DNA of 64,000 bases, taken from NCBI GenBank assembly GCA_003167555.1, contig PMSN01000009.1, forward strand, positions 186,001 to 250,000. Reading direction: 5' to 3'. A program made the translations under genes and the position numbers. Numbering within the stretch: the stretch's first letter is position 1; the number at the start of each line of letters is the position of its first letter. Shown here piece after piece: positions 1 to 64,000 of the stretch. A model generated the notes under the pieces. That model was given only the letters and a program-made list of their open reading frames with translations. It did not search any database and was not told the origin of the DNA. The DNA comes from Spartobacteria bacterium. Lineage in GTDB: Bacteria; Verrucomicrobiota; Verrucomicrobiia; Chthoniobacterales; UBA10450.

Positions 1-796
1 TGAGAACGGGACTCTCGATGGCGCGACCGTTCACAAAAACAAGCTGCTGCGCGCGGGTTTGGCGGCTGACTCCAGCCTGACCGATCAAGCCGCGAATTCG
101 AATTTTTGCCGAAGCAGATTCTTCGACGGCGAGAAGACGCTCGACCAGTTCGTTGCCGTAAAGATCGCGAATGCGTTCGAGCAAGCTCGCGGCCGCCGGA
201 AGTTGAAACGCAACGCGATCGTCCCGGACAAAAACAAACGCGACCTGTGGATGACCGGTCGCTTGCAGATGAAGCTGGTGCTCGATGTTGCGGCTCTCGG
301 TGTTCTCCGAGCGCAGAAATTTCCGGCGTGCCGGCAGATTGTAAAAAAGCGAGCGCACTTCCACTTGCGTGCCCGGCGCTTCGCCGGCGTCGCGCACCGT
401 TTCGATCCGCCCGCCCGCGACGATGATTTCCGTGCCCGCGACCGCGTCAGTCTCGCGCGTGCTCAAGCGAAAGCGCGACACGCTTGCGATGCTCGGCAGC
501 GCTTCGCCCCGGAAGCCGAGGGTCGCGATCGCCGCGAGATCAGCGGCTGTGCGGATTTTGCTTGTGGCGTGGCGTTCGAGAGAAAGAAGCGCGTCGTCGC
601 GGTCCATGCCGCAGCCGTCGTCGACCACGCGGATCAATGAAATCCCGCCGCGCCGGATGATGACTTCGATCTTTCGCGCGCCGGCATCGAGGCTGTTCTC
701 GACCAGCTCTTTCACGACGGAAGCCGGCCGCTCCACGACTTCGCCGGCCGCCACCTGGCTGGCAAGAATCTCGGGCAAAAGGCGGATGCGGCTCAT
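1..796 (-). CDS. mutL: DNA mismatch repair protein MutL, N-terminal part (runs off window)
   Basis: The frame opens at an ATG at 796 and stays open to the left edge, giving about 265 residues of the N-terminal GHKL ATPase half; the C-terminal dimerisation/endonuclease half lies outside. Visible motifs in order are AAGEVVERPASVVKEL (motif I, with the catalytic Glu and the metal-binding Asn shortly after), DDGCGM (motif II), GFRGEALPSIASVSRF (motif III) and FVNGRAI near the edge. MutL couples MutS mismatch recognition to strand incision in the cytoplasm. It is divergent from the Fe-S gene that follows, with about 100 bp between the starts. Identity is secure; only the truncation by the window limits it. 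Confidence 0.95.
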   Translation of the reverse strand, partial: MSRIRLLPEILASQVAAGEVVERPASVVKELVENSLDAGARKIEVIIRRGGISLIRVVDDGCGMDRDDALLSLERHATSKIRTAADLAAIATLGFRGEALPSIASVSRFRLSTRETDAVAGTEIIVAGGRIETVRDAGEAPGTQVEVRSLFYNLPARRKFLRSENTESRNIEHQLHLQATGHPQVAFVFVRDDRVAFQLPAAASLLERIRDLYGNELVERLLAVEESASAKIRIRGLIGQAGVSRQTRAQQLVFVNGRAIESPVL

Positions 797-898
797 TTCA
801 TTTTCAATTTTAGATTTTGGATTTTGGATTGCGAAGGAAATCGCGCCGAGAGCGCCTGGTTTGACTTGACCCAGCCAAGCGATATTTTCGAGCGACCG

Positions 899-1234
899 AT
901 GATCACCGTGACGGATAACGCAGTGCGCCAGCTTCGGACGCTGCTCGAAGCGCAACCGCCGAGCGAGCATAAGGGCCTGCGCGTCCAGATCGCGAAAGGC
1001 GGCTGTTCCGGTTTGCAATATGAGATGTCTCTCGACGCGCAGCGGGCGGGCGATTCCATTGTCGAAAAGGAAGGCGTCGAATTTCTGGTCGATAGCGAGA
1101 GCGCGGATTTTCTGCGCGGGGCGACGCTCGATTACCGCGACGGCCTCACCGGCGCCGGCTTTCATATCGAAAATCCGAATGCTGCCCGGACCTGCGGCTG
1201 CGGCACGTCTTTCGAAGCAGCGCGCCCCGCTTGA
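899..1234 (+). CDS. Iron-sulfur cluster insertion/assembly protein, IscA/ErpA (HesB) family
   Basis: 111 residues, the normal length of A-type Fe-S carriers. The ATG at 899 (MITVTDNAV) is preferred over an upstream in-frame start because family members begin almost exactly here. The three conserved cysteines are present: Cys36 in GGCSGLQYEM, and Cys99 and Cys101 in the C-terminal TCGCGTSF. Such proteins receive a 2Fe-2S or 4Fe-4S cluster from the scaffold and pass it to target enzymes. No isc/suf genes adjoin it, so IscA, SufA and ErpA cannot be told apart. A membrane protein gene follows 32 bp downstream on the same strand and may be co-transcribed. Confidence 0.9.
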   Translation: MITVTDNAVRQLRTLLEAQPPSEHKGLRVQIAKGGCSGLQYEMSLDAQRAGDSIVEKEGVEFLVDSESADFLRGATLDYRDGLTGAGFHIENPNAARTCGCGTSFEAARPA

Positions 1235-1266
1235 AAACGAATCGTTCGCCAAGCGAGCGCGTCTAG

Positions 1267-2859
1267 ATGGCTCGGGATTACATTCGCTACGAGGACGCGT
1301 ACCGGCGGCCGCGGCGCAAGAGCAACCTTTTCGGCTGGTCGGTTACAATTCTGCTCCTGACCGGATTCGCCTTCGCCGCGTGGCTCGGCAGCTTTTATAT
1401 TTTCTGGCAACCGGAGCGGCCCGAGAGCTATCGCATCCTCAAGAAGCTGCACAAAATCGAGCCGAGCAAGCGGTTTGAATTGACCGCGGCGCCCGCGGGC
1501 GAATTCCTCACCGCAAAACAACTCTACGATCGCTACATCGCCATGAGTCCGACCGAGCTGGCGAAAACAAATGCGGAGCTGGTTCGCAATTACATCCGGA
1601 ATTTCCAGCAAGTCCGCGGGCTCGTGCCTTACATCGTCGGGCGTTTCGACATCATGGAAGCACGCGAGCTGACGGCAAACGACGTCTTCACTTCCGGCAT
1701 GGTCACGCTCACGAATGCCGTCGATTACGGCGAATTGGTCATGGAGCATGTCTACCCGTCCGATCCGCAGGCGCTCCCGCTCATGAAGCAAACGCTCGCG
1801 ACCGGCCTGGAAATAAAACTCGAGCGGACGCACGATCTCTCGGCCATCATCCACGCGGAACGATTGTCTGATGGACGCGTGATGATCACGGCAATGCCGC
1901 TGCTCTACGGGCGCTATACGGTGACGCGTGGAAGCGGCACGTTCAGTCTCGAGCCGCCGCTCGATTTGAATCTGGCCGCCGGCTGGCCGCTCTATAAAGA
2001 CTCCGCCCGCATCGCCGCGGAAAAACAATACACCGAATATCGCGACCGCGTTTCGCCGAACAGGCAAAGCACGACGGTCGCCGGCCTCGTTCCCACTCCC
2101 GCGCCTCCCGCGGCAAACGAACTCATTCGCGTGGAACCGGCGGCGCCGATCGAGCCTGTGGCCGTCGCCACTCCGCCGCCGGCCCCGGTGAAGCCGACAG
2201 CGACTCCGAAAGGCGGCAAGCTCGCGAAGAATAAGAAACCAACACCCACGCCGTCGCCTTCGCCGTCGCGTCCGCCAGCGATGGTCGCGCAAAACTCTCC
2301 AGTCCCGCCCCCCGTGGCGCCGCCGCCGGTTTCTCCGCCGCCGGCACCTGTGAAATCTCCGCCGGCGCCAACTCCACTGCCCGTTACGTCGCCGACAGTT
2401 GCCATCGCGGCGACTTCACCGGTCGTCTCGCCAGCGACTTCTGCTTCGCCTTCCGCTCCGGACAATCTACTTGCCTCCACGGCTGGCGGCGGCACGTGGA
2501 AAACTTATCCGCCGGGAAAAATGCCGGTGGGCCGGCTCATCACGCCATCCGATCTCAAGGACCTCGCGGACCGCGGGATCGGCGGCGAGCGCGTTTACTT
2601 GAGAGGACAATTCATCGTCAACTTCACGGAGCCGAATCGCGCCGTCCTCCGGCCGAAAACCGGCCTCACCGATGCGGTTTTAAAACTCGCGCGCGCAAAT
2701 CAATCCATCCGCGTGATCGTGGAATTCCCGGCCGGCTACACTCCGCCGGCCCGCGGCACGACGGTGACACGCGATGAGGCGCGGCCTTACGAGATCACGG
2801 AAGTGCGCAAGGATAGCGACGGCCAGCTCAACGTTTTCGTGCGCGAAATCATGCAATGA
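1267..2859 (+). CDS. Membrane-anchored protein with long proline-rich linker, function unknown
   Basis: 530 residues. A basic N-terminus (RRPRRKS) is followed by one hydrophobic segment at about residues 21-46, which fits an N-in signal anchor. Residues about 50-270 form a folded domain that I do not recognise. Residues about 275-395 are very rich in Pro, Ala, Thr and Ser (PPPVAPPPVSPPPAP type), a likely periplasm-spanning linker. The last about 120 residues (from GGTWKTYPPGKMPVG) form a second globular domain. The layout resembles envelope-spanning proteins in general, but no catalytic motif is evident. A long open frame on the opposite strand is a codon-bias shadow. Probably specific to this lineage. 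Confidence 0.75.
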   Translation: MARDYIRYEDAYRRPRRKSNLFGWSVTILLLTGFAFAAWLGSFYIFWQPERPESYRILKKLHKIEPSKRFELTAAPAGEFLTAKQLYDRYIAMSPTELAKTNAELVRNYIRNFQQVRGLVPYIVGRFDIMEARELTANDVFTSGMVTLTNAVDYGELVMEHVYPSDPQALPLMKQTLATGLEIKLERTHDLSAIIHAERLSDGRVMITAMPLLYGRYTVTRGSGTFSLEPPLDLNLAAGWPLYKDSARIAAEKQYTEYRDRVSPNRQSTTVAGLVPTPAPPAANELIRVEPAAPIEPVAVATPPPAPVKPTATPKGGKLAKNKKPTPTPSPSPSRPPAMVAQNSPVPPPVAPPPVSPPPAPVKSPPAPTPLPVTSPTVAIAATSPVVSPATSASPSAPDNLLASTAGGGTWKTYPPGKMPVGRLITPSDLKDLADRGIGGERVYLRGQFIVNFTEPNRAVLRPKTGLTDAVLKLARANQSIRVIVEFPAGYTPPARGTTVTRDEARPYEITEVRKDSDGQLNVFVREIMQ

Positions 2860-2886
2860 GTTCGACGCAGACGTGCGCCGGCGCGT

Positions 2887-3528
2887 CTAGTTCGGGCTGA
2901 CCGCGGGGCCGCTGCTCGTCTCGATGATCACCTTGTTGTCTTCGATCGTGAACATCGAGATGCCGTATTCATCCGAATACTCCTCGACGTAACTGCGCAC
3001 CGAGCGAGTGCCGAGCAACGCCTTTAAGACTGCTTCGGAAGCGGCGCCGCCAGTCAAGGACACTTGCGTCACTTGAAGATCCTTGGGATTGCGATTTTCC
3101 GCGGGGCGGACCGTGAATTCCCCATTCAGAAAACGCCCGCGGAATCCAACTTTCTCCAGCGGAATACTGACCTGAACGCGCGCGACATTATTCTCAACTG
3201 AAACAAAAGCCTTGCCCCGCGCTTTTCTGCTCCCGGCGATGAGCTGGTTGATCTCGTCGGCGGTCAACTCGAGGCGCGTCGATTGCTTGCTCTTCCCCGC
3301 GGTTTCAAACTCAACCCAGCGCGCCCGGACCGCTTTCTCTTCCGTCTCGGAAACCTGCACCTGCGGAATCTCCCGCGGCGTGGAGGACGTGACGAAATAG
3401 CGAAGGCCGGCGTACATGCCGATGCAGAACGCGGCGATCAGCAGCACGAAGACGCACATGATGAGCAAGCAGCCTTTGCCAAGGCAACCTGTTCTCCGAC
3501 GCGGCGGCGGCTCGATCCAGCTGGTCAT
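2887..3528 (-). CDS. Single-pass membrane protein of unknown function
   Basis: 213 residues starting MTSWIEPPPRRR. The ATG overlaps the stop of the upstream HIT gene by 4 bp (ATGA), which argues for this start over a longer open frame inside the HIT gene. One hydrophobic segment at about residues 21-46 (CLLIMCVFVLLIAAFCIG) places the remaining 165 residues outside the cytoplasm. The C-terminal part contains a stretch (LTADEINQLIAG) like that of small periplasmic beta proteins in which residues are scored against a threshold of free surface, but I recognise no named family. It is the last gene of the fcl-lpxB operon, so an envelope role is likely. Confidence 0.7.
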   Translation of the reverse strand: MTSWIEPPPRRRTGCLGKGCLLIMCVFVLLIAAFCIGMYAGLRYFVTSSTPREIPQVQVSETEEKAVRARWVEFETAGKSKQSTRLELTADEINQLIAGSRKARGKAFVSVENNVARVQVSIPLEKVGFRGRFLNGEFTVRPAENRNPKDLQVTQVSLTGGAASEAVLKALLGTRSVRSYVEEYSDEYGISMFTIEDNKVIIETSSGPAVSPN

Positions 3529-4058
3529 GAGCGGGGAGCTTGTTCGGTCCGCGCCTGGGTCGCGATCAATTTCTCGTAAAGACTGCGCAGACCTTCCGAA
3601 AGCATCCGCGTGCCGGAAAGGACTGGCATGAAATTCGTGTCGCCATTCCAGCGCGGGACGATGTGAAGATGCAAATGATCGGGCACGCCCGCGCCGGCGC
3701 ACGAGCCGAGATTCAAACCGATGTTGAAGCCCTGCGCCTTCATCGTTTCGCGGAGCAATCGCTGAGCGTGCACGACGAGATTCCAAAGCTCGAGGACTTC
3801 ATTGTCGCCTAATGATGAGGCGTCCGCCGTTTTCCGATAAGGCACGGCCATGAGATGACCGACGATGTAGGGATAACGATTCATCATCAGGAACGCGTTC
3901 TTGCGGCGCGTGAGCACGAGATGCGCGGCGTCGTCGCTCGTGCGCGCGGCTTCGGCCAGGAAATCCGGATTCGGTTTTTCCTGCTCGAAATATTCGACAC
4001 GCCACGGACACCAGAGCGCTTCAATTTCTGCCTTCGGGAAACCCATCAGGTCGTTCAA
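3525..4058 (-). CDS. HIT-family hydrolase/phosphorylase (Ap4A type)
   Basis: 177 residues. The histidine triad is intact in DHLHLHIVPRW at about residues 128-138; the middle His is the nucleophile that forms the nucleotidyl intermediate. The extended N-terminus (LWCPWRVEYFEQ) and the NRYPYIVGHLMAVPYRK stretch match the longer HIT subgroup acting on diadenosine polyphosphates rather than the short Hint type. It sits between a glycosyltransferase and a small membrane protein, with a 4-bp overlap to the latter. Substrate is inferred from family only. Confidence 0.88.
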   Translation of the reverse strand: MNDLMGFPKAEIEALWCPWRVEYFEQEKPNPDFLAEAARTSDDAAHLVLTRRKNAFLMMNRYPYIVGHLMAVPYRKTADASSLGDNEVLELWNLVVHAQRLLRETMKAQGFNIGLNLGSCAGAGVPDHLHLHIVPRWNGDTNFMPVLSGTRMLSEGLRSLYEKLIATQARTEQAPRS

Positions 4059-4118
4059 CTTGGAGGCGAGCCTACAAATCGCGGCCGCAATGTCGAGTAG
4101 GCTTTCGCACGATCTGCT

Positions 4119-5597
4119 TCACAACCCGGAGCAGAGCAGAAAAATGTAACGCCTCCCGGAGCCGTCCGCGGCGTCGGACATACCGATCCTCGATGGCGCC
4201 GCTCCCGGGAGACGCGGAAGGAGATCGGGCAATTCATCCTCGGCCACGACCAGACCATCCAGGAATCCCGCCTGCCATTTCACCGCCGCCAGGTCGGGAT
4301 CGAGAAATTCTGTCTGACGAACATACAAGAGCATTCCTTCATCCTTCCCTCCAACCACGCCGTATTGCCAAACGTGACGGGCCGCTTCGTTTCGCACCGC
4401 CTTTCCGAACACGGCTAATGCGTCGCGCTTCTCGCGATACCCGAGAACGATCTTTTGGGCGGAGTAACCGGGCACAAGCAGGCAGACCAGAGCAACCGCG
4501 ATTCCGCAGAAGGCCATCGCCTTCCGTCGAAGGTTTTCCTTTTCTTGAAAAGAGGCGAGTTGCGCGGCAAGCAGCAAACAGAGCGGCGGCACGATCGGAA
4601 AAATCCGATCGACCCGCTTTGACGGGATCAACGACATCACCAGCAAACCGCCGAGGCTCCAGGCGCAAAGCCAGAATGTTTCCGGCGACATCGCGCGCAA
4701 CGAATCCCGAATTCTTAGCTTTTGTCCTCGGAGCGCCAGTGCCGGCAGCAAAATTAGCAGAATGCTCCAAGGCGCGAATCGATGCACCAAATGCGGGAAA
4801 TAAAAATAGAGTGGCTTCGGCTGGTGCATCGCTGCGCTGAATCGCCCGGCGAATTCACGCAGGACGACGTGCCCGTGAAATTTCGGCACGAACCAGATCC
4901 CGCCCATGGACCAGGCCAGGAATACCGTGAACGACGCCAGCCATGGCCACCAGCCGGACCACGCTGTGACCGCGTCACTCGACCGTCGCGCTCGCCATCG
5001 GAAAACCACGAGTCCCGGCAGCAGGAACGCGTAGACGATCGGGCCTTTGATTAGCATGCCCGCAACGAGAAGAAGAAAAAGCGTGACGCGATCTCGTTCG
5101 TTCCAAGTCTCGCGCTTTCGAATTTTCTCCCAGATCAGCCAGCCGATCGCGAACAAGATCAAAGCGAGCGGCATATCCGTTCGCACCAGAGTCGCCAGGC
5201 GCGGCGCAAATAGATTAAAGCCGAAAGCACACGCCGCGAGTAACGCTGGAGCGCGGCCGTAGACCGAGGCGGCTCGCGCTATTAGTCCGAAAAGCGCGAG
5301 CCCTGCGAGAAAAGAAGGAAGCCGCCAGGCCAGTTCCCACGATCGGATAACGAAAAAAATTCCCGCGGAAAACCAGCCGACGAGCGGAGGCTTGGTCGCG
5401 ACCCATCCGTTCGGGGTGTGCTGATAAATCCAGTGTCCCTGCTTCACCATTTCGAAAGAGGTGAAGGCTTGTTTCGCCTGGTCGTAATCATCCAGATGCC
5501 AGGGAAGATTTGAAAGCGCGAACAGAACCACCGCGAGCGCGGCGACAAACCAGAAAACGCTCGCGCGCTCCAGAAAATTTTCCGCCCGGGATTCCAT
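4119..5597 (-). CDS. PMT/ArnT-like membrane glycosyltransferase
   Basis: 492 residues with about ten hydrophobic segments. The first periplasmic loop carries LPWHLDDYDQAKQAF, the acidic pair typical of GT-C enzymes that use polyprenyl-phosphate sugars (GT39/GT83). A KPPLVGWF segment follows, similar to the (T)KPPL motif of ArnT-like proteins. Such enzymes add a sugar to lipid A, glycolipid or protein on the outer face of the inner membrane. The place in an operon with lpxB and fcl makes lipid A or O-glycan decoration a reasonable inference; donor and acceptor cannot be read from the sequence. Confidence 0.85.
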   Translation of the reverse strand: MESRAENFLERASVFWFVAALAVVLFALSNLPWHLDDYDQAKQAFTSFEMVKQGHWIYQHTPNGWVATKPPLVGWFSAGIFFVIRSWELAWRLPSFLAGLALFGLIARAASVYGRAPALLAACAFGFNLFAPRLATLVRTDMPLALILFAIGWLIWEKIRKRETWNERDRVTLFLLLVAGMLIKGPIVYAFLLPGLVVFRWRARRSSDAVTAWSGWWPWLASFTVFLAWSMGGIWFVPKFHGHVVLREFAGRFSAAMHQPKPLYFYFPHLVHRFAPWSILLILLPALALRGQKLRIRDSLRAMSPETFWLCAWSLGGLLVMSLIPSKRVDRIFPIVPPLCLLLAAQLASFQEKENLRRKAMAFCGIAVALVCLLVPGYSAQKIVLGYREKRDALAVFGKAVRNEAARHVWQYGVVGGKDEGMLLYVRQTEFLDPDLAAVKWQAGFLDGLVVAEDELPDLLPRLPGAAPSRIGMSDAADGSGRRYIFLLCSGL

Positions 5598-5613
5598 CGC
5601 GCCAAGCGGCAGA

Positions 5614-6273
5614 TCAATCCCGCCAAAGAACGGCGCGGACCGGCGCCGCGTCGCCGCCGGTGATCTTCAACGGCAACGCCGAGAAATGGTAAACTCCAGC
5701 TGCGACTTCGCTCAAGTCGAGCGACTCCACGATAACGATCTGCGCCGCGGCGAGCGCATGGTGATTGACCAAAATCTTCGCTTCGATCGAATCCACGGAC
5801 GGCAGATCGAGCCCGATCAATTTCACTCGGTGTTCTCGCAGCCAACCGGCAACCTCCGGAGCGATCACCGGTATCCAATCGGGAAAAACTTTCGAACCTT
5901 TCCAAACGCCAGTCTTGAGCAAAAGCCGCTGCGTTTGCGCGATCGCAGCCGCGGATGCTTCCAGATCGGCGACGCGAATTTGTCTGAAGCGATCAGGCTG
6001 ATTTCCCGCGTCCGAGAAAATTCTCGCCAGATCGACCACGACCGCATCGCCGAGGTAAATGTCGAGCGGCATGCGCTCGATCGTCTCCCCGCGCGGATCG
6101 AAATGAAAGGTGGCGTCGGCGTGCGTTCCGTTGTGCACCCCCATGTTGATCGCACCGACGTTCACCGTCGCGCCCTCCGCCATCTTCCATTTCAACTCGA
6201 AGTGAAACGGCGTATCCCCCGGCCAGGGCGCGAGATCGTCGGAGAGTGACCGCGAGATATCGATGATCTGCAT
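5614..6273 (-). CDS. Cyclase-family metal hydrolase, kynurenine formamidase-like
   Basis: 219 residues, close to KynB length. The metal-binding motif HxGTHxDxxxHF is present as HNGTHADATFHF with His47, His51, Asp53 and His57. The N-terminus IIDISRSLSDDLAPWPGD is typical of the family. KynB hydrolyses N-formylkynurenine in tryptophan breakdown, but related cyclases act on other amides and lactones. No other kynurenine-pathway gene is present here. Its ATG shares one base with the stop of lpxB (TGATG), so the two are translationally coupled. Confidence 0.85.
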   Translation of the reverse strand: MQIIDISRSLSDDLAPWPGDTPFHFELKWKMAEGATVNVGAINMGVHNGTHADATFHFDPRGETIERMPLDIYLGDAVVVDLARIFSDAGNQPDRFRQIRVADLEASAAAIAQTQRLLLKTGVWKGSKVFPDWIPVIAPEVAGWLREHRVKLIGLDLPSVDSIEAKILVNHHALAAAQIVIVESLDLSEVAAGVYHFSALPLKITGGDAAPVRAVLWRD

Positions 6274-7424
6274 CAGGTCGTCCGTTTGCTGTTCACGTTC
6301 TGCGTCAATTCGTCGATGATGGTTCGCGCGGCCTTCTCACTCGCGCCGCTTTCACCGAGTTTCGCGATGATCGCGTCGAACTCCAAGATCATCAGATCAC
6401 GAGCTGCGCGGTCACTCAATAACTTCGCGATCGCTTCCGCGATCCGCTCGGAGCGCGCTTTGTACTGGACGAATTCGGGCACGATCTCCCGGCCGGCAAG
6501 CACGTTCGGCATTCCCAAATGTTCTGTTTTTATCACAAGACGGGCGGCGAAATAAGTCAGCCACGATACCTTATAAACGAGCACGAACAGCAGCCGGAAA
6601 TACGCCGCCTCGAGCGTCGCCGTGCCCGAAGCCACCATGCCGGCGGAAGCGCGCTGCATCGTCCCGGCCGCGTCGCCTACCACAATTCGAGCACGCTCGT
6701 TGATCGGTGAATCAGTGAGAATGTTTCGGATTTCCGAGGCGAGCGACTCGGACGCCGCGGCAATTTCAAAATGAATCCCCTCGTTCCGCGCGACGAGTTC
6801 TCGCGCAGCTTCGAGCATGATTGGAAAAATCTTCCGCACCTCGCGAAAGCGGCTGCCGGGGAAAAGCCCTACGAGATTCGGCTGGCGCGCTTCACCGGTG
6901 CGGCGCGCCGCGAGATTTTCGATCATCGGGTGCCCGACGAAAACCGTGCGCAGCCCCGATTGATTGTAGAGCTCTGCTTCGAAGGGAAAGATGCAGAGCA
7001 TCAAGTCGAGATACCGCGCCATTTGCCGGATACGCCCTCGATTCCAGGCCCAGACTTGCGGACTGATGTAATAAATTATCTTGAGATTCGGCGCCCGTCT
7101 CCGCAGCGTGCGCGCGAGCCGTAGATTGAAGCCAGGGTAATCGATCAGGACTACGGCGGCGGGATTCAGGTCGGCGATTTCCCGGAGTGCGTCTCGAAAT
7201 TGTTCCCGGAAATATCCGTAGCGCTTCACGACTTCCCAGAGGCCCACAACTGCCGCGGCGTCAATCCAATTCATGAAACTCCCGCCCGCGATTTCTTTCA
7301 TGCGGGGCCCACCACGGCCAACGAACTCGAGCTCGGGACGCATCTGGCGCAGTGCCTCGAGCAAAGCCGCGCCGTGCTGGTCTCCGCTCGCTTCGCCCGC
7401 GACGAAATAAAGGCGCCTAGACAC
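6273..7424 (-). CDS. lpxB: Lipid-A-disaccharide synthase
   Basis: 383 residues, the usual LpxB length. GT19 signatures are clear: FVAGEASGDQHGAALLEAL at the N-terminus, VLIDYPGFNLRLA, and YYISPQVWAWNRGR. The enzyme joins UDP-2,3-diacylglucosamine and lipid X at the inner membrane. It shows the organism makes lipid A. It overlaps the upstream Gfo/Idh gene by 8 bp and touches the downstream cyclase gene by 1 bp. The other lpx genes are not in the window. Confidence 0.96.
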   Translation of the reverse strand: MSRRLYFVAGEASGDQHGAALLEALRQMRPELEFVGRGGPRMKEIAGGSFMNWIDAAAVVGLWEVVKRYGYFREQFRDALREIADLNPAAVVLIDYPGFNLRLARTLRRRAPNLKIIYYISPQVWAWNRGRIRQMARYLDLMLCIFPFEAELYNQSGLRTVFVGHPMIENLAARRTGEARQPNLVGLFPGSRFREVRKIFPIMLEAARELVARNEGIHFEIAAASESLASEIRNILTDSPINERARIVVGDAAGTMQRASAGMVASGTATLEAAYFRLLFVLVYKVSWLTYFAARLVIKTEHLGMPNVLAGREIVPEFVQYKARSERIAEAIAKLLSDRAARDLMILEFDAIIAKLGESGASEKAARTIIDELTQNVNSKRTT

Positions 7425-8343
7425 GCGGAGCGGAATTGATGCGCTGGGTGATCTCGACGGCGAGCTCGAGCGCGGCGGTCGCTTGAAATCCGGAGACCTT
7501 CGGCGCGCGGCCGGTGGCGGCGCATTCGAGAAAGGAAGCCAACTCGCGTTTGAGCGGTTCCCCGCGCTCGATCGCGACCTCTTCGCGTGTCAGCCCATCC
7601 GCGGTGCGCCGGTACATTTCGCCACTTTGATTCTGATAATCGAGGGAAAGATAAGCGTTCTCCTGAAAGACGCGGATCTTGCGCATCTGCTCGGGGCTGA
7701 TCCGGCTCGAGGTGATGTTCGCGACACAGCCATTTTCGAAACGGAGCCGCGCATTCGCGATGTCTTCGCCGCGGCTCAGAACCGGCACACCCACGGCGTC
7801 GATCGTTTGCACCGGCGACCGGACGAGATGCAAAATAATTTCGAGATCGTGGATCATTAAATCGAGCACGACGCCGATCTCGGTGCTGCGGTTCGGATAA
7901 GGCGAGAGGCGGTGAGCTTCGATGAAGCGTGGATTCGTCAGCCGCTTTTCCAGGGCGCTCAAGACCGGATTGAAGCGCTCGACGTGGCCGACTTGCAGGA
8001 CGAGCCGGCGTTCGGCGGCGAGCGCGGCCAGCTCGCTCGCGTGGGCGGTGTTTTCCGTGATCGGCTTTTCGATGAGGAGATGTTTCCCGCGCGCGAGAAG
8101 GTCTCGCCCGATTTCGAAATGCGTGTTCGTCGGCGTGGCAACGGAAGCGGCATCCACCTTTTCTGCGAATTCTTCGAGTGATGCCGCCGCTACGACGCTC
8201 AATTCATTCGCGATTTCACGCGCTCTCGCGGCGTCCGTGTCGTAAATCGCCGTGAATTGCGCGCCGGAAAGTTCCGCATAAAGGCGGGCATGATTTTTCC
8301 CGATGTGCCCTACCCCGACGACGCCAACGCGAAGCTTGTTCAT
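7417..8343 (-). CDS. Gfo/Idh/MocA-family oxidoreductase adjoining lpxB
   Basis: 308 residues from MNKLRVGVVGVGHIGK; the ATG overlaps the fcl stop by 4 bp. The N-terminal Rossmann motif is GVGHIGKNHARLY; the EKP motif of the family is in LLIEKPITENTAHA, and the C-terminal substrate domain contains VLDLMIHDLEIILHLV. Gfo/Idh members beside lpxB are known in several Gram-negatives; one of them, GnnA, oxidises the 3-OH of UDP-GlcNAc on the way to 3-amino lipid A. That role here is an inference from place, since no GnnB-type aminotransferase is adjacent. Confidence 0.88.
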   Translation of the reverse strand: MNKLRVGVVGVGHIGKNHARLYAELSGAQFTAIYDTDAARAREIANELSVVAAASLEEFAEKVDAASVATPTNTHFEIGRDLLARGKHLLIEKPITENTAHASELAALAAERRLVLQVGHVERFNPVLSALEKRLTNPRFIEAHRLSPYPNRSTEIGVVLDLMIHDLEIILHLVRSPVQTIDAVGVPVLSRGEDIANARLRFENGCVANITSSRISPEQMRKIRVFQENAYLSLDYQNQSGEMYRRTADGLTREEVAIERGEPLKRELASFLECAATGRAPKVSGFQATAALELAVEITQRINSAPRV

Positions 8344-9287
8344 TCCGGCTTCGAGTCCCGTGGCGGATTTTTCAAGAACCACTCGTAGGTCCGGGCAATG
8401 CCGTCCCGCAGAGCGATGGTGTGACGCCAGCCGAGATCGTGCACCTTCGAAACATCCAGAAGTTTACGTGGCGTCCCATCGGGCTTCGTCGTATCCCAAG
8501 CCAGCTCTCCCTTGAATCCGACAACGTCGCAGATCAACTCGGCCAGCTCGCGAATGGAAACGTCTTCGCCGCAACCGACGTTGATGATTTCAGGGCTGTC
8601 GTATCTCTCGAGAAGGAAGAGGCAGGCCGCGGCGAGATCGTCCACGTGAAGAAATTCCCGGCGCGGTTTGCCGGAGCCCCAGACCATCAGCTCCCGCGCG
8701 CCGCTGGTTTTTGCGTCGTGCGCCTTCCGCAGGAGCGCGGGCAAAACGTGCGATGAGAGCAAATCGAAATTGTCGTTAGGCCCGTAGAGATTTGTCGGCA
8801 TCGCCGAGATGAAGTGCGCGCCGTATTCGCGTGCATACGCCTGGCATAGTTTTATCCCGGCGATCTTCGCGATGGCGTAGGCTTCGTTCGTCGGCTCAAG
8901 CGGTCCGGTCAGGAGCGCGGACTCCGGGATGGGTTGCGGCGCGTGTTTCGGGTAGATGCAGGAACTGCCGAGAAACAAAAGTTTGCGGACACCGGCCTCG
9001 TGCGCGGCGCGAATGACGTTGTTCTGGATCTGGATGTTATCGAGCAGGAATTCCACGGGCTGATCATTGTTCGCCTTGATGCCGCCGACTTTCGCGGCCG
9101 CAAAGATCACGATCGCCGGCTTCTCCTGCGCGAAGAAAAGATCGACGGCCGCTTCGCTTCCCAGATCGAGCTGGGAACGGGCGCGCGTCACCAAATGATC
9201 AAACCCGTCCCGCTCCAGCGTGCGCACGAGCGCGCTGCCGACGAGGCCGCGATGGCCCGCCACGAAGATTTTTTCGGATTTTTCCAC
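8340..9287 (-). CDS. fcl: GDP-L-fucose synthase
   Basis: 315 residues, the family's length. The extended SDR features are GHRGLVGSAL (NADP binding), the catalytic LGSSCIYPK region and the YAIAKIAG YxxxK motif. NLYGPNDNFD and SSHVLPALLRK are diagnostic of GDP-4-keto-6-deoxymannose epimerase/reductase. The enzyme makes GDP-L-fucose for surface glycans. The partner gmd gene is not here. First gene of the seven-gene minus-strand operon; the ALDH-like gene starts divergently 44 bp away. Confidence 0.95.
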   Translation of the reverse strand: MEKSEKIFVAGHRGLVGSALVRTLERDGFDHLVTRARSQLDLGSEAAVDLFFAQEKPAIVIFAAAKVGGIKANNDQPVEFLLDNIQIQNNVIRAAHEAGVRKLLFLGSSCIYPKHAPQPIPESALLTGPLEPTNEAYAIAKIAGIKLCQAYAREYGAHFISAMPTNLYGPNDNFDLLSSHVLPALLRKAHDAKTSGARELMVWGSGKPRREFLHVDDLAAACLFLLERYDSPEIINVGCGEDVSIRELAELICDVVGFKGELAWDTTKPDGTPRKLLDVSKVHDLGWRHTIALRDGIARTYEWFLKNPPRDSKPE

Positions 9288-9331
9288 AAGCGCTCGGATG
9301 ACTGCCGTTTAGCATTTTCTTTTTTGCGGCG

Positions 9332-10231
9332 ATGCGCAATCCTCAGTTCGTGGGAAAAACCGGAACGCGCCTGGGAGTCCAGAAAACTTACAAGTTGTTT
9401 ATCGGCGGAAAATTTGTCCGCGGAGAAAGTGGCCGGGTGCTGCCGGCGCACGGAAGCGACCGGGCGTTGCTCGCGAATTACTGCCGCGCCTCGCGGAAGG
9501 ATTTTCGCGATGCGGTCGTGGCCGCGAGGAGCGCGTTTGCCGGATGGTCGAAGCAGAGCGCGTATCTGCGCGGGCAGATTTTGTATCGCGCGGCGGAGAT
9601 GCTGGAGATGCGTGGAGCGGAATTGCGCGACGAACTCGCCCGCAGCGAAGGCCGCCGCGCGGTACCAGCCCGGAGCGAAGTGGCGCAGACGATCGATCGT
9701 CTCGTGCACTACGCCGGCTGGACGGACAAGTTCGGCCAGATCTTCAGCTCGGTAAATCCGGTCGCCAGCTCGCACTTTAATTTCACAATGCCGGAACCGA
9801 CCGGCGTCGTTGTGATCGTTTGTCCGGACGAAGCCCCTCTGCTCGCGCTCGTTTCGCTGCTCGCGCCGGTGATCCTCGCGGGAAACACAGCCATCGTCCT
9901 GCCTTCGACGACAAGCCCATTGCCGGCTCTGACGTTCGCCGAAATTATTGCCACCAGCGATTTGCCTGGCGGCGTGGTGAACATGCTGGCCGGCGACCGC
10001 GCCGAACTCGCGCCGCATTTCGCGAGTCACATGGATATCAACGCCATCGTCGATGCGTCGGGTGACGAAAAGATCGGGCGCGAACTGCAACGCGGCGGTG
10101 CATTGAATGTGAAACGCTACATCCGCCGCGATGTGGACAGCGCGGGCTGGCGCAGTCGTGACGCGGAGAATCCGTATTGGATCCTGGACACCGTGGAGAT
10201 GAAGACGGCGTGGCACCCGATCGGGGTGTGA
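9332..10231 (+). CDS. Aldehyde dehydrogenase-like protein lacking the catalytic domain
   Basis: 299 residues. The sequence follows the N-terminal NAD-binding half of ALDH enzymes (YKLFIGGKFVRGESGRVLPA; AARSAFAGWSKQSAYLRGQIL; PTGVVVIVCPDEAPLLALV; ILAGNTAIVLPSTTSPLPAL; LPGGVVNMLAG). It then ends after a short unrelated tail with no catalytic Cys or second Glu. It is 6 bp upstream of deoB, and ALDH genes are recurrent partners of deoC in nucleoside catabolism. It may be a partner subunit or a non-catalytic NAD-binding protein. The frame is intact, so it does not look like a fresh pseudogene. Confidence 0.75.
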   Translation: MRNPQFVGKTGTRLGVQKTYKLFIGGKFVRGESGRVLPAHGSDRALLANYCRASRKDFRDAVVAARSAFAGWSKQSAYLRGQILYRAAEMLEMRGAELRDELARSEGRRAVPARSEVAQTIDRLVHYAGWTDKFGQIFSSVNPVASSHFNFTMPEPTGVVVIVCPDEAPLLALVSLLAPVILAGNTAIVLPSTTSPLPALTFAEIIATSDLPGGVVNMLAGDRAELAPHFASHMDINAIVDASGDEKIGRELQRGGALNVKRYIRRDVDSAGWRSRDAENPYWILDTVEMKTAWHPIGV

Positions 10232-10237
10232 CCGCAA

Positions 10238-11449
10238 GTGCGCGCGCTGCTGCTTGTGCTCGATAGCGTCGGCATCGGCCACGCGCCGGATGCGGCCGAT
10301 TACGAAGACTCCGGCGCAAACACGCTCGGGCATATCCTGGAACAAATGCCGGAGCTGCGGCTCCCGGGGCTCGACTCGTTAGGCCTGGGCGAGATTCTTT
10401 CCTTCGGGAGGGCGACGCTCCGCGGAGCCGACGAGATGTCTCACCAGCGGCTCGACAGAGTCTCGCCCTACCAAGCTAGTTTCGGAAAAATGCAGGAACG
10501 GTCCGCGGGCAAAGACACCACGACGGGGCATTGGGAGATTGCCGGGGTAATTCTCGACGAACCGTTCGCGGTCTATGAGCGCTTCCCGGACGATCTCGTC
10601 CACGCGATTGAACGTGACGCGAGGGTGCAATTCATCGGCAACTATGCTCGCAGTGGCACAACGATTCTGGAGGAGCTCGGCGGCGAGCACGTTCGCACCG
10701 GCAAACCCATTCTTTATACATCGGCCGATTCCGTGCTTCAGATCGCGGCCCACGAAGAAGTAATCAGGATCGATCGGCTCTACGACATCTGCGAAGTCGC
10801 CCGCCAACATGCCGATCGATATCGGATCGGGCGCGTCATCGCGCGTCCGTTCGCCGGGCCGGAAGGAAGTTTCGCGCGCACCTCGCGCCGGCACGATTTT
10901 TCGATGGAACCGCCACGCACGATCCTGAACGCGATCCGCGAAGAGAATTTTCCGGTCATCGGTGTCGGGGAAATCAGCGACATCTTCGCCGGCCAGGCCA
11001 TCACGGAGTCGTTTCCGACCAATGACAATGCCGATGGGATGAAACAGATCGAAGAAATCTGGCGGACCCTCGAGACGGGGCTCGTCTTCGCCAACCTCGT
11101 CGATTTCGACATGCTCCACGGGCATCGGCGCGACGTGGCGGGTTATGCGGGAGCGCTGGAGGAATTCGATCGTTGGTTGGGAACATTCATTCCCAAAGTG
11201 TTGCCGGCCGATCTCGTTATCATCACGGCGGACCATGGCAACGACCCAACCCATCGCGGGACGGATCACACGCGAGAACAGGCGCCACTTTTTGTCATCC
11301 ACAATGACGCGGCGAGAGACCTCGGAACACGGGAGACGTTTGCTGACGTGGCTGCGACGCTCAGCGATGCGTTTGCGCTGGCTGAACCCTGGGCGATTGG
11401 CGCCTCATTTCTTCCGAGGGTTGAGGCACATGACGAAACTAACGCATAA
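10238..11449 (+). CDS. deoB: Phosphopentomutase with in-frame palindrome insertion
   Basis: 403 residues from a GTG start (MRALLLVLDSVGIGHAPDA). Alkaline-phosphatase-fold metal ligands are visible: the first Asp in VLDSVGIG, then AGKDTTTGHWE, VDFDMLHGHRRD, TADHGNDPTHRGTDHTRE. It interconverts ribose- or deoxyribose-1- and 5-phosphates. Between LGLGEIL and FGKMQERSAGKDT there is an unusually long segment (about residues 57-80) that is encoded by a palindromic repeat at 10407-10473; its right arm is identical over 26 bp to an intergenic repeat near ribH. The core domain motifs remain intact, so activity is probably kept. Confidence 0.93.
   Translation: MRALLLVLDSVGIGHAPDAADYEDSGANTLGHILEQMPELRLPGLDSLGLGEILSFGRATLRGADEMSHQRLDRVSPYQASFGKMQERSAGKDTTTGHWEIAGVILDEPFAVYERFPDDLVHAIERDARVQFIGNYARSGTTILEELGGEHVRTGKPILYTSADSVLQIAAHEEVIRIDRLYDICEVARQHADRYRIGRVIARPFAGPEGSFARTSRRHDFSMEPPRTILNAIREENFPVIGVGEISDIFAGQAITESFPTNDNADGMKQIEEIWRTLETGLVFANLVDFDMLHGHRRDVAGYAGALEEFDRWLGTFIPKVLPADLVIITADHGNDPTHRGTDHTREQAPLFVIHNDAARDLGTRETFADVAATLSDAFALAEPWAIGASFLPRVEAHDETNA
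10407..10473. repeat. GTAG/GGAG-headed inverted repeat inside deoB
   Basis: The right arm 10448-10473 is identical over 26 bp to the right arm at 18833-18858. The left arm (from about 10407, head GGAG) is its imperfect reverse complement. The unit is translated in the deoB frame as about 22 residues. Confidence 0.88.
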
Positions 11450-11499
11450 ACAAAACCTGCGTTCGTCGAGGCATCAAAATAGCTGTAAAATCGACTGAC

Positions 11500-12732
11500 A
11501 TGCACGTCCCCTCCCTCATCGAGAAAAAACGCGAAGGCCAGGAACTGAGCGCCGAGGAAATCGAGTATCTCGTCACGGGATTCACCCATGGTGAGATCGC
11601 CGACTACCAAATGAGCGCCTGGGCGATGGCGGTTTTTTTTCGCGGAATGACGGCGGCGGAAACCCAGCATCTCACCAAGTCCATGATGGAAAGCGGCCGG
11701 ACGCTGGATTACCCGGCGGATTCGCCCCCGAAAGTGGACAAACATTCCACGGGCGGCATTGGCGACAAAATTTCGCTCGTGCTCGCGCCACTCCTCGCCT
11801 GCGACAAGGTCTGGGTGCCGATGATTTCCGGACGCGCCCTCGGCATCACCGGTGGCACGCTCGATAAACTCGAAAGCATTCCGGGGTTCAATGTCCACAT
11901 CGACGAACGCCGCGCGCTCGCCCAACTGGAAAGCATCGGCCTTTTCATCATCGGACAGACGGAAGACATTTGTCCCGCCGACAAGAAGCTCTATGCCTTG
12001 CGCGACGTCACGGGCACGGTCCCGTCCCAGGCGTTGATCGTCGCCAGCATCATGAGCAAGAAGCTGGCGGAAAATCTCGATCGCCTGGTGCTCGACGTGA
12101 AATTTGGCAGCGGCGCGTTCATGAAGACGCGAAAGGAAGCGAAACAGCTCGCCGCTTCGATGACCAAAGTAGGAAAGCTGATGGGCGTAAAGGTCTCGCA
12201 CCTACTCAGCCCGATGGACGAACCGCTCGGGCGCACAGTCGGTAATGCGCTCGAAGTCGCCGAATGCGTCGAAGTGCTCCAAGGCGGCGGACCGCGCGAT
12301 ATTATTGAGCTAACGCTCGATCTGGCCGAGCAGGTCTCCACCGCACCGCGCGCCAAGCTCGCGGGCTGGCTTTCCGACGGAACAGCCTGGCGCAAATTTA
12401 TTTCACTGGTTTACGCCCAGGACGGCGACGCTTCCACCCTGGAAAAGCTCGGGGACGTGCACCGCGCCCCGATCATCCAGCCCTTGCTCGCGCAAACATC
12501 CGGCGTTGTGAAGAAGATGGACGCCGAAGCCATCGGCCGCGCCTCGCTCTTGCTGGGCGGCGGCCGGAACAGCGCCGACGATGAGATCGATTTCGCCGTC
12601 GGCCTTTCCGGGATCAAGAAAATCGGCGAGCACGTCGAGGCCAAGGAGCCGCTGTTATTCGTGCATGCGCGAAACGATCAAACGTTGCTGACTGCGTTGC
12701 CGCTTCTGGAAAACGCGATCGAGGTTCTGTAG
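11500..12732 (+). CDS. deoA: Thymidine/pyrimidine-nucleoside phosphorylase
   Basis: 410 residues, slightly shorter than the usual 430-440. The family signature VDKHSTGGIGDKISLVLAP is present, as is the active-site region MISGRALGITGGTLDKLESI and the VLDVKFGSGAFM stretch. The enzyme cleaves pyrimidine nucleosides with phosphate to give (deoxy)ribose-1-phosphate, the substrate of DeoB encoded 50 bp upstream. Specificity for thymidine alone versus pyrimidine nucleosides in general cannot be decided here. Confidence 0.93.
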   Translation: MHVPSLIEKKREGQELSAEEIEYLVTGFTHGEIADYQMSAWAMAVFFRGMTAAETQHLTKSMMESGRTLDYPADSPPKVDKHSTGGIGDKISLVLAPLLACDKVWVPMISGRALGITGGTLDKLESIPGFNVHIDERRALAQLESIGLFIIGQTEDICPADKKLYALRDVTGTVPSQALIVASIMSKKLAENLDRLVLDVKFGSGAFMKTRKEAKQLAASMTKVGKLMGVKVSHLLSPMDEPLGRTVGNALEVAECVEVLQGGGPRDIIELTLDLAEQVSTAPRAKLAGWLSDGTAWRKFISLVYAQDGDASTLEKLGDVHRAPIIQPLLAQTSGVVKKMDAEAIGRASLLLGGGRNSADDEIDFAVGLSGIKKIGEHVEAKEPLLFVHARNDQTLLTALPLLENAIEVL

Positions 12733-12847
12733 CTGCGTTTACCGACTCGAACCTTATGCTTGGCGATAGGCCGCGTTATGGGCGGTGGTGGGTAGGTCCT
12801 CCAGCGAGACTTAGGTCTTATTTGTTAGATCGAGTGTTACAAACTCG

Positions 12848-13474
12848 TTATCGACCCGCCGGTTGTAAGACATAGAGTTCTCCGTCTACAGTCGCGGCCT
12901 GATCGGGCCAGAATTCGAAGAGAACGCCGCTACTCACGCCGCCATCACGCGGGCTGGCGTTATGGAATTGCAAGGCCTTGGCCGCGGCAATGGAGAGTTC
13001 GCCGATGTCGTTCGCGCCGCTTACGTCAGCAACGACTGCGTCCACGCTCTGTCCCTCGTAGGTAGCGCGCGCCTTGCATCCGATCACTACCCCGCGCGCC
13101 TTTGTGCGCACGATCGGATTCACCACGATGTAGGGCACACTGGTGGAATCGACATAACGTGTCGCGAGCGGCCGGCCTTTCCAAGTATAGGTGGTGCTCG
13201 AATACCAGTTGCCTTGGCCATCGCCTGTTGGCTGGCCGGTCCCATCGTCGATTAACACATTGCGCCAGCCACCATTCGGCCAGCCGGCGTTGGCGTTGAA
13301 ATCCAAGCCTTGATCGTTCTCCGCGTAGGCGAAGGGATTGCCATTTTGACCGTTGCTGCCATCCGCGTCCACCGCGGCGCCAGAAACCCAGTGGACTCGC
13401 CCATCGGCTTCCTGGGTGACGGTGATGTTCTTAATTACAGCTAGAATTGTCGAGTCCATACTTATTGAAAACAC
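12848..13474 (-). CDS. GH75 chitosanase-like protein
   Basis: 208 residues. The pattern of GH75 enzymes can be followed: a VDADGS segment (Asp36, Asp38), GLDFNANAG, RYVDSTSVPYIVV, and AVVADVSGANDIGELS. The last contains Asp150 and Glu159, spaced nine residues as the catalytic Asp/Glu pair of fungal GH75 chitosanase is. There is no signal peptide. The start could also be the MDSTIL methionine five codons in. It is the last of a minus-strand set with a membrane protein, an outer-membrane barrel and an ACP-like protein. A role in amino-sugar polymer cleavage is inferred from the family; chitosan itself need not be the substrate. Confidence 0.65.
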   Translation of the reverse strand: MFSISMDSTILAVIKNITVTQEADGRVHWVSGAAVDADGSNGQNGNPFAYAENDQGLDFNANAGWPNGGWRNVLIDDGTGQPTGDGQGNWYSSTTYTWKGRPLATRYVDSTSVPYIVVNPIVRTKARGVVIGCKARATYEGQSVDAVVADVSGANDIGELSIAAAKALQFHNASPRDGGVSSGVLFEFWPDQAATVDGELYVLQPAGR

Positions 13475-13495
13475 GGGCGCAAGAGGTTCGGGGGC

Positions 13496-14707
13496 TCAGT
13501 TAGGTGGCAACGGTGTATTTTGAGAAATCAGGGTCGGCCCGCCGGTCACGATCTCGGGAGTAGCGGCAGCGACTACGGGAGCCACCGCCCTGGCTGTATC
13601 CGCGGCGGTGTCGATGGCCTTTTTCTGCACTTCTGCCGGTGAGCGTCCATTACCGCGAATGTTGACAAACCGCTGGAGGGTCTCGAACCAAAACGGCGCG
13701 CCGAGAGAAGCCGCGAGGGCGGTGATAAGCCATCCAAAGAGCGCGGTGAGAAGGTGACTCCAATTCCAACCAGAATCAGACGCCTCCCACATTCCGCCGC
13801 CGTGACCGGAGTCCTTGAAGAAGTAGTTATATTGGCTATCCCCCCAGCCGATGGGCAGCGAGACCGCATTCAGTTGGGCAAGTGAGTCCTGGACCTGCTT
13901 GGTTAGCGCCTTCAACTCCTGCGGAGTTTTCGGACGAGGTTCGGTGGTAGTCGGCGCTTTCGTCTCAGTCGTCGTTGCAGGTGTAGCACCGTCCGCCGCG
14001 GGGGAGGCATTCGGGGCGGGGGCAACAGTCGTTGCCTTTTCCTTCGGAGCCTTGGCCTCGCTCTCCGTGTTTTTCTTAACATAACCCGTCGCTGCGTCGA
14101 CAACGCTGTTCCGAAGGTTCGGATCGGCCGTGAGTCCCTGCATGATATGCAGGGCGTCCACGTTGCAAGCGATCGCAGCCAAGAGAGCCAGGCCAAAAAG
14201 CCATTGTTGAGTGAATCGCTTATACCAGCCAGTAACCCGATCCATGCTTCCATCGAACCAGCGCCCGATTTCCTCCTTGAACGTCGCCAGATCGCCTCCG
14301 GCACGATCGAACAAAGCAAGGAGACTCTGTTTCAACTTGGGATTGGCGTCGAGCGCAGGTCCGGCCAGCGCCGTGGCGACCGCTTCGACATCGCGCACTT
14401 TGCTCGGGTCAGCCGGGTCCACAACGAACTTGGAGACTTCGTCGAGAACGGCTGAAACAAAAGCATTCGCAGGAATGTAAGCCGGTTTTCCCTCCTTCTG
14501 GCGGGACAAAGAATCGATCAATCCATGAGCAAAGAAATTTTTGATTGTCGTTTCGTTCTGACCGAGCAACTCCTTGATGCCTTCCTCAAGGAACTTGGCC
14601 CGCTGATCAAAGAAAGAGAGGAGCAACTCATTGAGCGCGGTAATTACAAGACTGAAGAGCAGAAAGACAAAGCTCAGGCCAATGGCAAGATCAAGGATAA
14701 GAAGCAT
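13496..14707 (-). CDS. Multi-pass membrane protein of unknown function
   Basis: 403 residues. An N-terminal hydrophobic segment (LLILDLAIGLSFVFLLFSLVI, residues 2-24) is followed by a soluble stretch. Next come a second segment around residues 165-188 (WLFGLALLAAIACNVDALHI), a Thr/Ala/Pro-rich charged linker at about 215-265, and a third hydrophobic segment around 325-350 before a Pro-rich end. The N-terminal pattern with NELL and the membrane-border NVDALHI recur in uncharacterised proteins of other phyla. It ends 21 bp before the GH75-like gene, so the two are probably co-expressed. Confidence 0.7.
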   Translation of the reverse strand: MLLILDLAIGLSFVFLLFSLVITALNELLLSFFDQRAKFLEEGIKELLGQNETTIKNFFAHGLIDSLSRQKEGKPAYIPANAFVSAVLDEVSKFVVDPADPSKVRDVEAVATALAGPALDANPKLKQSLLALFDRAGGDLATFKEEIGRWFDGSMDRVTGWYKRFTQQWLFGLALLAAIACNVDALHIMQGLTADPNLRNSVVDAATGYVKKNTESEAKAPKEKATTVAPAPNASPAADGATPATTTETKAPTTTEPRPKTPQELKALTKQVQDSLAQLNAVSLPIGWGDSQYNYFFKDSGHGGGMWEASDSGWNWSHLLTALFGWLITALAASLGAPFWFETLQRFVNIRGNGRSPAEVQKKAIDTAADTARAVAPVVAAATPEIVTGGPTLISQNTPLPPN

Positions 14708-14819
14708 ATGGATTTTCCTTAGGGAGGTGGGAGGCGGGATTCAGAAAGCCATCGATGAACCGCTGCATCGTGCTGGCAAAAGATTTGGGAGAATTAACAA
14801 TGGCTTCCATGTTCCTGAC

Positions 14820-15992
14820 TTAGTATTTCACTCCAAGGCTCAAGACAAATTGCTTCACCGGTTCCGCCACGAGCGGGCTTTCGCCGTCTTCATAACTAGC
14901 ATTAAGAGTCCAGTGTCGGGTTTCCACGCTATCGATGATAAACGCGACGTTGGCGACGAGGTGATGGCTGTTAGCAGGGCTCCCGCTTATCCCTTCGAGA
15001 TAGCCGTAGGCTATAGAAGCACTCAGGCGCTGAGAGAAAAGCGGATCCAAGGTGAACTCCATCATAGGACCGACTCTGAAGAAATCGTTAGCTCCTTTTT
15101 GCGCGAAAGCCGAACCGCTATGTCCGCCAAATTCCGAATGGAAATAACCACGCCAGCGGAAGGCCAGAATCGCGTTTTTTCGAATAGTACGCTCTTTTGC
15201 CCCCTCAGGGGATATTAGGTTGTAGAAGGCGCGATTGCCGGGAATCTTGGTCGTCGGCTCCCATTCCACTTCACCCGCGATTATCCCTCCGTTGATGTGC
15301 GTGTTCGTCGCGTAGCTCGCGTAGGCTCGGAAGTCCATCAATGAGATAGGACCTCCGGAAAACTCACTAAACATACCTGCCCGGAAAATCAGCGAATCGA
15401 CATCCTTGGTATGGTCCTTACTGTTCGTTTCCCGATCCAGACTGATACTCGGGACAAAGTTTACGGCTTCGAGAACGATGTGATTCCGGTGAGGGGCGTT
15501 GTTCGGGTCTTCTGGATTGCTATACAATTGAAACCGGCGAATGATGGAAGCAACGGCAGACCATTCGTTTGATTCAGTGAGGTAATCGCGCGTGTACGAG
15601 AACTGTGCGGGGCGCGCTTTGTCGAATGAACCAACCGTACTAGTTGCGTTGAGACTCGGGTCCTCTTCCGAGGTAACATCGCTATAGGAGCGCCGGATCA
15701 GGAACCCGTGGAAACCATTCTCCTTTTTTGCTTCAGGCGCGAAAGCGTCAGCAGGTATTCTCGTTTTTGCCGCTTCAGTTTCCGCCTGGGGACTTTGCCG
15801 CTGCAATTCCCGCGCTACGGAGTCAGCGCCATACTTATCGACAAGGTTCTTGAGTGCTGTAGGTAAGTCCTCCGCAACGCATGTTATCCCAGGCAGAGCT
15901 ACTGCTAACAGAAGACACGGAACCAATCGGCGGACGGAGGAGTGTATAAATCTCATAGAGCTCGGAGTCACATCTTCATCGGGCGGGCTCAT
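14820..15992 (-). CDS. Outer-membrane beta-barrel protein with signal peptide
   Basis: 390 residues if started at 15992, where the ATG overlaps the stop of the ACP-like gene (ATGA). A second Met twelve codons later begins a cleaner signal peptide (MRFIHSSVRRLVPCLLLAVALPG). After a short helical part (LPTALKNLVDKYGADSVARELQ) the protein shows alternating polar/aromatic strands and ends in a Tyr (QFVLSLGVKY), the usual BAM signal for barrel insertion. No porin family is recognised. Its neighbours suggest transport or anchoring of something handled by the ACP-like and GH75-like proteins. Confidence 0.75.
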   Translation of the reverse strand: MSPPDEDVTPSSMRFIHSSVRRLVPCLLLAVALPGITCVAEDLPTALKNLVDKYGADSVARELQRQSPQAETEAAKTRIPADAFAPEAKKENGFHGFLIRRSYSDVTSEEDPSLNATSTVGSFDKARPAQFSYTRDYLTESNEWSAVASIIRRFQLYSNPEDPNNAPHRNHIVLEAVNFVPSISLDRETNSKDHTKDVDSLIFRAGMFSEFSGGPISLMDFRAYASYATNTHINGGIIAGEVEWEPTTKIPGNRAFYNLISPEGAKERTIRKNAILAFRWRGYFHSEFGGHSGSAFAQKGANDFFRVGPMMEFTLDPLFSQRLSASIAYGYLEGISGSPANSHHLVANVAFIIDSVETRHWTLNASYEDGESPLVAEPVKQFVLSLGVKY

Positions 15993-16261
15993 TTAAAATT
16001 TGCCACCGGCTGCTGGTCCACCTTCGCTGAGATGCCAATCACTTTTAGACATTCCGTAACCTGCTTAGTGGACAAACCCGTCGTGCCGACGAAGAACTCG
16101 TCGTTGATGTCAGGCGTAAGTGCTGCGAGTCCGCTATCCGAGTAGCCCAGGTCGTCCCTGAGCAGATCATTGTCATGAATTTCGATTGGCAACACGTTTA
16201 AAGGCGCCGCGACCACGTTTGCCACTCGCGAGCGGATTTCGTCGAAGGATGGTTTGGGCAT
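15989..16261 (-). CDS. Acyl-carrier-protein-like small protein
   Basis: 90 residues with the helical pattern of ACPs. The carrier motif region reads DDLGYSDSGLAALTPDINDEF, to be compared with the usual LGxDSLxxxELxxxxEeeF; Ser43 in DS is the likely phosphopantetheine site, though two extra residues separate LG from DS. The C-terminal half (STKQVTECLKVIG) is also ACP-like. It opens a minus-strand operon with an outer-membrane barrel, a membrane protein and a GH75-like protein; no ketosynthase or transferase is near. An ACP outside a fatty-acid or polyketide cluster may serve envelope acylation, which is an inference. Confidence 0.6.
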   Translation of the reverse strand: MPKPSFDEIRSRVANVVAAPLNVLPIEIHDNDLLRDDLGYSDSGLAALTPDINDEFFVGTTGLSTKQVTECLKVIGISAKVDQQPVANFK

Positions 16262-16745
16262 AATACCTTGGAGTTTCTTACTGATTGGTTGTGGTTTGAG
16301 AGCGAGTCTGTGGATTACCTATAAGTAAAGACTTTTCTTCTCCGGGCACTACTGCGTTATAGATCTGGCTCCAGAGGTCGCGGTGCCATTTGGTGTTGCT
16401 CCAGCGGAGCCGTAATAGCCTGTCTTGCCGAGATCGGCGACGGTGAAGGCAGCGAAAGGTGCGAATCGGCGCATATTCAAAGTTTCCATCTGCTACTACG
16501 GGATTGAAACGTTAAGGTTCTCAAAAGATTTCCGGCAGAGGCTTTATCTGCTCAATCGCCAGCGATGCGATCATTGGGATGGGGAGATTTCATAGGAGGC
16601 CCTATGTGCTTATGGGAAACGAGCGGATCATAGGGGAAAGAATTCAAACGTGTCGAGGCCCAATTGCGAATCGGGTAAAACCTCTCATCCTCGGCTGAAA
16701 TCGATTGCTCTTGCCCGATGCCGCGGATGGCTTTTTCATTTACGA
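16262..16745. other. 484-bp intergenic region between divergent units
   Basis: Between the ACP-like gene (minus) and a secreted-protein gene (plus). Apart from the uncertain 46-residue frame I see no RNA gene, repeat or clear terminator. Promoters for both divergent units should lie here, but no strong -35/-10 pair stands out. Confidence 0.5.
16349..16489 (-). CDS. Possible 46-residue small protein (uncertain)
   Basis: A short frame that starts METLNMRRFAPFAAFTVADL and continues with a Gly/Ala/Thr-rich tail. It lies 87 bp upstream of the ACP-like gene and on the same strand. There is no convincing ribosome binding site. It is listed because nothing else explains the region and the composition is not obviously random. 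Confidence 0.2.
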   Translation of the reverse strand: METLNMRRFAPFAAFTVADLGKTGYYGSAGATPNGTATSGARSITQ

Positions 16746-17522
16746 ATGCTTCGCACCGCCGCCGCTTTTCTTTTCTGGGCATTGGCAGTTTGCTGCGCGC
16801 CCCAGGCTCTTGGTCAGAATAGTGCGACAAGCAGTGCGCCCTCCCTCCAATCAAAAAAGGCAAGCTCTCCCGTTGATCAGCTCATTCCTTGGTTGCTCGA
16901 CGAGGACCGCCAGCTCAGTGGCCTTGCCTTCAGCGACGTCATCTTTGATGCGACGGGAAAGCGCGTGCTGACTATCGACCCCAAGAGCGAGACGGATCGG
17001 CGCGTGATCAAACAGATCAGCGGTGTGCTCGATGAGGTGATGAAGCGGATGAACGCGACCAATAGCGCGATCCAGAGAATTCCGCGCATCAACGAAGTCA
17101 GCAGTCACTTCGAGGATTTGTTGCGTGAGCTTTTGAATGCGACGCCGGGACTAAGCTGCGATTTTCCTCACACAACGAACGATCGAGTGCAGCGGTCCGG
17201 TTACCCCGATTTGCGGCTGGTCGATCTTGAAACAAGACGCTTCTTCTATCTCGATCCCAAGCTTTACGCGACCGGGAGCCGGGACAGCAGTTTCCGGACG
17301 TTTTATTTCGAGCCGAAGATCGCGACGAACAAGGTTCGCGACGACGCCGTGCATCTCATCGTCGGTTTCGAACACGAACCGCGGAAGGATGGCCAGTGGA
17401 AATTTACCCGCTGGGATCTCGTGGACCTCGCGCATTTCAAAGTGAAGCTGAAAGCGGAGTTCCAAGGAAGCAATCACGACATCTACCGGCCGGAAGCGGT
17501 CGTGGCGACAAGCGCGAAGTGA
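16746..17522 (+). CDS. Secreted protein with PD-(D/E)xK-like residues, function unknown
   Basis: 258 residues from MLRTAAAFLFWALAVCC; this start gives a clean signal peptide ending near ALGQ, so it is preferred over an in-frame Met at 16650. The mature part has a helical region (residues about 95-135) and then PDLRL followed about 15 residues later by YLDPKLY. This spacing and the beta-rich context resemble the core of PD-(D/E)xK nucleases, but an exported nuclease of this type would be unusual and I treat it as a hypothesis. It ends 45 bp before ribBA. Confidence 0.65.
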   Translation: MLRTAAAFLFWALAVCCAPQALGQNSATSSAPSLQSKKASSPVDQLIPWLLDEDRQLSGLAFSDVIFDATGKRVLTIDPKSETDRRVIKQISGVLDEVMKRMNATNSAIQRIPRINEVSSHFEDLLRELLNATPGLSCDFPHTTNDRVQRSGYPDLRLVDLETRRFFYLDPKLYATGSRDSSFRTFYFEPKIATNKVRDDAVHLIVGFEHEPRKDGQWKFTRWDLVDLAHFKVKLKAEFQGSNHDIYRPEAVVATSAK

Positions 17523-17567
17523 ATTCCCGTTGCTGAACAGGTGCGCGGCGGTGATGGTATTGCCCTC

Positions 17568-18785
17568 ATGATTGCGGAGGCGCCGGTCAGACTGGAATTC
17601 GATACGATCGACGATGTCGTGCGCGACGTCGCGGCGGGGAAGCTCGTCATCGTGACCGACGACGCGGATCGCGAGAACGAAGGCGATCTGGTCATGGCGG
17701 CGGAAAAAGCGACGCCGAAAGCGATCAATTTCATGGCGATGCACGGCCGCGGTTTGATTTGTGTGCCGATTTCGAACGACCGCGCGGAGCAGCTCGGTTT
17801 GCAGCGCATGGTGGCGCAGAACCGCGAGATGTACAGCACGGATTTCACTGTCTCAGTCGATGCCGCTCGCGGGGTGACGACGGGCATCAGCACGCACGAT
17901 CGCGCGGCGACGATCCAAACCATCGCCAACCCGAAGTCGACTCCGGAGGATTTGGTCCAACCGGGACACGTGTTTCCATTGCGCGCGAAAGACGGCGGCG
18001 TGCTGCGTCGCGCCGGTCACACGGAAGCGGCCGTCGATCTCGCGCGCATGGCGGGACTACAGCCGGCCGGAGTTCTCTGCGAAATTTTGCACGACGACGG
18101 AACGATGGCGCGGCTGCCGGAGCTGATGGAATTCCGGAAGAAACACGGCCTGCGCATTTGCACCATCCAAAGCTTGATCGCTCATCGCCGCCTCAAAGAA
18201 AAACTCGTCGAAGCGGAGCAGGTCGTGAAGCTTCCGACTGATTACGGCGATTTCGACCTCCATCTCTACCGCTCGACGATCGATGGCGTCCACCATTTGG
18301 CGCTCGTAAAAGGCGAGATCTCGAAAACGCGTCCCACTCTTGTGCGCGTGCACAGCGAATGCCTGACCGGCGACGTTTTCGGATCGCGTCGCTGCGATTG
18401 CGGAAACCAACTTCACGCCGCGCTCCGCCAAATCGCCGAGGAAGGAAACGGCGTGCTGCTTTACATGAGACAAGAGGGTCGCGGGATCGGCCTGGCGGCG
18501 AAAATTCACGCTTACAAATTGCAGGAGGAAGGTCTCGACACCGTCGAGGCGAATGCGCGCCTCGGGTTTCCGACCGATCTGCGCGATTACGGACTCGGCG
18601 CGCAGATTCTTTTCGATCTCGGGGTGCGCCAGTTCCGCTTCCTGACAAATAATCCAAAGAAGGTTGTCGGTCTCGAGGGCTACGGAATTCAGATGGTCGA
18701 GCAAGTCCCGATCCGGAGCGAAGCGAACGTGCATAACGCGAAATACCTCGAGACGAAGAAGACGAAGATGGGCCATCTTCTTTGA
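17568..18785 (+). CDS. ribBA: Bifunctional 3,4-dihydroxy-2-butanone-4-phosphate synthase / GTP cyclohydrolase II
   Basis: 405 residues from the ATG at 17568; a GTG at 17541 is an alternative. N-terminal RibB domain: TDDADRENEGDLVMAA (acidic metal-binding loop), GISTHDRAATI, GHVFPLRAKDGGVLRRAGHT. C-terminal RibA domain: RVHSECLTGDVFGSRRCDCG with the three zinc cysteines, YMRQEGRGIGL and the RFLTNNPKKV stretch. Together they supply both precursors of riboflavin from ribulose-5-phosphate and GTP. ribH follows. No FMN riboswitch is visible upstream. Confidence 0.97.
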   Translation: MIAEAPVRLEFDTIDDVVRDVAAGKLVIVTDDADRENEGDLVMAAEKATPKAINFMAMHGRGLICVPISNDRAEQLGLQRMVAQNREMYSTDFTVSVDAARGVTTGISTHDRAATIQTIANPKSTPEDLVQPGHVFPLRAKDGGVLRRAGHTEAAVDLARMAGLQPAGVLCEILHDDGTMARLPELMEFRKKHGLRICTIQSLIAHRRLKEKLVEAEQVVKLPTDYGDFDLHLYRSTIDGVHHLALVKGEISKTRPTLVRVHSECLTGDVFGSRRCDCGNQLHAALRQIAEEGNGVLLYMRQEGRGIGLAAKIHAYKLQEEGLDTVEANARLGFPTDLRDYGLGAQILFDLGVRQFRFLTNNPKKVVGLEGYGIQMVEQVPIRSEANVHNAKYLETKKTKMGHLL

Positions 18786-18790
18786 CGCTT

Positions 18791-18858
18791 TGGTAGGGCG
18801 AGACTCCGTCGAGCCGCGAGATGGGAGACGATCGGCTCGACAGAGTCTCGCCCTACCA
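18791..18858. repeat. GTAG-headed inverted repeat between ribBA and ribH
   Basis: Arms 18791-18816 and 18833-18858 are reverse complements with one mismatch in 26 (outer ends TGGTAGGGCGAGACTC). It sits in the 85-bp gap between two genes of one pathway, so it is likely to be transcribed and to fold in the mRNA. Confidence 0.88.
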
Positions 18859-18870
18859 GCAGATTGTGAA

Positions 18871-19347
18871 ATGTCGAAGCTTGCCCCGCGCCGCCCCCGT
18901 TCGCTCAAAGACAAGCGCCGTTTCGCGATCGTGGCCAGTCTCTTCAACGGACAATATGTCGACGGGCTTGTCGCACACGCCTCCAAAGAATTGCGAGCGC
19001 TCTCGCCCGGCGCTGCGATCGCGCTCCATCGGGTGTCGGGCGCGTTCGAGATTCCGATCGTCGTGCGCGAAATCGCCGCGGGGAAAAAGGCGGACGCGAT
19101 TCTCGCGCTCGGCGTGATTCTCCAGGGCAAAACCAGCCATGCCCAAAATCTGGCCCGCTCCGTCACCGACGCGCTTCAGCGGATCGCGCTCGAACATGGC
19201 GTGCCCATCATCAACGCAGTCCTGAGCATGGAGACCGAAGCCCAGGCACGCGAGCGTTGTCTCGGCGCGAAAATCAATCGCGGCGTGGAGGCAGCGCGCG
19301 CCGCTGTCCAGATCGCCAAGGTCATGCGAGGTTTGCGCCGCAAATAA
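18871..19347 (+). CDS. ribH: 6,7-dimethyl-8-ribityllumazine synthase
   Basis: 158 residues from ATG 18871 (MSKLAPRRPRSLKDKRRFA), near the family's 155. Typical elements: FAIVASLFNGQYVDGL, SGAFEIPIVV, ALGVILQGKTSHAQNLAR with the catalytic His, and the C-terminal RCLGAKINRGVEAARAAV. The enzyme joins the RibB product with the pyrimidine from the RibA branch; it acts as an icosahedral or pentameric cage in the cytoplasm. A 68-bp palindromic repeat separates it from ribBA. nusB starts 5 bp downstream. Confidence 0.95.
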   Translation: MSKLAPRRPRSLKDKRRFAIVASLFNGQYVDGLVAHASKELRALSPGAAIALHRVSGAFEIPIVVREIAAGKKADAILALGVILQGKTSHAQNLARSVTDALQRIALEHGVPIINAVLSMETEAQARERCLGAKINRGVEAARAAVQIAKVMRGLRRK

Positions 19348-19352
19348 CTGTT

Positions 19353-19802
19353 ATGGGCAAGCGGCGAGTCGCCCGCCAGGCGGCGGTTCAATTTCATTTC
19401 TGGCGCGATCTTCACGGGGACGGCGCGCCCGAGCGGATGGAAGAATTCTGGGATTTTTGTCCGGCCACGCCCCGCGTGCGCGAGTTCGCCCAGCCGCTCA
19501 TCGACGGCATGGTCGCGCATCTGCCCGAAATCGATGACCGCATCCGGAAATATTGCGACAACTATGAATTCCATCGCATCTCCGCGGTGGACCGGAACGT
19601 TCTCCGCCTCGCGATCTTCGAAATGCTTTTTCGCGACGACATTCCGCCGGTGGTTTCCATTAACGAAGCGATCGAGCTGGCAAAAACGTTTGGCGGGCCG
19701 GACTCGGGACGTTTCGTGAATGGAATTCTCGATCGGGTGAAGGACGATCTCACTCGCCCGCTGCGCGAAGCGGCGCCACCGAAGAGCGAAGAAGCAACGT
19801 GA
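19353..19802 (+). CDS. nusB: Transcription antitermination factor NusB
   Basis: 149 residues from ATG 19353 (MGKRRVARQAAVQFHF). The all-helical NusB signature is clear: ISAVDRNVLRLAIFEMLF, IPPVVSINEAIELAKTFGGPDSGRFVNGILD. NusB with NusE binds boxA in rRNA leaders. ribH-nusB adjacency is widespread in bacteria, which supports both calls. Confidence 0.95.
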   Translation: MGKRRVARQAAVQFHFWRDLHGDGAPERMEEFWDFCPATPRVREFAQPLIDGMVAHLPEIDDRIRKYCDNYEFHRISAVDRNVLRLAIFEMLFRDDIPPVVSINEAIELAKTFGGPDSGRFVNGILDRVKDDLTRPLREAAPPKSEEAT

Positions 19803-19818
19803 CACGGCGGCCATCGTC

Positions 19819-19953
19819 CTTTGTCATTCTGAGCGGAGTTTCGCAGAAGCGAAACGCAGTCGAAGAACCCCGTGGAATACTTGGACGCGGAACAGGCAGG
19901 GGTTCGGTGCAAGTGACAATTCGGGGTTCCTCGACTTCGCTGAATGACAACAG
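19819..19953. repeat. Intergenic inverted repeat between nusB and ftsY
   Basis: The left side begins GTCATTCTGAGCGGAG and leads to GTCGAAGAACCCCG; the right side reads CGGGGTTCCTCGACTTCG then CTGAATGAC. The two sides are imperfect reverse complements and can fold into a long hairpin. Sequences of this GTCATTCTGAG type recur as dispersed noncoding repeats in several soil phyla. It may affect read-through from nusB into ftsY. Confidence 0.6.
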
Positions 19954-19974
19954 GACGCGTGGCATGACAACCCA

Positions 19975-20823
19975 ATGAATTTCCTCAAATCGCTCGTCCA
20001 AAAATTCACCGGCAAACCAGTCGACTGGGATGAGCTCGAGGAATCGCTCATCCGCGCGGACCTTGGCGTGCCGATGACGTTGCGAATCATCAAGTCGCTC
20101 CAGGAACGCGCGCAAAGATCCACCATCACGGCCGCCGACATCGCGGAAGTCGCGCGCGAAGAGATCGGCCGCATCCTTCCCATCGCCCCGCTTCCCATCA
20201 GGCCGCTGCCGGCGAAACCAAAAGTCCTTTTGATCGTGGGCGTGAACGGAACCGGCAAGACGACGTCGACCGCGAAGCTCGCGTATTTTTTCAAGCGCAA
20301 CCGGCACAGCGTGCTGCTCGCGGCCGCGGATACATTTCGCGCGGCGGCGATCGAGCAGCTTGGAATCTGGGCCGAACGACTCGGGGTGGAGATGATCCGC
20401 GGTCAATACAACGCCGACCCGGCCGCGCTCTGCTATGAGGCTTATGAGGCGGCGGACCGGAAGAAAATCGAGTTTCTTATTTGCGACACCGCCGGGCGCC
20501 TCCACACGAAGAGCAATTTGATGGCGGAACTTGGCAAGGTGAAACGCAGTCTCGCGAAACAGGATGCGAAGGCGCCGCACGAAACGCTTCTCGTCGTGGA
20601 CGCGACCACCGGCAGCAACGCGCTGGCGCAAGCGCGCGAGTTTCATCAATCGGTCGGACTGACCGGATTGATCGTGACGAAGCTCGATGGCAGCGGCAAA
20701 GGCGGCATCGTCATCGCGATCCAGGATGAGCTGGGAATTCCGACGCGCTTCGTCGGAACCGGCGAAAAACTTGAAGACCTCGCGCTCTTCGACGGCTCGG
20801 CGTTCATCGAGCAAATGGTTTAG
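19975..20823 (+). CDS. ftsY: Signal recognition particle receptor FtsY
   Basis: 282 residues, i.e. the NG domain without the long acidic A domain of E. coli FtsY. SRP-GTPase motifs: GVNGTGKTTSTAKLA (P-loop), AADTFRAAAIEQL, CDTAGRLHTKSNLM, TKLDGSGKGG, and GTGEKLEDL at the end. It docks ribosome-SRP complexes at the inner membrane for co-translational insertion. The short N domain (MNFLKSLVQKFTG) suggests membrane attachment by an amphipathic helix. Confidence 0.96.
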   Translation: MNFLKSLVQKFTGKPVDWDELEESLIRADLGVPMTLRIIKSLQERAQRSTITAADIAEVAREEIGRILPIAPLPIRPLPAKPKVLLIVGVNGTGKTTSTAKLAYFFKRNRHSVLLAAADTFRAAAIEQLGIWAERLGVEMIRGQYNADPAALCYEAYEAADRKKIEFLICDTAGRLHTKSNLMAELGKVKRSLAKQDAKAPHETLLVVDATTGSNALAQAREFHQSVGLTGLIVTKLDGSGKGGIVIAIQDELGIPTRFVGTGEKLEDLALFDGSAFIEQMV

Positions 20824-20829
20824 CGAACT

Positions 20830-21801
20830 TCACTCGATAAAGATTTTCCTGGCGTGACGCCGAACGTGTCGGCCGCGAGGCAGATTCGTCTTCGCAATTT
20901 TTGTTTCAGGTTCGAGCAACGCCCGGACGCGCTCGATCAAATCAAAATCGAGATTCTCGACGCCGCGCGCTTGCAGCCATCGGTGGATGGCGCGGCGTTG
21001 CAACGCGCGCGGCTGCGAACGCAGTTTGCCCACGTCGAGCTGCTCAGCCGTGGATTGGTTGGGATCGACCATTCCCTGAAGCCATTCTGCTTCATCAGCC
21101 GCGATTGTCGCCGCACGCCAGATAGTCGCGCGCACCTTCCGGCCGAGTTGCTTTTCGATGTAAGGGAGAATCCGGCGTCGCAGACGATTGCGGACCGGGC
21201 CGAGGCTTTCGTTTGTCGCATCGTCTCGAAACTCAATCCGGTGCGCTTTGATGTAGCGATCGATTTCTTCGCGCCAGACGCCGAGGAGCGGCCGCACAAT
21301 TGTCAGTTCGGTTCCAGATACGCGACGTGAAGCGATCTCGCGCATTCCGGCGAGACCGGTCGGTCCCGCGCCGCGAAACAGGTTCATGAGAAATGTTTCG
21401 ACAAGATCATCCGCGTGATGCGCGAGGAAAAGCATATGGCATCGGCGCCGCCGCGCGGCGCGCGCAAAAAATTCGTAGCGCGCTGTCCGGCCCGCGGTCT
21501 CAATCGATTGTCTGGTCTCCCGAGCGAGTGCGGTGACATCTGTCCGGCCAAGCTCGAATTCACAGTCAAGTTTCGCGGCCAGACGGCCGACAAATTTCGC
21601 GTCGGCGTTACTCGCTCGCCCGCGCAATTGATGATCGAGATGGCAAACGATAAGCCGGCGATAATCACGCTGCGCGAGGTGATGCAGCAGCGCGACGGAA
21701 TCGCGCCCGCCGGAGACGCCGACCAGATAACGTTGATCGGTGGAAAAATTTTGCAGTGCCTTCGCCTCGAAGCCGACAGAGCATTTGGAATCTTTCCGCA
21801 T
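20830..21801 (-). CDS. tilS: tRNA(Ile)-lysidine synthase
   Basis: 323 residues from MRKDSKCSVGFEA. The frame is open further upstream, but that part is encoded by a palindromic repeat, so the inner start is chosen. The PP-loop motif SGGRDSVALLHHL is present. Family features HLDHQLRG, FLAHHADDLVETFLMNLFRG and the PLLGVWREEI stretch follow. TilS converts the wobble C34 of tRNA-Ile(CAU) to lysidine and is essential in nearly all bacteria. The C-terminal domain is shorter than in E. coli. Divergent from the TetR gene. Confidence 0.93.
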   Translation of the reverse strand: MRKDSKCSVGFEAKALQNFSTDQRYLVGVSGGRDSVALLHHLAQRDYRRLIVCHLDHQLRGRASNADAKFVGRLAAKLDCEFELGRTDVTALARETRQSIETAGRTARYEFFARAARRRRCHMLFLAHHADDLVETFLMNLFRGAGPTGLAGMREIASRRVSGTELTIVRPLLGVWREEIDRYIKAHRIEFRDDATNESLGPVRNRLRRRILPYIEKQLGRKVRATIWRAATIAADEAEWLQGMVDPNQSTAEQLDVGKLRSQPRALQRRAIHRWLQARGVENLDFDLIERVRALLEPETKIAKTNLPRGRHVRRHARKIFIE

Positions 21802-21802
21802 A

Positions 21803-21862
21803 GCGCAGCGCAAGCTTCCAACTTGCGGCCGAACAAAGCAACGCAAGCTGGAAGCTCGCGCC
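21803..21862. repeat. Palindromic repeat abutting tilS
   Basis: Left arm around 21808-21827 (CGCAAGCTTCCAACTTGCG) and right arm around 21842-21860 are near reverse complements. The sequence is of the same class as the repeat at 29967-30025 inside the ABC-F gene. The heads are degenerate copies of GTAG. It extends the tilS open frame upstream by about 30 codons without being likely tilS coding sequence. Confidence 0.65.
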
Positions 21863-21876
21863 ACCTTCCATTTGAC

Positions 21877-21898
21877 AATGAATGAACGTTCATTCATT
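21877..21898. promoter_or_regulatory. 22-bp perfect palindrome, probable TetR-family operator
   Basis: The half site AATGAATGAAC is followed directly by its exact reverse complement. TTGACA at 21872-21877 just precedes it and serves as a good -35, so the palindrome would occupy the spacer/-10 region, as expected for a repressor site. It lies 11 bp before the TetR start and between tilS and the pump operon. Confidence 0.75.
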
Positions 21899-21909
21899 AG
21901 TGCAGACTG

Positions 21910-22536
21910 ATGTCCGCCAACCCGTTAGACTCCCCGCCCGATCGCCGTACGCAAATCCTCCGCGCCTCGATGATTTGCTTCGCAAAGCGCGGCTTCCATC
22001 AGGCCAGCATGCACGACATCAGCGCCGAGGCTGGGATCAGCGTCGGGCTCATCTATCGATACTTCGAGAACAAGGACGCCGTCATTTCCGCGATGGCGGA
22101 CGAGCACAAGCGCGAAATCCACGACGTGCTCGAACGCGCGCGGCTCGCGCCGACCCTGCTCGAAGCATTCGAGATCATTTTTACTTGGGACTGCTCCGAG
22201 AACTCGCCGCAAATCGTCTCGGCTTTCGTGGTCGATCTTTTCGCGGAGGCCGGACGCAATCCGCGCGTGGCCGATCTCGTGCGCGATGTGGCCCGAACCG
22301 CCATGGAAGGCGTGACTGATCTGATCGCGCGTTCGCCCGAAGCGACCAATCTGCCTTACGATCTTCAGCCGTGTGAGATCACCGAAATGATTTTCGCCGT
22401 GAATGACGGAATCCTGATGCGCGACGTGCTCACGCCGAATCGGACCAGTGCGGAACGCCGCGAACGCCAGACACAATTCGCGCGCAATCTTTGGCGGCTC
22501 CTCTTCAGCGCGAAACCGGAGCCAGCGTTAGCTTGA
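21910..22536 (+). CDS. TetR-family transcriptional regulator of the RND pump operon
   Basis: 208 residues. The N-terminal helix-turn-helix is classical: RRTQILRASMICFAKRGFHQASMHDISAEAGISVGLIYRYFENKDAVI (given here only as the span 12-59). The C-terminal ligand/dimer domain is divergent as usual. The gene starts 11 bp after a perfect palindrome, implying autoregulation, and ends 7 bp before the adaptor gene, so it probably represses the whole three-gene unit until an inducer binds. Confidence 0.9.
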   Translation: MSANPLDSPPDRRTQILRASMICFAKRGFHQASMHDISAEAGISVGLIYRYFENKDAVISAMADEHKREIHDVLERARLAPTLLEAFEIIFTWDCSENSPQIVSAFVVDLFAEAGRNPRVADLVRDVARTAMEGVTDLIARSPEATNLPYDLQPCEITEMIFAVNDGILMRDVLTPNRTSAERRERQTQFARNLWRLLFSAKPEPALA

Positions 22537-22543
22537 ACCCAGA

Positions 22544-23692
22544 ATGAAACCAAAAGCATCCAGAGGTTCCTGCGGTCCGATCTTTTTCGCGATCCTCGGA
22601 TTGGGCCTCATCGTTCTCATCATCGGCGGGGTGAAGTTTCTCCAAATCCGCAAGATGATGTCAATGAAACCACCGATGCCGGTGGAAACCGTCAGCAGCG
22701 CAGTCGTGAAAGAAGTCGATTGGGCGCCGATTCTTTCTTCCGTCGGGTCAATTTCGCCGGTGCAGGGCGCGACAGTGGCGACCGAACTCGGCGGGACAGT
22801 GACCGAGATTGGATTTGAGAATGGCGCGCTCGCGAAGAAAGGCGATCTCCTCATCAAGCTCGACGCTTCTTCGGAAGAAGCGCAATTGCGTTCGGCGGAC
22901 GCGGACGCCGAGCTGGCCAAAGCCGACGTCGAGCGCTCGCGCGATCTCGCCACACGCAAGGTGATTTCGAAAGCCGAGCTGGATACCGCCGAGGCGAAAG
23001 CCGCGCAGAAAGTGGCGGGAGCCGACAACATGCGCGCGATGATTTCCAAGAAAGAAATACGCGCGCCCTTCGATGGGCAGCTCGGGATTCGCCAGGTCAA
23101 CATCGGACAGATGATCAACTCCGGTCAGCAGGTCGTGCAGATCCAGGCGCTCGATTCGGTCTACGTCGATTTCGCTTTGCCCCAGCAACGGATTGCGCAG
23201 CTCAAGCCCGGACTCGACGTGCACGTGACGACCGACGCTATCGCGGAACGCCAGTTCAACGGCAAATTGACGGCGATCAATCCCGCGATCGATGTCGTGA
23301 CGCGCAATGTGACTTTGCAGGCGATCCTGGAGAACAAGGATCACGCGCTGCGCCCGGGGATGTTCGCGAAAGTGGAAGTGGTCCTGCCGGAGCAGCACAG
23401 CGCGCTCATCATTCCCGGGAGCGCGGTTTCCTATGCGCCCTACGGCGATTCGGTTTTCGTGATCGAGAAAAAGAAGGACGAAAAAACCGGACAGGAAACG
23501 CAGACGATCCGGCAACAATTTGTGCGGATCGGCGAAGCACGCGGCGATTTTGTTTCGGTCACGACCGGGTTGAAGGCGGGACAAATCATCGTCGGGACTG
23601 GCGTGTTTAAGTTGCGCAACGGAATGGCGGTCACGATCAACAACGATCTCGCGCCAAAGTTGCAGGAAAATCCCAAGCCGGCGGATACATGA
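22544..23692 (+). CDS. RND efflux periplasmic adaptor (membrane fusion protein)
   Basis: 382 residues. A hydrophobic anchor (IFFAILGLGLIVLIIGGV) lies at residues 13-30. The lipoyl/barrel-sandwich halves are VATELGGTVTEIGFENGALAKKGDLLIKLD and KKEIRAPFDGQLGIRQVNIGQM (spans about 80-110 and 165-190), with an alpha-hairpin between them. Beta-barrel and membrane-proximal domains follow (LRPGMFAKVEVVLP). It links the inner-membrane pump encoded 7 bp downstream to an outer-membrane channel, which is not encoded here. Confidence 0.93.
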   Translation: MKPKASRGSCGPIFFAILGLGLIVLIIGGVKFLQIRKMMSMKPPMPVETVSSAVVKEVDWAPILSSVGSISPVQGATVATELGGTVTEIGFENGALAKKGDLLIKLDASSEEAQLRSADADAELAKADVERSRDLATRKVISKAELDTAEAKAAQKVAGADNMRAMISKKEIRAPFDGQLGIRQVNIGQMINSGQQVVQIQALDSVYVDFALPQQRIAQLKPGLDVHVTTDAIAERQFNGKLTAINPAIDVVTRNVTLQAILENKDHALRPGMFAKVEVVLPEQHSALIIPGSAVSYAPYGDSVFVIEKKKDEKTGQETQTIRQQFVRIGEARGDFVSVTTGLKAGQIIVGTGVFKLRNGMAVTINNDLAPKLQENPKPADT

Positions 23693-23699
23693 TGGTGAA

Positions 23700-26600
23700 A
23701 TGAAATCGTTCACAGACCTTTTCATCCGCCGTCCGGTCCTGGCGCTCGTCGTCAGCTTCGTGATTCTCATCGCGGGATCGAAAGCGCTTCTTCCGATTCT
23801 GTTTCCGTCGATGGCCGGAGTCGGCGGCCTCAACGTGCGCCAGTATCCGCGGAGCGACATCGCCGCGATCACCGTCTCGACGGTGTATGTCGGCGCGGAC
23901 GCAGAACTCGTGCGCGGATTCATCACGACGCCACTCGAGCGCGCCGTCGCCGCGGCCGACGGCATCGATTACATCCAATCGCAGAGCAAACAAAGCTTAT
24001 CGACGATCACTGCGCGTCTGAAACTGAATTACGATGCGAACAAGGCGCTCTCCGACATCAGTTCGAAGGTGGACGCGATCCGGCGCGACCTGCCGCCGGA
24101 ATCGGAAATCCCGGTCATCGCCATTCAAGCAGCGGACTCGCAGTTCGCTTCTGCGTATTTGAGTTTTACCTCGGAGATTCTTCAGCCTAACGAGGTCACC
24201 GATTATCTCGTGCGTCTCGTGCAGCCGCGGCTGACGGCAATCGGCGGTGTGCAGAAAGCCGACATCCTCGGCGGCCGCACCTTTGCCATGCGCATCTGGA
24301 TGAAGCCAGACCAGATGGCGGCGTTGAATGTGAGTCCGGCGCAAGTGCGCAGCGCGCTGGCCCGAAACAATTATCTCTCCGCGGTCGGCAGCACGAAAGG
24401 TTCGCTGCTTCAGGTTAACCTGACCGCGAATACGGATTTGCACACGGTGGAGGATTTCAAAAAGCTCGTGGTGCGCGAAGACAAAGGAACGCTGATCCGG
24501 ATCGTCGACATCGCAGACGTCGAACTCGGCGCGGAAGATTACAACACCGAGGTGCGGTTTACCGGCAAGAAAGCCGTCTTCATGGGCATCTGGGTTTTGC
24601 CGAACGCGAACTCCGTGGACGTGATCAAGCGCGTGCGCACGGAGATGGATCAGATCAGAAAAGAACTGCCCAGCGGCATGACGGGCGAGATCGCCTACGA
24701 CGCTACCGCCTACATCAACGATGCCATCAGCGAAGTGGTGAAGACGTTGATCGACACGCTCCTCATCGTGATGCTGGTAATCTTTTTGTTCCTCGGATCT
24801 TTCCGCTCCGTCGTGATCCCGGTCGTGGCAATTCCGATTTCGCTCATCGGCGCGCTGTTTGTCATGCAGGTGTTTGGCTTTTCGCTGAACCTGCTCACGC
24901 TCCTTGCCATCGTGCTTTCAGTCGGATTGGTGGTCGATGACGCGATCGTGGTCGTGGAAAATGTCGAGCGCCACATGCGCGAAGGCATGTCGCGCATGAA
25001 CGCCGCGCTCCAAGGCGCGCGCGAACTCATCGGCCCGATCATCGCGATGACCATCACGCTCGCCGCGGTCTACACGCCGATCGCGCTGCAAGGCGGTTTG
25101 ACCGGCGCGCTCTTCCGCGAGTTTGCGCTCACGCTCGCCGGCGCCGTTTTCATTTCCGGCGTGGTAGCACTCACGCTTTCCCCCATGATGTCGGCGTATT
25201 TGCTGCGCACCGGACATTCCGAGAAAGGATTCAGCGGAATCGTCAACCGCACCTTCGATCGGTTCCGCGATTGGTACGGCAGCCATCTCGATCGCACCTT
25301 GAACGCACGCGGCGCCGTCTATGCCCTCTGGGGCGGTATCACATTTCTCGCTATCATCATGTTCCTGCTCATGCCGATGTTCGCGTCGAAGGAACTGGCG
25401 CCGACCGAAGACCAGGGCGTCATCTTTGGAATCATAACGGCGCCGGCGAACGCGACGATCGACGACACCATTCGTTACGCCGACGCCGCCGGAAAAGTTT
25501 TCACCAGCATTCCCGACACGCGCTTCACCTTTCAGCTCACGTTTCCCGATAGCGGCTTCGGCGGCATGGTGCTCAAGCCTTGGGGCGAGCGCAAGACGCC
25601 GACCGAGGCTTACCTGCCGCAAGTGCAGATGAAACTCGGCGCCATTCCCGGGATTCGAATGTTTCCTGTAATGCCGTCGGCGCTTCCCGGCGGCGATAGT
25701 TTTCCGGTGAGCTTCATCATCGCTTCCACCGCCGATCCCGAACGCATCCTGGAATTCGCCACCCAACTTCAGATGAAAGCGATGCAGGCCGGCATGTTCC
25801 GGTTTTCGGACATCGACACAAAGATCGACCAGCCGCAATCCGAGATCGTCTTCGATCACGACAAGGCCGCGGCGATGGGCCTCGATATGCAACAGGTCGG
25901 CGCGGACCTTTCCGCCAGCATCGGCGGCAACTTCGTCAATCGTTTCAACATCGCGGGCCGCAGTTACAAGGTCATTCCGCAGATCAAGCGCACCGACCGT
26001 TTGAATCCCGAGCAATTGGAAAACATTTACGTTACCGGTCCGAACAATCAGCTCGTGCCGTTGAGCACGGTCGCGACGATCCGGCACCATACCGTGGCGC
26101 GTTCGCTCAACCGCATGCAGCAGCTCAACGCCGTCGCCATCAACGGCGTGCCGACGCGCTCGCTCGATGCCGCGCTGAAATTCCTCGAAGACGAGGCGCG
26201 CAAGATTTTGCCGAAGGGCTACGTGCTCGATTACACGGGCGAATCGCGCCAACTCCGGACCGAGGGCGACAAGTTCACGCCGGCCTTCGCTCTCGCCGTC
26301 CTCCTGATCTTTTTGGTTCTCGCGGCTCAGTTCAACAGCTTCCGCGATCCGTTCATCATTCTGCTCGGCTCGGTGCCGCTGGCGCTTTTCGGCGCGGTGA
26401 TCTTCATGTTCCTCAAGATGCCGTTTGGAACATTCTTCACGAACGGTTGGACGACCTCTTTCAACATCTACTCGCAGGTGGGTCTAGTGACGCTGGTCGG
26501 CTTGATCTCGAAAAACGGAATTCTCATCGTGCAGTTCGCGAACGAGCAGCAACGCCAGGGTTTGAGTAAGCTCGAAGCAGTCGCGCACGCAGCGCGCCTC

Positions 26601-26918
26601 CGCTTGCGCCCGATCATGATGACGAGCGCCGCGACGGTCGCCGGTCACTTTCCGCTGACGCTGGTGAGCGGCGCCGGCGCGGCCGCGCGAAACTCGATCG
26701 GCCTGGTGCTCGTGGGCGGGATGACCATTGGAACCGTCTTCACGCTCTTCATCGTGCCATCGCTCTACATGTTGATCGCGAAGGAACACCACGAAGGCCG
26801 CGAAGATGAAGCCGATGCCGAATTGGAATCGGATCTCGCCCCTGAGCCTTCGCACACTCATGAACTTCCGGAGCCGGCCCTGGCGCGGGAGGGCGATGTC
26901 CGCTGGAATCCGGCGTGA
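23700..26918 (+). CDS. RND-family multidrug efflux permease
   Basis: 1072 residues, the size of AcrB/MexB/MdtBC proteins. It starts FTDLFIRRPVLALVVSF. TM4 carries the proton-relay VGLVVDDAIVVVENVERHM, and the second half has GLISKNGILIVQFANE and RLRPIMMTSAA. Two large periplasmic loops and twelve transmembrane segments are inferred. An acidic tail of about 35 residues extends beyond TM12. It is a proton-driven exporter of drugs or other amphiphiles; no TolC homologue is adjacent, so it must share one encoded elsewhere. Regulated by the upstream TetR-type gene. Confidence 0.95.
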   Translation: MKSFTDLFIRRPVLALVVSFVILIAGSKALLPILFPSMAGVGGLNVRQYPRSDIAAITVSTVYVGADAELVRGFITTPLERAVAAADGIDYIQSQSKQSLSTITARLKLNYDANKALSDISSKVDAIRRDLPPESEIPVIAIQAADSQFASAYLSFTSEILQPNEVTDYLVRLVQPRLTAIGGVQKADILGGRTFAMRIWMKPDQMAALNVSPAQVRSALARNNYLSAVGSTKGSLLQVNLTANTDLHTVEDFKKLVVREDKGTLIRIVDIADVELGAEDYNTEVRFTGKKAVFMGIWVLPNANSVDVIKRVRTEMDQIRKELPSGMTGEIAYDATAYINDAISEVVKTLIDTLLIVMLVIFLFLGSFRSVVIPVVAIPISLIGALFVMQVFGFSLNLLTLLAIVLSVGLVVDDAIVVVENVERHMREGMSRMNAALQGARELIGPIIAMTITLAAVYTPIALQGGLTGALFREFALTLAGAVFISGVVALTLSPMMSAYLLRTGHSEKGFSGIVNRTFDRFRDWYGSHLDRTLNARGAVYALWGGITFLAIIMFLLMPMFASKELAPTEDQGVIFGIITAPANATIDDTIRYADAAGKVFTSIPDTRFTFQLTFPDSGFGGMVLKPWGERKTPTEAYLPQVQMKLGAIPGIRMFPVMPSALPGGDSFPVSFIIASTADPERILEFATQLQMKAMQAGMFRFSDIDTKIDQPQSEIVFDHDKAAAMGLDMQQVGADLSASIGGNFVNRFNIAGRSYKVIPQIKRTDRLNPEQLENIYVTGPNNQLVPLSTVATIRHHTVARSLNRMQQLNAVAINGVPTRSLDAALKFLEDEARKILPKGYVLDYTGESRQLRTEGDKFTPAFALAVLLIFLVLAAQFNSFRDPFIILLGSVPLALFGAVIFMFLKMPFGTFFTNGWTTSFNIYSQVGLVTLVGLISKNGILIVQFANEQQRQGLSKLEAVAHAARLRLRPIMMTSAATVAGHFPLTLVSGAGAAARNSIGLVLVGGMTIGTVFTLFIVPSLYMLIAKEHHEGREDEADAELESDLAPEPSHTHELPEPALAREGDVRWNPA

Positions 26919-26924
26919 CGGAGC

Positions 26925-27173
26925 TGTAGCAACCGCCCTGCGGGCGGCTCAATGTGGGAGGGGCCTTTGCGCCCCGACTGGTCGCCGCGCGTCGGCGATT
27001 TGGAAATCGCCGCTCCTTGCTCCGGCACGGCCCCGAAGACACCTGCGTCGATGGGGTAACATATCCGTAGCTTTTCTGCCGCCCACTGTAGCAGCCGCCC
27101 TGTGGGCGGCTCAACGAGCGTCGTGTGAGAATCAGCGCAGCACTCACGCTTCGCACAGCGAAGCGGCTACAGC
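26925..27173. repeat. Cluster of GTAG-headed and other short palindromes
   Basis: Two units beginning CTGTAGCAACCGCCCTGCGG (26926) and CTGTAGCAGCCGCCCTGTGG (27086) are near-identical short hairpins with a GTAG head. Between them is GGCGATTTGGAAATCGCC, and near the right end is CTTCGCACAGCGAAGCGGC followed by TACAG, an inverted GTAG head. The region fills most of the gap between the RND gene and the methyltransferase remnant. Confidence 0.65.
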
Positions 27174-27265
27174 TCAGCGTTTCGCGCGACGCAGTCAAGT
27201 ACGAGCTCCGTTTGCTTGGATGCAGAGCATTGACGCTACGCATGCGGCTTCTATGATTCTCATAA

Positions 27266-27337
27266 ATGGCAAAATCCCGCAAAGCTTCCGCGTTGTTCGA
27301 CACGCGCGTCATTTACTGCGACGATAATCTCGATCAG
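27266..27337 (+). pseudogene. 5' remnant of a DNA adenine methyltransferase gene
   Basis: The 24 codons read MAKSRKASALFDTRVIYC then DDNLDQ. This matches the N-terminus of a common group of site-specific DNA methyltransferases (usually ...LFDTRVIYCGDNLEQL, just before the DPPF motif). The homology stops at a 10-bp tandem repeat; no catalytic motif follows. I read it as the stump of a deleted modification gene. The match is from memory of the family and should be confirmed by alignment. Confidence 0.55.
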
Positions 27338-27350
27338 CCGGCGATTCCTT

Positions 27351-27400
27351 CGAGCCTTACCGAGCCTTACCGAGCCTTACCGAGCTTTACCGAGCCTAAC
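27351..27400. repeat. 10-bp tandem repeat, five copies
   Basis: The unit CGAGCCTTAC occurs three times exactly and twice with one change each (CGAGCTTTAC, CGAGCCTAAC), head to tail without spacers. It lies at the point where the methyltransferase remnant stops. Confidence 0.9.
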
Positions 27401-27442
27401 CGCCGCCTCACCCAAGACAGCATTCGAGGTTCTCAGAATCGA

Positions 27443-28206
27443 ATGAAGCCATGCCTGTTCTGCGGGAGGCGAGAAAGTAGCAACGAACGTATCCTCGCTG
27501 ATTCCGTCTGGAAGAGAATGCAGGCTGGAAACTCAACGATGAATGTAGGTATCTGGGATGGCGTAGAAGAAAAAGACTTCAGAAACCCGCACCGCCAGGA
27601 ATCATTCAAGACGCGGTCTGTCTGCGGAAACTGCAACAAAGGTTGGATGAGTCAATTAGAGGCTGAGTTTCTTGAACTAGTGGGATCTCTGATCGAACCA
27701 ACGTGGCCGATTTCTGCCAACGAGCTTATCGAGCGGGCGCTTTGTCAAAGTGCCGTCTTGGCAAGATGGGCTGTGAAGACTGCCATCACCGTAAATCTTG
27801 CCGGCATCAGCAAACGCTTAATCAACTCACAAATCGCAACAGATGTTCGAGCGAACAAATTGCCGCCTGACCTCAAGGTCCTTATCGCATTTATCAAAAA
27901 GAAGGACATTGCCCCATCACGATCCATCCTGGATTTTTTTTCGTGAATAGGAACGGTGAGCGTAAATGGAGGGTTGGCGATAAAGGTCACTCCTTCGATG
28001 CCATCTTCCAATTAAATCATCTGGCAATTCGCGCCTTCAACGGCCCGGGGCTGAGGTTTCTTCATAAGACTGATAGCGAGGTTGCGCCTATACCGTGTTA
28101 TCCAGCAACGAACCGTCGCTTCTCACCTGATTACACCTTCCAAACGCTAAGTAAGTTTGAGGGTGAACTTCTTGTGCTGTGGCCTCATGAGCAAGACCTT
28201 GGTTGA
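27443..28206 (+). pseudogene. Zinc/HNH-like protein split by a frameshift at a T8 tract
   Basis: The first part (27443-27946, 167 residues) starts MKPCLFCGRRESSNERI and has CLFCG, then VCGNCNKGWMSQLE: two CxxC pairs as in HNH-like zinc proteins associated with mobile DNA. It ends at TGA right after eight T's at 27934-27941. In the -1 frame a second part (about 27943-28206, 87 residues, NRNGERKWRVGDKGHSFDAI onward) continues without a credible start of its own. One extra T would fuse both into about 254 residues. It may be a real frameshift, a programmed one, or a sequencing error in the homopolymer. Confidence 0.6.
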
Positions 28207-28345
28207 TGAATATTTCTCCTCGATTCCAAGGTGGGCGTTCCGGGAGGCAGCCTTGATTTGCTCTGTCATTGCTCGATCTTCGGTCGGGATTACTGTTTTG
28301 AATTGGTTGCTATCTTGGCATCGCGCGGCGGAGCGCGCGATCCAC

Positions 28346-30289
28346 CTATACTGCTCTCGGCTCGGCCAGCTTCTCCCACTCGGCCGTGAGCCGTTCCAAC
28401 TCCGCGGTCACGGCGGAGAACTCGCGATTCAATTGCATCGCGGCGCCCCCGGCTTCGTAGGTCTCGGGCTTTTCCAGCTCGGCGGTGAGTTCTTTCTGGC
28501 GTCCTTCCAGACTTAGAATGCGCATCTCGAGATCGTGGGCGTGCTTGTCGTGTTCGCGCTTGAGCTTTGCTTCCGCCTTGCGTTCTTCGGCCGCGACGCG
28601 GCGCTGCTCGCGGGTCTCGCGCAAGCCTGGCTTTTGTAGGGCAGGCGCACCGCCTGCCGGGGTTTCAGGCAAGGCAAGCGATGCGCTTGCCCTACAATTT
28701 AAATCAACCATTTTCTCGCCGCTCGTCAGCGCGGCGCGCGCGGAAGTGGCGCGAGATTTATCCAGGTAATAATCGTAGTCGCCCGCGTAGGGCGTCAGCT
28801 TCCCGGCGTTGATGTGCAAGACGGTCTTTGCCACGGCGCGAATGAAGTAAACGTCGTGGCTAATGAAAATGAGCGTGCCTTCATACTGCGCGAGCGCGCC
28901 GACGAGCGCGTCGATGCTGCCTACGTCCAGATGCGTCGTCGGTTCATCCATCAAAAGGAGGTTGGGCGGATCAAGCAATAACCTAACGAGTGCAAGCCTT
29001 GTCTTCTCGCCGCCGCTCAGGACCGCGGTCGTCTTGAAGACATCGTCGCCGCGAAAAAGAAACGAGCCCAGAACCGTGCGCGCGACTTGTTCGGAAACCG
29101 GGTTCGGCATGTCGCGCGCGGTTTCCAGCACCGTTTGCATTGGATCGAGCATGTCGACGCGATACTGGGAGAAGTATCCGACCTTCACGTTGTGCCCGAC
29201 CTCCCGAACTCCACCTTGCACCGGCAACACGCCGGCCAGCAGCTTTAGCAGCGTGGATTTTCCCGCGCCGTTCGGCCCGACGAGCACCGTGCGTTGTCCC
29301 CTCTCCGCTTCGAAATTCAAGGCGCGATAAACGACGAGATCGCCATACGCGTGTTCGACCTCTTTCAGCGTGATGACTCGATGCCCGCTGCGCGGCGGCT
29401 GCGGAAAACGGAAGTGCACAGTCTTCTCGCGCGAGACCGGCGCCTCGATCTTCTCCATCCGGTCGATTTGCTTCAGCTTGCTTTGGGCTTGCGAAGCCTT
29501 ACTCGCCTTCGCGCGAAAGCGATCGGCGAACAGCTGAAGCGACGCGATCTCTTTCTGCTGGTTCTTATAAGCGGAGAGCTGCTGCTCTTCCCGCGCCGCT
29601 TTTTGTTCGACGTAGCTGTCCCAGTTGCCGCGATACCGATTCAACCGCTTGTGCGCGATCTCGATGATGGAACCGACGAGTCGATTCAGGAATTCGCGGT
29701 CATGTGAGATCATGAGGATCGCGCCAGGATAACTCGTTAGGTATTCCTGGAACCAGACCAGCGACTCGAGATCGAGATGGTTGGTCGGCTCGTCGAGGAG
29801 AAGCAGGTCGGGCTCCTGCACGAGCAAGCGCGCGAGATGGGCGCGCATGACCCAGCCGCCGCTCATGGTCCGGGCCGGGCGATCGAAATCCGTTTCCCGA
29901 AAGGCGAGGCCCGCGAGAATGCGTTTCGCTTTTGGCTCCAGGTCCCAGTCGCTGTGCTCATCAAACGTAGCGCGAGCTTCCAGCTTGCCTCCCTCGTCCA
30001 ATCGCAAGCCGGAAGCTTGCGTTACTTTGCCGCAAGCCAATTCCAAAACGGTTTCTTCGCCCGCGGGCGCATGTTCTTGCGGGAGAAATCCGATCGTCGC
30101 TGACTTTTCCACCGAGACACGGCCTTCATCGGGCGAGGCTTCTCCGAGAATGAGCGAGAAGAGTGTCGACTTGCCCGCGCCATTCGGGCCGACCAAGCCC
30201 ACCCGATCGCCGCGATTCACCTGAAGCGACGCATCTTCAAAGAGGATGCGGCCGGCGAAGGCTTTGGAGACTTGTGAAATCGTGAGCAT
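28346..30289 (-). CDS. ABC-F family ATPase (Uup/YheS-like) with two in-frame repeat insertions
   Basis: 647 residues with two ATPase domains and no membrane segments. Walker A: GPNGAGKSTLFSL and GPNGAGKSTLLKL; signatures MSGGW and LSGGEKTRLALVRLLL; Walker B LLLLDEPTNHLDLES and LLLMDEPTTHLD. A linker lies between the domains and a coiled-coil C-terminus (about 560-640, REQRRVAAEERKAEAKLKRE) follows. ABC-F proteins act on the ribosome to relieve stalling or antibiotic action. Two stretches are translated from palindromic repeats: KVTQASGLRLDEGGKLEARA (about residues 88-107) and the segment after NCRASASLALPETPAGG (about 532-555). Confidence 0.92.
   Translation of the reverse strand: MLTISQVSKAFAGRILFEDASLQVNRGDRVGLVGPNGAGKSTLFSLILGEASPDEGRVSVEKSATIGFLPQEHAPAGEETVLELACGKVTQASGLRLDEGGKLEARATFDEHSDWDLEPKAKRILAGLAFRETDFDRPARTMSGGWVMRAHLARLLVQEPDLLLLDEPTNHLDLESLVWFQEYLTSYPGAILMISHDREFLNRLVGSIIEIAHKRLNRYRGNWDSYVEQKAAREEQQLSAYKNQQKEIASLQLFADRFRAKASKASQAQSKLKQIDRMEKIEAPVSREKTVHFRFPQPPRSGHRVITLKEVEHAYGDLVVYRALNFEAERGQRTVLVGPNGAGKSTLLKLLAGVLPVQGGVREVGHNVKVGYFSQYRVDMLDPMQTVLETARDMPNPVSEQVARTVLGSFLFRGDDVFKTTAVLSGGEKTRLALVRLLLDPPNLLLMDEPTTHLDVGSIDALVGALAQYEGTLIFISHDVYFIRAVAKTVLHINAGKLTPYAGDYDYYLDKSRATSARAALTSGEKMVDLNCRASASLALPETPAGGAPALQKPGLRETREQRRVAAEERKAEAKLKREHDKHAHDLEMRILSLEGRQKELTAELEKPETYEAGGAAMQLNREFSAVTAELERLTAEWEKLAEPRAV
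28634..28697. repeat. GTAG-headed inverted repeat inside the ABC-F gene (copy 1)
   Basis: Arms 28634-28658 and 28673-28697 are reverse complements with 3 mismatches in 25. Both outer ends read TTGTAGGGCA. The unit is translated in frame in the linker before the C-terminal coiled coil. Confidence 0.8.
29967..30025. repeat. GTAG-headed inverted repeat inside the ABC-F gene (copy 2)
   Basis: Arms 29967-29988 (GTAGCGCGAGCTTCCAGCTT...) and 30004-30025 are reverse complements with 3 mismatches in 22. The same sequence class occurs upstream of tilS. It is translated in frame within the first ATPase domain. Confidence 0.75.
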
Positions 30290-30334
30290 GCGAGCGGCGG
30301 CGAATGTCGCGAATCCGCCCGACGACGCAAGCAG

Positions 30335-30363
30335 GTAGGGGCGATTGACCCCAATCGCCCGGG
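30335..30363. repeat. Single GTAG-headed hairpin
   Basis: GTAG followed by GGGCGATT, a six-base loop and AATCGCCC. It lies in the 89-bp gap between the ABC-F gene and the TIGR01777-type gene. Confidence 0.65.
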
Positions 30364-30378
30364 CGGTGGACGGAGCCG

Positions 30379-31338
30379 CTAGACCTGCGCCCGCCGCCAG
30401 CGCTCACAAAGATCGCGTGTGGCTTCCTTCCAATTTGGAAATTGAAATTCGAACCCATCACGCAGCAGCCGCCCAGGAACGACTCGCCGGCTTTTCAAAA
30501 CCAGCTCCGATTCCGTCCGCATGAAAAACGTCGCGATCTCCAGCATCCATTTCGACGCGGGCAATCCCACGCGCGTTCCCCAAGCCTCGCGGAGCGCGCG
30601 CATGAACTCCGCGTTCGGCAACGGATTGGGCGCCGCGAGATTCACCGCGCCTTCCAGATGTTCGTGCGCGATCAACCAATAGATCGCCCGAATGAAATCG
30701 GCGCCGTGAATCCACGAGACGTATTGGCGGCCGTCCCCCGATCGACCGCCAAGTCCGCGGCGAACCAGCCCGAGCAAAACATCGAAGACGCCGCTGCGAT
30801 CCGGGCTCATGATTATGGCACAACGCAGCAGCACCTTGCGGGTGTGCGGCAGTGTGCCCGATTGATTGAAAGCGCGTTCCCATTTCGTCGCGACATCGAG
30901 GCTGAAACACCAGGTGTCGGGAACATCATCGTCGTCGCGAGCGAGAATACCCGAGAACTCATCGTTCGCTGCATCGTAGCGATGCGCGTAAATGGTCGCC
31001 GTCGCCGCTTGCAGCCAGAGGCGTGGCGGACGGCGCGCCTGCATGATTGCCTGACCCACCAACTCGGTGGAATCCACGCGGGACCGGATGATCTCGCGGC
31101 GATTCTCCGCGGTGTAGCGACAGTTCACGCTCTTGCCGGCGAGATTGATCACGACATCGGGGCCTTCAAATTCCGCGCACCAATCTCCGAGCGTCTGCGC
31201 ATCCCAAAGCACGATCCGTCCGGCCTTCTGCGAATCGCGCCGGCGGGCGAGGATCACAACGTCGTGTCCGTCCTTTTGGAAAGCGCGCGCGAGCAACTGA
31301 CCTACCTGTCCAGATCCTCCTGGGATCACGATCTTCAT
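30379..31338 (-). CDS. TIGR01777-family NAD(P)-dependent epimerase/dehydratase-like protein (YfcH type)
   Basis: 319 residues. The Rossmann start is IPGGSGQVGQLLARAF. Family landmarks include VVINLAGKSVNCRYTAENRREI, SRVDSTELVGQAI, YVSWIHGADFIRAIYWLI and a C-terminal DUF1731-like domain (LVLKSRRVVPGRLLRDGFEF). The biochemical role of this extended-SDR family is unknown. It overlaps the stop of the DCC gene by 4 bp and is the last gene of the GbsR-linked operon. Confidence 0.88.
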   Translation of the reverse strand: MKIVIPGGSGQVGQLLARAFQKDGHDVVILARRRDSQKAGRIVLWDAQTLGDWCAEFEGPDVVINLAGKSVNCRYTAENRREIIRSRVDSTELVGQAIMQARRPPRLWLQAATATIYAHRYDAANDEFSGILARDDDDVPDTWCFSLDVATKWERAFNQSGTLPHTRKVLLRCAIIMSPDRSGVFDVLLGLVRRGLGGRSGDGRQYVSWIHGADFIRAIYWLIAHEHLEGAVNLAAPNPLPNAEFMRALREAWGTRVGLPASKWMLEIATFFMRTESELVLKSRRVVPGRLLRDGFEFQFPNWKEATRDLCERWRRAQV

Positions 31339-31721
31339 CTTGTTGGGTCCAATCTCAACGCCTCCAATTTCATCCAGCGAGAAACCTGAAGCCGGTTCTC
31401 GCTTAGCAATTCACACACGCGACGCGCCCACGGAAGCAGCGCGGGATGCGCCAGCCGCTGCGACCACGCGCGGTATTCGCGCAAAGCGTAAAGACACATA
31501 ATCCACGCCTGCGGCCCCCGATACACCGCGCCTTCGTCGCTCACGACGAGAAGCTGTTCCTCCGGATGGAGCGCTTCGATTCCCGGAAAACGCGCGCGCA
31601 CTTCCGGCGATTGAAACGGAATGAACTCCAACTCCAGAAAGGCCGGCTGACGGGCGAGCCATTCGCGGCATCGCCCGCACAGCGCGCACTCGCCATCGAA
31701 CAAAACGAAGAGGCGTTTCAT
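31335..31721 (-). CDS. DCC-family (DUF393) thiol-disulfide oxidoreductase-like protein
   Basis: 128 residues. The family-defining LFDGECALCGRCREWL (DGxCxxC) lies at residues 6-21, followed by the expected thioredoxin-like pattern with GPQAWIMCLYAL. Partners and substrate are unknown. Its ATG overlaps the stop of the upstream membrane-protein gene by 4 bp and its stop overlaps the next gene by 4 bp, so it is in the middle of a tightly coupled trio. Confidence 0.88.
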   Translation of the reverse strand: MKRLFVLFDGECALCGRCREWLARQPAFLELEFIPFQSPEVRARFPGIEALHPEEQLLVVSDEGAVYRGPQAWIMCLYALREYRAWSQRLAHPALLPWARRVCELLSENRLQVSRWMKLEALRLDPTR

Positions 31722-32119
31722 CCGGCAGCGACGGGGACTTGTGTCTGCGGTGGAAGCGGCGGCGGCAAACGATGCAGGAGCACGCGCTTCCGCATTTTCG
31801 AAAACACGAGCAGATTGAAGAAGTGCATCCCGCCCAGGACGAGAAGGACGACGCCCACTTTTCTGCTGAGCGTTTCCAGCACGCCCTGCAAATCGACCGG
31901 CATCTGAACTTCCCGCAGGGCCAGACTCACGTAGCCGATGTTGATCAGATAAAATCCGACGACGAGCAGGTGATTGATCGAGTCGGCCAATGGTTCGTTG
32001 CCGCGGAAGGTGTCCACCAGAAAAATCCGCCCATTCTTGTAAAGCGTCTTCGCCACCCAGACGGTGAGCGAGACACTGATGAGGAGGTAAGTGAAGTAGG
32101 TCCAAACGATCGGTGTCAT
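31718..32119 (-). CDS. Small integral membrane protein, three or four TM segments
   Basis: 133 residues. Hydrophobic segments lie at about 6-23 (WTYFTYLLISVSLTVWVA), 48-68 (INHLLVVGFYLINIGYVSLAL) and 86-108 (KVGVVLLVLGGMHFFNLLVF). A Pro-rich tail (PPPLPPQTQ) ends the protein. The family is not recognised. It is the first gene after the 20-bp operator at 32158-32177 and is coupled to the DCC and TIGR01777 genes, which suggests a redox or membrane function shared by the trio. Confidence 0.75.
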   Translation of the reverse strand: MTPIVWTYFTYLLISVSLTVWVAKTLYKNGRIFLVDTFRGNEPLADSINHLLVVGFYLINIGYVSLALREVQMPVDLQGVLETLSRKVGVVLLVLGGMHFFNLLVFSKMRKRVLLHRLPPPLPPQTQVPVAAG

Positions 32120-32157
32120 ATTTGCTCTCTTTCTCTCTGTTGTGCTTTCATCTTGTA

Positions 32158-32177
32158 GTTTCAGGAATTACTGAAAC
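32158..32177. promoter_or_regulatory. Operator-like inverted repeat upstream of the membrane/DCC/TIGR01777 operon
   Basis: GTTTCAG, six bases, CTGAAAC: a perfect 7+7 inverted repeat. The core TTTCAG-N6-CTGAAA recurs with the same spacing beside the GbsR-like regulator gene at 32736-32759. Confidence 0.7.
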
Positions 32178-32200
32178 ATCGCGGTAAAAAAAGGGCTCGC

Positions 32201-32734
32201 TCATTTCAGGAACCTCAAGGCCCAGGGCACCATCTTGCTTTGTTCCGAGCGCGAAATTTTCGTGATGACGTTGTCGGCCAGCTCCAGGAAATCGCTCAAG
32301 TCCTTGATCTGCTTGTTGAAGGCGGCGGCTTCGGGACCCTTCAATCCTTTCGTGCGGGCCGCGCATTCCTGGAGAGCGCCCATGGCCGGCCGCAGCTCGC
32401 GCCGCCGGCGCTCCCGAATGATGATGCAAAACATTTTCCAGACATTTTTTTCCGCCTCGAAATATTCCTTCCGCTCACCTTTGCGCACGACGCTGCGGAT
32501 CAATCCCCAACTGACCAGGTCACGCAGGTTCTTGTGCGCGTTCCCCCGGCTGATCTTCAGATCTTCCATGATCTCGTCGGTGCTCATCAGGTGCGCCGTT
32601 GTGATGAGAAGCGCGTGGACCTGCGCCATCGTCCGATTGATCCCCCAGGCGGTCCCGATCGTCCCCCATTGGGTAACGAAATCGTCCCGCGCCTGGAGGA
32701 GCGTCCGCCGGTCCTGCTCTGGTTCCTTCTTCAT
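32201..32734 (-). CDS. GbsR/MarR-type winged-helix regulator
   Basis: 177 residues. The winged-helix domain spans about 20-100: FVTQWGTIGTAWGINRTMAQ, then STDEIMEDLKISRGNAHKNL and SWGLIRSVVRKGERKEYFEA, the pattern of GbsR-type MarR relatives. A helical C-terminal dimer region follows. The start codon is adjacent (2 bp) to a 24-bp inverted repeat that matches the one before the downstream operon. The gene is therefore likely to control itself and the membrane/DCC/TIGR01777 trio. The inducing signal is unknown. Confidence 0.87.
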   Translation of the reverse strand: MKKEPEQDRRTLLQARDDFVTQWGTIGTAWGINRTMAQVHALLITTAHLMSTDEIMEDLKISRGNAHKNLRDLVSWGLIRSVVRKGERKEYFEAEKNVWKMFCIIIRERRRRELRPAMGALQECAARTKGLKGPEAAAFNKQIKDLSDFLELADNVITKISRSEQSKMVPWALRFLK

Positions 32735-32735
32735 C

Positions 32736-32759
32736 TACTTTCAGTATTTTCTGAAAGTA
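32736..32759. promoter_or_regulatory. Operator-like inverted repeat at the GbsR-type gene start
   Basis: TACTTTCAG, six bases, CTGAAAGTA: a perfect 9+9 inverted repeat placed 2 bp from the start codon. Binding here would block translation initiation sequences as well as transcription. Its core equals the site at 32158-32177. Confidence 0.72.
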
Positions 32760-32806
32760 TGGCACCGTCAATAAGTTTCTTTAGCGATAGTGACCGCCCA
32801 CCACGA

Positions 32807-33493
32807 TCAGCCTTTCTGCTCGTCGTCCCAATCCTTCGAGAGCCGCGCCGTCGGGACGGCGGGGATCGCGAGGCCGGCCGCGGCGTAATGCGAAGTGTCG
32901 TTAAAGAGCGTGAGCCGCGCGCTGACCGCGTCCTTGAAGTCGACGATGTTCAGCGCCGCCGGGTTTTGATCGAGCGTGTCGCGGTAGCGGCGCGGATCGA
33001 ACCCGAGGAGCGAACTGAGGAGGAGCCGGATCGTGGCCTTATGCGAAACGATGAGCACGTTTCCAGCGGGATGTTCGCGCACGATGTCCATCAGGACCGG
33101 CAACGCGCGCGCCGTGACCGCGAGTCCGCTTTCACCGCCCACCGGCGCAAACGTGTAGGGATCTTTCTCCCACGCCGCCGCTTCATCGGGAAAAGCCTGC
33201 TCGACTTCCTTCCGCGTCATCTGCTCCCAGCGACCATGCGAAATTTCGCGCAAACCATCGCGCGTCTGGACTTCGATTCCGTGCGGCTCGGCTAGAATCC
33301 GCGCGGTCTCCACCGTCCGGCCCAGCGGCGAAGCGTAAATGGCCGCGATTTTTTCGCTCTGCAAACGCGTCGCGAGCCGCCGCACTTGCTCGCGGCCTTC
33401 ATCGGAAAGTTCCACATCCGTCGCGCCGGCAAAGCGATCTTCCTTCGTGAGCACGGTCGCTCCGTGCCGGACCATGAAAATTCGCGCGCGCAT
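32807..33493 (-). CDS. Histidine phosphatase (phosphoglycerate mutase-like) family protein
   Basis: 228 residues from MRARIFMVRHGATVL; the longer open frame upstream overlaps the promoter region and is disfavoured. The RHG motif (VRHGAT) carries the phosphorylated His; further active-site parts are YASPLGRTVETARIL, REISHGRWE and LIVSHKATIRLLL with the second His. The family covers cobalamin-pathway phosphatase, mutases and other phosphatases; the substrate cannot be assigned. Divergent from the DAHP synthase gene. Confidence 0.88.
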   Translation of the reverse strand: MRARIFMVRHGATVLTKEDRFAGATDVELSDEGREQVRRLATRLQSEKIAAIYASPLGRTVETARILAEPHGIEVQTRDGLREISHGRWEQMTRKEVEQAFPDEAAAWEKDPYTFAPVGGESGLAVTARALPVLMDIVREHPAGNVLIVSHKATIRLLLSSLLGFDPRRYRDTLDQNPAALNIVDFKDAVSARLTLFNDTSHYAAAGLAIPAVPTARLSKDWDDEQKG

Positions 33494-33690
33494 GTGAGTG
33501 GTAAAAGCGGCGCGGAATTGCCAGACCTCCGCGCCAGTGGACGGCCCCGCTTTTAAGGTGCGACCCGGCGGAAAGACAATCAAAAACGTGAGATTCTTTT
33601 CCGGGTCGAGTTTCGTTATCGGTTTCCAAAACAAGAACCGCGCGCGAACTGGAAGACTTGCGATACGGCGGCCCGCGCGCTAGTTGCACC

Positions 33691-34710
33691 ATGCTCGTTG
33701 TCATGAAAAGCGGCGCCACGCAGGGCGAGATCGATGGCGTGGTGCAAGCGGTCGAGAATCTCGGATTCCGCGCGCACGTCATGCCCGGCGCGACTCGAAC
33801 CGCCATCGGGATTACCGGCAACCAGGGCTCGGTCGATCCGATTCGTTTCGAAAGCCTGCCCGGCGTTTCCGAAGCGATTCGTGTCAGCAAGCCCTACAAA
33901 CTGATCACGCTCGATCTGCAACCGGATCAGACAGTCGTGCGCGTGGGCGACGCGACGATCGGCGGCCAGGAGTTGGCTGTCATCGCCGGGCCGTGCGCGG
34001 TCGAGAGCCGCCAGCAAACGTTCGCGGTGGCGGCGGCAGTCCGCGCGAGCGGCGCACGCTTTCTTCGCGGAGGAGCGTTCAAGCCGCGCAGTTCGCCTTA
34101 TGATTTCGCCGGGCTGGGAGAGGAAGGGCTAAAAATCCTGGCGGATGCTCGCGACGCCTTTGGTTTGAAGATTGTGACGGAAGCACTGGATGAATCCGGC
34201 GTCGATCTCCTGGAAAAGTACGCCGACATTATCCAGGTCGGCGCGCGCAACATGCAGAATTTTTCTCTGCTGCGCCGCGTGGGAAAATCGAAACTGCCGG
34301 TCCTGCTCAAGCGAGGGATCGCGGCGACGATCGATGAGTGGCTCCTCGCTGCGGAGTACATCATGTCGGAAGGGAATTATCAGGTGGTGCTCTGCGAACG
34401 CGGTGTGCGCACGTTTACGCAACACGCCCGAAACGCGTTAGACCTCGCGGCGATTCCCGTGATCCGGCGCATCTCGCATCTTCCGATCGTCGTCGATGCT
34501 TCTCACGCGGCCGGGAAAAGCCATCTTGTCCGGCCGTTGGCGCGCGCGGGCGTGGCTGCCGGCGCCGATGGCATCATGGTGGAAGTTCACAATAATCCCG
34601 AGGCAGCCTTGTGCGACGGGGCTCAGGCGTTGACTCCCGAGGAATATCTGAAGCTGGTAAGCGAAGCGCGAGGCATACATCAGCTACTAGCTCAAGCGGT
34701 GGACACTTAG
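33691..34710 (+). CDS. aroF: 3-deoxy-7-phosphoheptulonate synthase (DAHP synthase, type I-beta)
   Basis: 339 residues from ATG 33691 (MLVVMKSGATQGEIDG). Residues 1-90 form the ferredoxin-like regulatory extension found in Thermotoga-type enzymes; the barrel follows with IAGPCAVESRQQ, FLRGGAFKPRSSPYDFAG, QVGARNMQNFSLL, LLKRG, and VDASHAAGKSHLV. It condenses PEP and erythrose-4-phosphate, the first step towards aromatic amino acids. trpE and trpG lie convergently downstream, so the region groups aromatic biosynthesis. Confidence 0.95.
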   Translation: MLVVMKSGATQGEIDGVVQAVENLGFRAHVMPGATRTAIGITGNQGSVDPIRFESLPGVSEAIRVSKPYKLITLDLQPDQTVVRVGDATIGGQELAVIAGPCAVESRQQTFAVAAAVRASGARFLRGGAFKPRSSPYDFAGLGEEGLKILADARDAFGLKIVTEALDESGVDLLEKYADIIQVGARNMQNFSLLRRVGKSKLPVLLKRGIAATIDEWLLAAEYIMSEGNYQVVLCERGVRTFTQHARNALDLAAIPVIRRISHLPIVVDASHAAGKSHLVRPLARAGVAAGADGIMVEVHNNPEAALCDGAQALTPEEYLKLVSEARGIHQLLAQAVDT

Positions 34711-34719
34711 TTCTCCGCT

Positions 34720-34783
34720 CGGTAGCCGCCGCCCGGGTCGAATAACGATGATGCCTGCGCTTCGCACAGCGAAGCGGCTACAG
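34720..34783. repeat. GTAG-headed inverted repeat between aroF and trpG
   Basis: The left end reads GGTAGCCGCCGCC and the right end GAAGCGGCTACAG, reverse-complementary at the ends, with an inner GCTTCGCACAGCGAAGC hairpin. The right GTAG head (on the minus strand) supplies the TAG stop codon of trpG. Confidence 0.7.
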
Positions 34784-35341
34784 GGAGAGAAAATTCTGGA
34801 TCACCTTCATTCCTTCGCTGGTCAGAATTGATTCAGGATGAAATTGCACTCCGTGAATAGGGAACTCGCGATGCTGTAGCCCCATGATTTCTCCATCGCT
34901 CGTCTCAGCCGTGATCTCGAGACAATCCGGCAGCGATTCACGGCGCACGATGAGTGAGTGATAGCGCATCGCTTCGAAAGGATTCGCTACGCCGGAAAAA
35001 ACGCCGGAACCATTGTGCGTTACTCGGGATGTCTTCCCATGCATAAGACGCGCTGCCGGGATAATCTCCGCGCCAAAGGCCGCACCGATGCACTGATGCC
35101 CGAGGCAAACACCCAGGATTGGAATGGATCGGCCAAGGTCCTGCACCATCGTGTTGCAAAGGCCTGCTTGCTCTGGACGGCCCGGCCCGGGCGAAATGCA
35201 GATGCGTTCCGGAGCAAGTGAGTGAATCGCAGCGAGAGAAACCTCGTCGTTTCGTCTTACCTCCACTTCGCGACCCAGCTGGCCAAAATACTGGACGAGA
35301 TTGTAGGTAAACGAATCGTAGTTATCGATTACGAGCACCAT
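34778..35341 (-). CDS. trpG: Anthranilate synthase component II (glutamine amidotransferase)
   Basis: 187 residues. Class I amidotransferase triad: the Cys in [11 protein letters not shown], and the His/Glu in [11 protein letters not shown]. The N-terminus [20 protein letters not shown] and [12 protein letters not shown] are typical of TrpG/PabA. It supplies ammonia from glutamine to TrpE, encoded 4 bp upstream; it may also serve PabB. The TAG stop lies in the head of a palindromic repeat, which may have trimmed or replaced the original 3' end by a few codons. Confidence 0.94.
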
Positions 35342-35345
35342 AACC

Positions 35346-36842
35346 TTAGGAGCTTATTTCAGCGGCTCGCCCGATAGCTTCCATCGTCGCCATCGCTTTG
35401 CTCAAAGTTTCTTTATACTCAGCGGACGGACTGGAATCCGCTACAATTCCGGCGCCAGCCTGAACATAGGCCCGGTTGTTCTTCAACACGACCGAGCGCA
35501 ACGCGATGCAGCAATCCAGCGCGCCATCAAACCCGAAGTAACCCACGGCGCCGGCGTAACACCCCCGCTTCTCTTGTTCCAGGTCGTTAATGATCTGCAT
35601 GGCTCTAATCTTGGGCGCGCCGGAGACCGTGCCCGCGGGAAAGGTGGCGCGCATCGCATCGTAGGCGGTCTTATTCGCGGCCAGGCGCGCCGTGACGTGT
35701 GAGACCAAATGCATAACGTGACTATAACGCTCCACGATCATTTGCTCAGTAACGCGCACGCTCCCAAACTCAGCGATCCGCCCGAGATCATTCCGTGCCA
35801 GATCGACCAGCATGACATGCTCCGCGCGTTCCTTCAGGTCGGAGAGCAATTCTTCGCTGTTCCGTTGATCTTCCTCCGCGCTCTTGCCGCGACGCCGCGT
35901 CCCTGCGATCGGCCGCACTTCCACCACGCGATCCATCACCCGCACGTGGAGCTCGGGCGAGCTGCCCACGAGTGAAAAATCGCCCAGGCGCAGGCAAAAC
36001 ATGTAGGGAGATGGGTTGATCAGCCTCAGGCAGCGATAAAGGTCGAGAGCGTCGCCGGTGAACTCGGTTTCGAAACGTTGCGACAAGACAACCTGGAAGA
36101 TATCGCCCGCAACGATATGCCGCTTCGCCGTTTCAACGGCGGCTTCAAAGCGTTCCCGCGACATGTTACTTTGCGTATCGGCCGGCGGTCCCTTTCGTTG
36201 CGCATCGATGTAAGGCAGTTCGCAAGGGAGTGACAGGCGCTTAAGAGCTGACTCAATCAGATCCTTCGCGGCGGTATAGGCCTTCTCATGGTTGTCCCCG
36301 TCGTCGAGAACCGCATTGGCGATCAATTTCATCCGTCGTTCGCGATGATCGAATACGACGACCAGGTTCATGATCATGAAAAGCATCTCGGGCAATCCTA
36401 GCTCGTCCTTGTCTGGCGAAGGCACTGTCGGCTCAAAGCTCCGAACGACGTCATAGCCCAGAAAACCAACCGCTCCGCCCGCGAACCGCGGTAGCTCCGG
36501 CGCGGCGACGAACTTGAATCGATTCATTACTTCCTCGAGGTGCACGAGCGGGTCCGTCGAGATGGGCGCGGCCTGACGCCGGCCGTCTTCCTCGATCGAG
36601 AAGCTGCGGCCATCGCTCCGCATGACAACGCGAGGATAAAATCCGAGGAACGAGAAACGGCCGGAGCCTTCTTTTTGCTCCGCGGATTCAAAGAGAAAAC
36701 AAGGCCCCCCGTCATCCAGTTTACGGAAAGCCGATACCGGCGTGTCACCATCAGCAATGATGTCCGAATAGACGGGTATGACATTGCCGCGCTTCGCCAG
36801 CTCGCGAAATTCCTCGGGCGACGGATGTAGGCTTACGGTCAT
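35346..36842 (-). CDS. trpE: Anthranilate synthase component I
   Basis: 498 residues. N-terminal feedback region [19 protein letters not shown] resembles the LLES motif that binds tryptophan. The chorismate-binding part includes [53 protein letters not shown] and [16 protein letters not shown]. With TrpG it makes anthranilate from chorismate and glutamine. It starts 15 bp after the TMTC-like gene and precedes trpG by 4 bp. No trp leader peptide is visible in the short upstream gap. Confidence 0.95.
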
Positions 36843-36857
36843 CGTCTTGTGATTAGA

Positions 36858-38774
36858 TCAATGGGGCCGCTGCCGGTCGATTTCCAGCGCTTTTTGCAAA
36901 TGCGCCTCGGCTTCGTCCGTCCGCCCCATTTGCCGCAAGATCAGGTTAAGCTTGTTGTGGGCGGCGGCATTATTGGGATTGAGCTCCAGGGCCTTGTTGT
37001 AATGAGCCATAGCCTCGTCCAGCCGTCCCATTTGCAGCAGAGTGTTACCGAAGTTGTAATGCGCTTCGGCGTTGTCGGGATTAAGTTCCAGCGCTTTGAG
37101 GTAGTGACTAACCGCTTCATCCATTCGACCGACCCGCGCGAGCGCGGCGCCCAAATTGTTATGAGCCGCGGCGTGGTTCGGATCCATTTCCAGGATCTTG
37201 TTGTAATGATCGATGGCGGCATCCAATTTCCCACTTTGCGCAAGGACGGACGCCAGGTTGTAGTGTGCCGGAACGTTGTTCGGATTGATTTCAAGTGCTT
37301 TCTCGTAATGCGCAATAGCCTCGTCCACGCGTCCGAGCCGTAGCAGAGAGTTAGCCAAATTATAGTGCGCTTCGCCGTAGCCAGGATTTAGTTCCAAGGC
37401 TTTATTGTAGTGAGCAACCGCTTCTTCCACGTGCCCCTTACGCAGGAGGCTAATAGCTATGTTGTTGTGAGCCATCCAGCTATCGGGGTTCTTTGAAATG
37501 GTCGTCCACCAGAGCGTATCCGAGTCGGTATACATCGCGCATTGTCTCCAGCTGAGCAGACCAAGCGACACCAACAAAACCCCGCAGAGAGCGCCTTGCA
37601 AAGACCGCCTCCTTTCCCCGAAAACATCAAAGGCGCGGGTGATACCAGCCGCGGCTAAAGCTACTGGTCCGATACTGGCGAGATATTGATAATGGTCGGC
37701 CACAAAGGAATAGCGAAAGGTGTAGAGCATGATGAATCCCAGCACCGGACTGAGCGTCGCGGCAAAGAACAAGACCGCGACTTCGGGACCCCGACCCAAA
37801 CGATGTCTGGCAAAGTAAATCACCGCGGCTAAGCCAGCGGTCGCCAGGAGCCAGGTGTAGTCGAGTGGGTTTCCGAGAGAAATTGTCCAGCGAGGATAGC
37901 TGAAGGCGAGGTTTGGGGGGAATAGGAGCTTCCCCGAATAAAACCAAAGCGCCCGGCTTGCCACGAGAAAACGCTCCGGCAGTCCGATCGCGAACAGCTC
38001 GCCCTGGGTGCCTTGATGGTAGCGCTCCCACCACACGGTCACCAAGCCCATCCCAATACCCAGAGCAACAAAGGGCGCGATCTGCGCGAGCCGGCGCCAA
38101 TTAATTTGCGTTTTCTTCAGCCACAAAATCAGGAGCAACGCCGCCGGCAACGTGCACGCAGTCGTCTTGCTGCAAAGCGCCAGCGCGTACAACACCAAGG
38201 CGAGGCCATACAACCTCCACCGCTGTTTGGATGACGTTTCCACGAACTTGACCCACGCCAGGAGCGAGAGCAGAAAGAAAAGGCCCATCAGGACATTCTT
38301 GCGTTCCGTGATCCACGCCACCGATTCCACCTGCACCGGATGCAACGCGAAGATTGCCGCCGCCAGCCACGCGCCGGGCACGCGTAGCACCAGGAGTAAC
38401 CGCCAGACGAGAAGCGCATTGGCCACGTGAAGGAGGATGTTGACCCAATGATAGCCCTCCGGATGGAGACCCCAGAGCGCGTGCTCCAGGCGGAAGGTCG
38501 TATAGACAAGCGGAAAATATTGCGATGGAGAATCGAAAGAAAACCAGATGCGCCTTAGGCCATCCGGGGCGGTCAGTAACTTGTTCTCCGTGACATAGAC
38601 ATCGTCATCCCAGATGTAACCCGCGTGCCATGCCTGTTGATAGACAAGGACAGTTGCGGCGGCCAAAAGGAGCCCTTTGAGGCAGTTCTCCCACTCCAGA
38701 TACCACGGGAGGGGCGCGACGACATTCCGGGCCGTTTTCCCTCGGTGAACCTTCTTATGAGGTTTCCGGCTCAT
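36858..38774 (-). CDS. TMTC-like membrane protein with C-terminal TPR repeats
   Basis: 638 residues. The first about 420 contain some ten to eleven hydrophobic segments with GYIWDDDVYVTENKLL, an acidic DDD loop as in GT-C type O-mannosyltransferase relatives, and ALHPVQVESVAWITERKN, typical of the TMTC/DUF1736 group. Residues about 430-630 hold about six tetratricopeptide repeats of the form AHYNLAxxLxxxGxxDEAIxHYxKALExNPNN. The TPRs are very regular, suggesting a recent expansion. Protein or glycan mannosylation is a family-based guess. Confidence 0.85.
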   Translation of the reverse strand: MSRKPHKKVHRGKTARNVVAPLPWYLEWENCLKGLLLAAATVLVYQQAWHAGYIWDDDVYVTENKLLTAPDGLRRIWFSFDSPSQYFPLVYTTFRLEHALWGLHPEGYHWVNILLHVANALLVWRLLLVLRVPGAWLAAAIFALHPVQVESVAWITERKNVLMGLFFLLSLLAWVKFVETSSKQRWRLYGLALVLYALALCSKTTACTLPAALLLILWLKKTQINWRRLAQIAPFVALGIGMGLVTVWWERYHQGTQGELFAIGLPERFLVASRALWFYSGKLLFPPNLAFSYPRWTISLGNPLDYTWLLATAGLAAVIYFARHRLGRGPEVAVLFFAATLSPVLGFIMLYTFRYSFVADHYQYLASIGPVALAAAGITRAFDVFGERRRSLQGALCGVLLVSLGLLSWRQCAMYTDSDTLWWTTISKNPDSWMAHNNIAISLLRKGHVEEAVAHYNKALELNPGYGEAHYNLANSLLRLGRVDEAIAHYEKALEINPNNVPAHYNLASVLAQSGKLDAAIDHYNKILEMDPNHAAAHNNLGAALARVGRMDEAVSHYLKALELNPDNAEAHYNFGNTLLQMGRLDEAMAHYNKALELNPNNAAAHNKLNLILRQMGRTDEAEAHLQKALEIDRQRPH

Positions 38775-38884
38775 TCCTTAGTTACAGTCTCACAACAGTC
38801 AACCTACCCCGAGCCGACGTTGGCTGGCAACTGCCAGGTCCGGGGCAAAGAGCGGCTGTCTAAGACACTTCAACGGGCCGGTCC

Positions 38885-39403
38885 TTACTTGGGAGTGATC
38901 GACTTGACGATCTTCCCGCCGTCTTCCGATGTAGCTGTGAGCGTCTCGATCGTACCCATCACCACGAGCATGAAATATTTGTTTCCCTCCTTGGGTGCGA
39001 AGATAAGAAACTTGCAGACCGCATCCTTCCCTCCCAGTTTCCCGTTCAAATCCACTCCGTATGCCTTGGCGACGTTCGGCAAAGGCACGTCGGTCACCGG
39101 ACCAGCCGCCTTTACATCTTCGAGGCCGAACATTTTCACGAACTCGGTGAAGGCTGGAACGCTGGCCTTGGCCGAAGCGTCGTCCGTGATGTCTTTCGCC
39201 GGCATGATCGAGCAAAGAAGTTCCGCCCCGGTTTTTTCCAGGGTGAGAGAACCATCCTGGGTGAAGTTCGATTGCCATCCGTCTGGCAGGGTCAGAGTGA
39301 AGACCGGATCAGTCTTCGGATACTCCACCGTCCCGGCGCGAAGCTGGGCGGCGGCAGCGAAGGAAACCAGGAACACGACCGCGAAGAAGCGAGTGAGTTT
39401 CAT
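38885..39403 (-). CDS. Secreted protein of unknown function
   Basis: 172 residues from MKLTRFFAVVFLVSFAAAAQ, with a clear signal peptide. A second ATG directly before it is an equal alternative; the longer open frame upstream is made of repeat sequence. The mature part (DPVFTLTLPDGWQSNFTQDGSL ... GKIVKSITPK) is beta-rich and resembles small periplasmic proteins of the PsbP/Mog1 shape in pattern only. No catalytic motif. Confidence 0.7.
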   Translation of the reverse strand: MKLTRFFAVVFLVSFAAAAQLRAGTVEYPKTDPVFTLTLPDGWQSNFTQDGSLTLEKTGAELLCSIMPAKDITDDASAKASVPAFTEFVKMFGLEDVKAAGPVTDVPLPNVAKAYGVDLNGKLGGKDAVCKFLIFAPKEGNKYFMLVVMGTIETLTATSEDGGKIVKSITPK

Positions 39404-39723
39404 CATGCGGCAGAGTCCTCCCCTTTCCCGCGACCGGCAATATATTTTTCCGGTTCCCTGTAGCGGCGGTCTATGACCGCCGACCGCGCCAGCAGCGGCA
39501 GGGATTCCGGCGGTCATAGACCGCCGCTACAGCACAAGAGAATCTTTCCGGTCTCCGCAATCCGCTTTCCGGTTTTGAATTTGTCCCCGCCGGAAATGGA
39601 GCCCGCGGGAGCGGCGCGACATGGACGAAGCCCGTCAGGGTCGAGGCGCGGGAGCGCCGAGATCAATCGAACCAGCGCTAAGCACTACCTTTCCGTTATC
39701 AAATCAGAAGGCGCGTCAAATCA
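39404..39723. other. 320-bp noncoding stretch with a long perfect inverted repeat
   Basis: Between a secreted-protein gene and tRNA-Arg. It holds the perfect 25+25 inverted repeat at 39458-39532 and otherwise no gene I can support. Confidence 0.7.
39458..39532. repeat. Perfect 25+25-bp GTAG-headed inverted repeat
   Basis: Arms 39458-39482 and 39508-39532 are exact reverse complements (CTGTAGCGGCGGTCTATGAC... ), with a 25-bp spacer. Both outer ends carry the GTAG head. The perfection of both arms indicates recent acquisition or gene conversion. Confidence 0.9.
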
Positions 39724-39795
39724 TGTCCCCGCCGGAAATCGAATCCGGATTTAAGGTTTAGGAAACCCTCGTTCTATCCGTTGAACTACGAGGAC
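39724..39795 (-). tRNA. tRNA-Arg (anticodon CCT)
   Basis: A 72-nt cloverleaf on the minus strand. Acceptor GTCCTCG pairs with CGGGGAC (one G-T), D arm GTTC-AACGGATA-GAAC, anticodon arm AGGGT-TTCCTAA-ACCTT with anticodon CCT, T arm CCGGA-TTCGATT-TCCGG, and discriminator A. No CCA is encoded. Its 5' half (38 nt, up to the last base of the anticodon loop) recurs twice to the right, at 41311 and 50510. Confidence 0.93.
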
Positions 39796-39884
39796 GCATC
39801 GAAGGGAAACGTCCAACATTCAACGCCCAACGTCCAACATTCAATTTCTGAAGAGATTCCGGCGCTGCGCTCTGCGAAGTCATT

Positions 39885-40196
39885 ATGCCGGTCGATTCTT
39901 ACAAGGTAGGGCCACAGAACGATCGTCGGTGGGATTCCGTCGGTTTAACAGCGTTTGCACGCGATTGCGCGGCCTGGCCAGGTTTATCGGGAGATGACGC
40001 GAGGCATCATTCGCAGTTCACTCTGTTTCGCGACATTGGGGCGCATTTATTCGGTCCCCATTCGCGTGAAGCGGTCCAGTTTGCCCTAAATAGAATCGCT
40101 CTGCCAGAACGGCGGGCATCGATGCCACTCGACCCGCAGTTGATTCTAAAACTGGAAGCAGTAATTGAGCGGACCAAGAAAAACATCAACCCCTAG
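39885..40196 (+). CDS. Hypothetical protein, accessory region
   Basis: 103 residues (MPVDSYKVGPQNDRRWDSVG). No signal, no membrane segment and no family recognised; the C-terminus is a charged helix (ILKLEAVIERTKKNINP). A hairpin with CCTTTTTGG/CCAAAAAGG arms directly follows the stop. It is the first gene right of tRNA-Arg, in DNA of lower GC than the backbone. Confidence 0.45.
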   Translation: MPVDSYKVGPQNDRRWDSVGLTAFARDCAAWPGLSGDDARHHSQFTLFRDIGAHLFGPHSREAVQFALNRIALPERRASMPLDPQLILKLEAVIERTKKNINP

Positions 40197-40235
40197 CCTT
40201 TTTGGCTACACCTTCTTTGGGCAATACCAAAAAGG
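40197..40235. terminator. Terminator-like hairpin
   Basis: CCTTTTTGG at 40197-40205 pairs with CCAAAAAGG at 40227-40235; an alternative pairing ACACCTTCTTTGG/CCAAAAAGGTGT is also possible. It lies 1 bp after the stop of the preceding small gene. No long T run follows, so Rho-independent action is uncertain. Confidence 0.45.
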
Positions 40236-40277
40236 TGTTCCTATTGCGCGGCAGAAGAATTCCGTCTATACCTCATT

Positions 40278-40499
40278 GTGCAACACTTTATGAAACGAGA
40301 AATTCAATACAATATCCCGCCAGGCATTGACTGCGTAGATCGAGTTGACGACATTAATGAAGCCAATAATCGCCTGCAAAGCTTCGGATGGGTTTTACTT
40401 GGTATCTTATATACTCGTGATGTTCAGGGTGATGGTTCGTTCAAGGATAAAGAGACTTACATCTTAGGCCTCAATCGCGCAGGAGCGCCGAGAACGTAG
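40278..40499 (+). CDS. Hypothetical small protein, accessory region
   Basis: 73 residues from a GTG, or 69 from the ATG at 40290 (MKREIQYNIPPGIDCVDRVD). Mostly soluble; no motif recognised. Composition differs from the GC-rich backbone. Could be horizontally gained. Confidence 0.4.
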   Translation: MQHFMKREIQYNIPPGIDCVDRVDDINEANNRLQSFGWVLLGILYTRDVQGDGSFKDKETYILGLNRAGAPRT

Positions 40500-40547
40500 C
40501 GGCACACGCTCCGGCGTAGTGATATTCGAGGTGTCACGGCTAACACG

Positions 40548-41150
40548 ATGCGGCTTAGTTACAGTCATACCGGCGGTTACCTCATGGCCTTTGCTAAGGT
40601 TTGCATAGCTGTGGTTTTGACCTTCCCGGTCGCGAATTGTAAGCGATCGGGCGCTTTCAATGACAGTCCGCAATCTCCTATCGTTCAGACTGCGGACGAT
40701 CCTGCCTCGAGTTTTGATGCTTTCACACGCCGAGCAGCGGAAGCGACGAATAACGCGAATCCGATCAACCTAAACCGATGGACTAACAAGTGGGTTAAGC
40801 GCCGCTTCAAGATTAGCGAAATGAAAATGGATGTTCGCAAAACGGACTCGCTCGTGACTCCGATTGTGGGAATCGTTAGCTATCTCGTTTACATTGAGGC
40901 GACCATCGATTACGCGACTGAAGCGGAGGCCCGGGAGGCGCAAAGATTTGTAGAACGTTTTCATTGTACCTATGAACTGAAGCTCCGCTACGGCTACAAG
41001 GATGGCAAATGGTCGCTTCTCGACGGCACTCAGGCCGGTGGAATTATGAATCTTGCGCCACTCAATCTAACCGCTGAGACCATCAAGAAGGAGCCTGAGG
41101 CTATTCCAAATATCGTTCTCATGGAATGGATCGGCGATGCAGCTCGTTAG
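40548..41150 (+). CDS. Putative lipoprotein, accessory region
   Basis: 200 residues in the longest frame. The Met at residue 13 begins MAFAKVCIAVVLTFPVANCK, a lipoprotein-type signal with VANC as a possible lipobox, so the true start may be 40584. The mature domain (about 130 residues) has the alternating pattern YLVYIEATIDYATEAEAREAQRF of small alpha/beta folds. No family recognised. Followed by the 150-bp direct repeat and the second tRNA half. Confidence 0.55.
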   Translation: MRLSYSHTGGYLMAFAKVCIAVVLTFPVANCKRSGAFNDSPQSPIVQTADDPASSFDAFTRRAAEATNNANPINLNRWTNKWVKRRFKISEMKMDVRKTDSLVTPIVGIVSYLVYIEATIDYATEAEAREAQRFVERFHCTYELKLRYGYKDGKWSLLDGTQAGGIMNLAPLNLTAETIKKEPEAIPNIVLMEWIGDAAR

Positions 41151-41156
41151 ACGAAA

Positions 41157-41310
41157 AATTGTGTCACCCGTTTATGTCATTCGAGCATGCAAAATCAGCG
41201 CATTCGTGATTACTGGTGATGAAACGGAAGTAGTGACAAGCAGTTGCGATGCAGCGTTTTGCTTACGACCGATGACTGGAACGAAAGCCAACAAAAGTGC
41301 CCGTTTCGCC
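41157..41310. repeat. About 150-bp direct repeat, copy 1
   Basis: Shares with 45768-45914 the blocks GTGTCACCCG, GCGCATT-GTGATTACT, TGATGAAACGGAAGTA, CGTTTTGCTTAC and CAACAAAAGTGCC/CAGCAAAAGTGCC in the same order and spacing. This copy runs directly into the tRNA-Arg half at 41311; the other does not. Confidence 0.7.
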
Positions 41311-41348
41311 TTAGGAAACCCTCGTTCTATCCGTTGAACTACGGGGAC
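41311..41348. repeat. tRNA-Arg 5'-half copy 2 (38 bp)
   Basis: 37 of 38 bases equal 39758-39795, i.e. positions 1-38 of tRNA-Arg on the minus strand. The one change turns the acceptor G-T pair position into C. The 3' half is absent. A CGTCCAACATTCAACGCCC block follows, as it does at the intact tRNA. Confidence 0.88.
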
Positions 41349-41495
41349 GTCTTAAAAACAAACGTCCAACATTCAACGCCCAACGTCCAACATTCAATTC
41401 GACCGAGAATAGAGCCGAGGAAAATCGTTCCGGGTCGGAGGACTAATGTGAGAGCAGCGCATCGTGCCGAGTGGCACGGCGCCCAGCAGCTTGCC

Positions 41496-42689
41496 TTAAC
41501 GAACGTTATAGACTTCCACGAGCGCGATGCCGGTGGAATTTCCGACCCCTGAGACAATGGCGGTGTAAGTGCCGGGATCGAGGACGAGGGAAACCGCAGA
41601 TTCCCGATCGTTGGGCGGCGCGAGTCCTGATGCGTAGATGTAGCTGGGTTGATCGTCGGGCGCGTCAAGCCAGTTATCGTTCTGTGCGATCAAATTTCCA
41701 CTCGCGTCATGCACCTCCAGTTTGGGATCAGCGAGCGTGTTTGCTATAGGCACTGAAGGTCCAAGCGCCCGGACAACGACCCGTTGGGGTTGATCAGTTC
41801 CAATGATGAATCCCGCTATAAGTACGTCATCGCCTGTTCCAACGCGGCCTCGTGTCGAGATATTGAGGAGGGCAGGCGTTCGATCGGGAATAATCTGGAT
41901 AAAGTTGATTGCGGCGCGCGAATTGCCGTCGCTGGCGAATCCTCCTGTGGCCGTCAGTGTGATGTCCGTGTCAGTCAGGCGGGAAAAAACAACATAGTTT
42001 CCGGCCGGAGTATCTACGCCCTTATCAGTGGTGCTGGTTTCGGGGACCTCAACCCAGCCTTGGAGAGGTGGTTTGGCGCCGGAGGGTTGCAACCCACAAA
42101 TCGTCCTTTGCCCAACCTTCGCCCCCTTAACCGTAAAGATGTTAACGTTGTCACTGGTTGTCCGATTGTCGAAGTCCACGTTGTCCAGGCTGAAAAAGAC
42201 GACGAGCGAATATGAATGGTCCGAGCCGCTGAATTGGGCGGGGATACCAGTCAACGTCACCGTAGCCGGTTGATTTGCCGTAGCATCCAAGAACCCCAAT
42301 CCCAGTCTGTAGTCTGGCGGACCCTCAATCCCGTACCCGGGTCCAAGGTAAGGTGCTATCGGCTTGGTGTTAGTTTGAAAAGCTGTCCAGTTGACGGAAA
42401 AGCCGGTATAGGAAGCCGAGGAACCCTTTTCATTATCCCCAGCAGGCGATAATGTGCCACTTTTTTCGTAGGCATTGTTCCAAAATTTTTGGAGAAATGG
42501 TCCGGCAAGCTCATCGGGCTTTATGGGCGCTGGTGTACCATCGGGCTGGCTGCCTCCAACGAAATTGATGCCAATTTTATCAGCCTTCGCCGGGGTAACG
42601 AAAGACACTCCCAGCAAGACGCAAAGGAAAATGCAACCGACCTCAGAACCAACGGTGGCCCAGCCTGAAAAGGGGAACTTTGTCTTCAT
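41496..42689 (-). CDS. Secreted protein with the shared C-terminal NISTR/NDNW domain
   Basis: 397 residues with a signal peptide (GCIFLCVLLGVSFVTPAKA, about residues 18-36). Residues 40-265 are a beta-rich domain beginning IGINFVGGSQPDGTPAP, of a type seen in many secreted proteins of this phylum. Residues about 272-397 are the shared domain: LLNISTRGRV, GDDVLIAGFI, VVVRALGPS, DPKLEV, NDNW, NDRESA, PGTYTAIVSG, ALVEVYNVR. The domain is C-terminal, which fits a surface-sorting or attachment role, but this is unproven. The long N-region before the signal is atypical. Confidence 0.7.
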   Translation of the reverse strand: MKTKFPFSGWATVGSEVGCIFLCVLLGVSFVTPAKADKIGINFVGGSQPDGTPAPIKPDELAGPFLQKFWNNAYEKSGTLSPAGDNEKGSSASYTGFSVNWTAFQTNTKPIAPYLGPGYGIEGPPDYRLGLGFLDATANQPATVTLTGIPAQFSGSDHSYSLVVFFSLDNVDFDNRTTSDNVNIFTVKGAKVGQRTICGLQPSGAKPPLQGWVEVPETSTTDKGVDTPAGNYVVFSRLTDTDITLTATGGFASDGNSRAAINFIQIIPDRTPALLNISTRGRVGTGDDVLIAGFIIGTDQPQRVVVRALGPSVPIANTLADPKLEVHDASGNLIAQNDNWLDAPDDQPSYIYASGLAPPNDRESAVSLVLDPGTYTAIVSGVGNSTGIALVEVYNVR

Positions 42690-42730
42690 ATAAAATATTT
42701 GTTGACACTGAAAGAACGTTTTCCTAAACC

Positions 42731-45361
42731 ATGCGTATGCGTTCCCCCGGTGTCAAGCACATTCCTCAAAGGATGCGCCTCAATCGCAAGCGTTGGTTTG
42801 CCTGCGCGTTGTCGATAGGATTGGCTCAAGTGCTGAGCCACAGCGGGACATTAGCATCGCCGCCTCCCACAACCGGATTTGACGCGATTCCAGATAACTT
42901 TACGGCACCCCCTCCCGACACGAATGGCGCCGTCGGCCCTAATCACATCATGACGCCTTTAAACAGTCAGGTCCGAATTCAGGATCGCGGTGATCATCAC
43001 ACCATCTCCACTGTTGACTTACAAACTTTCTGGAGCGGGGTACCACACTCAGGAACAGTTGTCGATCCTGTCGTTGTTTTTGATCCCTACGTGAACCGCT
43101 GGTTTTTCACAGCGTTTACCACTTTCTCCTCACAAGCCCCACAACAAAAGCTTCTTCTTGCCGTTTCTCAAACTTCCAATCCCACCCTCGGATGGAATAA
43201 GTATGGCGTGCCCTGCCCGGGCGGGGTCGATCAACCGAAAATTGGTTTTAATGGCAAATGGATCGCCGTTCAAGCAGATATCATAGCGCAAAATAACATT
43301 AATTCGGTAATCTTCCTATTCGACAAAGCACCTTTGCTGGCAGGTAATGGCCCTCCGCCCGATCCGCCCAGCCAGAGTTATCAGATATTCACCCTCCCAT
43401 CGCTCCAAGGAATTTACATCAGCCCGGCGAGGACGTATGACGCTAACCTTCCCGATTTGTACTTTCTCCAAAGTGCTAGCGGTCCCCGTCCCGTAAGCAT
43501 TAGTGGTCTCCAAATATATAAGATGTCGGGCGATTCAGCAGCCACGGCGAGTTTCTCACCAATAGGCCAAGCTTCTAGCCCTTCTTGGACTTCGCGATTT
43601 TCCGGAGCTCAGGGCGCTCCGCAGTACGACGATGAAAACCGCACCGCCATTGCAAATGCAATTACCGCTGATGATGATCGAATCCACGCCTGTCAATATC
43701 GCAACGGTTCGCTCTGGGCGGCGCACACCATCTTTCTGCCAGCGGGCTCGCCGACAATTTCCGCTGTTCAATGGTGGCAAATCTCTGTTCCAACAATCAA
43801 CGTGGTTCAACGTGGTGTCATCGGAGGGCCGGGAGATAACTCCTTTCGCGCATATCCAACGATCGCGGCAAATGCAAGCAATGATGCTCTGATTGGCTAC
43901 TCAATTTTTTCGGGAGATTCCTATCCTTCTGCTGCATACAGCTTTCGTTTAGGCACGGATACACTGAGCACGGTTCAACCGGAGGGCATTGCCGTGGAAG
44001 GTGGCGGCACTTACCGGAGGTTTATCTTTGAATTTGGCCCGCCGACGGCACCGTATCGATGGGGTGATTATAGTGCGACGGTTGTTGACCCAGTAAATGA
44101 TCGGGATTTTTGGACTATTCAAGAATACTCAATGGGAGGGGGATCCACGGACTTCCAACAAAACGCTCAATGGGGAACTTGGTGGACCCGCATTTCGAGG
44201 CTCTTTCGGTTTGCTGGTGGAATAGGGCATAGCTTTGGTCAAATGGGATTTTATGGGACTTTGCGCGCCTCTGGTCAGGCTGTAGATGGTCAACTCGGCA
44301 ACGGTGGAACAACAAACACCACAACGCCAGTTTCTGTGGCGTCACTATCACAAACCACGGATATAGCCTCCGGCTTTTATAACAGTTTGGCGGTAAACAG
44401 CAATGGCACCGTTTACGCCTGGGGAGACAACACTTACGGCGAGCTAGGCAATGGTGGGACTTGGCCAAGTTACGTGAATACACCAACGACAGTTCCCGGT
44501 CTGAATCTCTTTCCGAACGGCTACGTACCGCTTTTTACCACCTTCGGAGACAGCCGACACATTGTGTCGTCTAACTTTGGCGTTTGCGCCGCAGTGGATA
44601 GCCTGGGCCAAGTGTGGACGTGGGGCATCAATTTCGACGGTCAACTCGGCAATGGCTCAACGTTTGAACACTATGAGCCGGAGTTGGTCGTGACAGATCG
44701 ATGGGGAACACCGCTTACGGGCGTGGTTTCGATCGCTGCTGGGGAGGACCAGATGGTGGCTTTGAAGGCGGATGGAACAGTTTGGGCTTGGGGCAGCGGA
44801 GAGAGAGGAGCTTTGGGCGATGGATCGTTAGGGTACCACGACCAGCTTTACCCACAGCAAGTCATGACAGGGCCCGGCCAACCGCTGACGAATGTCGCCC
44901 AGGTTGCGTGTGGCGGCTCCGACTTTGCTTTGGCGTTAACGAAGGATGGAAAGGTCTACGGTTGGGGCGCAAATGGAGCCTATCAACTGGGGCTTGGAGA
45001 TACTTCCGACCGTGCTTACGCGACTTATATCGCAGAGCCCGCAGATCGAATTGCAGCTGGCTCTTATCACTCACTGGCGCATTGCTCCTATGATGGCAGG
45101 GTCTACGCATGGGGCTATAACGGCTGGGGGCAATGTGGCTTCGGCGTGCCCGGCAATCCCGGCGTGCCTGTTAATCAACCTACACCGCGTTACATGGAAG
45201 GAGTCAATTGGTGGTTTACTGATTTAGCAGCTGGTTACTATTTCAGTCTCATGGTCCGCGGGGGCGATAACACCGTTTGGGGTGTTGGGGACAACCAATT
45301 TGGTCAATTAGCAGTTGGCGACAATACCCAAAGAAGCTTTCCTACTTACACGCAATACTAG
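42731..45361 (+). CDS. Secreted protein with C-terminal RCC1 repeats
   Basis: 876 residues; an inner Met at 42773 begins the shorter signal peptide MRLNRKRWFACALSIGLAQV and may be the true start. Residues about 45-480 form a domain (FDAIPDNFTAPPPDTNGAVG ... VVFDPYVNRWFFTAF) common in large exported proteins and possibly a propeller. Residues about 510-876 carry about seven RCC1 repeats (LAVNSNGTVYAWGDNTYGEL, VALKADGTVWAWGSGERGAL and so on), i.e. a beta-propeller for protein or ligand binding. It lacks the NISTR domain of its neighbours. Function unknown. Confidence 0.75.
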   Translation: MRMRSPGVKHIPQRMRLNRKRWFACALSIGLAQVLSHSGTLASPPPTTGFDAIPDNFTAPPPDTNGAVGPNHIMTPLNSQVRIQDRGDHHTISTVDLQTFWSGVPHSGTVVDPVVVFDPYVNRWFFTAFTTFSSQAPQQKLLLAVSQTSNPTLGWNKYGVPCPGGVDQPKIGFNGKWIAVQADIIAQNNINSVIFLFDKAPLLAGNGPPPDPPSQSYQIFTLPSLQGIYISPARTYDANLPDLYFLQSASGPRPVSISGLQIYKMSGDSAATASFSPIGQASSPSWTSRFSGAQGAPQYDDENRTAIANAITADDDRIHACQYRNGSLWAAHTIFLPAGSPTISAVQWWQISVPTINVVQRGVIGGPGDNSFRAYPTIAANASNDALIGYSIFSGDSYPSAAYSFRLGTDTLSTVQPEGIAVEGGGTYRRFIFEFGPPTAPYRWGDYSATVVDPVNDRDFWTIQEYSMGGGSTDFQQNAQWGTWWTRISRLFRFAGGIGHSFGQMGFYGTLRASGQAVDGQLGNGGTTNTTTPVSVASLSQTTDIASGFYNSLAVNSNGTVYAWGDNTYGELGNGGTWPSYVNTPTTVPGLNLFPNGYVPLFTTFGDSRHIVSSNFGVCAAVDSLGQVWTWGINFDGQLGNGSTFEHYEPELVVTDRWGTPLTGVVSIAAGEDQMVALKADGTVWAWGSGERGALGDGSLGYHDQLYPQQVMTGPGQPLTNVAQVACGGSDFALALTKDGKVYGWGANGAYQLGLGDTSDRAYATYIAEPADRIAAGSYHSLAHCSYDGRVYAWGYNGWGQCGFGVPGNPGVPVNQPTPRYMEGVNWWFTDLAAGYYFSLMVRGGDNTVWGVGDNQFGQLAVGDNTQRSFPTYTQY

Positions 45362-45384
45362 CAGGAGCAATACCAAGTGACCCA

Positions 45385-45720
45385 ATGAAAGCCATTAGTC
45401 TAGCCGCCTTTATGTGGGTATTAGTTCAGATGCCTGTATTGGCCCAATGGCGCACTGCAGCCACTCCGCCGCCGATCGCTGTCGGCACGCCTATTCCAAT
45501 GATGTCTGCAACTCTCAAGGCGCTGAATCCTCGGCAAAATGTCGATCTCGAAATAGCTCCGAAACTTCGCAAGACTTTTCGTTTGGCCAGGGCCCTCGTT
45601 GTCGTTGGGACGGACGGGAAGCTTGTGAAGCCTTCCGCGGTGAATCCGGGTGGGAAGGTTACTGTCCACTTTATGCAAGACGGTAACGAGATCATTATCG
45701 ACCGGATTTTCCTGCAGTAA
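45385..45720 (+). CDS. Small secreted protein
   Basis: 111 residues from ATG 45385, with a signal peptide (MKAISLAAFMWVLVQMPVLA). The rest is beta-rich with basic residues (KLRKTFRLARALVVVGTDG). No family recognised. It starts 23 bp after the RCC1 gene and may be its partner in expression. Confidence 0.55.
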   Translation: MKAISLAAFMWVLVQMPVLAQWRTAATPPPIAVGTPIPMMSATLKALNPRQNVDLEIAPKLRKTFRLARALVVVGTDGKLVKPSAVNPGGKVTVHFMQDGNEIIIDRIFLQ

Positions 45721-45767
45721 GGATCACGGAAATTCCTCGGCCAAACCGCATTTCCAGCCGAAGGGTT

Positions 45768-45914
45768 GTGTCACCCGGCCTTCCACCTTCCAAATTTCGG
45801 CGCATTGGTGATTACTGCTGATGAAACGGAAGTAATTGCAAGTAGTTGAAATATATCGTTTTGCTTACTACAGACAACTGAAGCGTACGCCAGCAAAAGT
45901 GCCGGTTTCGCATT
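45768..45914. repeat. About 150-bp direct repeat, copy 2
   Basis: Diverged partner of 41157-41310. At the end it keeps GTGCCGGTTTCGC but then departs where copy 1 enters the tRNA-Arg half. Confidence 0.7.
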
Positions 45915-45971
45915 ATAGCAACTGATCGTTGACAGCTTTCCGCTGTCGGCAATCAGCAAAGCTGAGGAGCG

Positions 45972-46202
45972 TTATCCATCCCTCTCCGCCGGTTGCGGCG
46001 ACCGGTTCACTTCCTCGATCAGTTCCTCCACCTGGCTGAGCAGGAGGCACCACTCGAAGAGGCTCAGCCGCCACGCTTCCTTCTGCTCGAGGTCGCGCTC
46101 GGTTTCTAGACTCCACTCCGGCGGTCTCGGGACCGTCGGCAGGGTTGTAAAAGTGTAGATTCGCGGGAGAGTTGTCCTACTTTGCGGGTTCCAAAGTTCC
46201 AA
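45972..46202 (-). CDS. Possible small protein (uncertain)
   Basis: 76 residues from a TTG, or part of a longer frame without a good start. The C-terminal part (LEQKEAWRLSLFEWCLLLSQ, then VEELIEEVNRS) looks like a genuine helical protein end rather than random sequence. No family recognised; it may be a fragment of a larger lost gene. Confidence 0.3.
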   Translation of the reverse strand: MELWNPQSRTTLPRIYTFTTLPTVPRPPEWSLETERDLEQKEAWRLSLFEWCLLLSQVEELIEEVNRSPQPAERDG

Positions 46203-46444
46203 CTTGCAGAGCGCTTGCAGGACTTCTGCATTGGCATTCCGGCGCGCCTTACGTACGGCGCGGTTCGCGTCCCCTGAATATAATCTCGACGCGCATACCC
46301 GTTCCGCATAAAAGCAGGTCGACTACGTCACCCGACGTTTCAACGAATCTTCGGCGCGGCTGCATCGGCTGCTTGGGCTGGACTACGCTGGACGCCGCTT
46401 TAGGCGATCTTCAGATATAAATGTAGCCAGTTCCCATTCACCCG

Positions 46445-49400
46445 ATGAAATTCATGCGCCGGCTTACCCTCACGCGTCTCAGGGGCGCGGCGCACGCGTT
46501 CCCGCTGCTTTTTCTGAGCGCGGGGCTGGTGCTCGTGCAGCCGTGCGCGGGCGCCCCCTTTGTTTTTAATAGCACCGGCAGCCTCGCGACCGCACGCTAT
46601 TACCACACGGCGACGTTGCTGCCTAACGGCAAGGTGCTCGTCGCAGGAGGTTCCGGAGTCATCAGCAGCGGCTCGCTCGCGAGCGCGGAACTGTACGATC
46701 CGGCGAGCGGGACCTGGACGGCCACCGGCAGCCTCGCGACCGAACGCCATTTTCACACGGCGACGTTGCTGCCCAACGGCAAAGTGCTTGTCGCAGGAGG
46801 TTTTAATGGCACCAGCGGCTCTCTCGCGAGCGCGGAACTGTACGATCCAGTGAGCGGGACCTGGACGGCGACCGGCAGCCTCGGCACCGCACGCGCTAAT
46901 CACACGGCGACGTTGCTGCCCAGCGGCAAGGTACTTGTCGCAGGAGGAAGTAACAGCAGCGGCACTCTCGTGAGCGCGGAACTGTACGATCCAGTGAGCG
47001 GGACCTGGACGGCGACCGGCAGCCTCGGCACCGCACGCGCTAATCAGACGGCGACGTTGCTGCCCAGCGGCAAAGTGCTTGTCGTAGGAGGGAATAGCAG
47101 CGGCGGCTCTCTCGCGAGCGCGGAACTGTACGATCCGGCGAGCGAGACTTGGACGGCAACCGGCAGCCTCGTCACCGCACGCTTTTTTCACACGGCGACG
47201 TTGCTGCCCAACGGCAAGGTGCTCGTCGTAGGAGGTCGTAACGGCAGCAGCACTCTCGCGAGCGCGGAACTGTACGATCCAGCGAGCGGGACCTGGGCGG
47301 CGACCGGCAGCCTCGCGACCGCACGTGCTAATCACACGGCGACGTTGCTGCCCAACGGCAAGGTGCTCGTCGCAGGAGGTTTTAACGACAGCGGCTCGCT
47401 CGCGAGCGCGGAACTGTACGATTCGGCGAGCGGGACCTGGACGGCCACCGGCAACCTCGTCACCGCACGCTATCTTCACACAGCGACGTTGCTGCCCAAC
47501 GGCAAGGTGCTCGTCGCAGGAGGAATTGCCTCCCCCCTCGCGGGCGCGGAACTCTACGATTCGGCGAGCGGCAGCTGGACGGCCACTGGCAGCCTCGCTA
47601 CCGCACGCTTTTTTCACACAGCGACGTTGCTGCCCAACGGCAAGGTGCTGGTCGCAGGAGGAGTCAACACCAGCTATCTCGCGAGCGGGGAACTGTACGA
47701 TCCGGCGAGCGGGATCTGGACGGCGACCGGCAGCCTCGCCACCGCACGCCAGGTTCACACGGCGACGTTGTTGCCCAACGGCAAGGTGCTCGTCGCAGGA
47801 GGAGCTGGCAGTAGCGGCAGCTCTCTCGCGAGCGCGGAACTGTACGATCCGGCGAGTGGGATCTGGACGGCCACCGGTAGCCTCAGCGCCGCACGTGAAG
47901 GTCATACGGCCACCTTGCTGCCCAACGGCAAGGTGCTCGTCGCAGGAGGAAACAACGACAGCGGTTTTCCCGCGGGCGCGGAACTGTACGATCCGGCGAG
48001 CGGGACCTGGACGGCCACCGGCAGCCTCGGTGCCGCACGCTCTGATCACACGGCCACCTTGCTGCCCAACGGCAAGGTGCTCGTCGCAGGAGGAAATAAC
48101 AGCAGCGGCCCTCGCGCGAGCGCGGAACTGTACGATCCGGCGAGCGGGACCTGGACGGCCACCGGCAACCTGGCCTCCGCACGCTCTGATCACACAGCGA
48201 CGTTGCTGCCCAACGGCAAGGTGCTCGTCTCAGCAGGACATAACCTCAGCAGCTCTCTCGCGAGCGCGGAACTCTACGATCCGGCGAGCGGAACCTGGAC
48301 GGCCACCGGCAGCCTCGCTACCGCACGCTTTTTTCACACGGCGACGTTGCTGCCCAACGGCAAGGTGCTCGTTACAGGAGGTTATAACGGCACCAGCGGC
48401 TATTTCGCGAGCGCGGAACTGTACGATCCGGCGAGCGGGATCTGGACGGCGACCGGCAGCCTCGCCACCGCACGCTATATTCACACAGCGACGTTGCTGC
48501 CCAACGGCAAGGTGCTCGTCGTAGGAGGAACTAACGGCAGCGCTCTTGCGAGCGCGGAACTGTACGATGTGGGCCTTGGTTTCAGTAGCGCGTGGCAGCC
48601 TCAGATCGCGACAGCGCCCTCAACACTCCAATTCGGCAGCCGCCTGATCCTCACCGGTTCGCTTTTCAAGGGCATCTCGCAAGCTTCCGGCGGTAACTTC
48701 CAGGATTCCTCGAGCAATTACCCGATCGTGCAACTGCGCAGCATCGACAGCAGCCAGGTCGTATTCCTTCTGGTGGACCCGACTGCTGGCTGGTCGGACA
48801 CGGCTTTCACCTCTCTCCCCGTGAGCGGCTTTCCTTCTGGCCCGTCGCTGGTGACCGTCTTTACTAACGGTATCCCGAGCGCTGCGAAGTATCTAGTCTT
48901 CGGGGAACCGAGCCAGCTTCTCAACATTTCCACGCGCATGCGTGTCCTTACCGGCGACCAGGTACTGATCGGTGGTTTCATCATCACAGGAACTGATCCC
49001 AAGAAAGTCATCATTCGCGGGATGGGCCCATCACTTAATGGTGTTGGCATTACTTTGTCTGATCCGACTTTGGAACTACATCAAGGCAGCACGACGCTAG
49101 CGACCAACGACAACTGGAAGATCAATGATCAGACCGGCCAATCGCAGGAAGCTGATATTCGTGCTACGACAATTCCGCCGACAAACGATTTGGAATCGGC
49201 GATCGTGATGACTCTTAGTCCGGGGGCATATACCGCAATCCTTGCGGGTAAGAATGGAGGAACGGGCGTGGGCTTAGTCGAGGTTTACGACCTAGCGCAA
49301 GCAGCGAACTCCAAGCTGGCGAACATCAGCACGCGTGGCTTTGTGGACTCAGGCGATAACGTCATGATCGGTGGGTTGATCGTTGGCGGCGGAAGTGGAG

Positions 49401-50056
49401 GCGGTACGGCCACAGTGATTGTGCGCGCACTGGGACCATCAGTTCCCGTAGCAGGGGCATTGGGCGATCCAACCTTGGAACTGCGCAACGGCAGCGGGAT
49501 GCTTGTTGATTCCAACGACAACTGGAAGACACGCCCTGATGGCAGCAGCCAGCAAGCAGCGATTGAGGCGACTACAATTCCACCGACAAACGATCTGGAA
49601 TCAGCGCTTGTGCAAACGCTCGTCCCCGGCAATTACACCGCGATCGTCCGCGGTAAGAACAATACAACCGGCGTTGGGTTGGTGGAAGTTTATCAGCTTT
49701 CCACTGCGGTTGCGACTGACGCTTTCACACAGAACGTTCCCGAGGACAGCGGTATTGAAGGTACCGCCGTGGCTGGTCCAATCATGCCCGTCGAGCGCGT
49801 GGGAGAGACGAATACCGCGCCACTCGGTGGGGCTGTAATCACTATCCAGCCCGCAGGTGGTGGTGCCGAGATCACTCGCAGCGTGGCTGATTCAAAAGGT
49901 AACTTTAGGGCCACGATCCGGCCTGGCACCTATTTATTGGTTCCGCTGCCACCGAATGCCAACTCTCCGTGGCCGCGCGGCACTGCCCAGCCCGTCAGGG
50001 TAAGTCCGCACCAGTTTACAAACGTGGTAGCCGACTACGACACCGGCATTCGTTAG
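46445..50056 (+). CDS. Secreted Kelch-repeat protein with two NISTR/NDNW domains
   Basis: 1203 residues. Signal peptide at about residues 1-37. Residues about 40-705 contain 14 Kelch-type repeats of about 47 residues, each with HTATLLPNGKVLVAGG and ASAELYDPASGTWTATGSL, enough for two propellers. A 110-residue linker follows. Next are two copies of the shared domain (about 822-950 and 955-1085: NISTR, GxSLIGG-type core, DPTLEL, NDNW, NDLESA, PGxYTAI, TGVGLVEVY), then a Cna-B/carboxypeptidase-regulatory-like end (GGAVITIQPAGGGAEITRSV). The DNA repeats are nearly identical, so length probably varies between strains. A 597-codon frame on the other strand is a mirror of these repeats. Confidence 0.88.
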   Translation: MKFMRRLTLTRLRGAAHAFPLLFLSAGLVLVQPCAGAPFVFNSTGSLATARYYHTATLLPNGKVLVAGGSGVISSGSLASAELYDPASGTWTATGSLATERHFHTATLLPNGKVLVAGGFNGTSGSLASAELYDPVSGTWTATGSLGTARANHTATLLPSGKVLVAGGSNSSGTLVSAELYDPVSGTWTATGSLGTARANQTATLLPSGKVLVVGGNSSGGSLASAELYDPASETWTATGSLVTARFFHTATLLPNGKVLVVGGRNGSSTLASAELYDPASGTWAATGSLATARANHTATLLPNGKVLVAGGFNDSGSLASAELYDSASGTWTATGNLVTARYLHTATLLPNGKVLVAGGIASPLAGAELYDSASGSWTATGSLATARFFHTATLLPNGKVLVAGGVNTSYLASGELYDPASGIWTATGSLATARQVHTATLLPNGKVLVAGGAGSSGSSLASAELYDPASGIWTATGSLSAAREGHTATLLPNGKVLVAGGNNDSGFPAGAELYDPASGTWTATGSLGAARSDHTATLLPNGKVLVAGGNNSSGPRASAELYDPASGTWTATGNLASARSDHTATLLPNGKVLVSAGHNLSSSLASAELYDPASGTWTATGSLATARFFHTATLLPNGKVLVTGGYNGTSGYFASAELYDPASGIWTATGSLATARYIHTATLLPNGKVLVVGGTNGSALASAELYDVGLGFSSAWQPQIATAPSTLQFGSRLILTGSLFKGISQASGGNFQDSSSNYPIVQLRSIDSSQVVFLLVDPTAGWSDTAFTSLPVSGFPSGPSLVTVFTNGIPSAAKYLVFGEPSQLLNISTRMRVLTGDQVLIGGFIITGTDPKKVIIRGMGPSLNGVGITLSDPTLELHQGSTTLATNDNWKINDQTGQSQEADIRATTIPPTNDLESAIVMTLSPGAYTAILAGKNGGTGVGLVEVYDLAQAANSKLANISTRGFVDSGDNVMIGGLIVGGGSGGGTATVIVRALGPSVPVAGALGDPTLELRNGSGMLVDSNDNWKTRPDGSSQQAAIEATTIPPTNDLESALVQTLVPGNYTAIVRGKNNTTGVGLVEVYQLSTAVATDAFTQNVPEDSGIEGTAVAGPIMPVERVGETNTAPLGGAVITIQPAGGGAEITRSVADSKGNFRATIRPGTYLLVPLPPNANSPWPRGTAQPVRVSPHQFTNVVADYDTGIR
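46570..48570. repeat. Tandem array of about 141-150-bp coding repeats (14 units)
   Basis: Each unit contains the near-invariant GACGTTGCTGCCCAACGGCA and GAGCGCGGAACTGTACGAT. Variation is concentrated in two short positions per unit, the loops after ATAR and after VAGG. This suggests homogenisation by recombination with selection for loop diversity. Confidence 0.85.
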
Positions 50057-50320
50057 GATCGCGACCGAGCTAAGCCTCCCCATCACCCCGCAGAAATTTT
50101 GCATTGGCGTTACGGCACGGGTGGCGCGGCGTGGGCAAGGGGAGCCGGTTTCAGCCTCTCCCAATAAGGCTTCCCATCGGAAAGCGTTTTGCGAGAATGA
50201 CCGCATATTTCGAATGACCTTGACCGCCAATTTATTATTCATCGGCCTGTGCAGTCTGTTTGCGCAAGAGGAGTCGGGCGGCCGGACACCTGCCTTTCGT
50301 CTACCTATGAAAGATCGAAG

Positions 50321-50405
50321 GTGGCCCACTACTGAAAACACCGGTGGCCCACTAAAACCCGACCGACTGGCCCAATAAAAAAGGGAACGCGTTGTCCACT
50401 CTTTT
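50321..50405. mobile_element. Possible IS21-like terminal repeat remnant
   Basis: Three to four imperfect units of about 20-22 bp with the core TGGCCCACT: GGTGGCCCACTACTGAAAAC, CCGGTGGCCCACTAAAACCC, GACTGGCCCAATAAAAAAGG, then a weaker TTGTCCACTC. Serial TGGCCCACTTTT-type ends are typical of IS21-family elements. No istA/istB genes are here, so only an end remains. Confidence 0.4.
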
Positions 50406-50509
50406 TATCCACCTGTCGAAAAAAATGGGATGATTTCAGCGGCCCGCCAGATGACTCACGATGACTCGGTTTGTTAGGCGCTGTGCTCTGCGATATAGGT
50501 CGGTTCGCC

Positions 50510-50547
50510 TTAGGAAACCCTCGTTCTCTCCGTTGAACTACGGGGAC
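50510..50547. repeat. tRNA-Arg 5'-half copy 3 (38 bp)
   Basis: 36 of 38 bases equal the 5' half of the intact tRNA-Arg; it shares the acceptor change of copy 2 and has one further change in the D loop. Both partial copies are preceded by TTCGCC rather than by the tRNA 3' half. Confidence 0.87.
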
Positions 50548-50688
50548 GCTTCAAGAGCGAACTCCGAAATCTTTCGCGAGTGAGCGTTCAACATTCAATT
50601 TAGAGAAGACTCATGCTTCCAATTGAAAATTTGACGGACGCGCCGCTTGTGGTCTGCTATGCCCTTGTTCAGCTTGAAGGGTTTTAAG

Positions 50689-52887
50689 ATGTTAAGGGCG
50701 AGCTTTTTCACATGTCTGTTTTTGCTGAGCGCAATGGCTCTGTCTTCGGGCCAGAGCGCGGCACCGAAGCCGCTCCCGAGCGAGGCGCTCGAAAAATATG
50801 AGGACTCGCCTGCCTTCATTTGGAGGACGGGGGTCTCGCCAGCGATGATCTCGCCGCATGGCGGCTTCACGAGTTACCAGGTGAACGTCGATACGAACGG
50901 CCAGAACATCACGGGCGACGCGGCGAACGAGCCGTCGATCGCCGTTGACCCGACCAACCCCAATAAGATGTCGATCGGTTGGAGGCAATTCGACAGCGTA
51001 TCGAACAACTTCCGGCAGGCGGGCTGGGGTTACACGATCAACGGCGGCACGTCGTGGACGTTCCCGGGCGTGCTCGAGAACAATGTCTTTCGCAGCGACC
51101 CGGTGTTGAACTCCGATGACACGGGACGGTTTTTTTATCTCAGCCTGCTAACGACATTGTTTGATAACATGTGGCGCTCACTCAACAGCGGCCAGTCCTG
51201 GACGAACCTGGGACCGGCGACGGGAGGCGACAAGCAATGGTTCGCGATCGATAACACAAACAGCACCGGTCACGGATTCCAATACCAGTCCTGGAGCACC
51301 GCCAGCAACAATTACCCAGGCAGGCAATTCAGCCGTTCGACCGACGGCGGGTTCACTTGGATCGATCCGGTTAGCATTCCCCATTCTATCATTTGGGGCA
51401 CGCTCGATGTGGACACGAATGGCAACCTCTTTATCGGCGGCGTGAATCCGAATGACGCGAGCCAGTTTTGGTGCATTCGCTCGACTAACGCGAAGAACGC
51501 GAGTGTCACGCCCAGTTTCGACCAAAGCACCGCAGTCAACTTGGGCGGCGACATAGATGCCGGCGACTTCATAAATCCGGCCGGACTCGTTGGGCAGGTC
51601 TTCCTGGCCGTGGACCGCTCTGGCACCAGTACAAACAACAATGTCTACATGCTGGCGAGCGTGCAACCGACGGGCTTCATCGACGGGAGCGACGTGATGT
51701 TCGTGCGCAGCACGAATGGCGGACAGACATTCAGCGCTCCTCGCAGGATCAACGACGATCCTATCAATCACGCCAAGTGGCACTGGTTCGGAACGCTTTC
51801 GGTAGCACCGAATGGACGCATCGATGCCGTGTGGCTCGACACGCGAAACGCCGCGAATAACAGCGATTCGCAGCTCTTCTATTCTTTCAGCACCGACGCC
51901 GGCACTACGTGGTCAGCCAACGTAGTAGTGAGCGACCCGTTCAATCCTTTCCTCGGTTATCCGAATCAGAACAAGATGGGCGATTACATCACAATTGTTT
52001 CCGACAACGCCGGGGGCAACGTCGCGTATACCGCGACGTTTAATCAGGAGGAAGACATCTATTACGTTCGCGTCGCGCCGCCCGCGCCGCAGCTACTTAA
52101 CATCTCCACCCGTGCGCACGTTCTGACGAACGAACAGGTGCTCATCGCTGGATTCATCATCAACGGGACCGATCCAAAGAAGGTGATGATTCGCGGGATC
52201 GGCCCTTCGCTCACTGGTGTCGGCGTTACTTTGTCCGATCCGACGTTGGAACTGCATCAAGGCAACACGACGTTAACCACGAACGACAATTGGAAAACGA
52301 AATCCGACGGCACGAGCCAGCAGGCGGAGATCGAGGCTACGACAATTCCGCCGACAAACGACCTGGAATCAGCCATCGTGATGACTCTTAGTCCGGGGAC
52401 ATACTCGGCGATCCTTGCGGGTAAGAACGGAGGAACGGGCGTGGGCGTAGTGGAGGTTTACGATCTGGGACAAGCAGCGAACTCCAGGCTGGGGAACATC
52501 AGCACCCGCGGATTTGTGGACACGGGCGATAACGTCATGATTGGTGGTTTGATTGTGGGCGGAGGCAATGTGGGCGCGAGCGCAAAGGTGCTCGTGCGCG
52601 CAATCGGGCCCTCGCTGGTCAGCTCAGGCGTGCAAGGCCCGTTACAAGATCCGACTCTTGAGTTACACAACGCGAGCGGCACGACGGTCGCTTCGAACGA
52701 TAACTGGAAGACGAAACCGGACGGGAACAGCCAGCAGGCGGAGATTGAAGCGACCACGCTCGCACCGACCAACGACTTGGAATCGGCGCTCGTGCAAACG
52801 CTCCCGCCGGGTAACTACACGGCGATCGTGCGCGGCAAGAACAACACGACTGGCGTCGGCCTTATCGAAACTTACAACCTCCCGTAG
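50689..52887 (+). CDS. Secreted BNR/sialidase-like propeller protein with two NISTR/NDNW domains
   Basis: 732 residues from ATG 50689 (MLRASFFTCLFLLSAMALSS, signal peptide); an upstream ATG at 50659 is less likely because GAAGG sits well before 50689. Residues about 60-465 show BNR/Asp-box motifs (STDGGFTWIDP, STNGGQTFSAP, STDAGTTWSA) in a six-bladed propeller pattern, as in sialidases and photosystem-stability-like proteins; sialidase catalytic residues cannot be confirmed. Two shared domains follow (about 470-598 and 602-732). They are very similar at DNA level to those of the Kelch gene, pointing to recent duplication. Confidence 0.82.
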   Translation: MLRASFFTCLFLLSAMALSSGQSAAPKPLPSEALEKYEDSPAFIWRTGVSPAMISPHGGFTSYQVNVDTNGQNITGDAANEPSIAVDPTNPNKMSIGWRQFDSVSNNFRQAGWGYTINGGTSWTFPGVLENNVFRSDPVLNSDDTGRFFYLSLLTTLFDNMWRSLNSGQSWTNLGPATGGDKQWFAIDNTNSTGHGFQYQSWSTASNNYPGRQFSRSTDGGFTWIDPVSIPHSIIWGTLDVDTNGNLFIGGVNPNDASQFWCIRSTNAKNASVTPSFDQSTAVNLGGDIDAGDFINPAGLVGQVFLAVDRSGTSTNNNVYMLASVQPTGFIDGSDVMFVRSTNGGQTFSAPRRINDDPINHAKWHWFGTLSVAPNGRIDAVWLDTRNAANNSDSQLFYSFSTDAGTTWSANVVVSDPFNPFLGYPNQNKMGDYITIVSDNAGGNVAYTATFNQEEDIYYVRVAPPAPQLLNISTRAHVLTNEQVLIAGFIINGTDPKKVMIRGIGPSLTGVGVTLSDPTLELHQGNTTLTTNDNWKTKSDGTSQQAEIEATTIPPTNDLESAIVMTLSPGTYSAILAGKNGGTGVGVVEVYDLGQAANSRLGNISTRGFVDTGDNVMIGGLIVGGGNVGASAKVLVRAIGPSLVSSGVQGPLQDPTLELHNASGTTVASNDNWKTKPDGNSQQAEIEATTLAPTNDLESALVQTLPPGNYTAIVRGKNNTTGVGLIETYNLP

Positions 52888-52964
52888 GAGCTGCCATCCA
52901 CGAGTTGGAACGGAAGGAGTAGTGAAAGCCCGACTACCGGCGGGATCTGATTCTTCTGCGTGGA

Positions 52965-52987
52965 ACAGGCGCGACGCCTGTGCTACG
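52965..52987. repeat. Single GTAG-headed hairpin
   Basis: On the minus strand GTAG is followed by CACAGGCGTCGCGCCTGT, a compact hairpin. It lies between the BNR gene and the tandem small genes. Confidence 0.6.
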
Positions 52988-52995
52988 ACAACGGG

Positions 52996-53024
52996 CCGAA
53001 GCGCAGGGTATTGAACCCTGCTCT
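52996..53024 (-). terminator. Hairpin after the first 65-residue gene
   Basis: CGAAGCGCAGGGT/ACCCTGCTCTTCG: a 7-bp GC-rich stem extended by CGAAG/CTTCG. A matching hairpin follows the second gene at 53353-53381. No U tract on the minus strand, so it may be a stabilising 3' end. Confidence 0.5.
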
Positions 53025-53045
53025 TCGTTTAACCCGTCGGGCGCC

Positions 53046-53243
53046 TTACATGTAGTTCAGCGCGCCACACCGCCAGCACGTGAAGTACGACCAGTTGGAG
53101 TCGACGTAGTTGCCTGCACCGTCATTGAAGCAGGTGTAGAGCAACTGCCTGCCGCGACCGCCTGCTTCTGAAGCGTCGCCGCCTTTTTCCGTGCCTGTGC
53201 CACCGGTCTTATCCGGCTTCTTGCCTGTTTTTTCGTCAGCCAT
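53046..53243 (-). CDS. 65-residue cysteine-bearing small protein, tandem paralogue A
   Basis: Starts MADEKTGKKPDKTGGTGTEK; a hydrophilic Gly/Lys/Glu-rich first half ends GGDASEAGGRGRQ, and a second half is aromatic and Cys-rich: LLYTCFNDGAGNYVDSNW, then FTCWRCGALNYM. Three Cys are present, two as CxxC. No signal peptide or membrane segment. It could be a zinc-ribbon-like protein or a precursor peptide with a leader (GG motif) and core. It differs from paralogue B at few positions, mostly in the first half and in the two residues between NW and FTCW. Both follow an ABC exporter gene on the same strand. Confidence 0.65.
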   Translation of the reverse strand: MADEKTGKKPDKTGGTGTEKGGDASEAGGRGRQLLYTCFNDGAGNYVDSNWSYFTCWRCGALNYM

Positions 53244-53352
53244 AACTTAGCTATCCTTTTCTTTTGTTGTTGTTTGTTGCGGGCCGTCACGTCACTCAAC
53301 GTGACAGCAAAATTTTTTATTGAAGGGGTTCGTCAGTTTTCGCCGGGGACGA

Positions 53353-53381
53353 AGCGCAGGGTATGGAACCCTGCTCTTCGT
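53353..53381 (-). terminator. Hairpin after the second 65-residue gene
   Basis: CGAAGCGCAGGGT then ACCCTGCTCTTCG with a short loop, the same structure as at 52996-53024. It lies just downstream of paralogue B in the direction of transcription. Confidence 0.5.
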
Positions 53382-53398
53382 TCAACCCTTTGGGCGCT

Positions 53399-53596
53399 TT
53401 ACATGTAGTTAAGCGCGCCGCACCGCCAGCAGGTGAACCAACGCCAGTTGGAGTCGACGTAGTTGCCCGCACCGTCATTGAAGCAGGTGTAGAGCAACTG
53501 CCTGCCGCGACCGCCCGCTTCTGAAGCGTCGCCGCCTTTTTCCGTTCCGGAACCGCCCGCGTCTTCCGGTTTCTTGCCTGATTTTTCGTCCGCCAT
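53399..53596 (-). CDS. 65-residue cysteine-bearing small protein, tandem paralogue B
   Basis: Starts MADEKSGKKPEDAGGSGTEK and has the same second half as paralogue A with RW in place of SY before FTCWRCG. The two genes, their 3' hairpins and part of their leaders form a direct duplication of about 350 bp. Base differences in the conserved half are largely silent, which indicates selection on the protein. It lies 282 bp downstream of the ABC exporter gene. Function unknown. Confidence 0.65.
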   Translation of the reverse strand: MADEKSGKKPEDAGGSGTEKGGDASEAGGRGRQLLYTCFNDGAGNYVDSNWRWFTCWRCGALNYM

Positions 53597-53878
53597 AACT
53601 TTAATTATCCTTTTCTTGTTTGTTGTTTTCTGTTGTGTCGCCGTCCCATCACCCGACGTGGCGGCAAAATCTTTTTTCCCGTTCGGTCACCGAGCTGCAG
53701 GACCGTTTGCTTTCGGGTTTTTCATTTCTCTCAATTAGACTGACCAGGTCATTGTTCTTGCGAAATTATCTTTCCTCCCGCGCGCCGCAGCGCCCGGACG
53801 CGGGCGCTCCTGTCCCGGGAGACACAGCGGACCCGGAAAGGCGCGACTGGGAATGGAGCGAAGAGTTTGGTTTGGAAC

Positions 53879-56026
53879 CTAGGCATGAGCGGCGGCGGCG
53901 GGAGCGGCGGCGGCAGGCGCGGTGGTTGGGGCGGAAGCGTCGACGGCATGGCCACCGCTTTCCGCATGATACAGCTCGTAGAATAAACCTTGTTTGGCGA
54001 GTAATTCGTCGGCCGTCCCACGCTCGGCAATTTTGCCTTCGTCGAGGACGATGAAGTGATCGCAGAACGGCATCAGCCAGCGCAGATCATGGTCCACGAC
54101 CATGACCGTGTGGTCTTTGAGCGCGTTCTGGATCATTTCCAGCATCGAAAACTTCTCCTTGTTGTCCATGCCGACGGTGGGCTCGTCGAGGAAGAGCACC
54201 GCGGGATTTCGCAGCAGGCAACGGGTGAGGGCGAGAAGTTTTTTTTGACCGCCGGAAAGGCGGCGCCCGCCTGCAAATTCTTCATCGAGCGGGTTGCCTT
54301 GCACGCCAGCTTGCAAAATTTTCCAGACGCCGGTCCGCTCGCAAATCGCCCGGATCTCAGCGTCGGTCGCGTCCGGTTTTGCCATTATCATGTTGGCGCG
54401 CAGCGTATCGTAAAAGAAGGCTGGGAATTGCGACATCATCGCGATGTGGTCGTAAAGATTGTCGGCCGCATAATCTCCCACGGGGCGTCCACCCAGGATG
54501 ATCTCGCCCGCCTGTGGATCGTAAAAGCGAAGCGCGAGCTTGAAGAACGTCGTCTTCCCCTGCCCCATCTTGGCGACGAAGCCGGTGATTTTCCCCGGAG
54601 GCAGCTCAAAGGAAATGTCGTCAAATATTTTCCGGGCATCCGGCTTGTAGGCAAAGGTCACATTTTTGGCCACGAGCGTGTGGGGTACTGAATCCAGCTT
54701 GACCGTGCCGGAACGTTCCTCGCGACGCGCGCGCGATTCCATCATTGAGGTGACCACCTCGATGCGCGGCCAGGCCATTCCCGCCATGACGATGTAAGCC
54801 GAGATCCCCCCGATCGGCTGCATGAGTTGCGGCGCGAGCAGCAAAATGCTCACGACATTTCCGGCGGCCCCGGCATTGCCCGATTGAAATGCCATGAAGA
54901 CACCGAATCCAACCAGCACCACCTGAATGACCCAGCTGGGCAAACCGTTGACGAGACCGACCACTTCGATCGTATAGGTGCTCTTTAACCGCGCTCTCAG
55001 GAGCGCCGCCAGTTGGTCGTCGTGCTTCTGAGAAAAAATCGGCTCGGCCTCCATCGCCTGGATTTCTTCGGGCGATTGCATTGCTCCGGTGACAAGGCTG
55101 TTGAGAGCAAGCATTTTCCCCTGCATGTCGCTCGAAGCGGTCTGGACCTTGTTCGACAGCTTCCCGGTGAGGTACGGTGAAACGAAGGCGAATAGCACAA
55201 TGCCGATCGGGATCGCCGCCGGTGGGATGACGACGCCGGCGATCATCGGCGCCGGTCCTTCCATCTGGAAATTGTAAATCAGCAATCCGACCGTGAAGCC
55301 GAGGACGACGATCTGGAGCAACATATCTACTGCGATCTGCCGCATCGTCATGGCGGCCTCGACCGTAAATTGGTTCGCCACGGCGTTCAGTTCTCCCGGG
55401 TCATGGGTGTAATAAAATTCCGGCGACTGGCGCAGCAACCTTTCGAAGAGCCGGCTTCGGAGCCGATTCGAAATAGTCAGGTCGAGCTTCGTGGAAATAG
55501 CGCGAAACGGAATGCCGAAGCCGAGCACGCCAAGCGCGCAGAGCGCCCAAAGCATGCAAATGACAATCACGCGCTTCTTAGTGCCGCGCGGCGGCAGGAG
55601 GGACCACCCCGCCTCTTTCTGGGGAGCGGGTGCTACGATCGCAGGAGTTGTCTGGGTGCTTGCCGGCGATGCCGTATCCGGCTGCGCCTCGACCACGGTG
55701 TTGTTGCGCCCCGAAAGTGACCTGGTCACCTCGCCCATCAGCTGTGCCGTGCTGAGGTTCAGCCCATTCTGCAGGAGCGTCATGACGCAATAGAGGAGCG
55801 CGAGATACTTGCTGTAGCCCACGATCTTCCATCCCATCTTGAAGATCTGGCCCCACTTGACGTCGCCCAGCTTTACCTCGTCACCACCCGGGCCCGGCGG
55901 CGGCCCGCCGCTCATTCCGCCCGGCGCCATTTTGGACCCGGCGGGTTGTGCGCCTTGCGCACTCTGTGGCGCCTGATTCGATTGCGACGGCTTGGCGGTC
56001 TGTCCCGGTGGCGGTTTTCCCATCAT
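53879..56026 (-). CDS. ABC exporter (fused membrane and ATPase domains)
   Basis: 715 residues from MMGKPPPGQ; a longer frame to 56071 lacks a ribosome site. A Pro/Gln/Gly-rich N-terminus of about 45 residues precedes the exporter membrane domain (about 70-430, with hydrophobic segments and a periplasmic Ala/Thr/Pro loop around 120-150). The ATPase domain (about 445-690) has GFVAKMGQGKTTFF, where the first Gly of the P-loop is replaced by Ala, LSGGQKKLLALTRCLL, AVLFLDEPTVGMD and VDHDL with the switch His. The end is Ala/Pro-rich. No C39 peptidase domain. The two small Cys proteins lie downstream on the same strand. Confidence 0.88.
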   Translation of the reverse strand: MMGKPPPGQTAKPSQSNQAPQSAQGAQPAGSKMAPGGMSGGPPPGPGGDEVKLGDVKWGQIFKMGWKIVGYSKYLALLYCVMTLLQNGLNLSTAQLMGEVTRSLSGRNNTVVEAQPDTASPASTQTTPAIVAPAPQKEAGWSLLPPRGTKKRVIVICMLWALCALGVLGFGIPFRAISTKLDLTISNRLRSRLFERLLRQSPEFYYTHDPGELNAVANQFTVEAAMTMRQIAVDMLLQIVVLGFTVGLLIYNFQMEGPAPMIAGVVIPPAAIPIGIVLFAFVSPYLTGKLSNKVQTASSDMQGKMLALNSLVTGAMQSPEEIQAMEAEPIFSQKHDDQLAALLRARLKSTYTIEVVGLVNGLPSWVIQVVLVGFGVFMAFQSGNAGAAGNVVSILLLAPQLMQPIGGISAYIVMAGMAWPRIEVVTSMMESRARREERSGTVKLDSVPHTLVAKNVTFAYKPDARKIFDDISFELPPGKITGFVAKMGQGKTTFFKLALRFYDPQAGEIILGGRPVGDYAADNLYDHIAMMSQFPAFFYDTLRANMIMAKPDATDAEIRAICERTGVWKILQAGVQGNPLDEEFAGGRRLSGGQKKLLALTRCLLRNPAVLFLDEPTVGMDNKEKFSMLEMIQNALKDHTVMVVDHDLRWLMPFCDHFIVLDEGKIAERGTADELLAKQGLFYELYHAESGGHAVDASAPTTAPAAAAPAAAAHA

Positions 56027-56287
56027 AAGCTTCTTAATTTCCTCGCAGAATTGAAACCGGATCGGACCCATCGGGTCCGAGGCGTTCAGTGTTCATAGTG
56101 ACCGGAGCGGGCCGTGTCCAGCTTTTTGGAGCAGAGAATTTGACGCGTTCGACCGGCCTCGATGGTCTGAGCTGCCAAGCGGCGAAAACGGCCCTGCGAA
56201 AGGCAGAAAAAGTCGATGATTGGCCCGGGAGCAGCTTCCCCGAAAAGAGTGGCGTCCTGTTGCATCGGACGCGACGCGCCCATTCCC

Positions 56288-58741
56288 ATGATTTCTGAGC
56301 CTAAAGCCGATCTCCAACTGGAAATCGGGCATGTCCTATTTCTCGATATCGTGGGCTATTCCAAGCTCCTCATTAACGAGCAGCACGAGTCGCTTCATGC
56401 ACTGAATCAAATCGTCCGAAACTCTGATGCCTTCCGCGCGGCCGACGCCGCCGGAAAACTAATCTGTCTTCCCACCGGCGACGGCATGGCGCTCGTTTTT
56501 GCCACGACGCCAGACGCGCCCGTGCGTTGCGCACTGCAAGCAAGCAAAGCCTTGCAGATTCATCCGGAGCTCAAGGTGCGAATGGGCGTTCACAGTGGAC
56601 CCGTCAGCGGCACAACCGACGTGAATGCCAGGTCAAACGTAGCCGGGGCCGGCATTAACATGGCCCAGCGCGTGATGGATTGCGGCGACGCCGGACACAT
56701 TCTTCTCTCGAGGCGCGTCGCTGAAGATCTCGCCCAATACCGGCATTGGCAGCCGAATCTGCATGACCTCGGTGAATGCGAAGTGAAGCACGGCGTGATG
56801 GTTTCGGTCGTGAATCTCTACACGAATGAGGTGGGGAATCCGCAGCTGCCCGAAAAGTTCAAAGGCCAAATCGCGGCCCGGCTTTCCGATGACGCCCGCG
56901 CACGCATGATTCTCCTGCCCCCGCGAAATTCGCTGCTGGCAGTCTTGCTTTTTTCGACGGCAGCGATCGCGATCGGCTATTGGATTTTCTTTCCGCCCAC
57001 ACCACAGACGCCGCCCGAGCTTCCCGCCGCATCGAAAACGCACACGGTGCATCCTCCGAGCAAAAGCATCGCCGTGCTCCCGTTCGAAAACCTGAGCGCG
57101 AACCAGGAGACCGCCTTTTTTACCGATGGTGTCCAGGATGAAATCCTTACGGACCTCGCGAAAGTCGCGGACCTGAAAGTCATCAGCCGCACGAGCGTGA
57201 TGCAGTACAAGGCCGTTCCGAAACGCAATTTGCGCGAGATCGCGCAGCAACTCGGCGTCGCCCACATCCTCGAAGGCAGTGTCCAGCGCATCGACAACCG
57301 CATCCGCGTCAACGCCCAGCTCATCGACGCCCGCAACGATGCGCATCTCTGGGCCCAGACGTACGATCGCGATCTCGCGGATGTGTTCGCCATTCAAAGC
57401 GAGATCTCCAGGGCGATCGTCGAACAGCTGAAGGCCAAAATTTCACCGAGCGAGCAGGCGGCCCTTTCGCAAGCGGCGACCACGGATCTCGTCGCGGAAA
57501 AGCTTTTCGTGCAGGCCAGGCAGCTCATGGGTTCGGCCTCCGACCCGGACGCCCGGGAGACGTTGCTCCAAGCGGAACGCTTGCTCGACGAAGCCGTCGC
57601 GCGCGATCCCCGGTTCCTCCGCGCCTGGGGTTTTCTCGTCACCGTGCACCTCGACCTTTATTGGCAAGGATTTGATCACACCGAGGCGCGCCGCGAACTG
57701 GCTCACGCCGCTGTCGAAAAAGCCGCCAGCTTTGCGCCCGATGCCGGTGAAGTCCATCTCATGCGTGCGAATTATCTCTACCAGGGCTTCCGCGATTACG
57801 ACCGCGCCCGGGCCGAACTGGATCTCGCCCGCCGAACACTCCCGAACAATCCCGGAATCTACGTCTTCACGGCCTCGATCGACCGCCGCCAGGGCCGCTG
57901 GGCCGAGGCCCTGCGAAACTTCGAGAGCGCCGTCGAATTGGATCCGCGCAACTTCCGCTTTCTGGAGGAGACAGCATTCACCTATCAGGGTTGGCGCCGT
58001 TACTCCGAAGCGAGCCAATTCTACGAGCGCGCGCTCAGCCTCAATCCGGGCAATTACTTTACCCGCGCCCAGCTCGCGCAAATTCCGCTCGCCGAACGCG
58101 CCGATCCCGAGCCCTTGCGCGTCCAACTTTCCGCCATCCTGAACGAAGATCCTAAAGCAGCGACCGAGATCGCAAACGGCTTGTTTGATTGCGCGCTGGC
58201 GCTCCGCAATCCCAGTGGAGTTACTCGCGCACTCCAGGCGATTCGTCCCGAGGGGTTGCGTGATCCGTTCAATAACTCTCTTTGGGCGCGTGACTGGTTT
58301 GTCGGTCTCGCCGCCCGCGCCTTTGGGAACGAAGACCGCGCGCGCGCTTCCTTCACCGCCGCGCGCACGATCGAAGAAAAAGCGGTGCGCGACCAACCCG
58401 CTTATGCGGCAGCCTGGAGCAGGCTGGGTCTCGTCGATGCCGCGCTCGGCCGCAAGGACGACGCTATTCGCGAGGGTCGACACGCCTGCGAGCTATTGCC
58501 CCTCTCGAAAGACGCATGGGATGGAGCTTCCTACATCGTCAACCTGGCTCTGATCTATGCGTGGGTCGGCGAGAAAGATCTGGCCTTGGAACAGTTGGCA
58601 ATCGCAGCCCAAATTCCCGGCGGTGTGACCTACGGCGATTTAAAGCTTTATCCGCAGTGGGACGCGCTTCGCGGTGACCCGCGCTTCGAGAGACTCGTCG
58701 CCTCGCTCGCGCCTAAAACCCAGCCCGTCCATTACGATTAG
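56288..58741 (+). CDS. Class III nucleotide cyclase with TolB-like and TPR domains
   Basis: 817 residues from MISEPKADLQLEIGHV. Cyclase domain about 10-190: LFLDIVGYSKLL (first metal Asp), LPTGDGMALVF (second metal Asp) and INMAQRVM with the Asn/Arg pair. A transmembrane segment lies at about 220-240 (NSLLAVLLFSTAAIAIGYWI). A TolB_N/FlgO-like domain follows (SIAVLPFENLSANQETAFFT; ISRTSVMQYK). The last about 400 residues are TPR-like. It probably makes cAMP or a related messenger under control of a periplasmic sensing part. Divergent from the ABC exporter gene. Confidence 0.88.
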   Translation: MISEPKADLQLEIGHVLFLDIVGYSKLLINEQHESLHALNQIVRNSDAFRAADAAGKLICLPTGDGMALVFATTPDAPVRCALQASKALQIHPELKVRMGVHSGPVSGTTDVNARSNVAGAGINMAQRVMDCGDAGHILLSRRVAEDLAQYRHWQPNLHDLGECEVKHGVMVSVVNLYTNEVGNPQLPEKFKGQIAARLSDDARARMILLPPRNSLLAVLLFSTAAIAIGYWIFFPPTPQTPPELPAASKTHTVHPPSKSIAVLPFENLSANQETAFFTDGVQDEILTDLAKVADLKVISRTSVMQYKAVPKRNLREIAQQLGVAHILEGSVQRIDNRIRVNAQLIDARNDAHLWAQTYDRDLADVFAIQSEISRAIVEQLKAKISPSEQAALSQAATTDLVAEKLFVQARQLMGSASDPDARETLLQAERLLDEAVARDPRFLRAWGFLVTVHLDLYWQGFDHTEARRELAHAAVEKAASFAPDAGEVHLMRANYLYQGFRDYDRARAELDLARRTLPNNPGIYVFTASIDRRQGRWAEALRNFESAVELDPRNFRFLEETAFTYQGWRRYSEASQFYERALSLNPGNYFTRAQLAQIPLAERADPEPLRVQLSAILNEDPKAATEIANGLFDCALALRNPSGVTRALQAIRPEGLRDPFNNSLWARDWFVGLAARAFGNEDRARASFTAARTIEEKAVRDQPAYAAAWSRLGLVDAALGRKDDAIREGRHACELLPLSKDAWDGASYIVNLALIYAWVGEKDLALEQLAIAAQIPGGVTYGDLKLYPQWDALRGDPRFERLVASLAPKTQPVHYD

Positions 58742-58745
58742 TTTT

Positions 58746-60320
58746 CTACTTTTCTTCGAGCACTTTCTTCGCCGCGTTGTGGCCGGGAATGCCGCTGACG
58801 GCGCCGCCGCGACGCGCGCTTGAGCCGCAGAGAAACACATTCTCGAATTCCGTCTCGACACCCCAGGTGCCTTCCTGCTCCCTGGTCGCGGCAAAAGGAA
58901 AGCTCGGCGCGTCCTGGAAAATATTGCCGTGGTAAAGCCCAAGCGCATCCTCGATGTCGACCGGACTCTTGCCTTCAAGGCAGAGGCTGCCGTCGCGCGC
59001 GACCGCCAGGCAATCTTGCAGCGGCTCCTCCAGCCAGCCGTTCAAGCCGTCGACAAATCTTTCTTCGGCACGCTGCCGCATCGTCTCGTTGTTTTCGGCA
59101 AATAAACGCCATGGCGTGTCGAGGCCAAATAGAGTCATGGTGTGAAAACCTTTTTCGCGCAGTTCCGGCGAGAGAATACTGTCGTCCGTGAGCGTGTGAC
59201 AATAGACCTCAGCCGGCAGCTTGTCCGGCAATCGCCCCTGCAGCGCCTGCTGGTAGCTCACATTCATCTCCTCGTAACCTTCATCGATGTGGAACGTGCC
59301 GCAGAAGGCTTCGGTCTCCGCGTAACGCGTCGCCTTTAGTTTCGGCAACCGGCGCAGAAGCATGTTGATCTTGAACACGGAACCTTCATCGGTCGGATCG
59401 GGGTGATGCCGTTTGCCGAGCAATTTCGCCAGCACGTTCCGGCCGAAGTTCACCAGAAGAAACCGCGCCTCGACCGCCTGTGTTTCCCCGCCGACCTCAA
59501 ATTCCACCTTCTTCTTTGTCCCCGTCACCTCGAGGGCGCGAAGATCGACGCGCGTCAACATCTCGGCGCCACTTTGCCGCGCCACCTGTTCGAGCTCCCG
59601 CGCCACGGCGCCCATCCCACCCACCGGGACTTTCCATTCGCCCGTCTTGTTGCCGATGAGGTGGTAAAGAAAACAACGGTTCTGCAAGAGCGTCTCATCG
59701 TGCGGATGAGTGAAGACGCCGATCTTCCCGTCGGTTAACACCAGGCCGCGGACCAGATCGTTTTGGAGATAGCGCTCGATCGCGCGACCGAGCGGTTCTT
59801 CCGCCAGACTGCGCCAGGCCTCGCGGTGCTGATCGCTTACATCAAAGCGACGACGAAAATCTTCTTTCGCGGCGAGCGGCTCCAGCATTGTGTCCCAGAC
59901 TTCCTCGGCAAAGACACGGGCGAGCCCATAAAACTTTTTCATCTGCTCGAACTCCGTGTGATTTCCGGTCAGCTCGAACATCGACTGACAGCTCGCCTCT
60001 TCCGAGACGTTGCTCAAGAGCAAACCGTCATGGCGGCCATTCTTCACGTAAGGAGTAAACGAGCCCGTCGCGCGCCGGCGCAGTTCGAGGTTCAGTCCAA
60101 GTTCGCGAATAATTTTCTCGGGAAATAAGCTGACCAGGTACGAATAGCGCGAGAGATGCGCGTCGTAGTCCGGAAATACCTTCTGCGACGTCGTAGCGCC
60201 ACCGATGTAATCGTTCTTCTCCAGCAACAAGACACTCAACCCAGCGCGCGTCAGATAAGCAGCCGCCACCAGACCATTATGGCCGGCACCGAGGATAACC
60301 GCGTCGTACTTAGATTTCAT
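58746..60320 (-). CDS. FAD-dependent oxidoreductase, phytoene desaturase/PYROXD2-like
   Basis: 524 residues. The dinucleotide-binding motif is AVILGAGHNGLVAAAYLTRAG, followed by EKNDYIGGATTS. C-terminal family features include NVFLCGSSARRGGAVSGIPGHNAA, the flavin-binding GxxxxPGG-type end. NAD(P)/FAD proteins of this group occur across bacteria and include human PYROXD2; their substrates are mostly unknown. No carotenoid genes are adjacent, so carotenoid desaturation is not supported. Confidence 0.88.
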   Translation of the reverse strand: MKSKYDAVILGAGHNGLVAAAYLTRAGLSVLLLEKNDYIGGATTSQKVFPDYDAHLSRYSYLVSLFPEKIIRELGLNLELRRRATGSFTPYVKNGRHDGLLLSNVSEEASCQSMFELTGNHTEFEQMKKFYGLARVFAEEVWDTMLEPLAAKEDFRRRFDVSDQHREAWRSLAEEPLGRAIERYLQNDLVRGLVLTDGKIGVFTHPHDETLLQNRCFLYHLIGNKTGEWKVPVGGMGAVARELEQVARQSGAEMLTRVDLRALEVTGTKKKVEFEVGGETQAVEARFLLVNFGRNVLAKLLGKRHHPDPTDEGSVFKINMLLRRLPKLKATRYAETEAFCGTFHIDEGYEEMNVSYQQALQGRLPDKLPAEVYCHTLTDDSILSPELREKGFHTMTLFGLDTPWRLFAENNETMRQRAEERFVDGLNGWLEEPLQDCLAVARDGSLCLEGKSPVDIEDALGLYHGNIFQDAPSFPFAATREQEGTWGVETEFENVFLCGSSARRGGAVSGIPGHNAAKKVLEEK

Positions 60321-60339
60321 TCCTAACGAGACCTAACGT

Positions 60340-60367
60340 CCAACGCTCAACATCCAACGTCCAACTC
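60340..60367. repeat. CGTCCAAC-type short repeat
   Basis: CGTCCAACGCTCAACATCCA then ACGTCCAAC. The same CGTCCAACATTCAACGCCC string occurs at about 39811 and 41355 and in shortened form at about 50584, in each case beside a tRNA-Arg half except here. Confidence 0.6.
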
Positions 60368-60477
60368 AGAAAAGACAGACGGCGTTCAATCGGCATGATG
60401 TCGATCGTCGGTCTCATTATTTTCACTCCGATCCTTCTCGGCCGACAACGATCAGGCACTCGCGGCCGCACGCGAGC

Positions 60478-61680
60478 CTACTCTTCCTTGAACTTCACCG
60501 ACTTCTTAAAAGCCCGGTAAGTCTCCTTGTACATCTGGAGGGCGTGGTCGTCTTGCACCCAAAATTCCCAGAGCCGGGAATACCCGCCGGAAGCTGCGGT
60601 CGAAAGGTCGACGCTAAAGTAACGGGTAGAGGAACGACCCGGCCCTTCCACGGTTACGTCTTCGTGGTAAACGGAGCTTCTCGCGGGAATGCGCTCCGTG
60701 ATTTTTTCGCCAGGCAGCAAGGGGATTGCGATGGCCCTCGCTTCAACCGTGGGCGCGAGACCACGTACGCTTATGGCGGTGATCGCGAACTGGACGGCTC
60801 CATCCGGGGACTGAAAGCGATGGTTAAGAATCGTTCCAGCCGATTGAGGAACAACCGGCGGGATGTTCTTAAAACTGGGAGGAATACGTGCATCGAGATT
60901 ACCTAACGACAAGGGAGGTGAAGAAGCCAGCGGCAGCGCGGTAGGCTTGGGTGCAACCGTAGCCGCGGGAGTAGCGGCTGGAGCGTAAGTTGGGACCGGA
61001 GTAGCGGCGGGAGCCTGAGTCTGAAAGGGAGTAGTCGTCGGCGCGCTGCTCGGAATGATCACGGGCGCTCTACTTGAATACGGAGTGGGAGTAACCACCG
61101 GGGTAATTCTTCGCGAACTGTTCCGCCGAGCGGAGAAGATCCACACCGCCGCTGCGGCGATGAGAGCCAGCAGAACGATCACGCCCAACATTTTCAGCCA
61201 GCCTTTTGGTTTGCCAGAGGCGCGGCCATCCAGCAACTCGTGGATACCGGCAATGAGCCGGTCGGCATGATGATGAAAATCGACGCCGGTATCGAGCACC
61301 AGGGCGTTACGAAACGCAAACGCTCGAAGCTCCTCCGGCAGGTCGTCAGCCGCCGGCATGACGGTGTTGTCGAGCAGCACGGGAATAACAGGAATCCCGC
61401 GTTGCAAGGCGGCGGCGATTTCCATCCGAACAAAGTCTGCCGGATCATCGATCCGGCGCTTGCCCGGCTCGCGGCTTCCGACCCAGCTCGGCCCGACCAC
61501 AGCTACGACGACACGCGCGCGTTCCAGGGTGTGCGTGATCTTGTCCCGAAAATCCACCCCAAAGGGGATGGAATCGAAATCCATGAAGACATTCTGTCTT
61601 CCAAACTCAGCCCGCAAACGGTCGTGGAGGCGACCCGTCACGGGACTCGAATCTTCCCTGCGATATGAGATGGCGATCAT
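60478..61680 (-). CDS. TIR-domain membrane protein
   Basis: 400 residues. Residues 1-140 are a TIR domain: IAISYRREDSSPVTGRLHDR, FMDFDSIPFGVDF, VVVAVVGPSWVG, and FVRMEIAAALQRGIPVIPVL whose Glu aligns with the catalytic Glu of TIR NADases. A transmembrane helix lies at about 164-182 (LGVIVLLALIAAAAVWIF). It is followed by a Thr/Pro/Ala-rich linker (repeats like APAATPVPTY) and a C-terminal domain of about 130 residues outside the membrane. Such an orientation (TIR inside, sensor outside) suggests signalling. No defence genes are adjacent. Located 50 bp downstream of thrC on the same strand. Confidence 0.85.
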   Translation of the reverse strand: MIAISYRREDSSPVTGRLHDRLRAEFGRQNVFMDFDSIPFGVDFRDKITHTLERARVVVAVVGPSWVGSREPGKRRIDDPADFVRMEIAAALQRGIPVIPVLLDNTVMPAADDLPEELRAFAFRNALVLDTGVDFHHHADRLIAGIHELLDGRASGKPKGWLKMLGVIVLLALIAAAAVWIFSARRNSSRRITPVVTPTPYSSRAPVIIPSSAPTTTPFQTQAPAATPVPTYAPAATPAATVAPKPTALPLASSPPLSLGNLDARIPPSFKNIPPVVPQSAGTILNHRFQSPDGAVQFAITAISVRGLAPTVEARAIAIPLLPGEKITERIPARSSVYHEDVTVEGPGRSSTRYFSVDLSTAASGGYSRLWEFWVQDDHALQMYKETYRAFKKSVKFKEE

Positions 61681-61730
61681 GCCGGATGCCTTTTATTAAA
61701 GGGACTCGGCTCCTCTCCGTAAAGGAAGAA

Positions 61731-62900
61731 TCAGGACGCGCTGTAACAATCGAGATACTTAATCCCTGAGCCGGTGTTGAAGATGACTACGCTCTCTTCG
61801 CGGGCGATCTGTCCTGTTGATAGGAGTGACTTCAACGCCGCGAAACATGCGGCGCCTTCGGGCGCAACAAAGAGGCCTTCAGTCGATCCTACTTCACGAG
61901 TGATGCGGATCATCTCTTCGTCATCCACTGTCACAGCGCCGCCTTTCGACGCGCGAAGAATATCGAGCATGAGAAAATCGCCGACCGCTTTGGGAACGCG
62001 CAGACCGGAGGCGCAGGTGTGCGCATTTGGAAACTCAGCGGCAGTTTTCTCGCCGGCTTCGAAAGCGCGGACGATCGGCGCGCAGCCGCTGGCTTGCACG
62101 GAGAACATGCGCGGCCGCGCGGAGCCAATCCAGCCCAGCACTTCCATCTCATCGAAAGCCTTCCACATCCCGATAAGACCGGTGCCGCCGCCGGTAGGAT
62201 AAAGGATGACATCGGGCAGGACCCAACCGAGTTGCTCGGCCAGTTCGTAGCCGAGCGTCTTCTTTCCTTCGACGCGATACGGTTCCTTGAGCGTCGACAT
62301 TTCGAACCAGCCTTCGGCGCCTTTGCGTCGCTCGATCTCCGCGCCGCAATCGGTGATAAGGCCGTCGATCAGGACGACCTGCGCGCCCAGCTCGCGGCAC
62401 TCGATGATGTTGGCGCGCGGTGTGTCGCGTGGCATGAAGATGTGCGCTTCGAGACCAGCCCTCGCCGCGTAGGCCGCGAGCGCGCCGCCCGCATTTCCCG
62501 CGGTCGGAACGGCAAGCTTCGTCGCGCCAAGATGTTTCGCCATCGAGACAGCGACAGCCATCCCGCGCGCCTTGAAGCTTTGCGTCGGGTTTTGCGCTTC
62601 GTCTTTGACCCAAAGACTGGAAACACCGAGCCGATCTCCGAATCTCGCGGCCCGGAGCAATGGTGTCCCGCCTTCGCCTAACGAGACAGGCTCGGCGTCA
62701 GCCGGCAGCGGCAGCACCTCGCGATAACGCCACAACGATTTCTCGCGCGTCGCCAATGCCTCACGCGTGAACACGCGCCCCGCCGCCGCAAGATCGTAAA
62801 CCGGGAAGAGCGGTTTCTGGCAGGCCGTGCAGAGATTCTGGAGCGTCTCCCATTCGTGCCGAAGTCCGCAGGCGGTGCAGGTCAGATGCGTCATGAACAT
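61731..62900 (-). CDS. thrC: Threonine synthase
   Basis: 389 residues from MFMTHLTCTACG; the open frame continues upstream only through a palindromic repeat. A zinc-ribbon-like N-terminus (CTACG ... LCTAC) is typical of the shorter threonine synthase class. The PLP lysine is in NPTQSFKARGMAVAVSMAK; PTAGNAGGALAAYAARAG binds the phosphate; YPTGGGTGLIGMWKAF and VAPEGAACFAALKSL follow. It converts O-phosphohomoserine to threonine. Adjacent genes are unrelated. Confidence 0.93.
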   Translation of the reverse strand: MFMTHLTCTACGLRHEWETLQNLCTACQKPLFPVYDLAAAGRVFTREALATREKSLWRYREVLPLPADAEPVSLGEGGTPLLRAARFGDRLGVSSLWVKDEAQNPTQSFKARGMAVAVSMAKHLGATKLAVPTAGNAGGALAAYAARAGLEAHIFMPRDTPRANIIECRELGAQVVLIDGLITDCGAEIERRKGAEGWFEMSTLKEPYRVEGKKTLGYELAEQLGWVLPDVILYPTGGGTGLIGMWKAFDEMEVLGWIGSARPRMFSVQASGCAPIVRAFEAGEKTAAEFPNAHTCASGLRVPKAVGDFLMLDILRASKGGAVTVDDEEMIRITREVGSTEGLFVAPEGAACFAALKSLLSTGQIAREESVVIFNTGSGIKYLDCYSAS

Positions 62901-62923
62901 TCCGTAATGGAGCGCATCTTTCA

Positions 62924-63034
62924 GGGTAGCGCACGCGTCTCGCGTGTTGTTTTCGGCGTCCCGCCGAAAAGGCCTTCTGAAAAGTTCGCGATAACGAGAC
63001 GCCATCGCCAGCGCGCGAGACGCGCGCGCTACCC
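62924..63034. repeat. GTAG-headed inverted repeat upstream of thrC
   Basis: Arms 62924-62944 and 63014-63034 match in 20 of 21 positions (GGGTAGCGC...). A second hairpin, TTTTCGGCG-TCC-CGCCGAAAA (62950-62970), is nested between them. It fills most of the gap between the divergent thrC and symporter genes. Confidence 0.8.
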
Positions 63035-63087
63035 AGGCAAAAACGAGCGCTGTTTCCGTTCAACACTTTATGTTATGCACGATCACC

Positions 63088-64000
63088 ATGAACCCGATCG
63101 CTTCTCCAGCTAGCGCACAATCGGTCCGCCGCCCCTGGTATCGCCCGTCCTTGACGATGCAGATCCTGATCGGCGTCGTGGTCGGCTGCGCCATCGGTTG
63201 GCTGCGGCCCGATTGGGGAAACTCCGTTTATTTTTTGCGCGACATCTTCCTTAACCTCATCAAGTCCATCATCGCGCCGCTGGTCTTTTCTACTCTCGTC
63301 GTCGGGATCGCCGGCGGCGGCGATTTGAAAAAGGTGGGACGCATGGGCGTGAAGGCGCTCATCTATTTCGAAGTCGTCACCACGGCGGCGCTCTTCATTG
63401 GCCTGGCGGTGGTCAACTTCACCAAGCCGGGCGTCGGCGTTCCGCTCGTCGCGAGCCAGAACGATGTCATCCAGAAGATCGCCGCCGAGCATCCCAGATC
63501 GCTTATCGAAACGCTCGTCCACGCCTTCCCTTCCAGCGTCATCGATGCGATGGCGCGCGGCGACATCCTTCAGACGGTCGCCTTCGCCGTGCTCTTTGCC
63601 ATGGCCGTGTCCGCCATCGGCGAAAAAGGCAAGCCGATCATCCGCGCGATGGAAAGCCTTTCGCAGGTCATGTTCAAACTCACGAACTACGTTATGATGT
63701 TCGCGCCCATCGGCGTGAGCGCGGCCATGGCCCATACCATCGGCACCCAGGGTCCCGGCGTTTTGGTTAACCTTGGCAATGTCATCCTTTCCTACTACCT
63801 GGGGATAGTTGTCTTTGTCGTCCTCATCTTCGGCTTGGTCATGTTGATCGCGCGCGTGCCGATCGCTCAGTTTGTCCGCGCCGTGCGCGAGCCGGCTACT
63901 CTCGCCTTCGCTACGACCAGCAGCGAATCCGCCATGCCCAAGGCTATGCAAGCTATGGAACGGCTTGGTGTGCCCCGCCGCATCGTTGGCTTTGTCATGC
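63088..64000 (+). CDS. Dicarboxylate/amino-acid:cation symporter (DAACS), partial
   Basis: The frame from ATG 63088 (an in-frame ATG at 63070 is possible) is open to the right edge, giving about 304 residues of a protein normally about 420-450 long. Family features: LTMQILIGVVVGCAIGWL, FLNLIKSIIAPLVFSTLVVG, and ATTSSESAMPKAMQAMERLG, which corresponds to the serine-rich TSSS re-entrant loop. Residues for substrate binding in TM7-8 are beyond the window. It moves C4-dicarboxylates or glutamate with Na+ or H+ across the inner membrane. Confidence 0.9.
   Translation, partial: MNPIASPASAQSVRRPWYRPSLTMQILIGVVVGCAIGWLRPDWGNSVYFLRDIFLNLIKSIIAPLVFSTLVVGIAGGGDLKKVGRMGVKALIYFEVVTTAALFIGLAVVNFTKPGVGVPLVASQNDVIQKIAAEHPRSLIETLVHAFPSSVIDAMARGDILQTVAFAVLFAMAVSAIGEKGKPIIRAMESLSQVMFKLTNYVMMFAPIGVSAAMAHTIGTQGPGVLVNLGNVILSYYLGIVVFVVLIFGLVMLIARVPIAQFVRAVREPATLAFATTSSESAMPKAMQAMERLGVPRRIVGFVM

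Follow-up and report, generated by a model that had tools for sequence, protein, structure and literature searches.

A family of predicted zinc-ribbon small proteins tied to one ABC exporter in Verrucomicrobia

Class I lanthipeptide handling involves a LanT-type exporter and the proteases NisP, EpiP and PepP, the last being the cytoplasmic member of the S8 leader protease group (PMC5812297). For NisP, Arg at P1 and a small hydrophobic residue at P4 are important, P2 need not be Pro, and the enzyme also cuts a site altered to the factor Xa sequence IEGR (PMC5812297). Further comparisons are offered by the NHLP precursors and their ABC transporter, for which a pattern of substrates sharing one exporter has been argued (PMC2887384), and by small zinc-ribbon proteins (Pfam Zn_ribbon_3, HVO_2753 and archaeal Zn-ribbon RNA-binding proteins). 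A search of the literature on zinc ribbons with ABC exporters, bacteriocins or subtilases found no description of the pair reported here, in which an undescribed family of small proteins of the zinc-ribbon type (hereafter ribbon proteins) is, judged from gene content and gene order, almost certainly tied to one ABC exporter.

The window, a 64,000-nucleotide stretch of contig PMSN01000009.1 from a Spartobacteria bacterium, carries the exporter gene and two ribbon genes in tandem, with the following features:

53879 to 56071, minus strand: ABC exporter half-transporter (open reading frame, 730 residues; membrane domain plus ATPase)
53399 to 53596, minus strand: ribbon propeptide gene (putative) copy 1, exporter-proximal, 65 residues (open reading frame, family member)
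53046 to 53243, minus strand: ribbon propeptide gene (putative) copy 2, tandem duplicate, 65 residues (open reading frame, duplication)
53507 to 53521, minus strand: EAGGR motif of copy 1, proposed leader end (alignment conservation; putative cleavage role)
53154 to 53168, minus strand: EAGGR motif of copy 2, proposed leader end (alignment conservation; putative cleavage role)
53402 to 53500, minus strand: zinc-ribbon-like domain of copy 1, CxxD...CxxC (AlphaFold2; relatives have CxxC...CxxC)
53049 to 53147, minus strand: zinc-ribbon-like domain of copy 2 (same basis as copy 1)
53626 to 53673, minus strand: 5′ leader hairpin of copy 1 (model R1 match, E 1.5e-10; fold)
53269 to 53316, minus strand: 5′ leader hairpin of copy 2 (model R1 match, E 1.3e-9; fold)
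53350 to 53380, minus strand: terminator-like hairpin 3′ of copy 1 (inverted repeat; fold)
52997 to 53027, minus strand: terminator-like hairpin 3′ of copy 2 (inverted repeat; fold)

Both ribbon genes start with ATG and their products are 89% identical, in agreement with the sequence-only reading, which had described two nearly identical 65-residue genes on one strand with an exporter upstream; the distance from the exporter stop to the first peptide gene is 282 bp, as claimed. That reading correctly recognised the exporter gene, but the end it gave, 56026, is an internal Met, and the open reading frame runs to 56071. The duplication of about 350 bp with a hairpin after each gene was also borne out: the duplicated units (52993-53318 and 53346-53675) share 86% identity over a 330 bp alignment with a period of 353 bp, inverted repeats lie 3′ of both genes (2 matches against 0.02 expected by chance), and the hairpin regions have folding energies of about −29 and −34 kcal/mol. 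Two statements about divergence were too strong. Differences in the supposedly fixed C-terminal half had been called mostly silent, and amount to ~4.8 silent versus 4.2 replacement changes; the supposedly variable first half contains MADEKxGKKPxxxGGxGxEK and EAGGR, which are conserved family-wide. The suggested comparison of leader with core gave a dN/dS of ~0.18-0.19 in both halves, pointing to purifying selection, and no positive selection on the leader was seen between the two window copies. Elsewhere in the window, positions 46445-50056 (plus strand) encode a long repeat protein with repeats containing ...NGKVLVAGG, and a 597-residue open frame opposite it (46400-48193, minus strand) is probably a by-product of the repeats.

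The 5′ hairpin before the ATG is common to the window-type copies of the genus, with limited covariation (two-sided compensatory change in 3 of 11 pairs), and could be an mRNA stabiliser or an autoregulatory site. The hairpin model R1 (13 sequences) gave 11 matches with E < 0.01 in five genomes, all upstream of ribbon genes; R1 was built largely from the matched sequences, so that the result is less an independent confirmation than a demonstration that the hairpin is absent elsewhere. No credible Rfam match was found in 50000-60000.

Nine ribbon copies on five contigs were found in the window's own genome. Among 83 genomes of the taxonomic family, the window proteins matched only in eight of the same genus, with 3-9 copies each, and nine loci from named public genomes belong to Spartobacteria, Chthoniobacterales or Verrucomicrobia metagenome assemblies. 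Most of the compared genomes are metagenome assemblies, and each rank was searched as a sample. The alignment revealed a common layout, in which conserved N-terminal blocks in a polar segment are followed by E[VA]xGR and then by the ribbon. Three Cys are invariant in the 34 genus members, and the count of three per window protein in the sequence-only reading was right; relatives usually have a further Cys where Asp (residue 41) stands in the window type. Many relatives contain a complete CxxC...CxxC zinc ribbon with two knuckles about 15-20 residues apart, and the window copies CxxD...CxxC. Some four-Cys ribbon genes of the genus (at L066, L071 and L072) lie directly downstream of an apparent tRNA gene (ACG anticodon region).

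The window proteins had no match in Pfam or NCBIfam, and their relatives gave weak, generic zinc-ribbon matches in both. A profile search of solved structures with the family likewise returned weak matches, mostly to zinc-binding proteins. AlphaFold2 (44 sequences) gave a mean pLDDT of 73 and a pTM of 0.55, with block means of 80-88 at residues 31-65 and an all-beta C-terminal domain. The N-terminus is poorly ordered in the model, and values are low at residues 1-5 and 25-29. The best Foldseek matches were archaeal ribosome-associated zinc ribbons and the ZitP zinc finger, every one with E > 1. On the Cys pattern of the relatives, taken together with these weak profile and fold matches, we accept the ribbon proteins as zinc-ribbon type, with zinc binding predicted. 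They share two Cys knuckles and a small all-beta domain with the described small zinc-ribbon proteins, a likeness that consists of weak profile and fold matches, but differ from them in the N-terminal E[VA]xGR segment, the obligate pairing with an exporter and, in the window type, CxxD in place of the first CxxC. A LysW-type carrier was considered, as a LysW model weakly matched two relatives, and was rejected: the ribbon is C-terminal here and a LysW-type tail was not seen.

The sole significant Pfam matches in the exporter were ABC_membrane and ABC_tran, preceded by a Pro/Gly-rich N-terminal extension of ~90 residues; Pfam gave no match to a C39 peptidase domain in the window exporter, and no membrane-fusion or outer-membrane partner was noticed. 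Export of the double-glycine/C39 kind (class II bacteriocin) was rejected, since the exporter has no C39 domain and the proposed leader ends in E[VA]xG[RH], not GG/GA/GS; the residue before the motif Gly varies, and the polar character of the proposed leader contrasts with the hydrophobic pattern of double-glycine leaders. Two exporter orthologues (G149:C282 and G782:C36) contain an in-frame stop, for which assembly error or decay is possible.

An exporter orthologue is present in 17 of the 210 genomes of the order, and all 17 carry ribbon genes. Wherever downstream DNA was available (18 of 18 orthologues, from four families and several gene contexts), a ribbon gene lies downstream on the same strand. 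In the window genus, neighbourhood clustering placed the exporter beside a window-type gene in 7 of 8 genomes, with three arrangements of the flanking genes; in G022 a stretch of 150 bp separates the end of the exporter from a contig end, and ribbons begin 58 bp into another contig, an arrangement that fits a split locus. Outside the genus, the exporter was found in G051, G059, G144, G146, G147, G148, G149, G156 and G157. Ribbon profile A1 matched, at E ≤ 1e-5, the eight genus members and each of these nine except G156, whose three tandem ribbons were found by reading the DNA beside its exporter. We put six weak A1 matches in exporter-negative genomes (E 1.5e-4 to 5.6e-4) down to other zinc ribbons or to chance. 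Ribbon homologues in genomes without the exporter, which the sequence-only reading had said would count against its proposal, were not found.

The Fisher value for the 17/17 table (2e-25) takes the 193 exporter-negative genomes as ribbon-free and ignores relatedness. A better argument is provided by genus g14, where just two genomes have the exporter or a ribbon gene, and each of the two has both. At the phylum level (388 genomes), the diverse profile A2 yielded one strong added match, G462, a complete genome from another family of the class in which the exporter lies 72 bp upstream of the ribbon. A class-level search for the exporter gave new matches in G782 (E 1e-124) and G654 (E 2e-87). G782, an out-of-sample orthologue, has a ribbon directly downstream. 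G654 was rejected as an orthologue (35% identity, no ribbon in the flanking DNA examined, a second ABC-type open reading frame beside it) and left outside the orthologous group, a boundary that was set after the result was seen.

This recurrence of ribbon homologues beside the exporter, for which the sequence-only reading had suggested looking, supports a functional tie between the two. That reading had also offered, as its own alternative, a small zinc-ribbon protein unrelated to the exporter; the zinc-ribbon assignment stands, but the unrelatedness is rejected by the pairing. Most paralogues in the window's genome are indeed not beside the exporter, as would be expected if an ordinary small zinc-ribbon protein lay there by chance. 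Adjacency in 18 of 18 cases despite changed flanking genes, co-occurrence in 17 of 17 genomes and the G782 locus nevertheless make chance adjacency scarcely credible, and we reject it.

Obligate pairing would be equally expected if the ribbon were a cytosolic zinc-binding partner or regulator that binds the exporter, or the leader hairpin of its own mRNA, and adjusts the transport of another substrate. Binding to RNA or proteins is common among zinc ribbons, most of the weak fold matches are to ribosome-associated ribbons, and the conserved 5′ hairpin before the genus copies is in keeping with such a role. Fusion of the ribbon to another protein, which the sequence-only reading had named as evidence against its proposal, was seen once: in G020:C29 (L070, 4242-9536) the ribbon forms the C-terminus of a 1764-residue open frame with nSTAND1 and WD40 domains, and this copy has no E[VA]xG[RH] motif before the ribbon. 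As read from the open frame, the fusion shows that the ribbon domain is usable inside the cell, and no other single finding weighs as heavily against a purely exported role. On the other hand, up to nine dispersed copies per exporter would be odd for a subunit or regulator, and a conserved motif beside a disordered segment resembles a processing site. We regard a cytosolic partner or regulator as a possible but doubtful explanation.

Genomes usually hold one exporter and several dispersed ribbon genes, up to nine. Because the same disproportion is seen with NHLP precursors, the ribbon proteins may be substrates that share an exporter. Like the NHLP/Nif11 systems (PMC2887384), the ribbon system has several putative precursors per genome tracking an ABC transporter and a conserved putative leader region. 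Unlike them, it lacks a Gly-Gly cleavage motif, a nitrile-hydratase or Nif11 leader and a C39 peptidase, and its core is conserved, whereas the NHLP core is variable with a Gly-Gly site. No NHLP/Nif11 leader model was among the top 25 matches for the 30 relatives scanned.

In a diverse alignment, E[VA]xG[RH], which lies outside the fold, shows hardly any change at its Glu and Gly, and the spacer to the first Cys varies; some copies have EAGPR or EAAPR, and some motifs have His for Arg. The motif resembles S8 leader-protease sites, and we infer cleavage after its Arg or His by an S8 protease because its form agrees with the published NisP sites. An S8 gene flanks the exporter-ribbon pair in four genera, being adjacent in G051, G059, G144, G146, G157 and G782. 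The gene order is GAF-S8-exporter-ribbon in G059 and G146 and S8-exporter-ribbon in G157; S8, GAF, YkuD, ribbons and exporter are clustered in G051, an HtrA-type protease, with GAF and S8 divergent, occurs in G144 and at a second G146 locus, and S8 is convergent in G782. In G148 and G149, GAF, S8, a trypsin-like protease and a TPR-S/cyclase protein lie beside extra ribbons, away from the exporter. Across the order, S8 is present in 30 of 210 genomes, comprising 15 of the 17 with the exporter and 15 without it; it is absent from G020 and was not found in G156. By gene content, the S8 protease is associated with the exporter but not obligate.

In the window genus, S8 is encoded elsewhere in the genome, together with a GAF protein and a CobW_C protein whose tail is His-rich; G020 lacks S8 as well as CobW_C. 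The CobW_C gene, whose product has a His/Cys-rich tail, follows the S8 gene (L150 5852-7051, L151 8243-9421, L149 7927-9123), and a metal-handling link to the zinc ribbons is possible. YkuD (L,D-transpeptidase) proteins beside ribbons in G051 and G059 (L098 7366-8556, L099 11736-12935) contain EDEVSGR directly ahead of a hydrophobic stretch; this sequence matches the ribbon motif in form, which could be chance.

TPR-S plus guanylate-cyclase proteins recur near S8/GAF or ribbon genes (L151 9391-11484, L102 7258-9303), suggesting nucleotide signalling to the GAF protein. Near the window exporter are a TIR-domain protein (60478-61680, minus strand) and a cyclase/TPR protein (56216-58741, plus strand), and cyclase relatives also occur near ribbons in G020:C1 and G025:C5. 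The ribbon might be an adaptor of a system for signalling or conflict (cyclase/TPR-S, GAF, S8, TIR, STAND), itself not exported, with the exporter as one output. In G059, G157, G782, G147, G148 and G149 and at the S8 loci of the genus, TPR-S/cyclase-like genes are found close to the exporter, ribbons or S8, TIR genes lie near the window and G059 loci, and the one fusion joins the ribbon to an nSTAND1-WD40 protein. However, such signalling genes are common in these genomes, so their nearness may be background, and none matches the constancy of the exporter; we consider an adaptor role improbable. A defence role was rejected, as the PADLOC matches to the exporter, S8, TIR and nSTAND1 look generic and there was none to the ribbon.

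The ribbon system resembles class I lanthipeptide handling (PMC5812297) in its small putative precursor with a proposed N-terminal leader, its ABC exporter without a peptidase domain, the linkage of S8 in several genomes and a motif, E[VA]x[GP]R, similar to ASPR-type sites. It differs in that no lanthionine-forming enzymes (LanB/LanC) were recognised among the subset of ribbon-locus neighbours inspected, the core is a conserved zinc-ribbon-like fold, precursors are many and dispersed, S8 is unlinked in the window genus, and the linked S8 has a GAF companion. A leader/core appearance and a Cys-rich core would suit a RiPP in the strict sense, with a post-translationally modified core. A non-exhaustive neighbour scan recognised no modification enzyme beside the loci examined, which leaves the RiPP-like product of the sequence-only reading unsupported, and the core is a conserved fold with Cys of the metal-ligand type; strict RiPP status is thus very improbable.

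We favour, at a probability of roughly 55%, the reading that the ribbon proteins are propeptides, with a leader removed by a cut at the motif and a ribbon core that leaves through one dedicated ABC exporter. A leader/core organisation is plausible because E[VA]xG[RH] is conserved just ahead of the ribbon, at variable distance, and S8 is often linked. The N-terminal segment would be a leader read by the exporter, the protease or both; the subtilisin-like S8 protease would cut after the motif Arg or His; and the exporter would move the ribbon across the inner membrane. Candidate roles for the exported ribbon are a signal, a bacteriocin-like agent or a metal-binding envelope protein, and our guess is an intercellular signal or antagonist. 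This propeptide-export reading is weakened by a ribbon core that is not hypervariable but conserved, with purifying selection acting on it, by the S8 gaps (G020, G156), by the S8-bearing genomes without the exporter and by His in some motifs. A more elaborate version, in which cyclase/GAF controls a cytosolic S8 protease that trims dispersed propeptides at E[VA]xGR, and the metal-binding ribbons, as signals or antagonists, cross the inner membrane through the exporter, is tentative and on balance unlikely.

If propeptide export is right, Verrucomicrobia would have an exported-peptide pathway whose core is a folded zinc ribbon, not a modified peptide or a classical bacteriocin, and the near-perfect pairing makes the handling of a small metal-binding domain by a peptidase-less ABC exporter directly testable. 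If the ribbon is instead a regulator, an ABC exporter would have an obligate partner in a small zinc-ribbon protein, which to our knowledge would be new.
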